In this document: one piece after another, positions 1-64,000 of the stretch
How the letters are laid out: every line of letters starts with the position of its first letter
Numbering within the stretch: position 1 is the stretch's first letter
DNA from: an uncultured bacterium
Lineage (GTDB): Bacteria; Fidelibacterota; Marinisomatia; Marinisomatales; Marinisomataceae
NCBI GenBank assembly: GCA_943841495.1
Contig: CALSYL010000004.1
Location: forward strand, 62,001 to 126,000
Direction of reading: 5' to 3'
Length of the DNA stretch: 64,000 nucleotides
The notes under the pieces: model-generated
The model's database searches: none
Told to the model about the DNA's origin: nothing
What the model saw: only the letters and a program-made list of their open reading frames with translations
Program-made: the position numbers and the translations under genes

Positions 1-4
1 ATAT

Positions 5-871
5 TTAAACGGCCATTGGAGCTTTGATACTGTCCATTGGTTTATAGTTAATCAGCTTAAAGTGCTCTGGGCTGCTTTTTGTCACATCGTCAATGCTACT
101 AAATTTTGGCATTTCTAGGGTTGGACCCTCTTTTGGTTTCCTTGTAATTTGCTCTTTTACTTGATTAAAATGGTTGTTGTATATGTGACAATCTCCTCCT
201 GTCCAAATAAAATCTCCCGGCTTAAGATTTAATATGCTTGACATAATGTGCGTCAATAGGGCATAAGAGGCTATATTAAACGGAACCCCTAAAAACATAT
301 CCGCGCTTCTTTGGTACAGCTGGCAACTAAGTTCGTTGTTTTGTATATGAAATTGAAACATTGTGTGGCACGGCGGAAGAGCCATGCTCTCAACCTCTTC
401 AACATTCCATGCACTAACAATATGTCTTCTGCTGTCAGGATTTGTTTTTATTTCATTAATAACCTGTGATATTTGGTCTACGCCTTGCTTGTCTTTTCCC
501 CACGATCTCCATTGTTTTCCGTAAACTGGACCAAGCTGCTTTTCAAGGTCGTTGTTTTTGTACCCCAAAGAGCGACCCTGCATGTCTGCGTTTGCTGTCC
601 ATATTGTTTTTTTGTCTACTAGTTCTTTTTTTTGTTTTCCAAAGTGTATTTCTGCCAACCTTCTTTCGTCCGTGCTTCCCTCTAAAAACCACAAAAGCTC
701 GCTGACCACGCTTTTCCACGCCAACCTTTTTGTGGTTACCGCGGGGAAGGTGTTTCTCAAATCAAAGCGCATTTGATAACCAAAAACTCCTCTAGTTCCT
801 ATTCCCGTTCTATCGCCCCTATCTTTTCCTTGTTTGAGAATGTGTTCTAGGGCGCCTATATATTGTTTCAC
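5..871 (-). CDS. thyA: thymidylate synthase
   Basis: Converts dUMP to dTMP using methylene-tetrahydrofolate, in the cytoplasm. The 288-residue product is complete, a little longer than the 264-residue E. coli enzyme because of extra residues around 75-110. The catalytic cysteine is C168 in the PPCHT motif, followed by the family block QLYQRSADMFLGVPFNIASY and the C-terminal MAV. The start is a GTG three bases after the folA stop, with AAAAGG inside the end of folA as ribosome site. Last gene of the run that starts at dnaN; pairing with folA is functional, since ThyA is the reaction that makes the dihydrofolate FolA recycles. Identification is secure. Confidence 0.97.
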   Translation of the reverse strand: MKQYIGALEHILKQGKDRGDRTGIGTRGVFGYQMRFDLRNTFPAVTTKRLAWKSVVSELLWFLEGSTDERRLAEIHFGKQKKELVDKKTIWTANADMQGRSLGYKNNDLEKQLGPVYGKQWRSWGKDKQGVDQISQVINEIKTNPDSRRHIVSAWNVEEVESMALPPCHTMFQFHIQNNELSCQLYQRSADMFLGVPFNIASYALLTHIMSSILNLKPGDFIWTGGDCHIYNNHFNQVKEQITRKPKEGPTLEMPKFSSIDDVTKSSPEHFKLINYKPMDSIKAPMAV

Positions 872-874
872 TGT

Positions 875-1360
875 TTACCTTTTTTCCCAAATCTGAAATT
901 CAACCGTGCTGTGTTTTTCAGACCATCGTTTTTTAAATAGCTGTTCTATTTTTTTTAAAGACAAAAACCCGTCACACTCATATGATCCAGGTATTCGACT
1001 CAAATAAAACTCTTCTATGATATTTAGTGTTTGGTCGATTATGTTTGGGCCACCAATAATCCAAACTATTTTATCTTTATTTTGGTTTGAAATTTCTAGT
1101 ATTGCTTCGCACAGATTTCCACTAATGTGGGTGTCAGCTAGTGGAAAAATTTTTTTTCTGTTTGTAGCTAATACGTTTGTCCTGTTCGGTAGCGGCCAGG
1201 GCATTAGGGGGTCATCCCATGTTTTTGAGCCCATCACAACAATGTTGTTTGAGGTGTTTTTTTTAAACCATTTTAAGTCTTTTAGGTTTTTTGGCCAGGG
1301 GATTGTTCCGTTTTTGCTAACTCCACCGCTTTCATCGCAGGCCAAAATAGCTTTAATCAT
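875..1360 (-). CDS. folA: dihydrofolate reductase
   Basis: NADPH-dependent reduction of dihydrofolate to tetrahydrofolate. 161 residues, normal for the family. Visible motifs: IPW loop near residue 21, the acidic catalytic residue in NLKDLKWFK (aligned with E. coli Asp27), the NADPH-binding GSKTW segment, and WIIGG near residue 100. It sits between the M16 peptidase (6 bases upstream) and thyA (3 bases downstream), so folA-thyA form a folate-recycling pair. ATG start. Confidence 0.95.
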   Translation of the reverse strand: MIKAILACDESGGVSKNGTIPWPKNLKDLKWFKKNTSNNIVVMGSKTWDDPLMPWPLPNRTNVLATNRKKIFPLADTHISGNLCEAILEISNQNKDKIVWIIGGPNIIDQTLNIIEEFYLSRIPGSYECDGFLSLKKIEQLFKKRWSEKHSTVEFQIWEKR

Positions 1361-1368
1361 AAAATCTT

Positions 1369-4068
1369 TTAGTCCTCTTTTAGGGGGTTTCCGTCTTGAT
1401 CTATTGACCCTGCGGCCACCCTATATAGACCATCAAGCGTTATATATTTTTTAATTGCTTCGTTTACCTGGTCTAGTGTTATTTTTTTAACCTGTTCTGG
1501 ATAGCTATCTAAATATTCGAGGCTGTTGTGTGTTACAACAGCAGATAATATTCCGCTGGCCAATCCTCCTGTAGTGTCAAACCCCACCTGAAAACCGCCG
1601 GTTAGCGTTGATTTTGTTACATCAAGTTCTTTTTGAGTAATTCCTTTCTCCAACCACAGTTTAACCTCTCTAAGTGTTGAGCTTTCTCCCTTTGAAAGAA
1701 GTTGTGGCGCAAAGGTTCCTCCCACCATCCAATAACCATCGTTTCCGTTTCCAAAACCCGAAAGAGAAGAGTTTATTCCATATGTTAAGCCCTCTTTTAC
1801 CCTAACTGTCTGCATCAGCCTGGCAGAGAAGTTCCCGCCAAGGGTGTGTGTGCCAAGATATAGGGGAAGGTAATCTGGATGATATCTGTCAATTTCAAGG
1901 GCTGTTCCTACCAAGAAATCTGTGCTTGTTTTATCTTGCATGGTTAAGTAAACCTTGCCCGCCTTTTTGCTCGCTACCCTCTCTTCTTGTTTGGTATTAA
2001 GCGGAGATTTTTTCCACCCACCAAAACTTTCTTTAACCATTTTTTCCAACTCTTGGTGTTTAATGTCTCCTACAACAACAATAACCATTGATCCTGTTCC
2101 ATAGTTTTTTCTGTGGTATTCTTCAAGGTTTTGAGCTGTGATCTTTTTAATGTCTTCAATTGCTTGGTCTGGGTTTGTTGGTGAGTTTTGATGGTCTTTT
2201 CCATAAAAGGCCTCCAACATGTTGTTCATTGCGTTTCCTCTGGTGCTCTCTTTGCTTCTTTTATACCCTGCTATAGCTCTTTTTTTAACCTTTTCGAGCT
2301 CTTGCTCTGAAAAAAGTGGATTTTTAATTTGGTCTGCCATTATTTCAAACACCATTTCCGTGTCTTCCTCTAAGAACTTGCCACTAAAACCAACCCTAGC
2401 CTGCCCATTAAAGAAGTTTAGTCTCGCCCCCACCGACTCAAGTTTTTCGCTTATTTCAAACTTTGACATGTTTTTTGTGCCTTGGTCTAGCATTGATGCA
2501 ACCATATCAGAAACTCTTCTGTTTTCGTTTGAATAAACATCTCCACCCAAAAAACTTCCTTGCATTGTAACAACACCGCTCCCTCTTTCAAGAGAAAAAA
2601 GTCTTACGCCGCTTATTGGCTCTGACTGAACAATCTTTGAAGAAAGGCTCTCTTCCTCTGCTCCTGTAATATATTTTTTCTTTATTTTTTCAAGCTCTTT
2701 TGCGCTTGTTATTGCACGCTCACCCTGTGCTCCTTTGTTTTTGGGAATAAAATATCCAACGGTGCTAAGGTCTTCTTTAAAATATTCTACCACAACTCTT
2801 TGCACATCTTCTTTGGTAACGTTTTTAATTTTCTCGCTATATGTTGTATAAAGCGTCCAGTCTCCGCTTGCTATTGCCTCGTTTAGCCCGCTTGCTATTG
2901 CATAGCTTCCATCTTGCGAAAATTTCATTGCTGCCACCAGTTGTGCTTGAGCTTTTTTTACTTCCGCTTCTGTGACACCGTCTGTTTTAATTTTTTCATA
3001 CTCTTGTATAATAAGGCTTTCAACTGTTTTATGTTTTACGTCCGGAGATAGGTTCGCGTACACAGTAAAAAGTCCGGGATCTTTGAACAGTGAGTCCCAA
3101 ATATATATACTGGTTGTTAAACCCTTGTCGGTAATATTTTTATAAAATCTGCTGTTTTTCCCAGATGAAAGAATTGAAGAAAGAACCATAAATGCTGCAG
3201 CGTCTTTATTGGTTGCTGATGGAGTTTTGTGGGCAACCCCCACTATCCCCTGTTGTCCCGCCCTTTTAAGCGTAACCGTTCTTATTCCTTCCTGTTCTGG
3301 CTCTGCAGTATAAACTTCTGGAATAGGTTTTGTGCTTTTTCTTATTTTACCAAAGTGTTTTTTTATCATTGCCAGCGCATCTTTCTCTTCAAAGTCGCCA
3401 ATTGCTATTGCTGTTGCATTGTTTGGCCAATAAAAAGTGTCATAAAACTCTTTTAGCCTTTCTATTGATACGTTTTCTATGTCTTCCTTCCACCCTATTG
3501 TTGAGTGGTGGTATGGGTGTGCGTGATATGCTGTGGCCCAAATATGTTCATCCAACACCCCAGATGGGCTGTTTTGTCCTCTCTCAAACTCGTTTCTAAC
3601 AACAGTCATCTCCGACTGCCTGTCTTCTTCTTTAATCCAGGCGTTTCTCATTCTATCTGCCTCTATTTCAATAAGCGATTCAAGGTGTTCACTTGGCAGC
3701 ACAGCAAAATAGTTTGTTCTGTCTAGCCATGTGGTTGCATTCATTCTAGCTCCAAGAGATTGAAGGGTTTGAAAAACAGAGTTTCCTTTTGTTGTGTTAA
3801 ACTTTCTTGAGCCCTTAAACATCAGGTGCTCCAAGAGGTGCGTTGATCCCGTGTACCCAATTGCTTCATTTCTCGATCCAACCTCATATGTAACCATAAA
3901 GGTTGCAACTGGTGCACTTTTGTCTTTTTTTAATAAAACCCTTAGGTTGTTGGATGTCATTTTGTATTCTTTTATGCCCCCAGACTCTTTTACATATTCA
4001 AATCCGTAGTGTTTTTCTTGTGACATAATTGCTCCCATAAATAAAATTGTTAAAAATATTTTTTTCAT
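1369..4068 (-). CDS. secreted M16 family zinc metallopeptidase (insulinase/pitrilysin-like)
   Basis: 899-residue protein with a cleavable signal peptide (about residues 1-16) and two tandem M16 halves. The first half carries the inverted zinc motif HLLEH at residues 77-81 and the downstream acidic helix LIEIEADRMRN; the second half (from about 480) lacks HxxEH, as in the non-catalytic half of pitrilysin-type enzymes. Expected to degrade peptides in the periplasm or be membrane-anchored there; the substrate cannot be read from sequence. A good ribosome site (GGAGT, 5 bases before ATG) supports the start. Lies between a membrane methyltransferase-like gene and folA. Confidence 0.92.
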   Translation of the reverse strand: MKKIFLTILFMGAIMSQEKHYGFEYVKESGGIKEYKMTSNNLRVLLKKDKSAPVATFMVTYEVGSRNEAIGYTGSTHLLEHLMFKGSRKFNTTKGNSVFQTLQSLGARMNATTWLDRTNYFAVLPSEHLESLIEIEADRMRNAWIKEEDRQSEMTVVRNEFERGQNSPSGVLDEHIWATAYHAHPYHHSTIGWKEDIENVSIERLKEFYDTFYWPNNATAIAIGDFEEKDALAMIKKHFGKIRKSTKPIPEVYTAEPEQEGIRTVTLKRAGQQGIVGVAHKTPSATNKDAAAFMVLSSILSSGKNSRFYKNITDKGLTTSIYIWDSLFKDPGLFTVYANLSPDVKHKTVESLIIQEYEKIKTDGVTEAEVKKAQAQLVAAMKFSQDGSYAIASGLNEAIASGDWTLYTTYSEKIKNVTKEDVQRVVVEYFKEDLSTVGYFIPKNKGAQGERAITSAKELEKIKKKYITGAEEESLSSKIVQSEPISGVRLFSLERGSGVVTMQGSFLGGDVYSNENRRVSDMVASMLDQGTKNMSKFEISEKLESVGARLNFFNGQARVGFSGKFLEEDTEMVFEIMADQIKNPLFSEQELEKVKKRAIAGYKRSKESTRGNAMNNMLEAFYGKDHQNSPTNPDQAIEDIKKITAQNLEEYHRKNYGTGSMVIVVVGDIKHQELEKMVKESFGGWKKSPLNTKQEERVASKKAGKVYLTMQDKTSTDFLVGTALEIDRYHPDYLPLYLGTHTLGGNFSARLMQTVRVKEGLTYGINSSLSGFGNGNDGYWMVGGTFAPQLLSKGESSTLREVKLWLEKGITQKELDVTKSTLTGGFQVGFDTTGGLASGILSAVVTHNSLEYLDSYPEQVKKITLDQVNEAIKKYITLDGLYRVAAGSIDQDGNPLKED

Positions 4069-4091
4069 TATTACTCCTTTTTAGATGTCTG

Positions 4092-4613
4092 CTACCCCCA
4101 AGGAATAAATCTTGGGGTGTGCGACATATAATCTAAATATTCTTGTCCAAAAATGCTAATAAGGTATTCTTCCTCTGCCACCACCAACCTTGACCACAAA
4201 AGGTATTGAACGGGAATAGATATTAATAAAATATATGAGCCAAACCAAAGCGAGGTTAATATGTTTAGGTGAAAAATTATTGTGGTATATATCGGATGTC
4301 TTATAAAAAAATATATTCCTTTGGTTGAGAGAAGTATTCCCCTGTTTTTTGGAGGAAGGCTAAGCAGGGCCCAAAACAATATTAAAGCCAATTCTAAAAA
4401 AATAATAAAAAAAATAGCTAAAAACCACCCTCTGCCCAGATGGTATGTCTGTAAAACAAAAACCTTTTCAACTCTAAGCAACAGAAACATAAGGGTGGTT
4501 GTTGCCAGGGCGCCCACAAACCCAACGCCCCACAGTCTTTTGTGGTGCTTAGGCTTAAGCCAGTTTTTAAAATCAAACAACCTTAGGCCTTTTCCCAAAG
4601 ATTGCCGTTCCAA
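4092..4613 (-). CDS. isoprenylcysteine carboxyl methyltransferase-like (ICMT/PEMT) membrane protein
   Basis: About 173 residues with four or five hydrophobic segments. The C-terminal half has the SAM-binding hallmarks of the ICMT/phospholipid-methyltransferase superfamily: GIYFFIRHPIYTT (RHPxYT), then EEEYLISIFGQEYLDYM and PRFIPW. The substrate is unknown; bacterial members are usually called only isoprenylcysteine methyltransferase family. The longest frame starts at a TTG that overlaps yggS by 41 bases; a later TTG (about residue 12) overlapping by only a few bases is also possible, so the start is uncertain. Confidence 0.8.
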   Translation of the reverse strand: MERQSLGKGLRLFDFKNWLKPKHHKRLWGVGFVGALATTTLMFLLLRVEKVFVLQTYHLGRGWFLAIFFIIFLELALILFWALLSLPPKNRGILLSTKGIYFFIRHPIYTTIIFHLNILTSLWFGSYILLISIPVQYLLWSRLVVAEEEYLISIFGQEYLDYMSHTPRFIPWG

Positions 4614-5244
4614 CTCTTATCATGGTTGTTCCCTCTTGAATTGCCAACTCAAGGTCTCCGCTCATTCCCATTGACAAGGTTTTCATTTTCATGTTGTGGT
4701 TTTTTGCCAGGTCATCAAATAAGTTTTTGGTTTGTTTAAAAGCTTTTAAAATTTCACTTTTATTCGTTGTGTTTGGCCCCATTGTCATAAGACCTTCTAT
4801 TTCAATGTTTGCGTTTTCGGCGCATTTTAGTATTTTTTCTTTTTCTTCTAATAAAAACCCCGACTTTGTTTTTTCTCCACTGCTATTAATTTGAATTAAA
4901 ACTCGTTGTTTTTTGTTTATTTGCTTTGCTGCATCTGATATTTTTTTTGCTAAGCGCAACGAATCGACCGAATCAATCACATCAAAAATATTGGTTGCTT
5001 TTTTTGCCTTATTTGACTGGAGGCTCCCTATAAGCCTTTTTTCTACTTTGTTTATATTTCTAATTTTTGGAAATTTTTTTTCTGCTTCCTGTACTCTATT
5101 TTCGCCTATTGATGTGGCTCCAGCGTCTATTGCCTCTTCTATTTCTTTTTCTGATCTGGTTTTGGTCACCACAACCAAATTGATTTTTTTGTTTTTAGAA
5201 AGCTTAGATTGCAGCTTCTTCAGATTTTGGGTTATTGATTTCAT
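4573..5244 (-). CDS. yggS: YggS/PLPBP family pyridoxal-5'-phosphate homeostasis protein
   Basis: Single-domain TIM-barrel PLP-binding protein that buffers PLP and affects amino-acid and B6 homeostasis. Family motifs: LVVVTKTR (PLP lysine near residue 28), IGENRVQE, LIGSLQSNK, LSMGMSGD and MIRVGTAIFG. I place the start at the ATG at 5244 because GAGGG lies 6 bases upstream; a GTG two codons earlier is also open. The gene begins inside the 3' end of gyrA (41-base overlap) and its own 3' end overlaps the next gene, so the three are probably translationally coupled. Confidence 0.92.
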   Translation of the reverse strand: MKSITQNLKKLQSKLSKNKKINLVVVTKTRSEKEIEEAIDAGATSIGENRVQEAEKKFPKIRNINKVEKRLIGSLQSNKAKKATNIFDVIDSVDSLRLAKKISDAAKQINKKQRVLIQINSSGEKTKSGFLLEEKEKILKCAENANIEIEGLMTMGPNTTNKSEILKAFKQTKNLFDDLAKNHNMKMKTLSMGMSGDLELAIQEGTTMIRVGTAIFGKRPKVV

Positions 5245-5491
5245 TTTCACCCTCTACTTCAACTATTTCATTTTCGTTGTTTTCTTCGGTTATTATTCTT
5301 GTAATAGACGAAACCAGCGTTCCCTCTCCAAGTTTAATAAGTTTAACCCCTTGGGTTGCTCTTCCTATAGACCTTATTTGTGCAACCGGCAGTCTAATTA
5401 ACACCCCCTGGTTGGTAATTATCATCAAATCGTCATTATCAACAACCTCTTTAATTGTAACCATCTTTCCAACCTTGTCTGTTGTCTTCAT
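5204..5491 (-). CDS. gyrA: DNA gyrase subunit A, C-terminal segment (separated by frameshift)
   Basis: 95 residues continuing the last blade of the GyrA C-terminal beta-pinwheel: VGKMVTIKEVVDNDDLMIITNQG, then IGRATQGVKLIKL, typical of the final repeat, followed by an acidic tail. It is in another frame than the main gyrA segment; the two frames meet at about 5490-5500, where the expected GGKGV-x-T-MKTTDK sequence is broken. Read together with the upstream segment this gives a normal full-length GyrA of roughly 835 residues. A separate gene is unlikely, since the fragment starts in the middle of a repeat. Confidence 0.85.
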   Translation of the reverse strand: MKTTDKVGKMVTIKEVVDNDDLMIITNQGVLIRLPVAQIRSIGRATQGVKLIKLGEGTLVSSITRIITEENNENEIVEVEGENEINNPKSEEAAI

Positions 5492-5493
5492 GG

Positions 5494-7713
5494 TTAGTAC
5501 ACGCCTTTTCCGCCTCTTTTTTGAGCGCGATATTGTGCTATTTCTGTTCTTTTTCCAAAACCTTTTTCTGTTGCCACCAGAACCGTTGTTCCCTCTCTTT
5601 TGATTAACAACATTCCTACCAGCCTATCATCTTCGGAGCTTAGTGTTATTCCCTTTACTCCCATAGTTTTTCTTCCGCTTGGCCTGATTTGTTCTTCTGA
5701 AAACCTTATAGCTTTACCGTTCCTTGTTCCGAGCAAAATATCATTATCTCCCGTAGAAACCCTTGCCTCTATAAGCCTATCTCCATCTCTAATTTCTACA
5801 GCATAAATTCCTTTTTTTCTTGGGTTTGAATATGCAGATAGTTTAGTTTTTTTGACAATTCCCTTTTCTGTTGCCATTACCACAAAATGATCATCGTTAA
5901 ATTCTTTTACACTAATAAATGCGCTTACCTTTTCGTCTGGTTCACAGCCTATAAGGTTAACAATAGCTCTTCCCTTGGCAGCCCTGCCGCCCTCTGGTAT
6001 ATCATAAACCTTAACCCAATAACATTTTCCTTTATCTGTAAAAAACAAAATATAACTATGTGTGTTTGCTACAAACAAATGTTCAACAAAATCTTCTTCT
6101 CTTGAGCTTGCCCCCTGCACTCCTCTTCCGCCCCTTCTTTGACTTCTATATGTGCTAAGGCTTGTTCTTTTTATATAGCCGTTGTGCGTTATAGTTAAAA
6201 CCATTTCTTCTTCAGCTATCATATCTTCAATACTGAGGGAGGTAAAATCTTCTATAATTTCAGTTCTTCTTTTTTCTCCGTACTTATCTTTAATTTCGAG
6301 AAGCTCTTCTTTAATTATTTCCATTCTTTTAGCCTTGCTTTCTAAAATTCCTTTGAGCTCGGCTATATGCTGTATAATATCTTTGTACTCACTAATAATT
6401 TTGTCTGTTTCTAGTCCCGTTAACCTTTGAAGCCTCATATCTAAAATTGCTTGAGATTGTTTTTCTGAAAGCCCAAAGCCACTCATTAGGGACTCTTTTG
6501 CGGATGTGGGGTCTTTGCTCTTTTTAATTGTTTCAACGATTTTATCAATATTGTTTAATGCTATTTTTAAACCTTCTAAGATGTGTGCTCTGTCTTCTGC
6601 CTTTGAAAGATCAAATTCTGTTCTTTTTACAACAACGTCTAGCCTAAACGATATAAAAACCTCTAAAATTTCTTTTAAGTTCATAACCTTTGGCGTACCG
6701 TCAACAAGAGCTAACAATATTATTCCAAAAGTATCTTGAAGTTGTGTTTGTTTATATAGTTGATTTAAAACAACCTCGGGGACAGCGTCTCTTTTTGTTT
6801 CAATAACCACTCTCATTCCATCTTTATCAGACTCATCTCTTAGCTCTGCTATTCCTTCTATTTTTTTATCTCTGGCTAAATATGCTATTTTTTCTATTAA
6901 GTTGGCTTTGTTTACCTGATATGGAAGCTCTGTAATAATTAAAGAATCTCTTCCTTTTGATGAAGGTTCTACGTGTGCCCTTCCCTGCATAATAACTTTT
7001 CCTCTTCCAGTTTCATAGGCGTCTTTTATACCCTGAATTCCAAGAGCTTTTCCTGATGTCGGAAAATCTGGCCCCTTAATGTGTTTCATAAGGTCTTTAA
7101 CTTCTGCCTCTGGATTGGACATTAGTTCTACTAGGCCATTAATAAGTTCTGATAGATTGTGTGGTGGAATTTTTGTTGCCATTCCAACAGCAATTCCCTC
7201 TGACCCATTAACAAGAAGGTTTGGGTATACCGCTGGAAGAACGGCCGGCTCTTTTAATGTTTCATCAAAGTTTTTTGTCCATGGAATAGTTTCTTTTTCT
7301 ATGTCTCTGAGAAGTTCTCCACCAAGTTTAGACATTCTTGATTCGGTATATCTCATTGCTGCTGCCCTATCGCCGTCAACTGATCCAAAGTTTCCTTGAC
7401 CTTGAACCAACTCATGTCTCATGGAAAAATCTTGTGCCATTCTAACCATAGCATCATATATAGAACTGTCTCCGTGTGGGTGATATTTACCTAAAACCTC
7501 TCCAACAACTCTAGCAGATTTTTTATAGGGCCTGTTCCACATCGCTGACATTTCGCTCATACTAAAAAGAATTCTTCTGTGTACCGGCTTTAGTCCATCT
7601 CTAGCGTCTGGAAGCGCTCTCGACATAATAACCGACATTGAATAGTTTAAATAGCTTTCTTCGAGCTCTTTTACTAGTTGTTTATCTAATATGTTGTCTC
7701 TACCTAGGTCCAT
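5494..7713 (-). CDS. gyrA: DNA gyrase subunit A, main segment (C-terminus lost to a frameshift)
   Basis: DNA-breaking subunit of gyrase, which introduces negative supercoils. Numbering is the same as in E. coli at the active site: catalytic Y122 in AAMRYTE, and the quinolone-region residues G81 D82 S83 ... D87, i.e. the drug-sensitive serine is present. The GyrA box QRRGGRG is at residues 525-531, which identifies gyrase rather than topoisomerase IV. The frame stops after GGKGVY at residue 739, then resumes in another frame (5204-5491). Start lies one base after the gyrB stop; same operon as dnaN and gyrB. Confidence 0.96.
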
Positions 7714-7714
7714 T

Positions 7715-9655
7715 TTATATATCTATGTTTGTTGCAAATTTAGCTCTTTCAGTAATAAAAGCTCTTCTGTGTTCTACTTCCGTTCCCATTAATTCTCTAA
7801 ACCTTACATTGGTTTCTTCTTCCATAATATGATCAACTGTTACCTGCATCAGTGTTCTAGTTTCCGCATTCATCGTAGTATCCCAAAGCTGTTCAGCATT
7901 CATTTCTCCTAAACCTTTATATCTTTGAATGTCAATTTTTGCCTTATTTTCAGACTCCATTCTTTGTAAAACGTTATCTCTTTCTTCGTCTGTATAAGCA
8001 TATCTTTCTTTTTTACCTTGTTTCATTTTATATAGCGGTGGCATTGCCATATATAAAAAACCTCCCTGTACTAAACTCTTCATTTTTCTCCAAAAAAACG
8101 TCAATAAAAGGGTTCTAATATGACTACCATCTACGTCTGCGTCTGTCATTATAACTATTTTGTGATATCTTAGTTTTTCGGGGTTAAAGCTGCTTGGGTC
8201 GTCTTCATCTTCACCAAAACCACAGCCTAGGGCTGTTATAATTGATTGAATTTCATTGTTTGCTAAAAGCTTGTCTTCTCGAGCTTTTTCAGAATTAATA
8301 ACCTTTCCTCGTAGAGGTAAAATAGCTTGTGTTCTTCTGTCTCTTCCCTGTTTTGCTGTTCCTCCAGCAGAATCTCCCTCAACTAAAAACAATTCACATT
8401 GAAGGGGGTCTTTGTTGGAGCAGTCTGCTAATTTTCCGGGCAATGTTGTTGATCCAAGACCAGACTTTTTTCTAACAAGTTCTCTGGCTTTTTTTGCGGC
8501 AATTCTTGCTCTAGCTGCTTCAGCTGCTTTTTCTATAATTTTTTTTCCAACCTTTGGATTTTGTTCTAAAAACGCCTGAATTCCATCATAAACCACATTA
8601 TCAACAAGGCCCTTAACATCCCCGTTTCCGAGTTTGGTTTTTGTTTGTCCTTCAAACTGAGGTTCTTGAACTTTTACCGAAAGAACAATAGTTAATCCCT
8701 CTCTAAAGTCGTCTCCAGAAAGAGAAAATTTTTCGTTTTTTTTCGTTTTAATTAAATCATTTTTGTTTGCATAGCTGTTTAATGCTCTCGTTAGGGCAGA
8801 TCTAAAGCCTGAAAGGTGAGTACCTCCTTCAATAGTGTTAATATTATTTACAAATGAAAATATATTACTATTATAGTTAGTGCTATATCTAAGTGCTAAA
8901 TCAACAGGAACCTCTATATCTTCTCTGGACACAGAAATGACCTCATCATGAATTAAATCTTCACCTCCATCTAAATATTTTACAAAATCTGAAAGACCTC
9001 CAGGAAAACAATATTCGGTTTCTGTTTCTTCTGGTTCATTAATCATTTTAATTGATAAATTTTTGTTTAAATATGCTAATTCTTTTAGTCTTCCTTTAAT
9101 TATTTCCTCTTCAAAACCATTGTGTGAAAAAACAGAGTGGTCGGGTTTGAAGGATATTATTGTTCCTGTTTTATTACTACTACCAACTTTTTCTACGTCG
9201 GTTGTTGGTTTTCCTATAGAATATTCTTGTTTATAGTGACTTCCATCTCGATGTACTTCAGCTATTAAAGATTCTGACAAAGCATTTACCACAGAAACAC
9301 CCACCCCGTGTAAACCTCCAGAAACCTTATATGTGTTTTTATCAAATTTTCCACCAGCATGAAGAACTGTCATAACAACTTCTAGTGCCGGCCTTCCTTC
9401 TGTTTTATGAATTTCTACTGGTATTCCTCTACCATTATCTTCAATAGATATAAAACCATCATTTTTTATAGTTACAATTATTGATGTGCAAAAACCAGCT
9501 AAGGCTTCGTCTATACTATTATCAACTACTTCACTAACAAGATGGTGATAACCTCTTCTTCCAACATCCCCAATATACATGGCTGGTCTTTTTCTAACTG
9601 CCTCTAATCCTTTTAAAACAGATATTTTGTCAGCGCCATAATTGTTTTTAGTCAT
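7715..9655 (-). CDS. gyrB: DNA gyrase subunit B
   Basis: ATPase subunit of gyrase, 646 residues, the short form without the proteobacterial insertion. Motifs: GHKL ATPase [13 protein letters not shown] and DNGRGIP near residues 42-80, [13 protein letters not shown], then the TOPRIM block [28 protein letters not shown] and [11 protein letters not shown] with the metal-binding DxD. The start ATG overlaps the end of dnaN by 8 bases and the stop is one base before gyrA, so dnaN-gyrB-gyrA are coupled. Confidence 0.98.
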
Positions 9656-10754
9656 TTATCCTCACAGGCATTAATAATATTATAGTTTTTTGATCGTTTA
9701 TTTTAGGCAAGAAAAGAGTAGCAGACAAAGAGTCTTTAAAAGTAAAAATTATTTCTTCATTTAAATATTTTGAAACTGCTTCCTTTAAATAAATGGCATT
9801 AAATCCTATAGACATATCTTCACCAGAATATTCTGCTGTCTTTAAAGGGGCGTGCACTGTTTTACTTTCTGGTTGATTAACACTCTTAAAATAAACTTTA
9901 CCCTCTGATAAATTTAATGATATTTGATTTGTATTTTTATTTGTAGCTATAGAAGCGGCTTTTATATTATTTAACATTTCACTTTTACTTGCTTTTAATA
10001 AAAGAGGATTTTCTTCCGGAATAACAGCATTATAGTTAGGATATTTTTCATCAATAATTTTTGAATAAAAAACATCTTTATTATTATTTGTAAAAATATA
10101 GTTTCCACTAATAATTAAATTAGTTTCTGATTGACCTTCTAAAAAAGATCCTAAAATAGATAAAAACTTTTTAGGTATAATAAAAGAACCTAAAATACTT
10201 GTATTATTTTGTTTAGAAATTTTAACAAGTCTGTGTCCGTCTGTAGCAACAAAATCAATAGTGCCTTCTAAAAAATTAAAACATGCCCCATTTAATGCAG
10301 GTTTTGTAGGTTCATTATTAACAGCATATAATAATGAAGATATAATATCTTTTAAACTTTGTGTATCAATACAATATAAATTTTCATGTGTATTTTCTGG
10401 AATATCGGGATATTCTTGAAAAGGAACTGTGGATATATCAAATGAAATTCCTTTTTCTGATTTAATATTAATATGTGGACCAGAAACTTCAACGTCTACT
10501 CTTCCATCATCAATAACATTAATAATATCATTCATTTCGGAGGTTGGAAATAACCCCTCTCCATTGTTATTTACAGATGCATTAATTTGTGTTTTAATAC
10601 CGACTTCTAAATCGGTTGAATGTAAAGTAACTCCTGCGGCCGAAGAAGAAATGTAAGTATAATTCACTAGGGGATTTTGAGATTTTAATTGTGTTGTTTT
10701 AGTTAATTTTGAAAATGCCTTTTGTAATTCTTTTTTTGTGGTTGAAATGTTCAT
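9648..10754 (-). CDS. dnaN: DNA polymerase III beta subunit (sliding clamp)
   Basis: Ring-shaped clamp that holds the replicative polymerase on DNA. 368 residues, three clamp repeats, with VATDGHRL in the middle domain and the conserved C-terminal MPVRIND (E. coli MPMRL). ATG start at 10754 with GAAGG about 7 bases upstream. First gene of the minus-strand run leading to gyrB and gyrA; unlike the classical arrangement it is not next to dnaA, which lies 6.7 kb away on the other strand. Confidence 0.96.
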   Translation of the reverse strand: MNISTTKKELQKAFSKLTKTTQLKSQNPLVNYTYISSSAAGVTLHSTDLEVGIKTQINASVNNNGEGLFPTSEMNDIINVIDDGRVDVEVSGPHINIKSEKGISFDISTVPFQEYPDIPENTHENLYCIDTQSLKDIISSLLYAVNNEPTKPALNGACFNFLEGTIDFVATDGHRLVKISKQNNTSILGSFIIPKKFLSILGSFLEGQSETNLIISGNYIFTNNNKDVFYSKIIDEKYPNYNAVIPEENPLLLKASKSEMLNNIKAASIATNKNTNQISLNLSEGKVYFKSVNQPESKTVHAPLKTAEYSGEDMSIGFNAIYLKEAVSKYLNEEIIFTFKDSLSATLFLPKINDQKTIILLMPVRIND

Positions 10755-10934
10755 AATTAACCTTCAATATTAAAATAATAATGGTTTCAGTACAAGCTTT
10801 AAGTACCCTATATATTTATTAAATATTTATATATAAAAAACTATTAATAATATTATAAGAGTTTATATGTGGAAAACTAATATAAATTTAAATTTTGTCG
10901 AGATAAAAATATTAAAATTTTATAAAAAAAATAG

Positions 10935-10964
10935 GTTAATAATTGGTTAATAAAATGTTAATAA
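10935..10964 (+). repeat. three GTTAATAA repeats at 11-bp spacing
   Basis: GTTAATAA occurs at 10935-10942, 10946-10953 and 10957-10964, start to start exactly 11 bp, so about one helical turn apart. It lies 24 bp from the DnaA-box pair. The same octamer occurs at 17424-17431, two bases before the DnaA box ahead of dnaA. Could be an unwinding element or weak DnaA-ATP sites; this role is inference. Confidence 0.6.
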
Positions 10965-10988
10965 AATAGAGAAAATAAAAAATATAAT

Positions 10989-11010
10989 TTATCCACCTAT
11001 TTGTGGATAA
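10989..11010. promoter_or_regulatory. inverted pair of DnaA boxes
   Basis: TTATCCACC and TGTGGATAA face each other with a 4-base gap; the shared arms TTATCCAC/GTGGATAA make an 8-bp palindrome. Consensus DnaA box is TTATCCACA. The pair overlaps the stop codon of the frame-corrected surA gene. Confidence 0.6.
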
Positions 11011-11357
11011 GTAAGTGGATTTCTTTTTATATAAAATTTACTTTTAACTTCAGATATCCAACTGTTATACCAATCAGCCTTTTTTTTATTTAAGGCCATA
11101 TCTTTTAAGTCTAACCAGTTGTTTTCTAGGGTTGGAGGTCCGCCCATTTTAATTTCCTGTACCCATATTAAATGATAACCAAAACTAGTAAGGATAGGAT
11201 TACTTACTGTTTTTACATTAATATCTTTAATAGATTTTTTTTAATTCTGGAACTTGATAATATTCTAAATCAATCATTCCTAACAATCCGCCTCCAGGTC
11301 CACTAGTTTTGTCGTCTGAAAAATCTTGTGCAGCACTAAATTGTCAAAGAATATTCA
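10989..11357 (-). pseudogene. surA: SurA-like isomerase, C-terminal part in shifted frames
   Basis: Too broken to form a long frame, but conceptual translation recovers the rest of a second parvulin domain. One frame (about 11250-11340) reads FSAAQDFSDDKTSGPGGGLLG and continues to VPELKK; after a run of eight A (minus strand, about 11236-11243) the next frame reads KSIKDINVKTVSNPILTSFGYHLIWVQEI and runs to a TAA at 10989-10991. At least two shifts separate these pieces from the 11358-12302 frame. With them the protein would be about 437 residues, the normal SurA length with two parvulin domains. Sequencing error is more likely than decay because the sequence is otherwise well conserved. Confidence 0.7.
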
Positions 11358-12302
11358 TTATTTATTAATTATATTTGATTTTTCATTAATTAGATTTGCT
11401 TTTTCGTAAGTATTTTTTTTATCAGCCTCTGTAGTTTCATTTCTAATTAAAATATGCCTAGCTAAAACCTTTTCTCCAGATCTTTCTAAAACCTCTATTA
11501 AGTGATAACCATATTGGGTTTTTATAGGATCTGTTATTTTATTTTTTTCTACAGTGAATACAACTTTTTCAAATTCATCAACAAAAACCCCTCTTGAAAC
11601 ATATCCTAAATTTCCACCCTCATTTTTAGATCCTGGGTCAGTTGAATATTTTTTTGCAGCTTCACCAAAATCTAAACCATTAAGAATTTCTTTTTTAATG
11701 TTTAATGTTTTTTCAAAAGCCTTATTTTGAGATTCTTCAGACGGTTTTATTTCTAATAAAATATGATGAGTTTTATAAAGAGTTGGAAATGAAGGTATAC
11801 TGTCTTTATATGACATATAAAAATCTATAATATCACCTCTAGAAACACTTATTGATGAGGTAAGAGAAGAAGTATATTTTTCCGCCAACAACTTTCCCCT
11901 CATATCGTCCCTATATGATCTTTTAAAATCAGATAGTTTTTTACCCAAAGCCTTTTCCGCCTGTTCTTTTCCGCCTGTTTGAGAAATAATGTTTTCGATT
12001 TGTTGATTAAGAGCCTTATCTATATCTTTATCTAAAATTTCAACAGAGTCCTGTTCTGCCATTTCAATAATTAATAATTGTTCAACCATGCTTTCTCTAG
12101 AGTCTTCTAATAGTTTTTTATAAATGACAGGATTAGTATTTGGATTTAAATTTTGTTGTGCTGCAACAGCGTTTGCAGCTAAAACTACATCACTCATTAA
12201 AACTATTTTATTTTCAACTACAGAGGCAACCCTATCAAGCAGAACTTCTTCTTGAGAAAAAACAAAACCGGTAAACATTAATATGTATATAAAATTTTTC
12301 AT
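11358..12302 (-). CDS. surA: SurA-like periplasmic peptidyl-prolyl isomerase / chaperone (N-terminal part)
   Basis: Periplasmic chaperone for outer-membrane proteins. Signal peptide at residues 1-16 (FIYILMFTGFVFS), SurA N-domain to about 155, first parvulin domain about 160-270 (THHILLEIK ... GGNLGYVSRGVFVDEFEKVVF ... QYGYHLIEV), then the start of a second parvulin domain (ARHILIRNE) which is cut by a stop at 314. The remainder lies in other frames downstream (10989-11357). Its ATG overlaps the mnmG stop (ATGA), and a parS-type palindrome lies 5 bases upstream, where the ribosome site should be. It would serve the TonB receptor and PorV-type proteins encoded here. Confidence 0.85.
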   Translation of the reverse strand: MKNFIYILMFTGFVFSQEEVLLDRVASVVENKIVLMSDVVLAANAVAAQQNLNPNTNPVIYKKLLEDSRESMVEQLLIIEMAEQDSVEILDKDIDKALNQQIENIISQTGGKEQAEKALGKKLSDFKRSYRDDMRGKLLAEKYTSSLTSSISVSRGDIIDFYMSYKDSIPSFPTLYKTHHILLEIKPSEESQNKAFEKTLNIKKEILNGLDFGEAAKKYSTDPGSKNEGGNLGYVSRGVFVDEFEKVVFTVEKNKITDPIKTQYGYHLIEVLERSGEKVLARHILIRNETTEADKKNTYEKANLINEKSNIINK

Positions 12303-14185
12303 TTTTGTTTCACGTGAAACGGACGCCTTAAATATACTAATAAAATAGAAATATCTGATGGTCTAATACCATTAATTCTTTGAGCCTGTCCTACTGTTTG
12401 AGGTTTTATATTAATAAATTTCTCCCTGCTCTCATTAGAAATGCTTTTTATCTCATTATAATTAAAATTGTTTGGTATAATCATTTCTTCATAAACTTTT
12501 ATTTTATCTATTTCTTCCTGTTGTCTATTAATATAGCCGCTATATTTAATAAGTGTCTCGGCTTCAAATAATATTTCATCTTCCATAAAATTATTTAAAA
12601 GTTTAGAGCGTGTATTTTTAATTTTAAAGTCTTTAATTGTTAGGGGAGGACGTTTTAAAATATTTGAAATTTTTTGTGACTCTTTTATCTCATTTTCACC
12701 TAAAAAAGCAAGCCTTTCATTTATTTCAACTGGTTTTATACTTGTTTCATTTAATTTTTTAACCAATTGTTCCGTTTTTTCAATTTTATGTAAAAGAGTT
12801 TCAATAGTTTCATCATTTAACAAATTGTATTCTTTTGCATATTTTAATAGTCTTTGGTCTGCATTGGAAGATCTTAGTTGTAATCTATATTCTGCACGAG
12901 AAGTAAACATTCTATAGGGCTCGTTGGTATCTTTTAATATTAAATCGTCTATTAACACACCTATATATGCATCCTCTCTTTTTAAAACTAAAGGCTTTTC
13001 ATTTAAAACAAAACAGGATGCATTTATTCCTGCTATTATTCCTTGTGAAGAAGCTTCTTCATACCCGGATGTACCATTTATTTGTCCGGCTAAAAAAAGA
13101 CCATCAATAGCCTTACTTTCTAGGGTATTTTTAAGTTGAGAGGGGTGAAAAAAATCGTATTCTATTGCATATCCGGGCCGTATAAACTCAACTCTTTCTA
13201 AGCCACTAACAGTTTGTAAACATTTTAATTGTACATCTTCAGAGAGGCTTGTAGAAAAACCATTAACATATATTTGTTCAGACCTGGTCCATTCCGGTTC
13301 TAACTGTAAAAGGTGTGAAGGGTTTTGTTTAAACTTATATACCTTATCCTCAATAGAAGGACAATATCTTGGTCCTTTTGCCATGCTTTTACCAGAATAC
13401 ATCGCAGAAGAATGTAAGTTTTCTAAAATCATTTCATGGGTTTCTTTCTTTGTCCTAAAAGAAAAACACGGCTCGTCTTTAGGTTTAAAGTTTTTTGTTC
13501 TATAGGATAGGGGTTTTGGGTTTTTGTCTCCAAAATCTTCTTCTCCTGCCCCCCAATTAACAGAAGATTTTTTAATTCTTGGAGGCGTCCCTGTTTTTAA
13601 TCTTCCCGACGTTAAACCTATAGAGTTTAAAAACTCAGTGATTCCCTTAGATCTTTCTTCACCATATCTGCCGGCGTGTATTTGTTTTTTTCCTATATGT
13701 ATTAAGCCGTTTAAAAAAGTTCCACAGGTTAACACTACTGCATTACAGGAAATTTCATCTCCCCCTTTTAGCTTAACACCACAGACCCTATTTTTTTTAA
13801 TATTAAGACCAACAACCTCTCCTTCAAAAACGTCTAATCCGACCGCTTTAGCGTGTTGTTGTGCAATTTTTTCATAAAGCTTTTTATCAATCTGAGACCT
13901 TGGAGACCAAACAGAACGACCCTTTGACATGTTTAGCGTTTTGCTTTGTAGTGTTGACATGTCTGCAAAAAACCCCATAATGCCGCCCAAAACATCAACC
14001 TCTTTTACCATTTGCCCCTTAGCTAAACCGCCAATGGCTGGATTACAGGAGGTTCTTCCAACAGATTTTTTGTCCATGGAAACCAGCAAGGTTTTAACTC
14101 CTCTTTTATGTGATATTAGGGCAGCTTCTAGTCCAGCGTGACCCCCACCAACGACAACAACAGCATAGTTTGTTTTGCGTTTCAC
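12299..14185 (-). CDS. mnmG: tRNA uridine-5-carboxymethylaminomethyl modification enzyme MnmG (GidA)
   Basis: FAD enzyme that, with MnmE, adds the carboxymethylaminomethyl group at wobble U34 of tRNAs. 628 residues: FAD-binding VVVVGGGHAGLEAA at residues 9-22, SCNPAIGGLAKG with the conserved cysteine, a second conserved block GTFLNGLIHIGKK, and the C-terminal signature GQAQRINGIRPSDISILLVYLRR. The start codon is a GTG that lies inside a parS-type palindrome (14179-14192), and the C-terminal residues FHVK are encoded by a second copy of it (12307-12320). Follows mnmE directly, its partner in the enzyme complex. Confidence 0.97.
   Translation of the reverse strand: MKRKTNYAVVVVGGGHAGLEAALISHKRGVKTLLVSMDKKSVGRTSCNPAIGGLAKGQMVKEVDVLGGIMGFFADMSTLQSKTLNMSKGRSVWSPRSQIDKKLYEKIAQQHAKAVGLDVFEGEVVGLNIKKNRVCGVKLKGGDEISCNAVVLTCGTFLNGLIHIGKKQIHAGRYGEERSKGITEFLNSIGLTSGRLKTGTPPRIKKSSVNWGAGEEDFGDKNPKPLSYRTKNFKPKDEPCFSFRTKKETHEMILENLHSSAMYSGKSMAKGPRYCPSIEDKVYKFKQNPSHLLQLEPEWTRSEQIYVNGFSTSLSEDVQLKCLQTVSGLERVEFIRPGYAIEYDFFHPSQLKNTLESKAIDGLFLAGQINGTSGYEEASSQGIIAGINASCFVLNEKPLVLKREDAYIGVLIDDLILKDTNEPYRMFTSRAEYRLQLRSSNADQRLLKYAKEYNLLNDETIETLLHKIEKTEQLVKKLNETSIKPVEINERLAFLGENEIKESQKISNILKRPPLTIKDFKIKNTRSKLLNNFMEDEILFEAETLIKYSGYINRQQEEIDKIKVYEEMIIPNNFNYNEIKSISNESREKFINIKPQTVGQAQRINGIRPSDISILLVYLRRPFHVKQK
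12307..12320. promoter_or_regulatory. parS-type centromere site 1
   Basis: Perfect 14-bp palindrome GTTTCACGTGAAAC; with one flanking base each side it matches the bacterial parS consensus TGTTTCACGTGAAACA at 15 of 16 positions. parS is bound by ParB for chromosome segregation near the origin. It lies in the last codons of mnmG and 5 bases before the surA start. parA and parB are not in the window. Confidence 0.85.
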
Positions 14186-14192
14186 GTGAAAC
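14179..14192. promoter_or_regulatory. parS-type centromere site 2
   Basis: Second identical palindrome GTTTCACGTGAAAC, 1872 bp from the first. It spans the junction of mnmE and mnmG: its first minus-strand base is the last base of the mnmE stop codon and its central GTG is the mnmG start codon. Confidence 0.85.
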
Positions 14193-15478
14193 TATTTCCC
14201 AACACAAAAAGAAGAGAAGACACTTTCTAAAATATCATCCCTGGATGTTTTATTTGTTATTTTATCTAACTCCATAATACAACAGTTTAAATCTTCAACA
14301 ACAAGCTCAAGAGAATCGCCGTTTTTAAGTAGGACCGACGCCATTTTTAGGTGTTCTGATGCTGCCAACACAGACCTTGATTGTCTTTTTGATGTTAATA
14401 AAACTTCACCTAAAGAAAAATCTCCAACAAGCCTTTTATAAATTAGGTCTTTTAGTTTACTAATATTTTTGTTTTCCTTGGCAGAAATATGAATATCATA
14501 ATTGTCGGTCGTTGTGTTTATGTCAGATTTATTAAAAACATAAAGGTGTTTAGATAGGGGTTTTTGTGGTTTTTGGTTAAACATTATAACAAGGTCAGCG
14601 CTCGAAATCTCTTCCTTTGATTTTAATATACCCTGTTTTTCTGCTTCGCTTTGACCACCCCTAATTCCAGCAGTGTCCTTTAGTATAATCGGAAGCTGTT
14701 TAATTAAAAAGTTTTTTTCAACAACATCTCTTGTTGTACCTTCTTCTTTTGTAACAATAGAATGTTTTTTATTAATTAGCGCGTTAAAGAGGGTAGATTT
14801 GCCCGCATTGGGCGGACCCGCCAAGACAATAGACGCACCCTCTTGAAAAAACTGAGACTCTTTAAAGCTTTCTGTCAGCGACTCCAGCACAACAATCTGA
14901 GCTTTGACCTCCTCAAGGGTGGTGTTTATAATGTTAGGCTGTAGATCCTCTTCCGAAATATCTAGGTTAAACTCAAGGTTGGCAACACAGCTTATAATTG
15001 ATTTTTTAATTTTAATAACTGAACCAGAAAGAGCCCCTTTTAGATTTTTAATTCCAGACCGAACGCCGGCCAAAGACTTTGCGTGTATAATTGAAGACAC
15101 AGACTCTGCTTCAGATAAATCCATTTTACCATTTAAAAATGCTTTTTTTGTGAACTCTCCGGGCTCAGCAATTTCTGCGCCGGCCTCAATACAAAGGTCA
15201 ATAATTTTAGATACAATTATTGGGTTTCCGTGGCAAGAAATTTCAACAAGATCCTCTCCTGTATAAGAATTAGGAGATAAGTATTGAGTAATAACAGCTT
15301 GATCAAAAACGCGGCGCTTTTTATCTACAAGCTCAACAAGGGAGGGAGAAAGGTGTGTTTTTTTTAAAGACCCGCCACCAACAAAAGTCTTTACAATCCC
15401 AAGAGCACTTTTTCCAGAAAGCCTTACAACTGCAATACCGCTTCTTCCTGGAGGAGTTGAACAAGCTACAATAGCCAT
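14192..15478 (-). CDS. mnmE: tRNA modification GTPase MnmE (TrmE)
   Basis: GTPase partner of MnmG in wobble-uridine modification. 428 residues: N-terminal formyl-THF-binding domain (STPPGRSGIAVVRLSG), helical domain, and an inserted G domain with GPPNAGKST, the TTRDVVE switch, DTAGIR and NKSD. The C-terminal SSFCVGK has the essential cysteine of the family's C-[IVL]-G-K ending. ATG is immediately after the yidC stop, and the stop abuts mnmG, giving the common rpmH-yidC-mnmE-mnmG order. Confidence 0.97.
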   Translation of the reverse strand: MAIVACSTPPGRSGIAVVRLSGKSALGIVKTFVGGGSLKKTHLSPSLVELVDKKRRVFDQAVITQYLSPNSYTGEDLVEISCHGNPIIVSKIIDLCIEAGAEIAEPGEFTKKAFLNGKMDLSEAESVSSIIHAKSLAGVRSGIKNLKGALSGSVIKIKKSIISCVANLEFNLDISEEDLQPNIINTTLEEVKAQIVVLESLTESFKESQFFQEGASIVLAGPPNAGKSTLFNALINKKHSIVTKEEGTTRDVVEKNFLIKQLPIILKDTAGIRGGQSEAEKQGILKSKEEISSADLVIMFNQKPQKPLSKHLYVFNKSDINTTTDNYDIHISAKENKNISKLKDLIYKRLVGDFSLGEVLLTSKRQSRSVLAASEHLKMASVLLKNGDSLELVVEDLNCCIMELDKITNKTSRDDILESVFSSFCVGK

Positions 15479-17149
15479 TTATTTTTTTAAGGTTGAAGTT
15501 TTTTCGTTGTTTATAATTCTTTGTTGCAGAATTTGCATAACGTTAAAACATAAATAGTAAAGGTTTAAACCTGAAGGAAACGAATAAAACAAAAAGAACA
15601 TCATACCGGGAAACATATATTTCATCATTTGCTGTGTTGCTTCTTGGGCAGGGTCTCCGCCAGCGGGTTGACTGGCCGAGCTAAGCTTCATCGTATAAAA
15701 CATTGATGCTGCCATTAAAAAAGGTAAAACGTTTAAAGGTATCCCAGCTACAAACAAAAGCGTGTCAGCAGAAGAAAGGTCACTTATCCACAAAAAGAAA
15801 GACTCCCCACGAAACTCTATTGTGTTTCTAAAAACCATAAAAACAGACATAAGGACGGGCATTTGAATTAAAAGAGGTAAACAGCCAGCTAGGGGGTTTA
15901 TTTTGTTTTCTTGAAAGAGGGAGGCAATTTTTTGTTGTTGTAGCGTTGGATTGTTTTTGTATTTTAGCTTTATTTTATTTAGTTCTGGCGAAATTTCCTG
16001 CATCTTTTTAGAAGATCTTAACTGTTTTGCCATTAAGGGATATGTTATAAGCTTAATTAAAACAGCAAAAAGAACAACCACCACACCATAGTTTGGTATA
16101 AAACTATATAACAACATCATTGTGCTATAAACCAACCACGAAACAGAAGAAAGCCACTGCCAACCAAGAATTTTATCTTCAAGGCCGACATTAAGATCCG
16201 AAACCTTCCCATAGTCTAAGGGGCCAAGAAACAACGTATTTTTGTCAAAGTTTATGTCTTGAGAAACAGAGATATCTACAGCAGCTCTTTCAACAGAGGG
16301 ATATTTTGTAATTTCTACAACATCTGTTTTTTGAGGCACAAAAAACACACCAAAATATTTTGTTCTATAACCCACAAAGTCTGACTGACCAACAAATTTT
16401 TTGGATTCCCTTTCAATGTTGCTTGTGTCAGATGAGCCAAAAAACCCAGCTGAACCAACACGAAAAGACTCAATGTTTCCAGCTTGTCCAACCAGTCCCT
16501 CCATAAACATTGCATCTTGTTTTCCCTCCGACTCTGGCAGTCCGCCATACCAGGAAAGGCTATATTTACCATCTAAAGACTCAGTCTTAATGTTGCGCAA
16601 ATCAACCTCAACGCCAACATTATATGAATTAAAGTTTATGGTTATGTTTTTAGTAACCCTTTTGCCGTTGTAAAGAGTATAATATGACAGGGTTGAAGAA
16701 GGGTTGTTTTTGTTTAGCTCTGTTGAGGAGCCAGAAGATAAAATCCAATTATTGTCTAAAACAACAACAGAGCCACTCTGATCAATAAAACTAACAGACA
16801 AGTTTTTTGGATTGTTGACGTCAATAAGATTTAAAGAGCTTTCACCTTCTTTAAGGTGGTCTTTAAGCTCATAAGAAACAAAAGAGCCTCCACCGGTATT
16901 GCTAATTTTTGTAACAAAGAGACCAGCATCAATTTCAACTATGCTTGTAGCAATCTCACCCAACGTTTCGTTTTTGGCCTCTAGTTGTGAAGCACCTTTT
17001 TGTTCAGCATATTTCTCAACAAGATCCTGTTTAGGAACAATAAGCTCTTCTTGGGTTTTTTCTGAGGGAGAAACAAGCTCTAAATAGCTGGGCCACAACA
17101 ATAAAATTGCACCGATTAAAATAAAACCAGTGAGTGTTTTGCGATCCAT
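15479..17149 (-). CDS. yidC: membrane protein insertase YidC
   Basis: Inserts inner-membrane proteins with or without SecYEG. 556 residues: N-terminal transmembrane anchor (TGFILIGAILLLW), large periplasmic domain of about 60-330 typical of Gram-negative YidC, then the conserved insertase core of five helices (about 345-550) with MAKQLRSSKKMQEISPEL and NPLAGCLPLLIQMPV. Presence of the periplasmic domain supports a two-membrane cell. Starts one base after the rpmH stop; the rnpA and yidD genes that usually lie between are absent. Confidence 0.97.
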   Translation of the reverse strand: MDRKTLTGFILIGAILLLWPSYLELVSPSEKTQEELIVPKQDLVEKYAEQKGASQLEAKNETLGEIATSIVEIDAGLFVTKISNTGGGSFVSYELKDHLKEGESSLNLIDVNNPKNLSVSFIDQSGSVVVLDNNWILSSGSSTELNKNNPSSTLSYYTLYNGKRVTKNITINFNSYNVGVEVDLRNIKTESLDGKYSLSWYGGLPESEGKQDAMFMEGLVGQAGNIESFRVGSAGFFGSSDTSNIERESKKFVGQSDFVGYRTKYFGVFFVPQKTDVVEITKYPSVERAAVDISVSQDINFDKNTLFLGPLDYGKVSDLNVGLEDKILGWQWLSSVSWLVYSTMMLLYSFIPNYGVVVVLFAVLIKLITYPLMAKQLRSSKKMQEISPELNKIKLKYKNNPTLQQQKIASLFQENKINPLAGCLPLLIQMPVLMSVFMVFRNTIEFRGESFFLWISDLSSADTLLFVAGIPLNVLPFLMAASMFYTMKLSSASQPAGGDPAQEATQQMMKYMFPGMMFFLFYSFPSGLNLYYLCFNVMQILQQRIINNEKTSTLKK

Positions 17150-17150
17150 T

Positions 17151-17291
17151 TTAAGAGGATACAGTAAGGCTTTTACGACCTTTTTTCATACGAGAAGACA
17201 AAACTTTTTTGCCCCCAACGGTCGACTTTCTTTTCATAAAACCGTGCTTGTTTTTTCTTTTTCTGTTGCTTGGCTGGTATGTTCTTTTCAT
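17151..17291 (-). CDS. rpmH: 50S ribosomal protein L34
   Basis: 46-residue basic protein of the large ribosomal subunit: [18 protein letters not shown], then RKGRKSL-type ending ([11 protein letters not shown]). A longer in-frame reading from 17363 exists, but the family always begins with MKRT, so the ATG at 17289-17291 is the start. First gene of the minus-strand run to surA, divergent from dnaA. Confidence 0.96.
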
Positions 17292-17423
17292 AATTATATA
17301 TTTGTCGAAATATAGTCCAATTAAACTATTTGTAAAACAAATAAAACAAAGATTAAAAGACAAAAAAGGCTATGCTTCAAACTAAAAAGAGCGTAAAGTT
17401 ATAAAATATAGATAAAAAAAAAT

Positions 17424-17445
17424 GTTAATAAGATGTGGATAACTA
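17424..17445 (+). promoter_or_regulatory. DnaA box next to the dnaA start codon, with GTTAATAA motif
   Basis: TGTGGATAA (17434-17442), a perfect DnaA box on the complementary strand, ends three bases before the dnaA ATG, and the octamer GTTAATAA (17424-17431) that is repeated in the candidate origin is just upstream. No Shine-Dalgarno sequence is visible here, so DnaA bound at this site would cover the translation start region. Autoregulation is inference from known dnaA genes. Confidence 0.6.
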
Positions 17446-18786
17446 ATGGACTATAAAAATTTTTGGTTAATTGTAGCAGAAGATTTAAAAAAAACACTAC
17501 CAGACCACGCATATGAGGCCTGGATTGAAACCCTCTCACCTGTTGGGGTAACGAACGATATATTTATTTTAGAGGCACCAAACCAGTTCGCATACGACTG
17601 GATTATAAATAACTATCAAGATATAATACTTTCTTCTCTTAAGGAGCAGGACGAAAAACTACAATTAAAAATTTCAATTGCACCACAGTCAGAGCAAAGC
17701 ATTTCAGCCACAGACCTTGACTCTCAAGAGCCTACAAAGCAAAGCAATCCGGGCAGAAGAAACAATATAAACCCAAATAACATCTTTCAATCTTTTATAG
17801 AGGGCCCAAATAATATTTTTGCAAAAAATGCTGCACACAGAGTGGCAACTACCCCAGGAAGCGCAGACTTTAACCCGCTTATTATTTATGGGGGCGTTGG
17901 GCTAGGCAAAACACACCTTTTGCACTCTATTGCAAACGAGCTAATAGCGGGAAAAAAACAACTTAATGTTGTTTTGGCATCATCTGAAAAGTTTACAAAC
18001 GACTTTATCGCAAGCATTCAGGAAAACAGATCTCTTGACTTTTCTAAGGTTTATAGAAAGGCAGACGTTTTGTTAATCGATGACATACAATTTTTTCAAG
18101 GAAAAGAGCAAACACAAGAACAGTTTTTCCACACCTTTAATGATTTATATACGGCGGGAAAGCAAATTGTAATGACAGCCGATAGATATCCGGGAGAAAT
18201 GGTTGGTTTGCAAGACAGGCTTTTATCAAGATTTGAGTCCGGCCTTCACGCAGACATACAGCCACCAGACTTTGAAACAAGGGTTGCAATACTCTCTACT
18301 AAGGCCAAGCAAAATAATATGGAAATTGGAGGAGAGCACCTCGAAAAAATTGCTTCACACGTGAGAACCAATATAAGAGACCTAGAAAGTTGTATAACAA
18401 AAATATTTGCGCACGCAACCCTTTCTGGAGACAGAATAAATGAGGCCCTGGTTGAGTCAATTATAAGAGAGAGGTTGGGAGATCAAGGGTATGGCCAGGC
18501 AAACATGCAAGATGTTGTGAGTGGGGTTTGTAGTATATTTTCCGTTTCGCAAGAAGAAATAGTGGGACAGTCTAGAAGAAAAAATATTGCACAGGCGAGA
18601 CAGGTTGCAGCATATTTAGCAAGAGAGGTTTTAGACATGCCGTTGAGCGCAATAGGCGTTCACCTGGGAGGAAGAGACCATACAACAATAATGCACGCAC
18701 ACAAAAAGGTTGCGGAACTATTAAAAAAAGACAATAAATTTAAAAGAAGAGTTGATATAATTTATAATGAACTAAACCTTAACTAA
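17446..18786 (+). CDS. dnaA: chromosomal replication initiator protein DnaA
   Basis: AAA+ initiator that binds DnaA boxes and opens the origin. 446 residues: domain I at 1-80, a low-complexity linker rich in S, Q and N, Walker A GGVGLGKTH at 149-157, Walker B VLLIDDIQFF, sensor region ending SRFESGLHADIQPP, and the DNA-binding signature GGRDHTTIMHAHKKV near the C-terminus. Divergent from rpmH; ssb follows 10 bases downstream. The neighbouring GTTAATAA and DnaA box suggest autoregulation. Confidence 0.98.
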   Translation: MDYKNFWLIVAEDLKKTLPDHAYEAWIETLSPVGVTNDIFILEAPNQFAYDWIINNYQDIILSSLKEQDEKLQLKISIAPQSEQSISATDLDSQEPTKQSNPGRRNNINPNNIFQSFIEGPNNIFAKNAAHRVATTPGSADFNPLIIYGGVGLGKTHLLHSIANELIAGKKQLNVVLASSEKFTNDFIASIQENRSLDFSKVYRKADVLLIDDIQFFQGKEQTQEQFFHTFNDLYTAGKQIVMTADRYPGEMVGLQDRLLSRFESGLHADIQPPDFETRVAILSTKAKQNNMEIGGEHLEKIASHVRTNIRDLESCITKIFAHATLSGDRINEALVESIIRERLGDQGYGQANMQDVVSGVCSIFSVSQEEIVGQSRRKNIAQARQVAAYLAREVLDMPLSAIGVHLGGRDHTTIMHAHKKVAELLKKDNKFKRRVDIIYNELNLN

Positions 18787-18796
18787 AGGAAACAAG

Positions 18797-19240
18797 ATGG
18801 CAAAAGGAACAGTAAATAAAGTAACGTTAATAGGAAGGTTGGGACAAGACCCGGAAATAAGATTTACCGGCGAAGGAAATGCGGTGGCATCCTTTAGCGT
18901 TGCAACAAACGAATCCTGGAAAAGCAAGGACGGAAACATACAAGAAAGAACCGAATGGACAAAGGTCACTGTTTTTGGAGCAACAGCAGAAAAATATGTA
19001 CAACCATATGTTAAAAAGGGAACCCTTGTTTATGTTGAGGGCTCTTTAAAAACCGACAAGTGGCAAGACAAAGACGGAAACGATAAATATTCTACTGGTG
19101 TGGTGGCAAACAACTATGGCGGAATTCAAATTTTAGGAGGAGGAGAGTCAAGCACGGATTCGTCTCCATCAATGAACCAAGAAAGACCACAAAAAGAAAA
19201 CCTAGATCAAACAGTTGAAGACGACGATCTTCCTTTTTAG
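18797..19240 (+). CDS. ssb: single-stranded DNA-binding protein
   Basis: Binds and protects single-stranded DNA in replication and repair. 147 residues: OB fold at 1-108 (NKVTLIGRLGQDPEIRFT ... VASFSVATNESW ... GTLVYVEGSLKTDKW), a flexible linker, and the acidic C-terminal tip DDDLPF that recruits partner proteins. AAAGGAA precedes the ATG. Probably co-transcribed with dnaA. Confidence 0.97.
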   Translation: MAKGTVNKVTLIGRLGQDPEIRFTGEGNAVASFSVATNESWKSKDGNIQERTEWTKVTVFGATAEKYVQPYVKKGTLVYVEGSLKTDKWQDKDGNDKYSTGVVANNYGGIQILGGGESSTDSSPSMNQERPQKENLDQTVEDDDLPF

Positions 19241-19244
19241 ATAA

Positions 19245-19865
19245 ATGAGAAAATCTCATCCAAGAAACAAGCTGTTTCGATATATTTTAAGCTATGTTTC
19301 TGTTTTGTTATGTTTTTTATTAACAAGATATTCTGTTGGCGGGACAAACAATCTGCCGAAAGAGGGGCCATACATTCTTGCCCCAAACCATATAGATGAC
19401 GTTGATCCCGTTCCAATAGCTGCGGCGGTAAGAAAGCCGATTACCTTTTTAATGGCACAAGACCAAGCAAAGCTGCCCTGGTATAAAGCCTGGGGCCCCT
19501 GGTCTTATGGAGTGTTGTTGGTAAACAGAGAAAGTGTTCAAATATCTACAATCAAAAAAATTCAACAACAAATAATCAAAAAAGAGATAGTTTGTATTTT
19601 CCCTGAAGGAACAATTAAGGGAAGGGGTTTAAAAAAGGGGAAAAGAGGCGTTGCATATTTTGCAATAAAAAACGAAATACCAATAATTCCAACCGCAGTT
19701 ATGGGAACCAAAGGAATAATTGAAAAAATTAAAAACCTCAAAAGAGAAAAAGTGAAAATTGTTTTTGGAAACCCTATATTTGTTAAAAAGGGGGACGTGG
19801 AAGAGGAAATAACGCGGCGCACAATGAACTCTCTAGGGGAGATGTTGACAGCCGACTACCTATAA
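19245..19865 (+). CDS. 1-acyl-sn-glycerol-3-phosphate acyltransferase family protein (PlsC-like)
   Basis: 206-residue membrane-associated acyltransferase of phospholipid synthesis. After an N-terminal hydrophobic segment (residues 10-27) comes the HX4D catalytic motif NHIDDVD, then FPEGT (block III) and PTAVMG (block IV), in the order of the PlsC family. The exact acceptor cannot be told from sequence; lysophosphatidic acid is the usual one. Starts 4 bases after ssb. Confidence 0.88.
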   Translation: MRKSHPRNKLFRYILSYVSVLLCFLLTRYSVGGTNNLPKEGPYILAPNHIDDVDPVPIAAAVRKPITFLMAQDQAKLPWYKAWGPWSYGVLLVNRESVQISTIKKIQQQIIKKEIVCIFPEGTIKGRGLKKGKRGVAYFAIKNEIPIIPTAVMGTKGIIEKIKNLKREKVKIVFGNPIFVKKGDVEEEITRRTMNSLGEMLTADYL

Positions 19866-19874
19866 GGAAGAAAA

Positions 19875-20207
19875 ATGAACACAGAGCTTATAATAGACGC
19901 AGTACAAACCGTTATAGCTGCAACCCTTTTTTTTGTGTGGGTTGTGAGGTATAATAACATAGTTAACGAGTTTAAAAACGACTACAACTACCCAGACTGG
20001 TTAAGAGACCTTACGGGAATACTAAAACTTTCTTTTGCTGCAATGTTGTTGAGCGCAGACACAGAAATGAACAGTTTAGGTTTGTTGGGAATAACAGTTT
20101 TAATGTTTTTTGCAATAATGACACACATTAGGGTTAAGTCTAGACCAAAAAAGGCTTTACCATCAATTGCCCTTTTTTCACTGTGTGTGTTTTTGCTGCT
20201 TGTGTAG
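19875..20207 (+). CDS. DoxX-like small membrane protein
   Basis: 110 residues with four hydrophobic segments (about 7-22, 48-60, 65-84, 94-110). The middle segment (YPDWLRDLTGILKLSFAAMLLS ... LGLLGITVLMFFAIMTHIRV) resembles the DoxX-like family, whose function is mostly unknown. Follows the acyltransferase by 9 bases. Its stop codon is directly adjacent to the stop codon of the convergent oxidoreductase gene, with no intergenic base. Confidence 0.6.
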   Translation: MNTELIIDAVQTVIAATLFFVWVVRYNNIVNEFKNDYNYPDWLRDLTGILKLSFAAMLLSADTEMNSLGLLGITVLMFFAIMTHIRVKSRPKKALPSIALFSLCVFLLLV

Positions 20208-21209
20208 TTAGTCGTTTACAAAAACAACTTTACCAACAACCCCGCGTTTAGCAATTCTTTCAATTGCGGCAACAGAATCTTCCATGCGAATGGTTTCAGA
20301 AACCATAGGATTAAGCTTTTCCTTAGCCAACAACCGCCCTATTTCCAAAAGGTTTTGGGCATTTTTTTCTGGCTCCTCTTTTTGAAACCTTCCAATGAAC
20401 ACTCCTGAGACCGCACAACCCTTTAAAAGCATAAGGTTTGTAGGAAAGGAAGGAATTTTGCCGGCAGCAAAACCAACCACAAGATAGGTTCCCCCCCAAC
20501 CAACAGATCTTAAGGCGGGTTCGGCAAAACAGTCACCAACGGGATCGTATATTATTGAGTATCCGCCACGAATACTTTTAGATTTTAATTCTTTGGTGAG
20601 CGCTCGCTGCCCATCCTTGTCTAGTTTTTTTTCTCCATAAACAACAATGTCATCCACTCCATAACCAGCGCAGACCTCAGCTTTTTCTTTTGTTGATACA
20701 GCCGCTACAACGCGTGCACCAAAAGATTTTGCTATGTCAATAGCTGCTAATCCAACACCGCCAGCTGCCCCCAAAACCAAAACCTCATCGTTTTTTCCAA
20801 TGTTTGCTCTTTGTACCAGCGCGTGATAGCTTGTTCCATATACCATAAAAATACCCGCAGCAACAGAATGTGGAAGTTCTTTTGGTATTGGAAACGCTAG
20901 CTCTGCAGGTACAACTATTTTTTCAGCAAAAGCACCAAACCCCATAAAAAAAGCAACGCTTTGACCAACCTTAAAATCCATAACGCCCTCACCCACAGAA
21001 GATATAATGCCAGCACCTTCGTGTCCTGGAGAAAAAGGTCTTTCGGGCTGAAACTGATACAACCCCTGAACAATTAAGTTGTCTGGATAGTTTAGGCCGG
21101 CAGCTTTTATATCTATAACCACCTCCCCTTTGCCAGCAATGGGATCAGCAACTTCTTCCCAAACAAGGTCAGAAACAGGACCAAATTTTTTACAAACAAT
21201 AGCTCTCAT
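20208..21209 (-). CDS. NAD(P)H:quinone oxidoreductase-like protein, MDR superfamily
   Basis: 333-residue medium-chain dehydrogenase/reductase. Catalytic GroES-like domain with PGHEGAGII at about 62, then a Rossmann domain with VLGAAGGVGLAAIDIAK near 143-159. The zinc ligands of alcohol dehydrogenases are missing, which points to the quinone-reductase/enoyl-reductase branch. It is the last gene of the purine operon, 9 bases after purH, with its own good ribosome site (AGGAG). No known role in purine synthesis; the link is positional only. Confidence 0.85.
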   Translation of the reverse strand: MRAIVCKKFGPVSDLVWEEVADPIAGKGEVVIDIKAAGLNYPDNLIVQGLYQFQPERPFSPGHEGAGIISSVGEGVMDFKVGQSVAFFMGFGAFAEKIVVPAELAFPIPKELPHSVAAGIFMVYGTSYHALVQRANIGKNDEVLVLGAAGGVGLAAIDIAKSFGARVVAAVSTKEKAEVCAGYGVDDIVVYGEKKLDKDGQRALTKELKSKSIRGGYSIIYDPVGDCFAEPALRSVGWGGTYLVVGFAAGKIPSFPTNLMLLKGCAVSGVFIGRFQKEEPEKNAQNLLEIGRLLAKEKLNPMVSETIRMEDSVAAIERIAKRGVVGKVVFVND

Positions 21210-21218
21210 TATAAACTC

Positions 21219-22718
21219 CTAGTGTTTAAAAACTCTATAGCCAGTAAAAGCCATAGAGATTTTATTTTTATTGCACGACTCAATAACCTCTTTATCTCTT
21301 ATAGAGCCGCCAGGTTGCACAATAGCAGACACCCCAAAGCGCGCCATAGATTTAATAGAATCTTTAAATGGAAAAAAAGCATCAGAGGCAACAACACAAC
21401 CTTTTGGAATGTTGGTTTTTTCAAAGGCAATGTTGGTAGCATCAACCCTGCTTGTTTGTCCACCAGAAATGCTGATAATTTTATTGTTTTTAGCAACAAC
21501 AATTGCATTAGATTTTGTGTGCTTCACAACCTTCCAGGCTAAAAGCAAAGAAGAGACCTGGGAGTTGGTTGGTTTTTTCTTTGTTGGAAAAGTAAGCTTA
21601 TTTGTTTTTAAGGAAGACGTGTCGTTTTCTTGGCCCAAGCTCCCCCCAGAAATTGTTTTAACAGAAAAGGGGGAGGGTGTATACCCAGAAAGCTTTAATA
21701 TGCGCAAGTTTTTTTTGTTGGAAAAAACAGAAAGCGCCCCCTTATCAAAGGAGGGAGCAATAATAATTTCGAAGAAAATCTTATTTATTTTTTTTGCCAA
21801 AGAGGTTGTACACCTCTTATTGAGAGCAACAACACCACCGAAAGCAGAAAGGCTGTCAACCGCAAGAGCGCTCTCATATGCAGACTCAACATCTTTACCG
21901 ACACCCACACCACAAGGAGAGTTGTGTTTAACAATTACACACGCAGGCTCTTTTTTAAATTCACCCAAACATAAAAGAGCAGCGTCACCATCTAGATAGT
22001 TGTTATATGAAAGCTCCTTGCCCTGAATTTTTTCTGCTTGTGGGAGGCCGCGCGAACCACCGTCGCTGCTAACAACAAATGCGCTTTGGTGAGGGTTTTC
22101 TCCGTATCGAAGTACCGACTTTTTTTCGGATGATTTTTTCGACAGCACATCAAAGATTTTGGCATCATAGTCAGCACAATGACCAAAAGCTTTTTTAGCC
22201 AAGCTAAATCTTAACTTTTCAGAAACACCGCCAGAAAGGAGACCCCTCTTTATTAGACTAAAATCTTTTGTATCTACAACAACTGTTACCCACTTGTAAT
22301 TTTTAGCAGCAGCTCGAATCATAGTGGGTCCACCTATATCAATGTTTTCAATTTTGTCTTCAAGACTAGATTTTGGATCTTTTGATACGCTAGAAAAAGG
22401 ATAAAGATTACAAACAACCATATCAATCCATAAAATTTTATTTTTCTTTGCCTCTTTTTTATCTGCGTCGCGCCGACCTAAAATTCCACCAGATATTTGA
22501 GGGCTTAGTGTTTTAACCCTTCCACCAAATATTTCAGGAAATTTCGTTATAGAAGAAACCTCCTTTACTTTTATCCCGTTTTGTTTAAGGAGGGAGGCGG
22601 TGCCACCGCTTGCAATAATTTTTGTACCATTTTTTTCAAGAAAAGAAGCAAACGGAACAAGCCCGGTTTTGTCAGAGACAGAAAAAAGAGCAGTTTTTGG
22701 AAAGATTTTTTGTTTCAC
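21219..22718 (-). CDS. purH: bifunctional AICAR formyltransferase / IMP cyclohydrolase
   Basis: Last two steps to IMP. 499 residues: N-terminal cyclohydrolase domain (SVSDKTGLVPFA, IIASGGTASLL, GGRVKTL; about 1-195) and C-terminal transformylase domain with ENPHQSA and the catalytic lysine-histidine pair in VIVKHNSPCGVG. Ends with MAFTGYRVFKH, usual for the family. The start is a GTG overlapping the stop of the psiE-like gene (GTGA). Confidence 0.97.
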   Translation of the reverse strand: MKQKIFPKTALFSVSDKTGLVPFASFLEKNGTKIIASGGTASLLKQNGIKVKEVSSITKFPEIFGGRVKTLSPQISGGILGRRDADKKEAKKNKILWIDMVVCNLYPFSSVSKDPKSSLEDKIENIDIGGPTMIRAAAKNYKWVTVVVDTKDFSLIKRGLLSGGVSEKLRFSLAKKAFGHCADYDAKIFDVLSKKSSEKKSVLRYGENPHQSAFVVSSDGGSRGLPQAEKIQGKELSYNNYLDGDAALLCLGEFKKEPACVIVKHNSPCGVGVGKDVESAYESALAVDSLSAFGGVVALNKRCTTSLAKKINKIFFEIIIAPSFDKGALSVFSNKKNLRILKLSGYTPSPFSVKTISGGSLGQENDTSSLKTNKLTFPTKKKPTNSQVSSLLLAWKVVKHTKSNAIVVAKNNKIISISGGQTSRVDATNIAFEKTNIPKGCVVASDAFFPFKDSIKSMARFGVSAIVQPGGSIRDKEVIESCNKNKISMAFTGYRVFKH

Positions 22719-23110
22719 TCTACCTCTGGAAGTTCTGGACCCTTTTTATTTACAAGCTTGTCTCTGTATGCTAAGGCAACAAGAGCCAAAGCAAGCAATG
22801 CAATCGAAGCCGCCAGATATAAAGAGTCCGCCCCCTGCACATCTTCAAAAGAAATGTGCCTAGCAAGTGCAAACATGCCAATATATAGCGGGTATCTGAC
22901 CGGTATTTTACCAGTAGAAAAGAAAATGTTGACCATTTGCATAATTTCAAGATATATAAATAACATTAAAACATTTTGAACTTGAATTGTGCCAGAGGAA
23001 ACAACATCGCTTATTTCATACCAACATAAAAACAAAACCATACCAAATATTATAAGGTGTAGAACTTTTTCTACAGCCGAAGTCAAGTTAAAGAAAAGAC
23101 TATTATTCAT
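22715..23110 (-). CDS. PsiE-like membrane protein inside the purine operon
   Basis: 131 residues, four transmembrane segments. The block FIYLEIMQMVNIFFSTGKIPVRYPLYIGMFALARH is characteristic of the phosphate-starvation-inducible PsiE family, of unknown molecular function. It overlaps purN by 8 bases and purH by 4, so it is translated with the pathway enzymes. Whether it has anything to do with purines or phosphate here is unknown. Confidence 0.7.
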   Translation of the reverse strand: MNNSLFFNLTSAVEKVLHLIIFGMVLFLCWYEISDVVSSGTIQVQNVLMLFIYLEIMQMVNIFFSTGKIPVRYPLYIGMFALARHISFEDVQGADSLYLAASIALLALALVALAYRDKLVNKKGPELPEVE

Positions 23111-23675
23111 TATTCCTCCAGTTTTTAACTACTTGCACAAGCGCCCTGCCTTCGAGCTCCTGCACTTTATTTTTTAGGTCTTCAACCGTGTCCCCAGCAT
23201 CGACGGGGCAAGATAGCTGTAACAGTATAGGGCCACCGTCAACTTCTTTTGTAACACGGTGTATTGTGCACCCTGTTTTTTTATCGCCCGAAAGCAAAAC
23301 GCTTTCATGGACTGAAGCGTTCATTCCTCCAGCATGTTTGGGCAATAATGAAGGGTGAACATTAATAATTTTACCTGCCCACCTATCTATAAACAAAGAA
23401 GAAAGGATGCGCATAAAACCAATAAGCAAAATCAAGTCAACCTTTTTATTCTCTAAAATTTGAGACATTTCCAAATCAAAAACACCACGTTTTTTGTTTT
23501 TATGAGAAATATAGAAAGAATCAATTGAATGATTTTTTGCTTTTGTTAAAATCCCCGAGTTTTTATTGTTTGAGATTATTACTTCAACAGAGGCATCCAA
23601 TTTTCCACTTTTTATGGCCGAAACGATAGCTTCTAGATCTGTACCGTTTGTAGAGCCTAGAACGCCGAGCTTCAT
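23103..23675 (-). CDS. purN: phosphoribosylglycinamide formyltransferase
   Basis: Formyl-THF-dependent conversion of GAR to FGAR, third step of the pathway. 190 residues with the catalytic block NVHPSLLPKH (Asn and His) and the catalytic Asp in EVDGGPILLQ; N-terminal VLGSTNGTDLEAI is the phosphate-binding loop. ATG overlaps the purD stop by 4 bases. Confidence 0.95.
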   Translation of the reverse strand: MKLGVLGSTNGTDLEAIVSAIKSGKLDASVEVIISNNKNSGILTKAKNHSIDSFYISHKNKKRGVFDLEMSQILENKKVDLILLIGFMRILSSLFIDRWAGKIINVHPSLLPKHAGGMNASVHESVLLSGDKKTGCTIHRVTKEVDGGPILLQLSCPVDAGDTVEDLKNKVQELEGRALVQVVKNWRNNE

Positions 23676-24979
23676 GTAAGAATTTTTTCCATTCTGGCAA
23701 CCCTACTTAAAAGCAGGTCTTTTGTACCAATGTCTCTTCTATGAAAAAGATCTCCCCCAATAGAACAAACGAGGTTTTCTGCAAGCTTTTCAGCATCAGC
23801 AATTTTAATGTTTTTCCCAACAACAGCAGCTGTTCTTGACCCGCAGGCCACAACGCGGCCATCAACAAGCTCTACAGACGCCAGAAAAATATTTGGGTTG
23901 TTGTTGTCGCACTCTACCACAAAGCCCTTAAGGGGCTTATCCGGATAACCGCTAGGAACAGCATATTTGCAAACAGTTGACATCTTTTCAAAATCAACCG
24001 ACTCTTTAGTGAGTGTTCCCCCAACAACGTCAAAACAAACCTTTAAAAAGTCGGACTTCATTAAACTTAAAACGTTCATTGCTTCTGGGTCACCAAAGCG
24101 GGCATTGTATTCTATAACCTTAACACCGCTTTTGGTGAGCATAAACCCGCCATACAAAATGCCGACGAAAGGCGTACCGGTTTCCTTAAGCAGTTGTTTT
24201 ACAACAAGCTCGTTCGTTTGTTGTGCACTTAAAACGTCGGCCTTTTTTAGGAATGGAAGAGAGTGATTGGCAAAAGAGTATGTTCCCATCCCTCCCGTGT
24301 TTGGACCAACGTCACCGTCGAATGCTCTTTTGTGGTCTTGAATAACGGGCATGTGGCAACATGTTTTTCCATCTACAAAGCTCATCAAAGAAAACTCTTC
24401 ACCAATAAGTTTTTCTTCTATCAGAAAAGAACCGCCCGCATCAACCAAAGACTGAGCATATTTTAATCCATCAGAAATAGAGCTCAGGTGATCCCCAGAA
24501 ATTTTTACACCCTTTCCACCCATTAGGCCATCATATTTTATAACATACTCACCGTTGAGTTCGCCGATATATTCTCTAGCCCCCTCTATCGAGGTAAAAA
24601 CCCTCCTCTTCGGATTTTTTTGAGGAGAACACTTCTCTATTATGCTGCGAGCAAAGGCCTTGCTTGTTTCTATCATTGCCACCTCTTTTCGTGGCCCAAC
24701 ACAAGCAACTCCGGCACCACCAAGCATGTTTACTAGCCCACCCTCAAGAGGGTTTTCGGGACCAATAATAACCAAATCAATTTTTTTCTTTAAAGCATAG
24801 TTGCAAATATCATTTAGCCGATCCAATGAACAGATAAAATAATCACAACAAAGGTTGTTTATTTGAGGATTTTGAACAGAAGAAACACAAAAGATTTTAT
24901 GTTCAACACTACTCTCAGATATTTTTCTTGCAATGGCAACCTCTCTAGCGCCCGAACCCACGACCAAGATATTTTTCAT
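23672..24979 (-). CDS. purD: phosphoribosylamine-glycine ligase
   Basis: ATP-grasp enzyme joining glycine to phosphoribosylamine. 435 residues: N-terminal ILVVGSGAREVAIA, GPENPLEGGL, ATP-grasp core with YVIKYDGLMGGKGV and NTGGMGTYS, and the metal site in VIEYNARFGDPEAM. ATG overlaps the purF stop by 4 bases. Confidence 0.96.
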   Translation of the reverse strand: MKNILVVGSGAREVAIARKISESSVEHKIFCVSSVQNPQINNLCCDYFICSLDRLNDICNYALKKKIDLVIIGPENPLEGGLVNMLGGAGVACVGPRKEVAMIETSKAFARSIIEKCSPQKNPKRRVFTSIEGAREYIGELNGEYVIKYDGLMGGKGVKISGDHLSSISDGLKYAQSLVDAGGSFLIEEKLIGEEFSLMSFVDGKTCCHMPVIQDHKRAFDGDVGPNTGGMGTYSFANHSLPFLKKADVLSAQQTNELVVKQLLKETGTPFVGILYGGFMLTKSGVKVIEYNARFGDPEAMNVLSLMKSDFLKVCFDVVGGTLTKESVDFEKMSTVCKYAVPSGYPDKPLKGFVVECDNNNPNIFLASVELVDGRVVACGSRTAAVVGKNIKIADAEKLAENLVCSIGGDLFHRRDIGTKDLLLSRVARMEKILT

Positions 24980-26427
24980 TGTTTACCGGTGCGGTTGTTT
25001 TCAAGTTTTTGCAAATAGTCTTCAGAAATTTTTCCGGCACAATATTCTCCCGTAAATACGGAATCTTCAAACCTCACAATGCTTGTGTTGCCAACGTGAG
25101 CGGCCATTCGCAAAGCTTCAATATCTTGATAAATAAGCTCATCTGCCCCAATAAAGCTTCTAATCTCTTCAACGCTTCTTCCGTGAGCTATAAGCTCTTT
25201 CGTTGCCGGCATATCTATTCCATATACGTTTTGATACCTTACGGGTGGAGCAGCAGAGGCAAAATAGACATTTTTGGCACCATTTTTTCTTACCATCTCA
25301 ATAATTTTTTTGGAAGTATTGCCTCGCACAATAGAGTCATCAACGAGCAATACGCTTTTATTTTTAAACTCTATTTCGATGGGGCTTAGCTTGTGTGCAA
25401 CCGATTTTTTTCTAATGCTTTGCCCTGGCATAATAAAGGTTCTTCCTATGTATCGGTTTTTAATAAACCCCTCCCTGTATTTTACGCCAAGCTTGTGAGC
25501 AACCTGCATAGCAGAGGTTCTGCTGGTGTCAGGCACTGGAATCACCGCGTCTATATTAAGATGAGAAAATTCTTTTAAAATTTTTTCCCCCAAGTAGTCT
25601 CCCATCCTCAGCCTGGCCTTGTGAACGGATATCGAATCAATAACAGAGTCCGGCCTAGAAAAGTATACAAACTCAAACAAGCAAGGAGAGTGGTTGATGT
25701 TTGAAGAACAGATCAAGCTTTCCAAGACACCATTTTCAGATATAATTACAGCTTCACCCGGAGCAACATCTCTTTCAAAAACATAACCCGTCGAGCTCAG
25801 AGCAGAGCTTTCCGAAGCAATCATATGAGAACCGCCCCCATTTTTCCCCAAAACCAAAGGACGAATGCCGTTGGAGTCCCTAAAGGCAACGATCCCAATG
25901 CCCCCAACAATCATTGTTACTGCAAAACCCCCCTCACAGCGAGAATAAACTTTTTTAAGCGCCGAAAAAACATGCTGATTTGACAGGGTTGAAAATTTTA
26001 TTTGTGAAAGCTCAAAAGCAAAAAGGTTTAGCAAAACTTCCGAGTCTGAGCCAGTATTAAACTGACAAAAGTGTGTTTCGAGTAAAAACTTTTTCATATC
26101 CTCGCTGTTCGTAAGAGTTCCATTGTGAGCTAAGGCAACAGTTACTGGGTTGGCAGAATAAAAAGGTTGGGCTTCAGATACATCTGAACAACCAGCGGTC
26201 GGGTATCTAACATGGCCTATGCCAATATTCCCCTCAAGGTTTAAAGAGTCTTCCGTTTTAAAAACCTCAGTTACCAAGCCAAGCTCCTTATGCATTGAAA
26301 GCTTTTTACTGTCCCACGTTGCTATGCCTGCAGCATCTTGACCGCGGTGTTGAACCTGAATGAGGGCGTCATAAATTTCACCAGCGACGTTTTCTTTAGA
26401 GCGATATATAGCAACAATTCCACACAC
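24976..26427 (-). CDS. purF: amidophosphoribosyltransferase
   Basis: First committed step: transfers glutamine ammonia to PRPP. A longer frame reaches 26496, but the catalytic cysteine must be the first residue after Met. The GTG at 26425-26427, one base after the purB stop and preceded by GGAGG, gives M-C-G-I-V, so this enzyme needs only Met removal and no propeptide cleavage. 483 residues: Ntn glutaminase domain with HRGQDAAGIA and HNGTLTN, then the PRPP-binding loop VLLVDDSIVRGNT. Confidence 0.96.
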   Translation of the reverse strand: MCGIVAIYRSKENVAGEIYDALIQVQHRGQDAAGIATWDSKKLSMHKELGLVTEVFKTEDSLNLEGNIGIGHVRYPTAGCSDVSEAQPFYSANPVTVALAHNGTLTNSEDMKKFLLETHFCQFNTGSDSEVLLNLFAFELSQIKFSTLSNQHVFSALKKVYSRCEGGFAVTMIVGGIGIVAFRDSNGIRPLVLGKNGGGSHMIASESSALSSTGYVFERDVAPGEAVIISENGVLESLICSSNINHSPCLFEFVYFSRPDSVIDSISVHKARLRMGDYLGEKILKEFSHLNIDAVIPVPDTSRTSAMQVAHKLGVKYREGFIKNRYIGRTFIMPGQSIRKKSVAHKLSPIEIEFKNKSVLLVDDSIVRGNTSKKIIEMVRKNGAKNVYFASAAPPVRYQNVYGIDMPATKELIAHGRSVEEIRSFIGADELIYQDIEALRMAAHVGNTSIVRFEDSVFTGEYCAGKISEDYLQKLENNRTGKQ

Positions 26428-26428
26428 C

Positions 26429-27778
26429 TTATAGGTCCTCCAAAATTTTGGCAATTTCACCCAAATACGTAGCAGGAGAGAGTGACAATAAAACACTCTT
26501 ATCGTCCGGTTTTAAATCAAGAGTCTCAACCATGTCAATATAAGACTTGCGGTTAAGTGGTTTGCCGCGAGTAAGTTTTTTAATTTTATTATAAGCTGAA
26601 ACATCACCAGATTTTCGCAACACAGTTTGTACCGCCTCACTTAAGATGCTCCAATTTTCTTCAAGCTCTGCGCTAGCCTGCTTGTTGTTTGGGGTCAAAC
26701 GAGAAATGCCGCCTACAAGATTTTTATAAGAAAGCAAAGAGTGCGCAAAACCAACACCAAAATTTCTAAAAACGGTACTACCGCTCAAATCTCTCTGCAT
26801 TCTTGATTTGGTAATTCTTGAGGCAAGAAAGACAAAGTTGTTGTTTGCAACATCTAGATTTCCTTCTGCGTTTTCAAAGAAGATTGGATTAATTTTGTGT
26901 GGCATTGTGCTTGAACCCACTTCCCCCGGCATATTTTTTTGTAAGAAGATATTTCTACTTATATATAGCCACATATCTATAGAAAGGTCAGAAAAAACAT
27001 TATTAAGCCTTGTATATGCATGAAAAAGCTCGGCCAACGAGTCGCCGGGCTCAACCTGGGTAGTTATTGGGTTCTGTTCTAGGCCAAGACTTTTAATAAA
27101 TTTTTTTGAAAAGGAGCGCCAGGAGAATTGCGGAAAAGCCGTTGAATGTGCGGCATAAGTTCCTGTGGCTCCAGACAGCTTAGCTAAAAAAGAAATATTT
27201 TGTATGCCCTTAACCTGCCTTAAAGAGCGAAAAATGAAAACAGAAAGCTCTTTACCCAGCGTGGTTGTGGTTGCGGGCTGTCCGTGCGTCAAAGAAAGAA
27301 GAGGCAGGGACGCTGTTTTTTTTGAAAGACCCTTAAGCTCTTTTAAAACAGCCCTAATGTTAGGTATCATAATGTTGTTTGTGGCGTCTTTTACCATTAG
27401 AGTATATGAAATGTTATTAACATCTTCTGAGGTCAGCCCAAAATGTACCAAAGGACACAGATCGGCCCTTCCTATTGATATAAGTTTTTGAGAAACAAAC
27501 TCAACAACCGCATTAACATCATGTTTGGTTTTAGATTCAATGCGTTTTATTTGATTAAAAGACTTAGGAGAAAAATCGTCATAAAGGTTGCATAAAAAAA
27601 CTACATCCTTTTTTCTTAGGACCTTTGTTTTTTTAAAAGATTCGTGGTTTAAAAGAGCAAAGAGGTACTTGATTTCAACCAAAACCCTATAGCGCATCAG
27701 CGCCTGCTCTGAAAAATATGCGTCTAGTTCAGAGACTGATTTTTTATACCTCCCGTCAATTGGAGAAATGCTGCTCAC
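26429..27778 (-). CDS. purB: adenylosuccinate lyase
   Basis: Acts twice: SAICAR to AICAR, and adenylosuccinate to AMP. I place the start at the GTG at 27776-27778, which overlaps the purE stop (GTGA) and yields SSISPIDGRYKK, the usual N-terminus; an upstream extension of 14 codons is not homologous. 449 residues, the E. coli-type PurB, with the catalytic signature SSTMPHKINPIFFENAEGN and LTHGQPATTTTLGKE. Confidence 0.95.
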   Translation of the reverse strand: MSSISPIDGRYKKSVSELDAYFSEQALMRYRVLVEIKYLFALLNHESFKKTKVLRKKDVVFLCNLYDDFSPKSFNQIKRIESKTKHDVNAVVEFVSQKLISIGRADLCPLVHFGLTSEDVNNISYTLMVKDATNNIMIPNIRAVLKELKGLSKKTASLPLLSLTHGQPATTTTLGKELSVFIFRSLRQVKGIQNISFLAKLSGATGTYAAHSTAFPQFSWRSFSKKFIKSLGLEQNPITTQVEPGDSLAELFHAYTRLNNVFSDLSIDMWLYISRNIFLQKNMPGEVGSSTMPHKINPIFFENAEGNLDVANNNFVFLASRITKSRMQRDLSGSTVFRNFGVGFAHSLLSYKNLVGGISRLTPNNKQASAELEENWSILSEAVQTVLRKSGDVSAYNKIKKLTRGKPLNRKSYIDMVETLDLKPDDKSVLLSLSPATYLGEIAKILEDL

Positions 27779-28170
27779 ATCGAACCGAGGCTTAACATTC
27801 TTTGTACGGCAATTGCACAATTTCCAGGATCAAGAACCGTAAGCACCGGCGTGTTGCTAGGCATTTGCAACGTAGAGTGAATGTTTATACTCATATCAAC
27901 CTTGTCTTTAAAAGGAGGACAACCGATTGTTGGTTTACTGCAGTTTGCGGCAACAAAGCCGGAAAGGGCATTTGATCTACCCGCAATTGTAACAAAAACA
28001 ACAGAATCTTCTTTTTTTACAGATCGAATAATTTCTAATACACGCTCCGGGTTTTTATGAGCAGAAGCAGCATGAACCTCATGCCCAACTCCTAAATCAT
28101 CTAAAACGGTGGTAATTTTGTCTGCATGACTCTGATCGGAGGTTGACCCCATAATTATAATTGCTTTCAT
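27775..28170 (-). CDS. purE: class II AIR carboxylase (PurE)
   Basis: Makes CAIR from AIR. 131 residues. The motifs are those of the class II enzymes known from Treponema and the animal PAICS protein, which use CO2 directly: HADKI, SAHKNP, VTIAGRSNALSGF, GCPPFKD and STLQMPSNTPVLTVLDP. Class I PurE instead has AGAGGAAHLPGM and acts on N5-CAIR made by PurK. No purK is present in this otherwise complete operon, which fits. Overlaps purC and purB by 4 bases each. Confidence 0.92.
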   Translation of the reverse strand: MKAIIIMGSTSDQSHADKITTVLDDLGVGHEVHAASAHKNPERVLEIIRSVKKEDSVVFVTIAGRSNALSGFVAANCSKPTIGCPPFKDKVDMSINIHSTLQMPSNTPVLTVLDPGNCAIAVQRMLSLGSM

Positions 28171-29141
28171 AATATTTCCTTTATGTTTTCTGTAATTCGT
28201 TGGTTGATATTTTTAAGGTTTGGAAAAATAAACTTTTCTCCAGTAATTAATTCATATAATAGTATATATCTTGCAGAAAGCTCAGCTATAAGATCGTCTG
28301 GTGCACTAGGAAGGGTTTCGTCATTATAGGGGTCGCAATTTTTTGCAAACCAAAGTCGCAAAAATTCTTTGTCGATATTTTCAGGCTCTTCTCCGCTCGC
28401 AATTCTTTCTTTATAAGAATCGCTAATCCAAAATCTGCTAGAATCGGGAGTATGAATTTCATCAACAAACTTAATCACACCGTCTTCTCCGCGACCAATT
28501 TCATATTTTGTATCAACCAAAATTAGCCCATTTTCTTTGGCTATTTTTTGACCAAAAGCGAAAAGGTCTAAGCTCATTTTTGCAGCAAAGTCATAGTCTT
28601 TTGCTGTCATTAAGCCAAGGTCAACTATTTCTTCCCTAGAGACTGGTCTGTCGTGCAGCTTGTCTTTTGTTGTTGGTGTCAACATTGGAATATCAAGCTT
28701 GTCGTTTTTCTTTAAGCCCTCAGGAAGAACATTTCCACAATATTCACGATTTCCTTTATTATAAACCGTCCACAAAGAAGTGTCGGTCGTTCCGGTGATG
28801 TAACCTCTAACAACAAACTCTACCTGAAAAACCTCACACTTTTCTACAATAGAAACATTGGGATCGGGCGTAGATATTAAGTGGTTTGGGAAGAGGTGTT
28901 CGGTTTTTTTAAACCACCACGCACTAACAGAATTAAGAACAGCCCCCTTGTATGGGATAGCAGCCAAAACACGATCAAAGGCGCTTTGTCTGTCTGTTGA
29001 AATCATAGCCACCTTCTTATCAAAAAAATAAGCATCTCTTACCTTGCCAACCTTTTTATTTGGGGCGTCAATCGTGGTATCCTGAATTGTATTATTCAGG
29101 TTCTCGTAAATTTCCTGATAATATTTCTTGTCAATATTCAT
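28167..29141 (-). CDS. purC: SAICAR synthase
   Basis: Ligates aspartate to CAIR using ATP. 324 residues, the longer form of the family. Motifs: VGKVRDAYFF (ATP loop), ISTDRQSAFD, VEFVVRGYITGTTDTSLW, and the C-terminal catalytic block LILVDTKYEIGR and VDEIHTPDSSRFW. Starts 11 bases inside the end of the purQ-purS fusion; stop overlaps purE. Confidence 0.96.
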   Translation of the reverse strand: MNIDKKYYQEIYENLNNTIQDTTIDAPNKKVGKVRDAYFFDKKVAMISTDRQSAFDRVLAAIPYKGAVLNSVSAWWFKKTEHLFPNHLISTPDPNVSIVEKCEVFQVEFVVRGYITGTTDTSLWTVYNKGNREYCGNVLPEGLKKNDKLDIPMLTPTTKDKLHDRPVSREEIVDLGLMTAKDYDFAAKMSLDLFAFGQKIAKENGLILVDTKYEIGRGEDGVIKFVDEIHTPDSSRFWISDSYKERIASGEEPENIDKEFLRLWFAKNCDPYNDETLPSAPDDLIAELSARYILLYELITGEKFIFPNLKNINQRITENIKEIL

Positions 29142-30378
29142 GACACACCTGTGAAACAGGGTTAGAAAAAATATGACTATTTAGAATTATATCCACGTCT
29201 TTTTTGGGAGAAACAGAATTAATATTAATTTCCCAGACTACACCCCTCTTTATAGAAAGCAAACCTTTAAAACCAAAGCGGTGCTGAAGCGCCTGTAAAA
29301 TGCTTTGCCCGTGAACATCATCCAAATTTCTTACAAGAAAAGTAAATTTTTTTTTGCTGTTTTTAATTTTTGTTATATACTCTTTGCTTGGATTAAAAAG
29401 CACATCTGTTTCTAATATGTCTTTTAAATCGAGGTCGCCCTCTGATGAAATATCATAATGAACATATTTTTTAATTTTAACATCGTAGCCGAGCTTGTTT
29501 ATGCACCTTTCTACAGAAATTGCTTCATTGTCAGCAATAATTGTAGAAACCAGAAGTTCAGTCTTTTTATTTTTATCAAAAGCTTTCACCTGAATTTTTT
29601 TAGCACTGTAGTTAAGGGCCTGATAGCTAAAAGAATCTTCAGACCGAATGTACTCTTTCATGCTTTTAAATATCCCATCCGCCTCTCCAACAAGAGATCT
29701 TTCGGGGTGTGGCATCATAGCCATTACATTGCCCGAAACGTTGCTCAGAGCAGCAGCATTTCCAAAAGAGCCATTTGGGTTTGTTGGAAAGTCTTTAGAA
29801 GAAAAACCATCCTTGTCGCAATAATGATAAGTAATAAGATTTTTTTCGCAGGCCAGCGTTTCTAGGCTTTTATCAACAAGAAATCTCCCCTCAGCATGGG
29901 CGATAGGTACGCGCAGAACGTCACCACTTTCTTTGGTGAAGGCCGACCTCGCATTTTTGTTTGGTTTAATATAACACCAGGCGTTGTAATAGCCTGTGCC
30001 CACAATTTTGTTATCAACAAGGCGCTTGTTGTCCGTTAGAGCAAGAACGGTGTCAAAATTTTTTGTACCCGGAACCAAACCAGATTCAACCAATATTTGA
30101 GCACCATTACAAATGCCGAGTACGGGCTTTCCTAACATTGCCTGGGTTTTGATTTTATTAACAACAGGCTCAAGCGAGGCGATTATACCAGAACGAGATC
30201 TGTCCTCGAAAGAAAAGCCGCCCAAAATAACATACCCCGAAAAGTTGTTTAAGTGATCGGAGGGGTCGTTCCAAAAGTGGGGTTGTGGATCAAAGCCACA
30301 CCGTTTTAAAGTGTTAACGGTTTCATTTTCGGTGTTAGATCCTGGAAATTGAATATAGGCAATAGCGTTATTTTTCAT
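29131..30378 (-). CDS. purQ: FGAM synthase glutaminase PurQ with C-terminal PurS-like extension
   Basis: Glutaminase subunit of phosphoribosylformylglycinamidine synthase, supplying ammonia to PurL. Residues 1-245 are a class I glutamine amidotransferase with nucleophile C90 in LGICNGAQ, and H224/E226 in MMPHPERS. The usual PurQ ends here (about 230 residues), but this protein is 415 long. Residues about 344-415 (FTFLVRNLDDVHGQ, GFKGLLSIKRG, SNPVS near the end) resemble PurS, the small subunit that bridges PurQ and PurL. Residues about 272-335 (TELLVSTII, CINKLGYDVKIKKYV) may be a second, diverged PurS-like fold. No separate purS exists in the operon. Confidence 0.88.
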   Translation of the reverse strand: MKNNAIAYIQFPGSNTENETVNTLKRCGFDPQPHFWNDPSDHLNNFSGYVILGGFSFEDRSRSGIIASLEPVVNKIKTQAMLGKPVLGICNGAQILVESGLVPGTKNFDTVLALTDNKRLVDNKIVGTGYYNAWCYIKPNKNARSAFTKESGDVLRVPIAHAEGRFLVDKSLETLACEKNLITYHYCDKDGFSSKDFPTNPNGSFGNAAALSNVSGNVMAMMPHPERSLVGEADGIFKSMKEYIRSEDSFSYQALNYSAKKIQVKAFDKNKKTELLVSTIIADNEAISVERCINKLGYDVKIKKYVHYDISSEGDLDLKDILETDVLFNPSKEYITKIKNSKKKFTFLVRNLDDVHGQSILQALQHRFGFKGLLSIKRGVVWEININSVSPKKDVDIILNSHIFSNPVSQVCHEY

Positions 30379-31414
30379 TTAAATGAACAGCTCCCGTTCC
30401 ATCTTTAATCGCTAAGCCAATTTCTGTACAATTGTTTTCTCCTAACAATCCCAAAGCACGATCTTTTTCATCTAAACCCACAATTAACACCAGCCCTATT
30501 CCCATATTGAACGTTTGGTATAGGTCCTCATTATCAATATCCAGGGAGTTTTTTAAAAAATCAAAAATTGGAATTTTTTTCCAAGAATTAATGTTTATAT
30601 CTAAGGACATGTTTTCGGGCAACACGCGCGGAATATTGTCTACTAGCCCACCGCCGGTGATGTGAGCAATGCTTTTTATCTCAAGATCGTTTTGCATAAG
30701 GTTTTGTATAAGAGTGCTGTAGTTTGCGTGTGGAGCTAACAGGCATTCACCAACTGTGATGTTGTGGCCTGGCAAAAAATCATCTGTTGACAGTTTCATG
30801 GACTCAAAAATTAATTTGCGCGCAAGAGAATACCCGTTAGTGTGAAGACCGTTTGAATAAACGCCAATTGCGACATCCCCAGCTTGCACGTTAGAGCCAT
30901 CAACAATTTTCTTTTTTTCAACTACCCCCGTTGCAATGCCAACTAAATCATATTCATTTTTATGGTAAGTGCCAGGCATTTCTGCAGTTTCGCCACCAAC
31001 CAATGCAACACCGTGTTTTTTACACTCCACAGCAACGCTTTTAATTATTTCTGCAAACGCTTCTTTTTCTAAACTGCTACCAGCAACATAATCAAGAAAG
31101 GTTAGGGGTTTAGCACCGGTTGCAGCAACATCATTGCAACAAGCATTAACAAGGTCATGGCCAATGTACTTAAAGTTGTTTGCTTTTTGAGCAACGGACA
31201 TTTTTGTGCCAACACCATCAATGCTTTGCACCAAAACGGGATCGTCAAAATCTTTTAATATGTCTTTTAGCGAATACATAGAACCAAAACCACCAATCGA
31301 AGACAAAACATTGCCATTAAAAGTTTCTTGTATTTTATTTTTAGAAAGAGCAATAACGTCGTCAGCTTTTGCAATATCAACGCCGGCGTCTTTGTATGTG
31401 ATTTTTTTCTTCAT
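30368..31414 (-). CDS. purM: phosphoribosylformylglycinamidine cyclo-ligase (AIR synthetase)
   Basis: ATP-dependent closure of FGAM to AIR. The frame is open from 31447, but the ATG at 31414 overlaps the purL stop (ATGA) and gives MKKKITYKDAGVDI, the normal N-terminus, for 348 residues. Motifs: GTKMSVAQKAN, VNACCNDVAATGAKPLTFLDYVA, LVGGETAEMPGTY, and HITGGGLVDNIPRVLP. Confidence 0.96.
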   Translation of the reverse strand: MKKKITYKDAGVDIAKADDVIALSKNKIQETFNGNVLSSIGGFGSMYSLKDILKDFDDPVLVQSIDGVGTKMSVAQKANNFKYIGHDLVNACCNDVAATGAKPLTFLDYVAGSSLEKEAFAEIIKSVAVECKKHGVALVGGETAEMPGTYHKNEYDLVGIATGVVEKKKIVDGSNVQAGDVAIGVYSNGLHTNGYSLARKLIFESMKLSTDDFLPGHNITVGECLLAPHANYSTLIQNLMQNDLEIKSIAHITGGGLVDNIPRVLPENMSLDININSWKKIPIFDFLKNSLDIDNEDLYQTFNMGIGLVLIVGLDEKDRALGLLGENNCTEIGLAIKDGTGAVHLNEK

Positions 31415-33737
31415 TGTTGAAGCCTTTCCCTTAAGGAGTTTTTCCAAACATTTTTTGTTAAAGATATTTCAGTGTTAATGTAGCCATCAAAAACAATTTT
31501 TTTTGTATTGTTGGTTTTGCCAATATTGTCAAAAGATACACCCTTTTCTTTTAGTGTTTTTTCAAAATCCATAGAATTTTTCTTTTTAACTTCAACAATA
31601 ATGGAAAGATTTTCACTAAAAAGCTGCTCTTTTTCAACAAAATTAACAGAACACCCAACAGAGTTTTTAAAACACATTTTTGACACGGAAGCAACTAGAC
31701 CGCCGAGTCCCACATAACTACAAGACTCTAAAAGGCGTGAGCTGTTTGCTATTAAGAGCGCATTAAGAGCATCACTGTATTCGGCAACGTCTAATTTACC
31801 AACCTTTGTATTTTTGATTTTTAAAATTTTGCAAATCAAGCTTCCACCCAACGTTGAGTGTTGAGCACCAACCAGATAAATAATAGAATTTTTATGTTGG
31901 AAATTGTTTTTTAACAAAACCCCTTTTTTAGTTTTACCAAAGCAGCCAATCATAGGGCTGGCCGGTATGGGCCTGTCACCGCTTTGATTATAAAAGCTTA
32001 CATTACCTGCAACTATTGGAAGATTATCAAGGTTGTTAAACCTTAGCAAGTCGCATGCCTCTCTTATAGCAAGACAGCTTTGTGCAAACTGCCACATTTG
32101 TTCGGGTTTTTCGGGGTTTCCAAAACAAAGACAGTCTGTAATGGCAATTGGTGTTGCTCCCACAGACACAGTGCGAGCACAAGCCTCAAGCAGGGCGTAT
32201 TGAGCAACCAAAAAGGGGTCAATCTTACCAAGGGAGGGGTTGTGAGAAAGGGCGGCAGAAAAACAATCTTCTTTTATATCGTTAGGAAATTTTTCCGAAT
32301 CAAATGGCGCAACAATACCTGCATTTGATTGCCCCCTTTCAAGAACAACTCTTCCTTGAACATTTTTATCATAACACTCATAAACTGGCTCACGAGAAGC
32401 AACATTCTCGTGGCCTAAAATCTTTAGCAAAATATCGCCATAGTCTAGATTGTCTGGAATAGGGTTGTGTACAGCAGCAAATTCTTTTTTCTTCATGGGT
32501 CTATTATAAACAAAGCCCTCGTTTATTTTTTCAATGGGCCCATCCACAAGTTTTTTGTTTCCAGAAAAAACAGTATAGTTTTTTTCATTGATAATTTTAC
32601 CGACAACGCTTGCTTTGGCGCCCATAGAAACACTAGGAAAGTCAAACTTTTCATTATAATGCTTTAATATTTTTGGCGTTAGTTCAGGCGAACAGGCCCA
32701 CATAAAACGCTCTTGTGTTTCCGAACACAAAATAATATGATCATCAAGCCCTGGCATGCTAGTATGAATTTTATCTACCCACACCTCCGCGCCCAAGCCC
32801 GCTGCATCTGCCAACTCTATGCTTGCGCAAGCCACGCCGCCCGCACCCAAGTCTTTAAACCCAACTTTGTCTATCAAATTTTTTTCTTCTAGATACTCAA
32901 AAAGAGAATAGGTGGCCTTTAAAATATGTCTTTCTAAAAAAGCGTTAGGCTCTTGAACCGCACCCTTGTTTTGTTGTTTTTTTTCTTCTTCAAGTTCTAA
33001 AGAGGCAAAGCTGGCGCCACCAAAACCGCTATTATCTGTAGGCTTTCCAATTAGTATTAGATCATACCCTGCTGAGTTTTTAGGGGCTCTTGAGCGAAGA
33101 ACGTTTTTTTCTTTAACCACTCCTGCAGTAAGAACCGTTACTAAGCAGTTTTCATTATACTCTTCGTCAAAATATAAATCACCACATATGTTTGGTATTC
33201 CTAGAGGGTTGCCGTATCCGGCAATACCAGAAACAACCCCATCATGTATCCAACGAGTTTTGTTTCTATTGATATCCCCAAAACGCAAGCTGTCTCCTAG
33301 GGCCATCACTTCAGCTCCCATACAACAAACATCTCTCACATTACCACCAATTCCAGTAGCGGCGCCCTCATATGGAACAATTTGACTTGGATGGTTGTGT
33401 GATTCGTGACTAACCACGAGCCCATACCTATTTCCTTTGCTGTCTACAGCTAAAGAAACAACCCCGGCATCGTCTTTGGCGCCCAAGATTACATCGCGAC
33501 CGTCTGTAATAAAATGTTTGATGTGATTCTTGCTACTTTTATATGAACTATGCTCAGACCCTTGAATTGAAAAGAGTATTAGTTCGGTTAAGGACGCAGG
33601 TCTTTGTAAAAACTCAAACTGAATTTTTTTTACCTCATCAACGCTCAAGGGAATATTAAGAGATTTAAGCTTGTGTATTATTTCAACGTCACTGCTAGAA
33701 GAAAAGTCAATGGTATCCCAACTAGCGTAGCTGCCCA

Positions 33738-33738
<1 letters not shown>
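31411..33738 (-). CDS. purL: FGAM synthase large subunit, small-type PurL
   Basis: Catalytic subunit of the PurLQS complex converting FGAR to FGAM. 775 residues, the small form that needs separate PurQ and PurS, unlike the 1300-residue single-chain enzyme. Motifs: VVSHESHNHPSQIVPYEGAATGIGGNVRDV near the N-terminus, KDLGAGGVACASIELA, and in the second half ITDCLCFGNPEKPEQ and VAGNVSFYNQS. Its ATG overlaps the last base of the purA stop. The PurS function is most likely supplied by the PurQ extension encoded two genes downstream. Confidence 0.96.
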
Positions 33739-35051
<1,313 letters not shown>

Positions 35052-35058
35052 TTATGCC

Positions 35059-36300
35059 GTGTCACATTTATACCAAAAGAATAGTTTAAAAATTTTACCA
35101 CTTCTTGTAATCTATTTCATTTGTGGTTGCGCAGCAGCAGGGGCAGTTCTGGTTCCCTTGGATTCAATTGAGCCGCCGAAAGGGAAGTATGGCATTGGAA
35201 CCCAGGTGTATTTTTGGACCGACAAAAACAGAGGAGAGGTCTATACAACTGACCCAACCGACTTTAGAGAGCTAATGGTGCAAGTGTGGTATCCTGCAGA
35301 AAAAAGAGAAGGGTATCAAAATGCCCCCCACGTTACCTTTCCTAAAAAAGCGATAAAGAGCATCGTGCAAACAGCTGGATTGCCAACAAACTTTGGTCAA
35401 CATGGAACCAAACTGGTATCAAATAGCATCTCTGGTTTGACTCCAATACAAAACGAAAGGTTTCCACTGGTGTTGTTTTCACATGGAGACGGTGGGCTAT
35501 TAAATCAAAACACCTCCCAGGTTGAAGAGCTGGTAAGCAATGGGTATGTTGTTATAGCATGTAATCATACCTACAATGCCAGCATTTCTTTTGACAAAGA
35601 AGGAAATGCAATTTTGTATAAGCAAAATGTGAGCTGGAACGAACAAGCGCAGTACCACAAAAAATATTATACAAATTTATTAATTAACTATAGATACCAA
35701 GACTTAGCATTTTTACTTAACCAGCTAAAAAAAGAAATACTTCCAAACGGAGAAAGAAACCCGTTCCAGCAAATAATTGATTTTAATAACGTTGGCGCAA
35801 TGGGACACTCAATGGGCGGAGGCACAACATATGTTGGCTTACTGAAAGATGAAAACATAAAAGCAGGAATAGCATTTGACGGCTGGTTTTTTGGACTACT
35901 AGATAAGGAGGCAGATACAGATACTAAAAAACCTTTTCTCCATATCGGACAAGAACAATTTTTAGATGACAAAATACCAGGCGACATAAACGACTCAATT
36001 GATGGAAAAAGAAATTTCGACATTTATCAAGCAATGCTCAAAAACAATAAAGAGTCTTATGGCGTATATATTAAAAACAGTCTTCACTATTCTTTTACAG
36101 ATCTAAAGTTAATATATAGACAAGGAGCACCCCTTTCTTTGCCGCTGAACAACTTGGGAGGTGTTGATAAAAAAGTAATTGACAAAGTAATGGACACAAT
36201 GGTGCTAGACTTTTTTAATTATACTCTCAAAAACAAAAAATTTGATATAACTACGTACAATAAATATGGTGGCAATGTGATTTATCAACAGCACCCATAA
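35059..36300 (+). CDS. PAF-acetylhydrolase-like serine hydrolase, probable lipoprotein
   Basis: 413 residues of the alpha/beta-hydrolase fold resembling platelet-activating factor acetylhydrolase (isoform II family). Hydrophobic N-terminus (11-23) ends in a lipobox-like ICGC with C24. Oxyanion segment FSHGDGG at 140-146, nucleophile S251 in GHSMGGG, likely acid D274 (AFDGW), and a C-terminal histidine in NSLHYSF. Likely cleaves short or oxidised acyl esters outside the inner membrane; the substrate is not known. The GTG start at 35059 has no clear ribosome site and could be further downstream. Confidence 0.82.
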   Translation: MSHLYQKNSLKILPLLVIYFICGCAAAGAVLVPLDSIEPPKGKYGIGTQVYFWTDKNRGEVYTTDPTDFRELMVQVWYPAEKREGYQNAPHVTFPKKAIKSIVQTAGLPTNFGQHGTKLVSNSISGLTPIQNERFPLVLFSHGDGGLLNQNTSQVEELVSNGYVVIACNHTYNASISFDKEGNAILYKQNVSWNEQAQYHKKYYTNLLINYRYQDLAFLLNQLKKEILPNGERNPFQQIIDFNNVGAMGHSMGGGTTYVGLLKDENIKAGIAFDGWFFGLLDKEADTDTKKPFLHIGQEQFLDDKIPGDINDSIDGKRNFDIYQAMLKNNKESYGVYIKNSLHYSFTDLKLIYRQGAPLSLPLNNLGGVDKKVIDKVMDTMVLDFFNYTLKNKKFDITTYNKYGGNVIYQQHP

Positions 36301-36548
36301 GTTATAAAACCCAGTTTTAAAGAAACAATTTTCAAAATCCCCAAAAAATAAATTAACAAAAAACTGTTGACATCTACGGAAACTATCAGCAATTTAATTG
36401 AAATTAGCGATGGAAAGGGTACGGCCCCTTCGATTGCTGTGTATATAATGTAGCTTTTTACACATATATATAATAGGGTAAGAATAAAAATGAAAAAGAA
36501 TAACAAACAAAAATTTGTATATAAAAATACTCATTTGGAGGTAGAATA
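36301..36548 (+). promoter_or_regulatory. 248-bp upstream region of the TonB receptor cassette
   Basis: No gene. Contains a TTGACA hexamer (36367-36372), an inverted repeat CAGCAAT (36387-36393) / ATTGCTG (36433-36439) enclosing a smaller imperfect G/C stem (36408-36432), and TATAAT hexamers at 36444-36449 and 36469-36474. The layout suggests a promoter plus a folded RNA leader ahead of the highly expressed-looking receptor gene, but I cannot pair a -35 with either TATAAT at good spacing. Confidence 0.35.
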
Positions 36549-39500
36549 ATGAGAAAACTACGTATGTTAATTGCACTAGTTCTCCTACCAACAATGATGT
36601 TTGCACAATCTACAACTGCTAAATTAGCAGGTGTGGTTGCAGATGCTGATGGAAATCCATTGGTTGGAGCAAACGTTGTGGTTGAAGGATCAAACCTTGG
36701 TGCAGCTACCGATGAATTAGGTAGATACTATATTCTTGACGTTCCTGTAGGTACTTATGACCTAAGAGCCGAGTATATTGGTTACACTACTGTAATTGAA
36801 TCAGGAGTTAGAACTTCAGTTGGTTTTACAACATCTGTTGATTTTAACCTGGACGTTGCAGCTGTGGCCGGTCAGGCAGTTACAGTAACTAGAGAAAGAC
36901 CATTGATTAATCCAAATGCTACAAATACAACTCGAGTTGTTGATAAAGAGTTGATTGATGCATTTGCTGTTAGAGGGGTTTCAAATATTGTAAACCTACA
37001 AACAGGTGTTGTAAATGGTTACTTCCGTGGAAGTAGAAGCGGAGACAGTCGTTACTATGTTGACGGTGTTCCTGTAAAAGATGTTTATGGAGGTGGAAAT
37101 CTCTTAAACGGTAACTCGCAAGCAGCCTTGCAAGAAATCTCAGTTCAAACTGGTGGTTTCTCAGCTGAATACGGCGGTGCAAACGGTGGTATCGTAAACA
37201 TTACAACTAAAACGGGTGGATCAGCTTGGACATCTAGAGTGGGCTTTGAATCTTCTTTAGGTGCAGACCCGAGCACAGACCCTGATAAACTTTATACTGA
37301 CGGATATCAAAATGTAAACTTTGATTTTGGTGGTCCAATCAGCGATAACATCAAAGTATACTTATCTGTAGAAAGTACAGAAAAAGGCGGAGATGTATCT
37401 TATAGTTATTATCCACAAATGGATGCTATGCCAATGCAAGATGCTCCACCAGCTGACTATTACAGCGATGGAACAGATGGCCTTGCATATGGCATGGATG
37501 CTAACGGAAATAAAATTCACCACATTGAAACTGTAATTAGAGATAATCAGACTGACCCAGCATTATTAGCTGCTGGTGTAGCTGCTTACGATACAACCTA
37601 TGTTGTTTACAGTAACTATAGACGTATGTATGGTCAACAACCACAAGACGATAATGAAAGAATTACCGTTAATGGTAACATGACTATGGATTTTGGTCCA
37701 TTACGTTTAAAACTTGGTACACAGGCGTATGACTATGAAGGACATAGCTATAGCTGGAGCAGAGTTTACGGTGGAACAGATGGTTCATTTATTAATGAAT
37801 CAGATTTCCAAATGGGATACTTAAATGCTAGATACACAATTAGTCCATTATCTTACATTAAAGCTTCATTGTCACAACAGACATATGAAACTGTATCGGG
37901 TAATGAAAACTATTTAACTGATATCGAAGCATACGGTAGAAGAACCAAAGCGTTTGGTTCTCCAAATTATTATAAAAGAGATGGTACAGGTTTTAATCCG
38001 CTATCACCAGATGAGTTCTTTGGTGTAGTAGGTTATGGATCTCAAACCACATCTTATGATACTAGAAAAACAACAACAAACACAATTAGCTTTGACTATA
38101 CTAACCAAATTGGTTACAACGAGTTTAAGCTAGGTGCTTCTATTGACAATCATGAAATTTCAAGATACGGTCTTAGTGCATCAGGTGTTGCTAGAGCAAT
38201 TTCACAAGTTGATGCAAACTATGATGGTGTTGCAACAAACGAAGAAATTATTGCTGCAGGTAGTGATCCAGCTGACTGGAAATTTATTAACTACAGAGCG
38301 TTGTATGTTACAAATCTAGGATACAACATTTATGGTGACGAGTGGAACGGAACATATAATCAGGACGATCATATGTTAGCTCCAGCTGAGCCAACACAAT
38401 CACGTTTCTATATTCAAGATAAACTTGAATTTAAAGATGTAGTTGTACAGTTAGGATTATCATTTGAAACTATCGACACACAAGCGATGGCTCCAGACTC
38501 AGATAACGATGGATATGGAGATTCAGATGGTTTCAACAACCTATACTTTAACAGACAACGTGTAAACAGAAACGGTGATGGAAACGGTAACTTTGTATGG
38601 AAAAAAGTTAAAAAAGAAACCGCTACTCACCCAAGAATAGGTGTTTCATTCCCAGTGTCCGATCGTACAGTATTCCGTGCGAACTACGGTACACACTGGC
38701 AATCAGTACCTATGTCTTATTTATATCTTTCAGACTCACAGCTATCTGCTGATATCTTAGCAGGTAATGCTACAGCGTCTGAGAATCCTGCACTTAAACC
38801 AGAAAGATCTACTCAGTATGAAATTGGTATTGAGCAGCGTATTGGAGCATTTGCTTCATTAAAGGTTGAAGGGTTCTATAAAGAAAGTAAAGACTACTTA
38901 ACGCTTGCAAATCGTACAGATGCATTTACCAACACAGGTGGTGCTGACACTCAACAAAACTGGGCACAATACCAAAATGGTGACGTTATGGTATCTCAAG
39001 GTTTGACAACAAACTTTGAAATGCGCAGAACAAGAGGACTGTATGCACAGGCGAATTATACGTACTCAGAATCTAGAGGAACTGGTTCATACGGTGGACA
39101 GAACTTCTATATTACATGGATTGGTACAGACGATGGTTATCCTAAAGCGATGAACCTACTTGACTATGACCAAACTCATACAGCAAACGTTATCCTTGAC
39201 TGGAGATCACCTGACGCTACAGGTGCTTTAGCAAACACAGGATTTAATGCAGTAATGAGCATGGGAAGTGGAACTCGTTATACACCGTCTCAAATCTATA
39301 GTACAGTTTTTGAGAATCGCTGGGAATTCCCAGAAGGACCAGTAAACTCAGGTACATTACCTGCATTTACAAACTTAGATTTAAGAGTTGATAGAGCTGT
39401 TAGCCTTGGCGGATTAACTGCTAACGCATACGTTTCTATCACTAATGCTCTTGATGCTGAGCAAGTAAACGATGTTTACCATGGTACTGGTAACGTAGCC

Positions 39501-39665
39501 GAAGACGGCTGGGTTGCTACTGAAAGTGGGCAGCAATGGCTAGCCAATAGATTATCAGCAAACCCTGACGTAGATGCGGCAGCTATGTACCAAGACAACC
39601 TAGCGTTTCCTGGTAGATGGAACAGACCACGTACAGTAAGGGTTGGTTTAAACATTAGTTTTTAA
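36549..39665 (+). CDS. TonB-dependent receptor with carboxypeptidase-regulatory-like domain
   Basis: 1038-residue outer-membrane receptor for energised uptake. Signal peptide 1-19 (MRKLRMLIALVLLPTMMFA), then a CarboxypepD_reg-like beta-sandwich at about 24-105 (LAGVVADADGNPLVGANVVVEG ... GRYYILDVPVGTYDLRAEYIGY), a plug domain about 120-230 with YYVDGVPV and GGFSAEYGGANGGIVNITTKTGG, and a long beta-barrel ending in the aromatic strand VRVGLNISF. An acidic DSDNDGYGDSDGF loop looks like a calcium site. Strong GGAGG ribosome site. Codon choice (CGT, GGT, AAC) differs from neighbours, as in highly expressed genes. The ligand is unknown; the next gene may encode a surface partner. Confidence 0.93.
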   Translation: MRKLRMLIALVLLPTMMFAQSTTAKLAGVVADADGNPLVGANVVVEGSNLGAATDELGRYYILDVPVGTYDLRAEYIGYTTVIESGVRTSVGFTTSVDFNLDVAAVAGQAVTVTRERPLINPNATNTTRVVDKELIDAFAVRGVSNIVNLQTGVVNGYFRGSRSGDSRYYVDGVPVKDVYGGGNLLNGNSQAALQEISVQTGGFSAEYGGANGGIVNITTKTGGSAWTSRVGFESSLGADPSTDPDKLYTDGYQNVNFDFGGPISDNIKVYLSVESTEKGGDVSYSYYPQMDAMPMQDAPPADYYSDGTDGLAYGMDANGNKIHHIETVIRDNQTDPALLAAGVAAYDTTYVVYSNYRRMYGQQPQDDNERITVNGNMTMDFGPLRLKLGTQAYDYEGHSYSWSRVYGGTDGSFINESDFQMGYLNARYTISPLSYIKASLSQQTYETVSGNENYLTDIEAYGRRTKAFGSPNYYKRDGTGFNPLSPDEFFGVVGYGSQTTSYDTRKTTTNTISFDYTNQIGYNEFKLGASIDNHEISRYGLSASGVARAISQVDANYDGVATNEEIIAAGSDPADWKFINYRALYVTNLGYNIYGDEWNGTYNQDDHMLAPAEPTQSRFYIQDKLEFKDVVVQLGLSFETIDTQAMAPDSDNDGYGDSDGFNNLYFNRQRVNRNGDGNGNFVWKKVKKETATHPRIGVSFPVSDRTVFRANYGTHWQSVPMSYLYLSDSQLSADILAGNATASENPALKPERSTQYEIGIEQRIGAFASLKVEGFYKESKDYLTLANRTDAFTNTGGADTQQNWAQYQNGDVMVSQGLTTNFEMRRTRGLYAQANYTYSESRGTGSYGGQNFYITWIGTDDGYPKAMNLLDYDQTHTANVILDWRSPDATGALANTGFNAVMSMGSGTRYTPSQIYSTVFENRWEFPEGPVNSGTLPAFTNLDLRVDRAVSLGGLTANAYVSITNALDAEQVNDVYHGTGNVAEDGWVATESGQQWLANRLSANPDVDAAAMYQDNLAFPGRWNRPRTVRVGLNISF

Positions 39666-39692
39666 TTAAATAAGAAGGTAAAGAGGTAGATT

Positions 39693-40856
39693 ATGAAAAT
39701 CTTAAAGAATATTACCGTTTTCACATTGGTGATGTTGCTGTCAGTTTCTACTGTCCTTGAAGCAAGAGATAAAAATGTCTCAAACTTCAGCAGCACATCT
39801 AACTATGTGGATTCTGTCGGTACGTTCGATGGGAATAAAATCTATGCAGACGTTGCCAACAATGGTCTCTTTCTGGATTACCACGTTTCTGGTGATTCAG
39901 CATTAGAGTGGCCTAAAGGCACGGGTGCACACTCTATCTTCCAATCCGCATTATGGATGGGAGCTACAGTGAACGGATCTATTCGAACTATCGTTGGAGA
40001 TTATACACAAGATATGGGTCCAGGCCCATGGGGCGGTGACCCGCTTGCAGCAGTTCACAGAATCTATAAAGTTGAGAAAAGCATGTTAGCTTCTCCACTA
40101 GATTTTGCTGACTTTCAAGAGTGGCCAGTTGATTTTGGTGCACCTTGGGTTGACGTAGATGGAGATGGGACGTATAGTCCTCTTCCAGCAGGTCCAGACC
40201 ATCCAGAATTTGTTGGAGACCAAGTACTTTGGTTTGTCAGCAACGATGGTGACCCAGCGTATAAGCTAAATTTTGGTACATCTCCATTAAATGTAGAAAT
40301 TCAAACAACAATGTTTGGATTTGATAGACCTGACGTTTTTGGTGACATGGTGTTTTTAAAACAGCTTGTTATTAATAAAGGTTCAGATGACTTAGTAGAT
40401 ACATACATGGGACTATGGTCAGACCCTGATTTAGGGTATGCCGGTGACGACCTTGTTGGTTGTGACGTAGACCTAGGTATGGGCTATGTATGGAATGACG
40501 GCGATGACAGCACCTATTCTACATTAGATATAGGTACACCAGCTGCTGGATATGACTTCTTCCAAGGACCTATGGTTCCTTGTGAAGACGGTGATTCAGA
40601 AGAGGTATGTCCTGCTGAAGGTGCTAAAATGTTTGGCACTCGTCATCCTGGAATGAAAAATCTAAAAATGTCATCTTTCGCATTCTACATTAATGGTGAT
40701 GCGACATATACAGACCCTTCTGATGAAAATGAAGGATACTTTTACCTACAAGGTTTAAGAAAAGATGGTAGTGCATATCCAAATGATATCGCAGGTGATT
40801 TATATGATCAGAAATTCTGTTTCTATGGAGATCCTACTCAAACGCACGGAAAGTAG
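39693..40856 (+). CDS. large secreted protein with T9SS-type sorting domain, segment 1 (N-terminus)
   Basis: First 387 residues of a gene that, after repair of four single-base indels, runs 39693-42968 (about 1090 residues). Signal peptide MKILKNITVFTLVMLLSVSTVLEA. The segment is rich in aspartate turns, e.g. VDVDGDGTYSPLP, that look calcium-binding, and has GNKIYADVANNG, a motif I know only from large surface proteins of FCB bacteria. The stop TAG at 40854-40856 is premature: with one more A in GGAAAG the frame continues into KVANPVDGNYAASADRRF. Lies between a TonB receptor and a PorV-family gene. Function unknown. Confidence 0.8.
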   Translation: MKILKNITVFTLVMLLSVSTVLEARDKNVSNFSSTSNYVDSVGTFDGNKIYADVANNGLFLDYHVSGDSALEWPKGTGAHSIFQSALWMGATVNGSIRTIVGDYTQDMGPGPWGGDPLAAVHRIYKVEKSMLASPLDFADFQEWPVDFGAPWVDVDGDGTYSPLPAGPDHPEFVGDQVLWFVSNDGDPAYKLNFGTSPLNVEIQTTMFGFDRPDVFGDMVFLKQLVINKGSDDLVDTYMGLWSDPDLGYAGDDLVGCDVDLGMGYVWNDGDDSTYSTLDIGTPAAGYDFFQGPMVPCEDGDSEEVCPAEGAKMFGTRHPGMKNLKMSSFAFYINGDATYTDPSDENEGYFYLQGLRKDGSAYPNDIAGDLYDQKFCFYGDPTQTHGK

Positions 40857-40906
40857 CTAACCCAGTTGATGGTAACTATGCAGCTTCTGCTGACAGACGT
40901 TTCCTA

Positions 40907-41299
40907 ATGAGTGTTGGTCCGTTTACTATGGCAGCAGGCGATTCACAAGAAGTTGTGTTTGGTATTTTCCACGCAGCTGGCGGTGATGCACTTTCTTCTG
41001 TAACGTATTTGAAAGAAGTCGATGCTCTTGCGCAAACAGCGTACGATATTGACTTTGCGTTACCAGATTCTCCACCTTCACCTAATGTAACTGCAAGCGC
41101 ATTTGCAGACCAAATTATTTTAGTTTGGGACGATACAGCTGAAAGTTACGCTGCAACAAGTGAGGTCGACTTAGATGATGCCGGCAACCCTACAACATTT
41201 ACATTTGAAGGGTATAACGTGTATCAATATGAGACAGCATCTGGTGCAGGTAATATGAAAAGACTAGCGACATACGACGTTGTAAATGGCAGTTACTGA
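40907..41299 (+). CDS. T9SS-type secreted protein, segment 2
   Basis: Continuation in a second frame; homologous reading actually begins at about 40853. Contains FTMAAGDSQEVVFGIFHAAGGD and a fibronectin type III-like stretch (PPSPNVTASAFADQIILVWDD ... FEGYNVYQY). Ends at a stop caused by an extra G in the GG at 41288-41289; without it the frame reads DVVNAVTEIYDTVF into segment 3. Confidence 0.7.
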   Translation: MSVGPFTMAAGDSQEVVFGIFHAAGGDALSSVTYLKEVDALAQTAYDIDFALPDSPPSPNVTASAFADQIILVWDDTAESYAATSEVDLDDAGNPTTFTFEGYNVYQYETASGAGNMKRLATYDVVNGSY

Positions 41300-41960
41300 A
41301 ATTTATGACACAGTATTTAACGCTTCTCTTGGAGAAAACATTAATATTAGAACTCAGTTTGGTTCAGATAGCGGATTAGCACAATTCCATTCAATTACAA
41401 CAGATGGATTAAATGGTAATTCAAAACTAACTACAAACAGAGCATATTATTATGCAGTAACCGCATATGGTTACAATGCAGACGGGATTCCTAAGACGTT
41501 AGAAAGTAGTCCTGTATATTTAACTGTAAGACCTGAAGTTCCAAATACTATGGCAGCAGGAGAAACAACCGCGTCAGCTGGAGATATGGTTTCAGCAGCT
41601 CACGACGGTCCTTCTCAGGGTTCTGTAGATATGGTAGTTGTTGATCCTTCAAAACTAACAGGACATGATTACGCTGTTACTTTTGATGATTTAATGCCTG
41701 ACGGAACTGCGGCTGTAAACTGGACACTAACTGATGTAACTGATAATGTAGTATTAATTGCCAACAACCCAGTTGTTGGTGGTGTTAATACTGCAACCGG
41801 TCTAGAAGTTGGTCCTGGTGGAACACCGGTAGTACACGGTTTCCAAGTTCAGGTTAATGGTCCTCAAGAAGACTTGCTATCAGTAAGTGAGTGGGATCAC
41901 GGCTGGAAAGAAAACGGCGTTGAAAGAGACCCTGCGGTATCTTATGTACCATTGGGCTAG
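41286..41960 (+). CDS. T9SS-type secreted protein, segment 3
   Basis: Third frame of the same gene: rest of the fibronectin-like domain (NRAYYYAVTAYGYNADG) and a following beta-rich domain. The stop at 41958-41960 arises from one extra G in the GGG at 41954-41956; without it the reading continues VPLASLGRTGYIIENRAGEAY. Confidence 0.7.
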   Translation: MAVTEIYDTVFNASLGENINIRTQFGSDSGLAQFHSITTDGLNGNSKLTTNRAYYYAVTAYGYNADGIPKTLESSPVYLTVRPEVPNTMAAGETTASAGDMVSAAHDGPSQGSVDMVVVDPSKLTGHDYAVTFDDLMPDGTAAVNWTLTDVTDNVVLIANNPVVGGVNTATGLEVGPGGTPVVHGFQVQVNGPQEDLLSVSEWDHGWKENGVERDPAVSYVPLG

Positions 41961-42573
41961 TTTAGGTCGTACAGGATATATTATTGAAAATAGAGCTGGT
42001 GAAGCGTACGCATTGCCTTACACTCGTGACTTTGATAGATTTAACTATTGGGAGTCAGATGATGTAGAGCTTGACTTTAGCACACCGTCACTTGGATGGG
42101 ATTACCTATCAGAGACAGTTGTTAATTATGCTCCGTTCTCAGCATACAGACACAATTTTGCAACAGGCGTTAAAGAACCTCTGTTTGCATCATGGTGGGA
42201 GTATGATGGTGATGGAACCTTTAATTTAGGTGGTTTTGCTGGACACTCATCAGGCGGTGTAGGACCAGTATATGGAGCACTTGCATGGGAACCAATTTAC
42301 GCATTTGTTTCACAGACAGGTACTGCTGCAACATGGTATGACCCTGCTAAAGACACACAATACATCACAGACAACAACTTAACAGCGTCTGGTGGTATTG
42401 GATGGGCTTCTGGTGGGTGGTCAAACACTACAACAAGTGGAGCAGCAATTACATATCCATACATGACTGCAACTCTATTTACAGATTATTTAGGTTCAGG
42501 AGTATTACCAACCCAAGCAGGTTTGCATCCTGGGGCGGTTTCACAACTGCTAGTTCTGTCGTATGGCAAATGA
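41887..42573 (+). CDS. T9SS-type secreted protein, segment 4
   Basis: Fourth frame, valid from about 41955 to 42523: GRTGYIIENRAGEAYALPYTRDFDRF to YLGSGVLPTQAG. The nominal stop at 42571-42573 lies beyond a missing T in the TTT at 42522-42524; restoring it gives AGFASWGGFTTASSVVWQMSKP and joins segment 5. Confidence 0.7.
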   Translation: MSGITAGKKTALKETLRYLMYHWASLGRTGYIIENRAGEAYALPYTRDFDRFNYWESDDVELDFSTPSLGWDYLSETVVNYAPFSAYRHNFATGVKEPLFASWWEYDGDGTFNLGGFAGHSSGGVGPVYGALAWEPIYAFVSQTGTAATWYDPAKDTQYITDNNLTASGGIGWASGGWSNTTTSGAAITYPYMTATLFTDYLGSGVLPTQAGLHPGAVSQLLVLSYGK

Positions 42574-42968
42574 GTAAACCAAATTCTTCAGCTGATACAT
42601 TTACCTTCTCATCAGCTGGCTTAGAAATGGTTTCAAACGATTTTGATCCGGACAGAATCTCAGTATGGCCAAATCCATATTATGGGTATAATCCTGAAGA
42701 GCGTGATGCGCTAGATAGAAGAGTTATGTTCAGTCACCTTCCAACAGAAGGTCCTGCAACAATTAGAATTTTCGCTCTAGACGGTACGCTTGTAAGAACT
42801 ATTAAGCACAACGATATGGGTTCACAGCATACATATTGGGACATGAAGAACAACTTCGAGCTTCCAGTTGCTAGTGGAATGTACGTTGCGCATGTAGAGA
42901 CTAACCACGGGGATAAAATCCTTAAGTTAGCTGTAATTCAACCAGAACAACGTTTAGACGTTTACTAG
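42524..42968 (+). CDS. T9SS-type secreted protein, segment 5 (C-terminal sorting domain)
   Basis: Last part of the gene, with the C-terminal type IX secretion sorting domain (type A-like): ISVWPNPYYGYNP, then ATIRIFALDGTLVRTIKHND, and VASGMYVAHVETNHGDKILKLAVIQ. In Bacteroidetes such domains direct export through the outer membrane by T9SS and are then cleaved or attached. The longer nominal frame from 42402 is not the true reading. A PorV-family gene begins 18 bases downstream, fitting a T9SS cargo. Confidence 0.8.
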
Positions 42969-42986
42969 GATAAGGAGAATATGATA

Positions 42987-44036
42987 ATGAAAAATACATT
43001 TAAAATCTTCCTTGGATGCGCAGTGTTAGTTTCAGCTTTAACCGCTGGTACAGTAAGATCACAAGGTACTGCTGGTGCCTCACAGCTTCTAATACCAGTT
43101 GGTACTGAAACAGTCGCACTTAGCGGAACAAACGTTGGTACGGTAGCTGGAGTAGATGCATTATATACTAATGTAGCTGGTTTAGCTAGACACAACTCTG
43201 GTATACAAGGAACAGTTTCAACCACCACATACATTGCTGATATTGATGTAATGTATGCTGGTATGGTTGTAGCAATGGGAGAAACAGGAACTTTTGGTAT
43301 GACAATCAAATCGTTAGATTTTGGTGACATTCCAAAAACTACTGCGTTCGCACCTGAGGGTGATGGACAGACTTTCTCTCCTAGTTTCTTCACTGCAACA
43401 GCAGGATTTGCGAGAGCATTTTCTGATCGTGTTAATGTAGGGTTTTCAGGAAAAATTATTTCTGAAACTATTGAAGAAACAACAGCTACAGGATTGGCAA
43501 TCGATGTTGGTGTACAATATCGTTTTCCAAACCAACCATTAACATTTGGTGTAGCAATGAAAAATGTTGGAAGTAGAATGCACTATGATGGTATTAATCT
43601 GGACATGGACATGGTTCCTGGAGATTCAGAGTCAGGTTCATCAGCAGAATCATTTAGAATTATTGCTGATAACTTTGCTTTACCAACTAGTTTAGACCTT
43701 TCAGCAACTTACTCTGTGTTAAACAACCTAGATGTAAGTGCAACATTTACTAATCACTCATACCAAACTAACTCTTTAGCTTTTGGAGCTAAATACATGT
43801 TAGGTTCATCATGGTTCGGTGCGGCAACAACAATGGCTATTGGCGATGACGACCAACCAACAGGTGTATCTGATGCAGATTGGGATGAATGGAGCGGAAC
43901 CTTCTGGGGCGTTTCAATGGGTGCTGGAGTTTCAGTTCCTGTCGGTGATTACATGATGCATGTTTCATATGCTATGAGAACTGCAAACGAGTACTTTGAT
44001 GATCATAGTACTATGCAGGTCACATTTGATTTCTAA
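42987..44036 (+). CDS. PorV/PorQ family outer-membrane beta-barrel protein
   Basis: About 349 residues. Signal peptide (FKIFLGCAVLVSALTAGTVRS), then the family N-terminus GASQLLIPVGTETVALSGTNVGTVAGVDALYTNVAGLAR, repeated amphipathic beta strands, and a final strand ending in VTFDF. PorV family members shuttle T9SS cargo from the translocon to the attachment complex in Bacteroidetes. An ATG two codons earlier (42981) is only 3 bases from GGAG, so I prefer 42987 (9 bases). Follows the sorting-domain gene; a terminator lies 34 bases downstream. Confidence 0.85.
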   Translation: MKNTFKIFLGCAVLVSALTAGTVRSQGTAGASQLLIPVGTETVALSGTNVGTVAGVDALYTNVAGLARHNSGIQGTVSTTTYIADIDVMYAGMVVAMGETGTFGMTIKSLDFGDIPKTTAFAPEGDGQTFSPSFFTATAGFARAFSDRVNVGFSGKIISETIEETTATGLAIDVGVQYRFPNQPLTFGVAMKNVGSRMHYDGINLDMDMVPGDSESGSSAESFRIIADNFALPTSLDLSATYSVLNNLDVSATFTNHSYQTNSLAFGAKYMLGSSWFGAATTMAIGDDDQPTGVSDADWDEWSGTFWGVSMGAGVSVPVGDYMMHVSYAMRTANEYFDDHSTMQVTFDF

Positions 44037-44069
44037 AACTGTTCTATAAGTTTAGAAAATGAAATAGTT

Positions 44070-44097
44070 AAAGGGCTCAGAAATGAGCCCTTTTTCG
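44070..44097 (+). terminator. intrinsic terminator after the PorV-family gene
   Basis: Stem AAAGGGCTC (44070-44078) / GAGCCCTTT (44085-44093) with a 6-base loop and T-run. The A-rich left flank lets it work for the convergent M23 gene as well. Confidence 0.9.
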
Positions 44098-44820
44098 TTA
44101 CTTGAATAATAAATCTATATTGTTCTTTAAGAGTTCCGCAGGAATGTTCTGCCCTAAAAAATATCTATTGTTAGCGTCATCAAAAAAGATTTCCCAATGA
44201 AGGTGGGCGCCTTTATCATTTTGTAATGCGCCACTTGATGTACCAGTGTTTCCTGAATATCCTATTATATCCCCCTCTTTAACCATAGTACCAGGCTTTA
44301 TTGATTCTGGTATTGAAGATAGATGTGAGTATACAGTAATAGACCTGTATTTTGATGTTATAGCATAACCATGATCAATTATTACCGATTTACCAAGCAA
44401 AATAAAGTTATAAATATCATCTGGTGTTTTTCCAAGCCTTGATGATGTTTCTAAAAAAAGATTATAAGTGTCAATATCAACATCTTGTTGCATATTATTA
44501 CTACGAATTACTATTCCGTCATAAACGGCGTTTATTGGGTAGTTTAAGGGCGCAGAGAAATCAATTCCCACGTGGTAGCCAGATCTATACTCTCTTTTAG
44601 CATTAGGCAAAAGATTAAGATAGGTTGGAACTGCATAGTCTTTGGCAGGAAGTAGCAATTTGATACTTAATTCATCTGCTCTTAAAAAATGATCTTCATT
44701 TTGATAAAATAAATATCCTGTTTTATCAACCTCTAGACTGTTCGTTGCAAGGCTTGCTGTTGGCGTAGCGCAAGCACTCAGAAACAGAGCGGTTATTGCT
44801 AATATTTTTTTATTCTTCAT
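44098..44820 (-). CDS. M23 family (LytM-like) metallopeptidase lipoprotein
   Basis: 240 residues. Lipobox LSAC with C17 after a hydrophobic signal. The M23 zinc ligands are visible: H83 and D87 in YHVGIDFSAP, and HLHWE near residue 207 (the HxH motif), with VYSHLS between. Such enzymes cut peptidoglycan cross-bridges or regulate amidases in the periplasm. Starts inside the end of the preceding hypothetical gene; last gene of the mgtE run. Confidence 0.88.
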   Translation of the reverse strand: MKNKKILAITALFLSACATPTASLATNSLEVDKTGYLFYQNEDHFLRADELSIKLLLPAKDYAVPTYLNLLPNAKREYRSGYHVGIDFSAPLNYPINAVYDGIVIRSNNMQQDVDIDTYNLFLETSSRLGKTPDDIYNFILLGKSVIIDHGYAITSKYRSITVYSHLSSIPESIKPGTMVKEGDIIGYSGNTGTSSGALQNDKGAHLHWEIFFDDANNRYFLGQNIPAELLKNNIDLLFK

Positions 44821-45358
44821 TTTCTATATAGATGACATATGATGCATTCTTATACATTAGACTAATTTTGCTAATATTTTTATCTTTGTCTGTCCAAACT
44901 TTAATAATATCACTATCTAAAACTACTACATTAAGACGATTATCGACATTTTCTTTATTTAATTGTTTAATATCTAGTCGATATAGTCGCTGATCATCTA
45001 CTTCTTCCGAAAAAAGAAACCGAACTTTTACAGGAAGATCATCAGTCAAAAAAATGCTATCTATCCATTGATCTTCTGAGGAAGGAACAATTTTTTTAAT
45101 TAATAATAGACCTATCAAACTATCTTGTGAGATATTTTGATTTTTATATTCAAGATCTTCATCAAGTATAGATGTGCCAAAACCGGTTGCTGTAATTTCT
45201 ATATCTTGATCGTCTATTGTAATTGTTATTATATCCTTTAGGGAAAAAAGCTTAAACCTTTCAGTCACACTATACTCTAAAGAAACTCTATGGTTAATTG
45301 TTTCAGCCCCAAAAAGTGACGTTAAAAACAAGGCGAATATTTGTAAATGTTTAATCAA
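44810..45358 (-). CDS. hypothetical exported protein
   Basis: 182 residues with a signal peptide (HLQIFALFLTSLFGA) and then an acidic, beta-rich sequence with no cysteines and no motif that I recognise. Overlaps the mgtE stop by 4 bases (ATGA) and the M23 gene by 11, so the three are one translation unit; a cell-envelope role is inferred from this and the signal peptide only. Confidence 0.65.
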   Translation of the reverse strand: MIKHLQIFALFLTSLFGAETINHRVSLEYSVTERFKLFSLKDIITITIDDQDIEITATGFGTSILDEDLEYKNQNISQDSLIGLLLIKKIVPSSEDQWIDSIFLTDDLPVKVRFLFSEEVDDQRLYRLDIKQLNKENVDNRLNVVVLDSDIIKVWTDKDKNISKISLMYKNASYVIYIENEE

Positions 45359-45633
45359 TTTATTAAAAATGTAGATGCTATATAAAAGTACAGTGCTACT
45401 CCAATGATATCAATGGCTGTAGTAACAAATGGGCCCGTAGAAATAGCCGGATCAAAATCTAGTTTCTTTAGAATAATGGGAACGCTAGCGCCAACAGCGG
45501 TAGCAAGGGTCATAGAGCAAAAAATACTCAATCCAACAACAAGACCTAGGTCTGGCATGGGAGTTCCAGTAATAAACTCAGACGCTGAACCTACTAACAA
45601 CCCATACAAGACCTCCCAGTAAAGCACCAACAA
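45355..45633 (-). CDS. mgtE: magnesium transporter MgtE, C-terminal membrane segment (after frameshift)
   Basis: Continues MgtE in another frame: YGLLVGSASEFITGTPMPDLGLVVGLSIFCSMTLATAVGASVPIILKKLDFDPAISTGPFVTTAIDIIGVALYFYIA, i.e. the last transmembrane helices, including the conserved DPA and TTAIDI pore segment. Homologous reading starts at about 45606. Not a separate gene. Confidence 0.85.
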   Translation of the reverse strand: MLVLYWEVLYGLLVGSASEFITGTPMPDLGLVVGLSIFCSMTLATAVGASVPIILKKLDFDPAISTGPFVTTAIDIIGVALYFYIASTFLIN

Positions 45634-46726
45634 TGACTTCTTTTACAATTAAAGGAAACGTATTTGATACGTCTACTCTGCCAGTAGCAAGACCACGCAC
45701 AACAATAGTGGATGATTGAGTTCCCACATTCCCGCCAATTCCAATAATTACTGGAATAAATGCAGCTAAAATAATTAACTGCTCAAGCAAAGAATTAAAG
45801 TAGCTAATAATAGAAGCAGCACAAATGCCGCCTATTAAGCTAGCAAGAATCCACGGAGCCCTAGATTTAGCATTCTCTAATGGCGATTTTAATAAAATCT
45901 CTCTGTCTTTCCCAACCCCTGCCATTTGAAGAAAATCTTCAGACGCCTCTTCCCTAATGATATCCACAACGTCGTCGATTGTTACAATTCCTAAAAATCT
46001 ATTTTGTCTATTTACCACCGGAAGTGCTAAGTAGTTGTATTGAGCAACAATTTTAGCCACCTCTTCCTGATCTGTTTTTGTGTTAGCAGCATGAATGTCT
46101 TTTATCATTATATCTTTTAATTTTTTATTATTACTTGACGTAACAAGCGTACGCAACGATACAACGCCGACAAGTTTTTCTTTATCGTTTAAAACGTAGA
46201 GGTAGAAAATTTTATCATTCTCGGGGAAAGATTGTAGTTTTTTAATACTATCTTTAACTGTAGTGCTCTGATTCAGAGTAAATGTTTCTTTTGTCATAAT
46301 ACTACCAGCACTATCGTCCGGGTAAGACATTATTTCTTCCACTTCTTCTTTATCATCAGCCTCAATTTTTTCAAGAATTTCTTCTTGTTTGTCTTCCTTA
46401 AACATGCTAATAATTGTTGCTTGGTCATTTGTATCAAGATATCTAAAAATTTTTGATATGTTTAAGGCGCTTTCGTTTACTAAAAGATTTTCAATTAATG
46501 CTTCGTCTAGCTCCTCAAGCAGTCTTGCTTTGTGAAGCGCAGTTGGACATAGAGTAAAAATAGTCTTTTGCTCAAACTGATTAAAACTTCTCATTATTTG
46601 TGCAACGTCAGCTTGGTGAGTTTTGCGTAGTATTTTAGTTATATTAGAGTGAGCATTTCTTCTAAGAAGGCGCTGCATGGTTCTTTTAAGTAAAGAAATC
46701 TCTGTGGAAAATATAGCTTTTTTCAT
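45578..46726 (-). CDS. mgtE: magnesium transporter MgtE, main segment (frameshifted at its 3' end)
   Basis: Mg2+ channel gated by its own cytoplasmic domain. MgtE N-domain (about 20-125), two CBS domains (SIMTKETFTLNQSTTVKDSI and LALPVVNRQNRFLGIVTIDDVVDII; about 135-250), then transmembrane helices with IIGIGGNVGTQSSTIVVRGLA. The frame turns non-homologous after GALLGGLV at about 45607; joined with the 45355-45633 piece the total is about 457 residues, normal for MgtE. First gene of a minus-strand run, divergent from proS. Confidence 0.93.
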   Translation of the reverse strand: MKKAIFSTEISLLKRTMQRLLRRNAHSNITKILRKTHQADVAQIMRSFNQFEQKTIFTLCPTALHKARLLEELDEALIENLLVNESALNISKIFRYLDTNDQATIISMFKEDKQEEILEKIEADDKEEVEEIMSYPDDSAGSIMTKETFTLNQSTTVKDSIKKLQSFPENDKIFYLYVLNDKEKLVGVVSLRTLVTSSNNKKLKDIMIKDIHAANTKTDQEEVAKIVAQYNYLALPVVNRQNRFLGIVTIDDVVDIIREEASEDFLQMAGVGKDREILLKSPLENAKSRAPWILASLIGGICAASIISYFNSLLEQLIILAAFIPVIIGIGGNVGTQSSTIVVRGLATGRVDVSNTFPLIVKEVIVGALLGGLVWVVSRFSV

Positions 46727-46782
46727 TGTATTGGATTTTCTATAAATTAACTCTACTTTATAACATATTAAAGAGTAAGTAA

Positions 46783-48243
46783 ATGGCTAAAATCACCAAA
46801 CAAAGCGAAAATTTTTCAAAATGGTATACAGATGTTATTCTAGATACAGACTTAGCTGACTATGGTCCAGTAAAAGGAACTATGGTTGTAAAGCCTTATG
46901 GCTTTGCATTATGGACAAACATTAGAGACACTCTCAACAAGATGATTGAAGACACCGGGCATGAAAACGCTTACTTTCCTTTGTTTATACCAAAAAGTTT
47001 TTTAGAAAAGGAAGCAAAGCACGTAGAAGGTTTTGCCAAAGAGTGTGCTGTAGTTACACACTCAAAATTAATTGCAGAAGACGGGAGCTTGCAGGTCGAT
47101 CCCAATTCAAGACTGGAAGAAGAAATAATTGTTAGACCAACCTCTGAAACTATTATATGGCACATGTTCAAAAAATGGATTACATCGTACAGAGATCTGC
47201 CTTTAAAAATAAATCAATGGGCTAACGTAGTGCGCTGGGAAATGAGAACAAGACTATTTTTAAGAACATCGGAATTTTTATGGCAAGAAGGTCATACAGC
47301 GCATGCAACAAAAGAAGAAGCAATGCAAGAAACGTTAGACATTGTCGAAGTATATCGAACCTTATTCGAAGAATATTTAGCTATACCAACAATTGTTGGC
47401 AGAAAATCAAACTTGGAAAGGTTCGCAGGCGCAGATGAAACATTTTCTATCGAAACAATGATGCGAGACAAAAAAGCGCTACAAGCAGGAACCTCACACT
47501 ACTTAGGAACAAATTTTGGATCAGCATTTGATGTGAAGTTTCAAAGCAAAGACAATAAAGAGCTACCTGTTTATGCAACCAGCTGGGGAGTAAGCACAAG
47601 AATGGTTGGCGCCTTAATAATGGTGCATGGAGACGACAACGGATTAAAGCTTCCCCCCAAGATAGCACCAACACAAGTTGTTATAATCCCAATTAATTCA
47701 AAAAAAGAAAATGAAACAAAGTTTTCTGAAAATATACAAAGCATTTCAAAAACCTTAAGAGATATGGGTGTTCGAATAAAAGTTGATGATAGCGAAGGCA
47801 GCCCAGGCTACAAGTTTAATAAATGGGAATTAAAGGGTGTGCCAATTCGTCTAGAAGTTGGAATGAAAGAGTTTGAAAGCAAGCAAGTAACTCTATGCAG
47901 AAGAGACAATGGAGAAAAAACGCAATTAAATATTGATAGCTTGAAAGATGTACAAGAAATATTAACAAACATTCAAAGCAATATGTTTAACGATGCAAAG
48001 CAGTTTATGGAAAAAAACACTTGTACAGCAGATAGTTTCGAAAATTTTTCTAACATCCTTTCTTCTGAAAACAAATTTATTAAAGCATATTGGGATGGCT
48101 CTGACGAGACAGAGTTAAAAATTAAAGAAGAAACCAAAGCTACAATTCGCTGTATTATAGACGATGTTGATGACAATACAAAAAAATGTATTTATTCCAA
48201 CAAGCCGGCAAAGCACCTGGTTGTCTTTGCAAAAGCATACTAA
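46783..48243 (+). CDS. proS: prolyl-tRNA synthetase, archaeal/eukaryotic type
   Basis: Charges tRNA-Pro. 486 residues without the bacterial INS editing insertion. Class II motifs: RPTSETIIWHMFKKWI, VVRWEMR ... LRTSEFLWQEGHTAHA (motif 2), and TSWGVSTRMVGALIMVHGDDNGLKLPP (motif 3), followed by the anticodon-binding domain and the zinc-like C-terminal domain of this class, which has lost most of its cysteines. AAAGAG precedes the ATG. Divergent from mgtE. Confidence 0.95.
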   Translation: MAKITKQSENFSKWYTDVILDTDLADYGPVKGTMVVKPYGFALWTNIRDTLNKMIEDTGHENAYFPLFIPKSFLEKEAKHVEGFAKECAVVTHSKLIAEDGSLQVDPNSRLEEEIIVRPTSETIIWHMFKKWITSYRDLPLKINQWANVVRWEMRTRLFLRTSEFLWQEGHTAHATKEEAMQETLDIVEVYRTLFEEYLAIPTIVGRKSNLERFAGADETFSIETMMRDKKALQAGTSHYLGTNFGSAFDVKFQSKDNKELPVYATSWGVSTRMVGALIMVHGDDNGLKLPPKIAPTQVVIIPINSKKENETKFSENIQSISKTLRDMGVRIKVDDSEGSPGYKFNKWELKGVPIRLEVGMKEFESKQVTLCRRDNGEKTQLNIDSLKDVQEILTNIQSNMFNDAKQFMEKNTCTADSFENFSNILSSENKFIKAYWDGSDETELKIKEETKATIRCIIDDVDDNTKKCIYSNKPAKHLVVFAKAY

Positions 48244-48287
48244 AGATATGATTATAAAAAAATTTCTGAATCTGAGGAAGTTTAGCT

Positions 48288-49331
48288 ATTAAAGTCCTGC
48301 GCTATTGTGTATTAGTTTGTTTGTTTTATCTGTTGCTATGGCCAGTCCCAATTAATCCAGTTGCTTGGGATTCTCCCGAACCACCATCAATGACAGGCGT
48401 ATATGCAAAAAATGATTATTTGAAAAATATAGAGATATTTTGGGAAGATGATGGGCACTATGGCCCGGAAGATATAGCTATTAGTGGCCAAAACATATAT
48501 GCAGGCTATCACGACGGAGTAATTATGAGCTCTGTTGGCGAATTTTATAATACAGGTGGCCGCCCACTCGGGATGGTTTTTGATGTCGAAAATAATCTAA
48601 TTGTTGCAGATGCAATTCAAGGACTGATATCTATCAATCAACAAGGGATTGCTACCACCCTTTCAACAAAATCTGATTCGGATGGAATCCCGCTCCGTTT
48701 TGCCGACGACCTAGATATTGCAACTGATGGAAAAATTTACTTTTCTGATGCTTCTGATCAATTTGGATACGGAGAAGATAGAATTGAAGTTATGGAACAT
48801 ACACCAAATGGGAGATTGTTAGTTTATGATCCCAAAACTAAACTTACGACTACACTGCTTGATAATTTATATTTTGCAAATGGAGTTGCTATAAGCCCAG
48901 ACGATTCCTTTATTTTGTTTAATGAAACGTTTATGTATCGAATAAAAAAATATTGGCTTAAAGGAGAAAAAGCAGGAACATCTGAAATTGTTATTGAAAA
49001 CCTTCCCGGATTTCCAGACAATATTTCTTCAAATGGAAAAGGAGTTTATTGGGTAGCACTTTTTACAGTAAGAAACAACTTCATTGATCAAACATCAGAC
49101 AAGCCATTTCTTAGAAAACTAGCCTTGAGATTGCCAGAGTTTTTACAGCCGCAACCAGAACCATATGCGTTTGTTTTAGGAATTGATAAAAATGGAAATA
49201 TTTTACATAACCTTCAATATGATGGAAACGATGCTTATTCACCCATAACAAGTGTTAAACAGTATGGTGATGAGCTCTATTTAGGTAGCCTTACTCATAA
49301 AGGTTGGGGTAAAATAGAATCACCAAAATGA
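48288..49331 (+). CDS. strictosidine synthase / APMAP-like beta-propeller protein
   Basis: Six-bladed propeller with motifs of the strictosidine-synthase/APMAP group: GRPLGMVFD and VADAIQGL, FADDLDIATDGKIYFSDAS, PNGRLLVYDPKT, FANGVAISPDDSF, YWLKGEKAGTSE, and PGFPDNIS. Function of bacterial members is unclear; esterase or lactonase activity is possible. No ATG gives a complete N-terminus. The frame is open from 48276; GAGGAAG (48274-48280) is correctly spaced before ATT at 48288, which would give a membrane anchor KVLRYCVLVCLFYLLLW. The first standard codon is TTG at 48321. Overlaps recO by 4 bases. Confidence 0.75.
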   Translation: MKVLRYCVLVCLFYLLLWPVPINPVAWDSPEPPSMTGVYAKNDYLKNIEIFWEDDGHYGPEDIAISGQNIYAGYHDGVIMSSVGEFYNTGGRPLGMVFDVENNLIVADAIQGLISINQQGIATTLSTKSDSDGIPLRFADDLDIATDGKIYFSDASDQFGYGEDRIEVMEHTPNGRLLVYDPKTKLTTTLLDNLYFANGVAISPDDSFILFNETFMYRIKKYWLKGEKAGTSEIVIENLPGFPDNISSNGKGVYWVALFTVRNNFIDQTSDKPFLRKLALRLPEFLQPQPEPYAFVLGIDKNGNILHNLQYDGNDAYSPITSVKQYGDELYLGSLTHKGWGKIESPK

Positions 49332-50002
49332 AAATTTCTACCACTGCATTTGTTTTAAAAACAAGCATATTTAAAGAATCTAGTTTGATAGTACGCCTTT
49401 TCACCCTAGAAAAAGGAAAGGCAACATATATTATTAAGGCAGCAATGCGTCAAAAATCACCCAATAAAGCTATTTATCAACAACTTAATGAAATAAAAAT
49501 AGATTATTCGCATTACCCAAAAAGACAAATTCACCCGGTTTATAACTCGAAACTATTAAATGATTGGACAAGCATATGTACTGATCTAAAAAAGACGCTT
49601 CTGTGTACAGCAATGCTTGAGATTATTGATAAAACATTTGATGAAAATATTCCAGATAAAAAAACCTATAAAGTGCTTAGTATGGCAATGTGTTACTTTG
49701 AGCAAAATGATAAAAACCTAAACAATGCATTTTATTTTTTTCTTTTACATTTTTTAAGAAACAGTGGGTATGATATTATAAATGCAAAAGATCACCCTAT
49801 AGTAAAAAGGTTTCAACAAAAAAATTCAGCCATACTATCAGACTTGAGCAACATATTTGAGTCTGATTTTATCATTAACAACAAGAACAATTTAACTACA
49901 AGCTATGATAGGAAGATAATGTCACAATTTATTGGCGAGCTAGTAAGATATCATTTTCCAGACCTTAAATCGTTTTCGGTGGCAAAGGATGTTTTTAATT
50001 AA
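49328..50002 (+). CDS. recO: DNA repair protein RecO
   Basis: Loads RecA with RecR in gap repair. 224 residues: N-terminal OB fold (TTAFVLKTSIFKESSLIVRLFTLEKGKATYIIKAAMRQKS), then a helical domain. The zinc cysteines found in some RecO are absent. ATG overlaps the propeller gene stop (ATGA). Convergent with ftsB, 2 bases apart. Confidence 0.85.
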   Translation: MKISTTAFVLKTSIFKESSLIVRLFTLEKGKATYIIKAAMRQKSPNKAIYQQLNEIKIDYSHYPKRQIHPVYNSKLLNDWTSICTDLKKTLLCTAMLEIIDKTFDENIPDKKTYKVLSMAMCYFEQNDKNLNNAFYFFLLHFLRNSGYDIINAKDHPIVKRFQQKNSAILSDLSNIFESDFIINNKNNLTTSYDRKIMSQFIGELVRYHFPDLKSFSVAKDVFN

Positions 50003-50004
50003 GC

Positions 50005-50289
50005 CTATTCTTCTGATACCTTAAAAACGCGTTCGCCAGGCTTTACCATTTTAAACTTTTCCCTAGCAATTTTTTCAATGTATTTTTCATCAAATTTTAA
50101 TCTTTCTTCTTCTTTTTCAAGCATAGCAATCTGACTTCTTAAGCTATTAATTTCATTTTGTATTTCAAGCTTTTCATTTTTTAAAGACCACAAGTTAATA
50201 AGTCCCCTATCGCTAAAAAAAATTAGAGAAACGCATCCGGCCACAATAAGGACCATCAACAAATTCGTTAGAGTTAAAAATGATTTCAT
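50005..50289 (-). CDS. FtsB/DivIC-like septum formation initiator
   Basis: 94 residues: one N-terminal transmembrane helix (about 8-26), a coiled coil (LKNEKLEIQNEINSLRSQIAMLEKEEERL), and the family C-terminus YIEKIAREKFKMVKPGERVF. Bitopic cell-division protein acting with FtsL and FtsQ. ATG overlaps the enolase stop, the same eno-ftsB order as in many proteobacteria. Confidence 0.9.
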   Translation of the reverse strand: MKSFLTLTNLLMVLIVAGCVSLIFFSDRGLINLWSLKNEKLEIQNEINSLRSQIAMLEKEEERLKFDEKYIEKIAREKFKMVKPGERVFKVSEE

Positions 50290-51569
50290 TTAATAAAATT
50301 TAGGGTGTTACAATAAATAGGGTTCTCTAATTCGTCCTCAATTCTTAAAAGACGATTATATTTTGCAGTTCTGTCTGATCTACAAACAGATCCAGTTTTT
50401 ATCTGACCACCGCCCATAGCTACAGAAAGATCGGAGATAAAAGTATCTTCAGTTTCACCAGATCTATGTGAAATAATAAAATTACAATTATTTTGTTTTG
50501 CCATATTGATTGCTTCTATTGTCTCTGAAACAGTTCCTATTTGATTAAGCTTAATAAGTATAGAATTGATTGCTTTTTCATCTATGGCTCTTTGAAGTTT
50601 TAATGGATTTGTTACAGTTAAATCATCTCCAACAATTTGTATCTTATCGCCAAGCGCATCATTGAGATTTGTCCACCCATCCCAGTCGTTTTCATCTAAG
50701 CCGTCTTCAATTGAAACGATTGGATACTGATTAATTAAATTTTCATAAAACTTTATCATTCCATCAGAAGACAACATGCTGCCATCAACTTTTAAAGAGT
50801 AAATACCATTTTTGTAAAAGCTTGAAGCAGCAACGTCAAGAGACAATGAGATTTCTGACCCTATTTTATATCCACTACTTTCAATGGCACTCAGAAGCAT
50901 ATCGATAGCATGATCGTTTGACTTTAAGGAAGGAGCAAAACCACCTTCATCCCCAACAGTAGTACTCAGTCCTTGTTTTTTTAACTCTTTTTTCAACTGA
51001 TGAAATATTTCTGAGCCCATTTGAATCGCATCTGAGAACGTATTTGCCCCATGAGGGAAAAGCATAATTTCTTGTAAATCAGACCCTTTATCTGCATGCA
51101 TACCGCCATTTAAAACATTAATCATAGGTACTGGCATTAATTGACTGCCTCTATTTAAATGCTTGTACAGCGGTTTTTTAAAAAACGCAGCGCTGGCAAC
51201 CGCACTAGCCATAGAAATACCTAAGCTTGCATTGGCTCCATACTTGCTTTTGTTGGAAGTGCCATCACAGTTTAATAAGGTATCATCTATTAATTTTTGA
51301 TCGCTAGCATCTTTACCAATCAAGGAAGGGGCAAAATGATTAATAACATTATAAACAGCTTTTTGAACGCCCTTGCCATTAAATCTTTTGTTGTCATTAT
51401 CTCTTAGTTCAAGAGCTTCAAATTCACCAGTAGATGCACCAGAAGGCACTGCAGATAAGCCCGTGCATCCAGATGCGGTTACTTCAACCTCAACAGTTGG
51501 GAACCCCCTAGAGTCCAAGATTTCCCTAGCATGTATATTTTCAATAATCGGTCTTTGCGTTTTTTTCAT
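50286..51569 (-). CDS. eno: enolase
   Basis: Glycolytic conversion of 2-phosphoglycerate to PEP. 427 residues: AREILDSRGFPTVEVEV, GASTGEFEALELRD, VGDEGGFAP, metal ligands in SLDVAAS, SIEDGLDENDW and VGDDLTVTNP, the catalytic lysine in LIKLNQIGT, and SHRSGETED. ATG at 51569 without an obvious Shine-Dalgarno sequence. Confidence 0.97.
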   Translation of the reverse strand: MKKTQRPIIENIHAREILDSRGFPTVEVEVTASGCTGLSAVPSGASTGEFEALELRDNDNKRFNGKGVQKAVYNVINHFAPSLIGKDASDQKLIDDTLLNCDGTSNKSKYGANASLGISMASAVASAAFFKKPLYKHLNRGSQLMPVPMINVLNGGMHADKGSDLQEIMLFPHGANTFSDAIQMGSEIFHQLKKELKKQGLSTTVGDEGGFAPSLKSNDHAIDMLLSAIESSGYKIGSEISLSLDVAASSFYKNGIYSLKVDGSMLSSDGMIKFYENLINQYPIVSIEDGLDENDWDGWTNLNDALGDKIQIVGDDLTVTNPLKLQRAIDEKAINSILIKLNQIGTVSETIEAINMAKQNNCNFIISHRSGETEDTFISDLSVAMGGGQIKTGSVCRSDRTAKYNRLLRIEDELENPIYCNTLNFIK

Positions 51570-51700
51570 TGAAAAAGTTAATGCATACTTGATTGATATA
51601 AAATATTTGATTTAAATATTATTTGATTGTTTAGTAAAAAAAGAATCAAAAATGGCAAAAAAAGCACTCCTTTTATTTTTTTTATAATAATCAAAAAAGG

Positions 51701-51729
51701 TTGATTCACGTAAAAAAATGGACTATAAT
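51701..51729 (+). promoter_or_regulatory. strong sigma-70-like promoter in the eno to small-protein gap
   Basis: TTGATT (51701-51706), 17 bases, TATAAT (51724-51729): near-consensus with ideal spacing, so transcription should start near 51736. The rest of the 301-bp gap between eno and 51871 upstream of this is A/T-rich with nothing else that I recognise. Confidence 0.7.
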
Positions 51730-51739
51730 GATACAGAAG

Positions 51740-51820
51740 ATGAATTATTGGCTACTTTTTAAAAGATTTAATCATATTGACATGATTAATACCGGGGGCA
51801 AGAAAACTATATGTTTGTAG
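51740..51820 (+). CDS. possible 26-codon leader peptide
   Basis: ATG to TAG frame lying wholly inside the leader transcript, about 4 bases after the predicted start of transcription and so without room for a Shine-Dalgarno site. It begins MNYWLLFKRF. Its stop codon falls in the loop of the terminator hairpin, so a translating ribosome would cover the 5' arm. This is only a geometric argument; coding is unproven. Confidence 0.2.
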   Translation: MNYWLLFKRFNHIDMINTGGKKTICL

Positions 51821-51838
51821 GTTTTTTGCCTTTTTTTT
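51797..51838 (+). terminator. intrinsic terminator in the leader
   Basis: 5' arm GGCAAGAAA (from 51797) pairs with 3' arm TTTTTTGCC (ending 51830), 9 pairs including one G-T, followed by eight T. Confidence 0.8.
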
Positions 51839-51870
51839 AACTAGTTATTAACTAATCAAGGAGGAATAAC

Positions 51871-52077
51871 ATGGCTTCATGGGATTCAATGTTAAATGGT
51901 GCTTTAAATGGGTTAACAGGCGTAGTTAAGGCTGCAATTATATTTTTTGTTTTTGCAGGAATCCTTTTCGACACACCAGTAGATGCACTAGGTGGTATAA
52001 TGGGTTTTGTAGATACTTTTCTTAATGGCGGACTAACAGGACTACTAGTATTAGTTGTCTTTTTGTCTTGGCTGTAG
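51871..52077 (+). CDS. small two-helix membrane protein 1
   Basis: 68 residues, preceded by a perfect GGAGG 7 bases before the ATG, so well translated. Two hydrophobic segments: about 18-33 (VVKAAIIFFVFAGILF) and 52-68 (GGLTGLLVLVVFLSWL), joined by a glycine-rich loop DTPVDALGGIMGFVDTF. It aligns with the next small gene at GIL-[FY]-D, at GGI/AGI in the loop and at GG-x-x-GL before helix 2, so the two are paralogues. No family recognised; holin, bacteriocin-like or structural membrane peptides are possible but unsupported. Confidence 0.7.
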   Translation: MASWDSMLNGALNGLTGVVKAAIIFFVFAGILFDTPVDALGGIMGFVDTFLNGGLTGLLVLVVFLSWL

Positions 52078-52103
52078 AATATAGATCAGTATTTACTAAT
52101 AAA

Positions 52104-52130
52104 TAGAGCTCCTCATAAAGAGGAGCTCTA
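52104..52130 (+). other. perfect 11-bp hairpin between the two small genes
   Basis: TAGAGCTCCTC (52104-52114), loop ATAAA, GAGGAGCTCTA (52120-52130). No T-run follows, so it is more likely an mRNA-stabilising or processing hairpin than a terminator. The 3' arm contains GAGGAG, and the true ribosome site of gene 2 (AAGGAG) lies 14 bases beyond. Confidence 0.7.
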
Positions 52131-52153
52131 AAAAGCTCGAAGGAGAAAACACA

Positions 52154-52366
52154 ATGAAAAATGTGATAAAACAAATCAATGATTTTTTAGGCATGACTAC
52201 AGGCCTATTAATCAACTTGATTGTTGCTGGTACTATTATTGGTATCCTGTACGATGATATCTTCGGAGTTATTGCAGGTATTGGTAATGCGGTTAGCGCT
52301 ATTGGAGACGGTGGCGTTGCTGGATTAGTGGCAGTTATGATTGTTGCAATGTGGATGAAAAAATAA
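52154..52366 (+). CDS. small two-helix membrane protein 2
   Basis: 70 residues, AAGGAG ribosome site 8 bases upstream. Hydrophobic segments about 15-32 (TTGLLINLIVAGTIIGIL) and 52-67 (GGVAGLVAVMIVAMWM), with YDDIFGVIAGIGNAVSAIGD between. Paralogue of the gene at 51871: same length, same two-helix layout, and shared GIL-[FY]-D and GG-x-x-GL positions. Ends in two lysines, so the C-terminus is probably cytoplasmic. Function unknown. Confidence 0.7.
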   Translation: MKNVIKQINDFLGMTTGLLINLIVAGTIIGILYDDIFGVIAGIGNAVSAIGDGGVAGLVAVMIVAMWMKK

Positions 52367-52392
52367 TATTTTTTTCCATATCGATTGAAATA

Positions 52393-52423
52393 AAAAGGGC
52401 TCAATTTTTGAGCCCTTTTACAT
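52393..52423 (+). terminator. intrinsic terminator after small protein 2
   Basis: Stem AAAAGGGCTC (52393-52402) / GAGCCCTTTT (52410-52419), 7-base loop. Its stem core AAAGGGCTC is identical to that of the terminator at 44070. Confidence 0.9.
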
Positions 52424-52445
52424 TTTTTTATAATAATTTCAACAA

Positions 52446-53603
52446 GTGAAATTATTCAAAATAAAACTAAACTTTCTCATCATATATCTATTTACCTCAA
52501 TTGGTGTTGGGGCAACCAGTGACACAATTAAGCTTTTTAAAAACAATCAATTAGTTAGTGAAATTGATACCATAGAAAACAATACATTTTTTTCAATAAA
52601 TGATTTTTTAGTATCAACAGATTCAAAACCATTCATAAGCGAAAAAACAGAGAAGATTGTTTTTTATATAAATAACCAAAAAATAAAGTTAACCAACGGA
52701 ATCACTTTTTTATTGATTGATGAAAACATCTATCAGCTTTCATCGAAGGTTGTTAAGCAAAATAATGAATACTTTGTACCCATTGATTCTTTTTTAAATA
52801 TTATCAATTCCTCGGTAAAAAGCTTATCCATCATGTTTAACGAGTCAAAAATTTTAATTTCTGTAAAACCCAACGAAAACAACAAGCCAGCAAAAAATAT
52901 AGTCGCTGAAAAAAATAAATGGAGATTTTCAACAATTATTATTGATCCGGGACACGGCGGAAAAGATCCAGGAGCTGTGGGATATAGAGGTACACTAGAA
53001 AAAGACATCGCTTTAGACGTAGCAAAAAGGTTAGAGAAAAAAATAACCAAAAACATGAAAATCAAAACGGTCTTGACAAGAGATGAAGACATTTTTTTAA
53101 AATTGGGAGAAAGAACAAAAATTGCTAATGAAAATAATGGTAGCCTGTTTATTAGTATTCATGCAAACGCAGCAACCGACAGAAGAGCCAGCGGCTTTGA
53201 AACATTTTTGATTGGACCAAACAAAAATGAGGCTGCTGTAAGAGTTGCAGCAAGAGAAAATGCTGTATTAGAACTTGAGGGTTTTTCAGGAAAACAATTA
53301 ACCAACGAAGATTTAATAAAAGCCACTATTGCACAAAGCGCGTTTGCTTCAAAAAGTGAACAGTTCGCAGCTTTAGTCCAAGAAGAGATTGGTAAAAGAG
53401 TTCAAGGAAAAAATAGGGGTGTTAAACAGGCTGGTTTTTATGTTTTAATGGGAGCGTCTATGCCAAATGTTTTGGTGGAGCTTGGCTTTATATCAAACTT
53501 AGCTGAAGAGAAAAAATTAAGAAGCTCACAGTATAGGGAAGTATTAGCGACAGCAATTTTTAGAGCAGTTGAAAAATATGAAAAAACCTTAAACAATGAT
53601 TAA
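52446..53603 (+). CDS. N-acetylmuramoyl-L-alanine amidase (Amidase_3) with N-terminal copper-amine-oxidase-like domain
   Basis: Zinc amidase that removes stem peptides from peptidoglycan during cell separation. 385 residues: signal peptide 1-22, an N-terminal beta domain (about 25-142) resembling the copper amine oxidase N-domain found on surface amidases, then the catalytic domain from 162 with zinc ligands H170 (DPGHGG), E185 and H239 (SIHAN) and catalytic E345 (VELGFISN). Start is GTG. Overlaps folC by 8 bases. Works in the same compartment as the M23 peptidase at 44.1 kb. Confidence 0.92.
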   Translation: MKLFKIKLNFLIIYLFTSIGVGATSDTIKLFKNNQLVSEIDTIENNTFFSINDFLVSTDSKPFISEKTEKIVFYINNQKIKLTNGITFLLIDENIYQLSSKVVKQNNEYFVPIDSFLNIINSSVKSLSIMFNESKILISVKPNENNKPAKNIVAEKNKWRFSTIIIDPGHGGKDPGAVGYRGTLEKDIALDVAKRLEKKITKNMKIKTVLTRDEDIFLKLGERTKIANENNGSLFISIHANAATDRRASGFETFLIGPNKNEAAVRVAARENAVLELEGFSGKQLTNEDLIKATIAQSAFASKSEQFAALVQEEIGKRVQGKNRGVKQAGFYVLMGASMPNVLVELGFISNLAEEKKLRSSQYREVLATAIFRAVEKYEKTLNND

Positions 53604-54840
53604 TTCCACTCTTGCCTATTTATATAAACTTCATAATAGAGGTATCAAGCTAGGACTCTCTAATATCAAAAATTTTTTAGCAGAGTGCACAAACCCAGAA
53701 AAAGATTTTAAAACAGTGCATATTGCTGGCACAAACGGAAAAGGTTCAACAGCATCCATCACTGCAAAAATTTTACAAAACAGTGGTTTTACTGTTGGTC
53801 TTTATACATCCCCACATCTTATTAATTTTAATGAAAGAATTAGGGTGAATGGAATTCCAATAACCGATAATGAAATAATTAGTTTTACCAAAAAATATCA
53901 ACAATATATTGATAAAAATTCAATCACTTTTTTTGAGGCAACCACAGCAATGGCGTTCGATTATTTTGCAAAAAATAAAGTAGATTATGCTATTATTGAA
54001 ACCGGGCTTGGCGGTAGGCTTGATTCAACAAATGTTGTGTCTCCAATACAAACAATAATAACAGAAATTGATTTTGACCACACCCGCCTTCTGGGAAATT
54101 CCGTTGAAGAAATTACTGCAGAAAAATGTGGCATAATTAAGCCAAATGTTACCAACACAACAATTAACACCAAAAAAAATATAAAAGAGGTGATTTCAAA
54201 ATTTTCAATGGAAAACAATACAGATACGGACTATGTAGACAAAAAAAATATCGTAATTAAGGAACAAAAAAAGGAAAGCTTGCATTTTAAGTTTAAAGAT
54301 TTCTCATATCATCTTCCACAAAGCGGTTCTTTTCAAGCACAAAATGCTATTCTAGCAATCGAAACAATTAAAAAAATATTACCAGGATTAAGTATTGATA
54401 AAATACAGCACGGTTTAAATAAGTGGGTTTGGCCTGGAAGAATGCAACTAATGAGTGGCAATATTTTTTATGATGTCGCGCATAATAGTTCAGGAGTTAA
54501 AATATTATGCAAAGATCTTAAAGATATATATCATAAAAAACCAATAGGTCTTGTAGTAATTAAAAATGATAAAATAAGGGAAGAAATTTTAGATTTATTT
54601 AAACACTCTTTTGAGGAGCTAGTGATTTCAACCATTCCATCAAAGGATATCTTGGGGAAAAATGATATCCAAAAAAATAAAGAGCTTAATAATTTCAAAT
54701 TTTTTGAAAACATCCAAGATGCACTTGACTACTTAAACAATAAAGAATATGACGGTCCAAAAGTAGTATTTGGCAGTCATTATATAGCAAAATATGTCTA
54801 TAATTTTTTCGATTTTTCCTTTGACAATGGTAGTATATAG
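53596..54840 (+). CDS. folC: bifunctional folylpolyglutamate synthase / dihydrofolate synthase
   Basis: Adds glutamate to folates. 414 residues of the Mur-ligase superfamily: TVHIAGTNGKGSTASI (ATP loop near 40-55), YTSPHLINFNERI (substrate), ETGLGGRLDSTNVV (catalytic glutamate), and DVAHNSSGVK in the C-terminal domain. Folate link with folA and thyA at the other end of the window. Starts inside the amidase gene. Confidence 0.94.
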   Translation: MINSTLAYLYKLHNRGIKLGLSNIKNFLAECTNPEKDFKTVHIAGTNGKGSTASITAKILQNSGFTVGLYTSPHLINFNERIRVNGIPITDNEIISFTKKYQQYIDKNSITFFEATTAMAFDYFAKNKVDYAIIETGLGGRLDSTNVVSPIQTIITEIDFDHTRLLGNSVEEITAEKCGIIKPNVTNTTINTKKNIKEVISKFSMENNTDTDYVDKKNIVIKEQKKESLHFKFKDFSYHLPQSGSFQAQNAILAIETIKKILPGLSIDKIQHGLNKWVWPGRMQLMSGNIFYDVAHNSSGVKILCKDLKDIYHKKPIGLVVIKNDKIREEILDLFKHSFEELVISTIPSKDILGKNDIQKNKELNNFKFFENIQDALDYLNNKEYDGPKVVFGSHYIAKYVYNFFDFSFDNGSI

Positions 54841-54900
54841 TGTAATTTATAATTCAAGGTGACTTCCCCCCTAAAGAATTTTCACAACAACTGAGGAATT

Positions 54901-56187
54901 ATGAAATTAATTGAATTAAAAGAAAAAAAATTAACCGAATTAAAAGAAATTGCCAAATCAATGAGTATTGAAAAAACTTCTTCTATGTCAAAAGATGAAC
55001 TGCTGAAAGCAATTACATCTACAGATAAAACAAATACTGAAGATACAAAAAAAGATATCGAAAAAGATGCTGCTCCTAAAAACGAGAAGATGGCAGCTGG
55101 TGTGTTAGAGATACTCCCGGACGGTTATGGATTTTTAAGAAGTGTTAACGATAATTATTTACCAGGACCAGAAGATATTTACGTTAGTCCATCACAAATT
55201 AAAAGATTTAAATTAAAAACCGGACATTTTGTTGAAGGAACAACAAGAGCTCCCAAATCAAAAGAAAGATTTCACGCCCTTCTTCATTTACAAAAAGTAA
55301 ATGGAGTTAATCCGGAGGAAATTAAAGGCCAAAGAAAATTTGACAAGTATACCCCATTGCATCCAAATGAGAAGTTTAACTTGTCTAATACCAGCGACAT
55401 GTCAATGAGAATCATGGATATGGTTGCACCTATTGGTAAAGGTCAGCGCGGGTTAATTGTTGCCCAGCCCAAAACAGGTAAAACAATTTTAATTTCTAAA
55501 ATTGCGAACGCTATTAGAAGAAACCATCCTAACACAGTACTCTTAATCCTTTTAATTGATGAAAGACCTGAAGAGGTTACAGATATGAAAAGGAGTGTTG
55601 ATGCCGAGGTTATTGCTTCAACGTTTGATGAAGGACCAGAAAGACACGTTCAGGTGTCTGATATGGCTCTAGCGAAAGCGCAAAGGCTAGTAGAATGCGG
55701 AAAAGATGTAGTAATTCTATTAGATAGTATAACTCGTTTAGGAAGAGCTCATAATGCAGTTATACCACATAGTGGTAAGATATTATCTGGTGGTGTAGAC
55801 TCTAATGCACTAAGAAAGCCAAAAAAATTCTTTGGAGCTGCAAGAAACACAGAAGAAGGTGGCAGCCTAACTATTATTGCTACAGCCTTAATTGATACGG
55901 GTAGTAAAATGGACGGAGTTATTTTCGAAGAATTTAAAGGTACAGGCAATATGGAGCTGGTATTAGATCGCGAATTAAGCGATAGAAGAATATACCCAGC
56001 ATTTAATATTGTTAAATCAGGAACGCGAAAAGAAGAATTGCTCATGTCTGACCAACATCTATCAAGAATGTACATTTTAAGAAAAATGCTAGGAGAAATG
56101 TCTACAGAGCAAGCTATGCAGTTTATGTCCGATAGAATGAGAAGAACAAAAACAAACCAAGAGTTCTTAGACTTAATGAGTCAATAA
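54901..56187 (+). CDS. rho: transcription termination factor Rho
   Basis: Hexameric RNA helicase that ends transcripts. 428 residues: Rho N-domain ([25 protein letters not shown]), RNA-binding OB fold at about 65-130 ([15 protein letters not shown]), Walker A AQPKTGKT at 188-195, [12 protein letters not shown], and the Q/R-loop region [11 protein letters not shown]. Short lysine-rich linker at 40-62. GAGGA precedes the ATG. The aminotransferase gene starts directly after its stop. Confidence 0.97.
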
Positions 56188-57384
56188 ATGTTTAAAGAGT
56201 TTTCAAGTCTCGTAAAAAAAATAAAACCGTCGTTTACTTTACAAATGACATCGAGAGCTGCTGAACTAAAAGCACAAGGTGAAGACGTAATAAATTTTGG
56301 AGTAGGAGAACCTGATTTTAATACACCTCAGCACATTATTGAGGCTGGCAAAGATGCAATGATCCAAGGATATACAAAATATACGCCAGGGTCAGGAATG
56401 TTAGATCTCAAGCTAGCCATTCAAAAAAAACTTTATAGTTTAACCAAATTAGACTATTCACCAGAAAATATTATTGTTTCAAATGGAGGAAAACAATCGT
56501 TGTCTGTTGTGTGCCAGGCATTATTTGATAAAGGAGATAAGGTGATAATCTTTACTCCTTATTGGGTATCTTTTCCAGAGTTTGTTAGGATTGCTGGAGC
56601 AACACCTCTTTTTGTTGATACTATTCCAGAAAAGCAGTTTGAACCAGATTTTAGTGACTTAACCAATAAAATTGATTCATCTATTAAAGGAATTATTATT
56701 AACTCACCTAGTAACCCAACTGGAGGAGTATGGTCTGATGAAGCAATTAAAAAACTATTAAAAATATGTAAAAAAAATAATTGGGTGATTATTTCTGATG
56801 AAACATATGAAGAACTAGTATATGATAGCGAGTTTAAGGCAATCCAAACATTAGATGATTATGATTGTGAAATTGTAACAATAAGAAGTATGTCAAAAAC
56901 ATATGCTATGACGGGTTGGAGAATTGGTTATACCACAGCTGACAAAAATATTGTAAAAGCAATGTCTAAAATCCAAGGTCAAACAACATCATGTCCAAAC
57001 GCAATAGGACAAAAGGCATCAATAGCAGCACTGTTAGGCAATCAACAGCCGGTAATAGATATGAAAGAAAAATTTCGAAATCGTAGAGCTGTAATGCATA
57101 AAGAATTAAATGCTTTAGAGGGTGTTGATTGTGGTATGCCTGGAGGGGCATTTTACATGTTTCCAGACTTCTCTCGCTATCTAAATAAAAAAACAGCAGA
57201 TGGAAAAATTTTACAAGACACTTTCGACCTTTCTGATTATATTCTCGCCGATGCTAAAGTTGTGACTGTAGCTGGTGATGGATTTGGAGCAAGCGGGTAT
57301 TTAAGATTCTCCTTCGCAACAAACACCGAAACAATTATAGCTGGCATTAAAAGAATAAAAGAAAGTTTAAAAAAACTAAAATGA
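56188..57384 (+). CDS. class I pyridoxal-phosphate aminotransferase (aspartate aminotransferase, subgroup 1-gamma-like)
   Basis: 398 residues. Motifs: INFGVGEPDFNTP, YTKYTPGSGMLDLK, SNGGKQSLSVV, the PLP-contacting NSPSNPTGGV, DETYEELVYD, and SMSKTYAMTGWRIGY with the PLP lysine; RFSFATN carries the carboxylate-binding arginine. Aspartate/oxoglutarate is the most likely substrate pair of this subgroup, but prephenate or other amino acids are possible. Overlaps rpmE2 by 4 bases. Confidence 0.9.
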   Translation: MFKEFSSLVKKIKPSFTLQMTSRAAELKAQGEDVINFGVGEPDFNTPQHIIEAGKDAMIQGYTKYTPGSGMLDLKLAIQKKLYSLTKLDYSPENIIVSNGGKQSLSVVCQALFDKGDKVIIFTPYWVSFPEFVRIAGATPLFVDTIPEKQFEPDFSDLTNKIDSSIKGIIINSPSNPTGGVWSDEAIKKLLKICKKNNWVIISDETYEELVYDSEFKAIQTLDDYDCEIVTIRSMSKTYAMTGWRIGYTTADKNIVKAMSKIQGQTTSCPNAIGQKASIAALLGNQQPVIDMKEKFRNRRAVMHKELNALEGVDCGMPGGAFYMFPDFSRYLNKKTADGKILQDTFDLSDYILADAKVVTVAGDGFGASGYLRFSFATNTETIIAGIKRIKESLKKLK

Positions 57385-57635
57385 AAAAAGATACACATTC
57401 AGAAGATTATAGATTGGTTGTTTTTGAGGATAGTTCTTGTAACTATTCTTTTCTAACGCGATCTACTGTAAAAACAGATAAAACTGTCAAGTGGGAAGAT
57501 GGAAAAGAATACCCTCTTTTCAAAATAGAGATTTCTGACAAATCTCACCCCTATTATACCGGGCAAAGAACGCTTGTTGATACTGCTGGAAGAATTGAAA
57601 AATTCAATCGCAAGTACAAGAAAAAAGATTCTTAA
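57381..57635 (+). CDS. rpmE2: 50S ribosomal protein L31 type B
   Basis: 84 residues: DYRLVVFEDSSCNYSFLTRSTV, KEYPLFKIEISDKSHPYYTGQRTLVDTAGRIEKFNRKY. The zinc-binding CxxC pair of type A L31 is absent, so this is the zinc-independent type B. ATG overlaps the aminotransferase stop; prfA follows, as L31 genes often do. Confidence 0.95.
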   Translation: MKKDTHSEDYRLVVFEDSSCNYSFLTRSTVKTDKTVKWEDGKEYPLFKIEISDKSHPYYTGQRTLVDTAGRIEKFNRKYKKKDS

Positions 57636-57664
57636 AGCCTCTTTTTTAATAACTAAATTATCGT

Positions 57665-58720
57665 ATGGATATTCTATCAAAGGCTAGAAGCATCATTTCT
57701 GATTATAATAATATAATGAGCCAAATGATGGATACTAAAATCATGTTAGATCAAGATAAAATGACCACCCTCTCTCGTGAAAAAAGCACCCTAGACGAGT
57801 CGTACGAATTAAGTAAGCAATATATTGACTTACAAGATCAATTAAGCGACTTGGACGATATGAAAAATGACAAAGAGTATGAAGACCTAATTAAAGAAGA
57901 ATCTTCAAAAATAAACCATAAAATTTTAAGGTTAGAAGACAAATTGATAAAAATCTTAATATCTGATGACCCAAATGATAATAAAAATGCAATTATTGAA
58001 GTTAGGGCAGGAACTGGGGGCGACGAGGCCGGGTTGTTTGCATCAGATTTAATGCGAATGTACACGAGGTATGCAGAAAATAATAATTTTCAAATAAACA
58101 TGATGGATATTCACGAAACAGGAGTTGGTGGCTTAAAATCGGCAACATTTAGTATAGAAGGCCCAAAGGCATATGGAACTTATAAGTATGAAAGTGGTGT
58201 GCATCGCGTTCAAAGGATCCCAAAAACAGAATCTGGAGGCAGAGTGCATACATCAGCTGCTACAGTGGCCGTATTACCAGAAGCAGAAACCGCAGAAGTA
58301 GAAATTAATAATGCCGATATTAAAGTGGATACTTATAGAGCCAGCGGTGCAGGAGGACAGCATGTTAATAAAACAGAGTCTGCAATCAGATTAACACATA
58401 TTCCAACAGGGCTAGTAGTCACCTGCCAAGATGAAGCCTCTCAACATAAAAATAAAGCTTCAGCTATGAAGGTCTTGCGATCAAGGTTGTTTGCCCTAGA
58501 ACAAGAAAAGCTTAACAAAGATAGAGATGATATGAGGAAAAATTTGGTTTCTACAGGAGATAGATCTGCAAAAATTAGAACATATAATTTTCCACAGGGA
58601 AGAATAACTGACCACAGAATAAATTATACTTCTCACAAGCTACAGGCTACTCTTGAGGGTGACATTTCACACTTGATTGAGCAGTTAAAGCTTGCGGAAG
58701 AGAGCGCACAAATAGAATAA
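57665..58720 (+). CDS. prfA: peptide chain release factor 1
   Basis: Terminates translation at UAA and UAG. 351 residues: GGQ motif at 230-232 within RASGAGGQHVNKTESA, and the stop-codon tripeptide PKT at 186-188 (the PxT that identifies RF1 rather than RF2's SPF). Precedes prmC, whose product methylates the GGQ glutamine. Confidence 0.97.
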   Translation: MDILSKARSIISDYNNIMSQMMDTKIMLDQDKMTTLSREKSTLDESYELSKQYIDLQDQLSDLDDMKNDKEYEDLIKEESSKINHKILRLEDKLIKILISDDPNDNKNAIIEVRAGTGGDEAGLFASDLMRMYTRYAENNNFQINMMDIHETGVGGLKSATFSIEGPKAYGTYKYESGVHRVQRIPKTESGGRVHTSAATVAVLPEAETAEVEINNADIKVDTYRASGAGGQHVNKTESAIRLTHIPTGLVVTCQDEASQHKNKASAMKVLRSRLFALEQEKLNKDRDDMRKNLVSTGDRSAKIRTYNFPQGRITDHRINYTSHKLQATLEGDISHLIEQLKLAEESAQIE

Positions 58721-58721
58721 A

Positions 58722-59570
58722 ATGAATAAGACTACTCTGCTCAGAGATTATTTACATTTACAACTTTTCAAACTAAAAAAAACAAGCGTTCAAGAATCAA
58801 AACAGAAATCTGAAATGTTAATTCAACATTGCCTAAAGATTTCTAAAGCAGATATATATTTAAAAGATATTTTATTAGATAAACAAAACATTGATGATTT
58901 AAATATTATGTTTGATAGTCTTATTATGAATACTCCTGTACAACACATTATTGAAGAAACCTTTTTTTATGAAAATAGCTTTTTTACCCCTCCAGGAACA
59001 TTTATTCCACGAACAGATACTGAGTTGTTAGTCGATTGCGCGATTGATTTTTTGTCAACAAAAAAAACTAAATTAAGAATTTTGGATTTATGCACTGGAA
59101 GCGGATGTATTGTTCTAAGCATAGCAAAGAAGTTTCCACAAAATGATTTCATAGGAATAGATAAGTCAAGTCTTGCAATCAAAGTAGCAGAAAAAAATCA
59201 AAAATTACTAAAAATAGATAATGTTAAATTTTTAAAAGAGGACATATTTAACCTTAAAATTAACAAGGTTGATTTATTGGTTTGTAACCCGCCATATTTA
59301 GCAAAAGAAGAAATTGAAAGCTTAGATTCTTCAGTTAAAAATCATGATCCTGAAATAGCTCTAACAGACTTGAAAGACGGAACGACATATTATAAATTTT
59401 TAATCTCAAATTTCAAATCTTTGATTAACAAAAATGGAGCAATGTTTATTGAGCTACCCTACTCACCTGTTGCAAAAGATATTGAATCTATTAATAAAAA
59501 ACTTAATAGTAATAAATCTACTTATTTGAAAGATTTAGAAGGAAAAAATAGAGTAATTAAGATATATTAA
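58722..59570 (+). CDS. prmC: release factor glutamine methyltransferase PrmC (HemK)
   Basis: SAM-dependent N5-methylation of the GGQ glutamine in release factors. 282 residues: N-terminal helical domain, FIPRTDTELLVD, ILDLCTGSGCIVLSIAKKFP (SAM loop) and the catalytic NPPY in LLVCNPPYLAKEEI. ATG begins one base after prfA, the classical prfA-prmC pair. Confidence 0.95.
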   Translation: MNKTTLLRDYLHLQLFKLKKTSVQESKQKSEMLIQHCLKISKADIYLKDILLDKQNIDDLNIMFDSLIMNTPVQHIIEETFFYENSFFTPPGTFIPRTDTELLVDCAIDFLSTKKTKLRILDLCTGSGCIVLSIAKKFPQNDFIGIDKSSLAIKVAEKNQKLLKIDNVKFLKEDIFNLKINKVDLLVCNPPYLAKEEIESLDSSVKNHDPEIALTDLKDGTTYYKFLISNFKSLINKNGAMFIELPYSPVAKDIESINKKLNSNKSTYLKDLEGKNRVIKIY

Positions 59571-59576
59571 GTACTT

Positions 59577-61133
59577 ATGAAAAGCGAATTTATTCATCTC
59601 CATAATCATTCCGACAACAGCTTATTGGATGGTGCACAAAATATTCCATCAGTACTTGAAACCATCCACGATTTAGGAATGGATTCTGTTGCTCTCACGG
59701 AACACGGCAATCTTTTTGGTGCAGTGTCTTTCTATAAAAAAGCAAAAGATAAAAACATTAAACCTATTATCGGTTGTGAGGTTTATGTAGCCAAAGGTAG
59801 TCGATTCCAAAAAGACAGATCTAGCGGTATGGGCCAATATAATCATCTAGTATTAATTGCCCAAAATTACCAAGGCTATAAAAACTTGATGAAAATTGTT
59901 ACGCATGGCTACCTCGAAGGTTTTTATTATAAACCAAGGGTTGATGTTGAAATTTTAAAAAAATATAATGAAGGAATTATATGCCTTTCAGCTTGCTTGA
60001 AAGGGATACTTCCTGAAACGCTAATATATAATGGTCTAGATGCTGGTAAAAAGGTTGCTGAAGAATATTCAAGCATTTTCCCAGACAGATATTATATCGA
60101 ACTCCAAAATCACGGTATACCCGAAGAGCTCCAAAATATTCAATTAGCAACAAAATTAGCAAAAGACATGAACTTGCCTATCATTGCAACTAACGATGCT
60201 CATTATGCTAAAAAAGAACATTATACAGCACACGATGTGCATATTTGCATTGGAACAGGAAAGCAATTGTCAGATAAAAAGAGGTTAAAATATCCAGGGA
60301 ATGAATTTTATTTCAAATCACAAGATGAAATGTTTTCTTTATTTAAACAATTTCCCCAAGCATTAGAAAATACTAGAGCATTAGCGGACTCAATTGAATT
60401 AGAAATACCAATGGAGGATTACCACCTACCATGGTATACGATTCCTAGTGATACTAAATCAAAAGACATTGATGATTATTTGAAATCATTGTGTAGCACA
60501 GGTTTAAGAAATAAGTATGATGATATTAACAATGAAATAACTGAAAGACTTGATTACGAACTATCTGTGATAAAAAAAATGGGATTTGCGAGCTACTTTT
60601 TAATTACTGCAGATTTTGTTCAGTATGCCAAGAAAAATAAAATTCCTGTAGGCCCCGGTAGGGGATCTGCTCCCGGAAGCTTAGTTTCATACGCGCTTGA
60701 TATCACAAACATTGATCCACTTAAACATAATTTGATCTTTGAAAGATTTTTAAATCCAGACAGGATAAGCATGCCCGATATTGACATAGATTTTTGCGTG
60801 GAAAGAAGAGGTCAGGTAATTGACTATCTAAAAAGTATATATGGAGAAGATTCTGTTACCCAAATTATTACTTTTGGAAAAATGAATGCTAGAGGGGTGA
60901 TTAGAGATGTAGGTAGAGTGATGAGTTATCCATATTCTGAAGTAGACAAGATAGCTAAAATGATTCCGGAAGGTCCAAAAGTGACTCTTGATAAGGCTTT
61001 AAAACAAAACTCAGATTTAAGAACAGTCTCTCAGACAAACTATAAAGAACTTATTGAGAATGCAAAAGTTCTTGAAGGAATGACACGACATGCTTCTATA
61101 CATGCTGCTGGAGTTGTGGTTCGCACCTGGTGA
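59577..61133 (+). CDS. dnaE: DNA polymerase III alpha subunit, N-terminal segment (frameshifted)
   Basis: Replicative polymerase. This part has the PHP domain (FIHLHNHSDNSLLDGAQ, VALTEHGNLFG), then the polymerase fingers/palm with VGPGRGSAPGSLVSYAL and the catalytic aspartates in MPDIDIDFCVERRG. The frame ends at HAAGVVVRTW; one extra C at 61122 explains it, since without it the reading is GVVVAPGDLTDFVPLYRS as in other DnaE. Joined with the next segment, about 1141 residues, the normal DnaE length. Confidence 0.96.
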   Translation: MKSEFIHLHNHSDNSLLDGAQNIPSVLETIHDLGMDSVALTEHGNLFGAVSFYKKAKDKNIKPIIGCEVYVAKGSRFQKDRSSGMGQYNHLVLIAQNYQGYKNLMKIVTHGYLEGFYYKPRVDVEILKKYNEGIICLSACLKGILPETLIYNGLDAGKKVAEEYSSIFPDRYYIELQNHGIPEELQNIQLATKLAKDMNLPIIATNDAHYAKKEHYTAHDVHICIGTGKQLSDKKRLKYPGNEFYFKSQDEMFSLFKQFPQALENTRALADSIELEIPMEDYHLPWYTIPSDTKSKDIDDYLKSLCSTGLRNKYDDINNEITERLDYELSVIKKMGFASYFLITADFVQYAKKNKIPVGPGRGSAPGSLVSYALDITNIDPLKHNLIFERFLNPDRISMPDIDIDFCVERRGQVIDYLKSIYGEDSVTQIITFGKMNARGVIRDVGRVMSYPYSEVDKIAKMIPEGPKVTLDKALKQNSDLRTVSQTNYKELIENAKVLEGMTRHASIHAAGVVVRTW

Positions 61134-63000
61134 TTTAACAGACTTTGTTCCGCTCTATAGATCCTCCCAAGGAGATGTAACAACTCAATATGATATGAAA
61201 GAGCTCGAATCAATAGGTCTGTTAAAGATGGACTTTCTTGGCTTGCGAAATTTAACGGTTATAGACAGAACAATTGATTTGATAAAAAAGAGATTTAATA
61301 AAGAGATAGTTATTGACGACATTGATATGGAAGATCCAAAAGTTTATAAGCTTTTCGCAAAAGGACTAACAGTAGGAATTTTCCAATTTGAATCGGCCGG
61401 TATGAGAGAATTTTTAAAAAAATTACAACCAAAAAGTATCGATGGATTAATAGCTATGAACGCATTATACAGACCTGGGCCAATGCAAAATATTGATAAG
61501 TACATTAAAAGAGCGCACGGAAAAGAAAAAGTTGAATACGTTCATCCATTATTAGAAGAAGCGCTCAAAGAGACCTATGGAATTATAGTTTACCAAGAAC
61601 AAGTAATGCAAATTGCTAATATCATTGCAGGATTCACATTATCAGAAGCGGACGAAATGAGAAGAGCAATTGGTAAAAAAATCAGGTCATTAATGGACAA
61701 AATGGCGGAAAAATTTATTAAAGGAGCTGTTAAGAATGGTTTAACCAAAGCAAAAGCAACTCAGATTTTTGATTTAATAGATAAATTTGCTCAATATGGG
61801 TTTAATAAAAGTCATTCAGTTGCATATTCATATATTGCGTATCAAACTGGTTGGCTCAAAACACACTATACAGCTGAGTTTATGTCTGCAAATTTGACTA
61901 GCGAAATGAATAATACCAATAAAGTAGTTGTTCTAATTAATGAATGCAGAAAACTAAAAATAAAAGTACATGCACCTGATATAAATAAATCCGGCATAAA
62001 TTTTGAGCCTCTAAATGATCACGAAATTTCTTTTGGACTAAATGCTGTTAAGAATGTTGGAATTAAGGCTTTAGAGAAATGTATTGAGGTGCGAGAAAAA
62101 GGAGGCGAATTTAAATCAATATTTGATTTTGTATCAAGGGTTGATCAAAGACTTGTAAACAAGAAAGTATTAGAAAGTTTAATATTAGCGGGCGCATTTG
62201 ATTCTGTAAGTACAAATCGTGCACAGTTGTATGAAGCGATAGATGTTGCTATTAACTATGGACAACAAATAGATAAGCATTCAAATAAAAATCAAATTAA
62301 CCTTTTCGGTGAAGAAGAAAATTTAGTCAAAATTCCAGATATGCCCATAACAGAGGATTGGGAAAACCAAGACAAACTATCAAAAGAAAAAGAGGTGCTT
62401 GGCCTGTATGTTTCAGGAAACCCCCTAATTAAATATGCAGACACCATTGAGGAATTAAGTAATTATGATTTTTCAGACAAAAAAATAATTAAAGAAAATT
62501 CTATAATAAAGATTGGTGGAGCTGTTACAAACTTTAAATTACACTTTGATAAAAAAAATCAACAAATGGCCTTTTTCAACCTTGACTGTTTAGGTGGGCA
62601 AGCGGAAGCAATTATTTTTCACGATGCATTTGATAAGTATAAAGAAATTATCAAAGATAATAATATTGTTTTTCTGGTAGGTCATACATCATCGCAAAAC
62701 GATTTTGCAGATTTGAAATTAATTGTTGATGAAGTGGTACCAATTAATCATGCAAAAAAAGTTTTGAAGTTAAATGAAGTCAACATTAGACTACCAAAAA
62801 ATTCATCAAAAGATTTAATGAATGATATTGTCGAATTAGCAAAGAACAATGCAGGAGACCATTTGTTTGTAGTTCATATTCCTTCAAACAATGACAGTGA
62901 AAGAAAGATTGTTTCAAAGAAAATGAAAGTTTCTAATAATAATCAATTTCTTATTTTGTTAAGAGATTTATTAGGAGTATCAAACGTCTGGATTGATTAA
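61090..63000 (+). CDS. dnaE: DNA polymerase III alpha subunit, C-terminal segment
   Basis: Continues DnaE; homologous sequence starts at about 61123 (APGDLTDFVPLYRSSQGDVTTQYDMKELE). Contains LKMDFLGLRNLTVI, YRPGPMQNIDKYIKRAHG, GIIVYQEQVMQIA, FNKSHSVAYSYIAYQTGWLK, the helix-hairpin-helix region, the beta-clamp binding motif QINLFG near the middle, and an OB-fold domain. No intein sequence is present at the break. Confidence 0.95.
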   Translation: MLLYMLLELWFAPGDLTDFVPLYRSSQGDVTTQYDMKELESIGLLKMDFLGLRNLTVIDRTIDLIKKRFNKEIVIDDIDMEDPKVYKLFAKGLTVGIFQFESAGMREFLKKLQPKSIDGLIAMNALYRPGPMQNIDKYIKRAHGKEKVEYVHPLLEEALKETYGIIVYQEQVMQIANIIAGFTLSEADEMRRAIGKKIRSLMDKMAEKFIKGAVKNGLTKAKATQIFDLIDKFAQYGFNKSHSVAYSYIAYQTGWLKTHYTAEFMSANLTSEMNNTNKVVVLINECRKLKIKVHAPDINKSGINFEPLNDHEISFGLNAVKNVGIKALEKCIEVREKGGEFKSIFDFVSRVDQRLVNKKVLESLILAGAFDSVSTNRAQLYEAIDVAINYGQQIDKHSNKNQINLFGEEENLVKIPDMPITEDWENQDKLSKEKEVLGLYVSGNPLIKYADTIEELSNYDFSDKKIIKENSIIKIGGAVTNFKLHFDKKNQQMAFFNLDCLGGQAEAIIFHDAFDKYKEIIKDNNIVFLVGHTSSQNDFADLKLIVDEVVPINHAKKVLKLNEVNIRLPKNSSKDLMNDIVELAKNNAGDHLFVVHIPSNNDSERKIVSKKMKVSNNNQFLILLRDLLGVSNVWID

Positions 63001-63008
63001 ATTATATT

Positions 63009-63419
63009 ATGAAAATAAATCCTCCAATTAGAATACTTATGGCTAAACCAGGCTTAGATGGACATGATCGCGGTATTAAGGTTTTAGCTGCAGCGTACAG
63101 AGATGCAGGCATGGATGTAATATATTTAGGTCTTCGCCAAACGCCTGAAAGCATAGTTAGAGTCTCTATACAGGAGGGTGTAGATGTAATAGCCCTATCA
63201 ATATTGTCCGGTGCCCATATGACTATTTTTACAAAAGTCATGGAACTTATAAACGAGCACAAGCTAAAGAATGTTCTCGTTACTGGAGGAGGAATTATAC
63301 CAGATGAAGATAATAAAGCATTATCCAAAATAGGGGTTGGCCAACTCTTTGGTCCAGGAACACCGGTGAAAGAATCATTGAAATATATTGAAGATTGGGT
63401 TAAAAAAAATAGAAGATGA
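63009..63419 (+). CDS. stand-alone cobalamin-binding subunit of a methylmalonyl-CoA mutase-type enzyme
   Basis: 136 residues, equal to the B12-binding C-terminal domain of methylmalonyl-CoA mutase. Base-off/His-on motif D17-x-H19-x-x-G22 in LDGHDRG, then SILSGAH and VTGGGIIP, which complete the B12-pocket signature. The catalytic TIM-barrel partner is not in the window. Starts 8 bases after dnaE and overlaps the next gene by 4. Confidence 0.9.
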   Translation: MKINPPIRILMAKPGLDGHDRGIKVLAAAYRDAGMDVIYLGLRQTPESIVRVSIQEGVDVIALSILSGAHMTIFTKVMELINEHKLKNVLVTGGGIIPDEDNKALSKIGVGQLFGPGTPVKESLKYIEDWVKKNRR

Positions 63420-63826
63420 TTTCTAATATTACCACAACTTTTTTAAAAGCAGAAAAAGCTTTTAACCAAGAAAAATATAGAGAAGCGACTAAGCTTTTAA
63501 ATGAAGTAATAGATCATGACAGAGATTTTTATTCTGCATACTTGTTATTATATGAGATATATAATAACAAAAAATCTCAACAAAAAAATATGATTTACAA
63601 GGAGCTTAAGCGACTTAATCTTGATTTAGAAATTGATCATAAACCAATTACGATAAAGACTAAAAAAAATATTACAAATCCAAAACTAGTAACTTTATCA
63701 TTAATAAAACTTATGATTGCTCAAGGTAAAAAAAGTCAAGCTAAAAAAAATCTGAGATTAATTATTAAGCACTCTAAAATTAAAAAAAACATTATTAGCG
63801 CTGAAGAAATGTTGAAAAGTTTATAA
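63416..63826 (+). CDS. hypothetical TPR-like protein
   Basis: 136 residues, basic and helical. The N-terminal FLKAEKAFNQEKYREATKLLNEVIDHDRDFYSAYLLLYEIY is one clear TPR-like helical pair, and LIKLMIAQGKKSQAKKNLRLIIKHS may be a second. No signal peptide. Overlaps the B12-binding subunit (ATGA), so co-translated with it. Function unknown. Confidence 0.6.
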   Translation: MISNITTTFLKAEKAFNQEKYREATKLLNEVIDHDRDFYSAYLLLYEIYNNKKSQQKNMIYKELKRLNLDLEIDHKPITIKTKKNITNPKLVTLSLIKLMIAQGKKSQAKKNLRLIIKHSKIKKNIISAEEMLKSL

Positions 63827-63835
63827 GGAGAATAT

Positions 63836-64000
63836 ATGAGTTTAGAATATTTTAAAAGAAGACAAGATAAATTAAAAAATCAGCTAGCCAAGAAAAATAT
63901 AGATGGTATGTTAGTGACTAACCTAATTCATATAAGATATTTGTGCGGATTTACCGGATCTAGTGCCACACTCCTAGTTATGCCTGAAGAATTAGTTTTT
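63836..64000 (+). CDS. Xaa-Pro aminopeptidase, N-terminal part (runs off the window)
   Basis: First 55 residues: MSLEYFKRRQDKLKNQ, ILVTNLIHIRYLCGFTGSSATLLV-type creatinase N-domain (seen as MLVTNLIHIRYLCGFTGSSAT). Typical of PepP/PepQ-like M24 peptidases. AAGGAG is 5 bases before the ATG. The catalytic domain lies beyond 64000. Confidence 0.85.
   Translation, partial: MSLEYFKRRQDKLKNQLAKKNIDGMLVTNLIHIRYLCGFTGSSATLLVMPEELVF

Follow-up and report, generated by a model that had tools for sequence, protein, structure and literature searches.

Locus and gene context

The window, that is, the whole 64-kb stretch of DNA analysed here (G000:C4:62001-126000), belongs to an assembly of 0.96 Mb (958,662 bases). 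Its best-matching dnaN loci are found in single-cell and metagenome genomes of Candidatus Marinimicrobia (SAR406), an uncultured marine phylum. The genes for thymidylate synthase, DHFR, an M16 peptidase, gyrA, gyrB and dnaN, all on the minus strand, lead up to a gap, beyond which lie a surA-like peptidyl-prolyl isomerase, mnmG, mnmE and yidC, also on the minus strand, and then dnaA and ssb on the plus strand. The content of A+T in the gap (10755-11017) is 84.0%, compared with 63.7% for the whole window, in agreement with the initial annotation, which described the gap as very AT-rich. The order dnaN-gap-surA is kept within the genus and in other families, where most of the corresponding gaps contain many DnaA boxes, pointing mostly the same way. 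The features of the locus are listed below.

9648-10754, minus strand: dnaN (TIGR00663, 200 bits)
10755-11017, no strand assigned: predicted oriC, the 263-bp gap from dnaN to surA, containing DnaA boxes, an AT-rich unwinding region and trios (assigned from A+T content, box cluster, skew flip and gene order)
10842-10856, plus strand: DnaA-trios TAT-TAA-TAA-TAT-TAT (T-A-N, five times), 3' end towards the box; conserved in 16 relatives
10857-10867, plus strand: spacer of 11 bp separating the trios from the box; it does not vary in length and has G or C at position -7 in every case
10868-10876, minus strand: unwinding-proximal DnaA box TTTTCCACA (TGTGGAAAA on the plus strand); TGTGGATAA or TGTTGATAA in many relatives
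10934-10942, minus strand: array site 1, predicted weak DnaA box (GGTTAATAA on the plus strand); exact box TGTGGATAA here in L067
10945-10953, minus strand: array site 2, predicted weak DnaA box (GGTTAATAA on the plus strand); TGTGGAAGA here in L064, TGTTGATAA in L023
10956-10964, minus strand: array site 3, predicted weak DnaA box (TGTTAATAA on the plus strand); TGTTGATAA here in L061 and L063; the distance of this slot from the surA-end box (-46) is conserved
10989-10997, plus strand: left half of the inverted pair, TTATCCACC; overlaps the surA stop codon in relatives
11002-11010, minus strand: right half of the inverted pair, exact DnaA box TTATCCACA
11002-12302, minus strand: surA-like peptidyl-prolyl isomerase, frame broken in the window assembly
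17423-17442, minus strand: tandem at the dnaA promoter and start, consisting of a weak box, 2 bp and an exact box (TGTTAATAA-GA-TGTGGATAA on the plus strand), 3 bp before the dnaA ATG
17446-18786, plus strand: dnaA (446 aa; TIGR00362, 479 bits; box-reading signature GGRDHTT kept in the protein)

The relatives used for comparison are 16 distinct members of the genus, read outward from the dnaN start; L071, a duplicate of L024, was left out of the statistics. The genome assemblies compared are incomplete. One locus titled as a Flavobacteriaceae MAG (L072) has a dnaN 91% identical to that of the window, together with the same gap, and is probably a Marinimicrobia bin that was mislabelled or contaminated.

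Trios and boxes at the ends of the gap

The section of the gap beside dnaN contains five T-A-N trios, a spacer and a DnaA box, and this combination, with the spacer fixed at 11 bp, is found in 16 of 16 relatives. Going outwards from the box, the five trios have A as their middle base in 16, 16, 16, 14 and 16 of the 16 relatives and T as their first base in 16, 16, 15, 12 and 13; their third base is variable. The spacer has this length even in relatives with DnaN identities as low as about 65%. In the published DnaA-trio rule, three or more 3'-NAN-5' trios lie within 16 bp of a DnaA box, with a peak of spacer lengths at 10-13 bp (PMC8287927), in which the 11-bp spacer falls; the trio pattern next to a DnaA box is also described in PMC6669920. 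With its five trios at this distance, the gap is predicted to contain a basal unwinding system of textbook type, like that of Bacillus subtilis and other bacteria, where at least three NAN trios have their 3' end towards a DnaA box (PMC6669920, PMC8287927). It differs from the systems described elsewhere in that TAG trios are rare, and absent in the window genome, because the third trio base is mostly A or T, and in that the spacer is GC-richer only in part.

At the surA end of the gap, the sequence TTATCCACC-TATT-TGTGGATAA spans positions 10989-11010. This is the inverted DnaA-box pair noted in the initial annotation; its presence and its position are correct, except that the left box carries one mismatch. 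The halves are 4 bp apart. The right half is exact in 16 of 16 relatives, where it is located inside the last surA codons (..YPQ..), so that its conservation has two possible causes and is not purely attributable to DnaA. In eight loci of other families (L026, L030, L031, L032, L034, L035, L036 and L038), the central part of the gap, upstream of dnaN, holds two DnaA boxes at a distance of exactly 21 bp; this spacing was not seen in the genus of the window.

In the window, the 3' part of the surA-like gene (11002-11357) is out of frame, and the open reading frame of 314 aa has stops beyond it. The corresponding gene in a second genome, G019, is a single long open reading frame of about 433 codons. 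The broken frame reflects either a pseudogene or assembly indels, and it may be an assembly error.

Strand asymmetry and the position of the origin

A cluster of DnaA boxes together with an AT-rich region near dnaA, dnaN and gyrB is one of the features by which an oriC is recognized, and both are present in the gap. In a genome-wide ranking of clusters of exact plus near DnaA boxes, the gap is the top one in the window genome (G000) and joint top in G019. In G019 a second box cluster (C1:266506) lies over a gene's coding sequence; a counterpart was not seen in the window.

The asymmetry between T and A was calculated at fourfold-degenerate sites, which are under weak coding constraint. On the plus strand this silent-site skew is about +0.27 to the left of the gap and -0.27 to the right, regardless of the direction of the genes. 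When two genomes were scanned with arms of 20 kb, the largest flips were located at C4:70500 in G000 (0.54) and at C1:224000 in G019 (0.50), both no more than about 3 kb from the gap; the next-best flips were 0.25 and 0.17, respectively. Six further genomes also show the flip at most 3 kb away from the gap, so that the sign change of strand asymmetry at the gap extends to eight genomes.

A minimum of cumulative GC skew at the site, a usual though not a defining property of an oriC, was not found at the gap. The initial annotation had named a skew minimum elsewhere as a result that would speak against an origin here, and formally this is what was observed: the minimum lies at C4:97118 in G000 (about 35117 in the window) and at C1 250883 in G019, and it is 24-26 kb from the dnaN-surA gap in all eight genomes tested, including six besides these two. 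The origin could therefore be placed at about 35.1 kb of the window, between purA and the next gene, with the dnaN gap being a mere DnaA-regulated promoter. This seems very improbable. The minimum coincides with a 34-bp intergenic space at which a run of minus-strand genes switches to the plus strand, and the silent-site skew falls there to about zero without changing its sign, whereas it flips at the gap. The GC-skew minimum is thus a poor criterion in this genome. Furthermore, no cluster of exact DnaA boxes was found at the minimum, and the weak boxes nearby are not kept in G019. The assignment of the dnaN-surA gap as the chromosomal oriC is strongly supported, and it is very probably correct.

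The strong silent T/A asymmetry (about +/-0.27) is limited to about 30 kb to the left and 25 kb to the right of oriC, with a sharp drop at +25 kb. This zone corresponds to about 40-97 kb of C4 in G000 (1-35 kb of the window plus about 20 kb before it) and is similar in seven relatives. The silent GC content is also raised inside it in G000 and G019. Recent shuffling does not account for this pattern, since the genes keep their order both within the zone and past its limits.

The octamer array

The octamer GTTAATAA occurs on the plus strand at 10935, 10946 and 10957, in exact steps of 11 bp, and the array (10935-10964) is separated by 24 bp from the start of the inverted pair at 10989. This confirms the three exact octamers, their spacing and their distance from the pair as first described. 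In the 934 kb of the assembly that were scanned, which is all but three small contigs (about 25 kb), the octamer has 134 copies on both strands, from which the expected number is 0.0096 for exact 11-bp pairs and about 7e-7 for triples. Two overlapping exact pairs, equal to one triple, were observed, and none elsewhere in the sequence scanned. The whole window contains 14 octamers, compared with a mean of 6.25 in shuffled sequences.

Together with the preceding base, the octamer reads (T/G)GTTAATAA, the reverse complement of TTATTAAC(A/C), which differs from the DnaA box TTATCCACA by two or three mismatches; the binding of DnaA to the 9-mers of the window array is for this reason a prediction from sequence. 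The period of 11 bp corresponds to boxes of 9 bp with linkers of 2 bp, and a 2-bp linker is a standard spacing of the DnaA oligomer. In the 16 relatives taken together, the highest-scoring set of three DnaA-like 9-mers spaced by 11 bp, in tandem, in the same direction and with 2-bp linkers as in a low-affinity array, exceeds shuffled sequences with z=18.5, compared with at most 5.9 for other spacings, these z-values being overstated since the relatives are not independent samples. The summed score against TGTGGATAA is 307 at spacing 11 (shuffles 223.5 +/- 4.5) and at most 251 at spacings 9, 10 and 12-16. After the surA-end box itself, the most DnaA-like positions in the 16 relatives are the three slots located at -46, -57 and -68 from it. 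In the most divergent members of the genus (L024 and L025) the array fades and site 3 alone is clear.

It is important to distinguish the slots from the letters which fill them. The initial annotation proposed a distinct, lineage-specific initiation element and looked to conservation of the octamer among relatives. The DnaA-box slots and their spacing are indeed kept in the 16 relatives, but the literal octamer varies, and the exact triple occurs only in the window genome among the genomes compared. The slots of relatives contain TGTGGATAA, TGTTGATAA or TGTGGAAGA, and other families of the order have TGTGGAAAA or TGTGGATAA, with closer matches to the box in the gap (TGTTAATAT-TGTTGGTAA-TGTGGAAAA in L034 and TGTGGACAA-TGTAGTTAA-TGTGGATAA in L035). 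Because relatives and other families hold better boxes in the slots or the gap, the exact repeat of the window represents one form of a weak DnaA-box array, and the separate element is not supported, the octamer being the core of a degenerate DnaA box. In this genus, GTTAATAA appears to be the form taken by the low-affinity box.

Two other explanations of the regular octamers have to be considered. They could be AT-rich unwinding DNA which makes no specific protein contact, their regularity being due to a recent tandem duplication; the restriction of the exact triple to the window genome and the very AT-rich surroundings would fit. However, the spacing, the DnaA-like positions and the register of the array (in 11 of 17 sequences it lies 37 bp from the end box) persist despite linker letters that differ between genomes, and this explanation is very improbable. 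Direct half-sites 11 bp apart of the form TTAA-N7-TTAA suit response regulators of the OmpR/PhoB/CtrA type, one of which could control initiation here, and the window array contains two overlapping matches to this form. It is, however, missing in 11 of the 16 relatives, whose slots keep DnaA-like 9-mers, and in the window it is not commoner than other spacings. CtrA is alphaproteobacterial, while the window genome is from SAR406. With conservation and taxonomy both against them, tandem CtrA/OmpR half-sites were dropped as an explanation and are to be regarded as extremely unlikely.

The box tandem before dnaA

The octamer was also said to lie beside the DnaA box in front of dnaA. It is present there at 17424-17431, in the sequence TGTTAATAA-GA-TGTGGATAA-CTA-ATG with the dnaA start at 17446, and the association is conserved across 11 genomes as a TGTTAATAA-NN-TGTGGATAA tandem located 2-3 bp before the start. 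The weak box is TGTTAATAA in ten of the 11 and TGTTAACAA in one; the linker varies in its letters and is constant in length. Among 11-bp tandem pairs, this one ranks first in G000 as well as in G019. The pair of a weak and a strong box probably serves DnaA autoregulation.

It could also be proposed that TTATTAACA is a dedicated second type of DnaA box in the genus, for example one bound by ATP-DnaA only, which forms a fixed weak-plus-strong module in oriC and on the dnaA start. We regard this as doubtful; if true, one code would set both the timing of initiation and the supply of DnaA.

Proposed mechanism and comparison with known origins

The sequence, spacing, conservation, skew flip and gene order described above allow us to propose how DnaA might bind, assemble and unwind the DNA. 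It is highly probable that the gap is an oriC with strong boxes, an array of weak boxes filled by a DnaA oligomer, and melting driven by the trios. ATP-DnaA would occupy the strong boxes at 10868 and 11002, the latter with its inverted partner at 10989, and would then spread to the weak boxes at 10934, 10945 and 10956, the 2-bp linkers allowing head-to-tail contact of adjacent molecules. The oligomer and the box at 10868 would load DnaA onto the trios at 10842-10856, and the AT-rich DNA beside dnaN would melt, leading to helicase loading. The candidate origin of the initial annotation thus stands as a locus which is very probably oriC with the octamers as part of it, the octamers being predicted weak DnaA boxes and not an element of their own.

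The weak DnaA boxes of E. coli have a 2-bp spacing (PMC6070618). The array of the window resembles the low-affinity arrays of E. coli oriC in having 9-mers of the same direction with at least two mismatches and 2-bp linkers, located between stronger boxes (PMC6070618, PMC4451416), but it has three sites, a single direction and the preferred letters TGTTAATAA. DnaA of Thermotoga maritima binds best to direct boxes 2 bp apart and inverted boxes 4 bp apart (PMC10316083). Its oriC likewise has direct boxes spaced by 2 bp, an inverted pair spaced by 4 bp and trios by the first box (PMC10316083), although the box set and the gene context are different, and in the relatives the inverted pair reaches into the end of surA.

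In the literature searched, no description of a Marinimicrobia replication origin was found. That the locus is an oriC of known type, in a lineage whose origin was not described in that literature, is well supported. The gap provides a concrete candidate oriC comprising the array, the inverted pair and the trios, and it extends the basal unwinding system and the grammar of weak boxes with 2-bp linkers to another deep lineage. Judged by the GC-skew minimum alone, this origin would be misplaced by about 25 kb, an error of consequence when growth rates are estimated from metagenome coverage.
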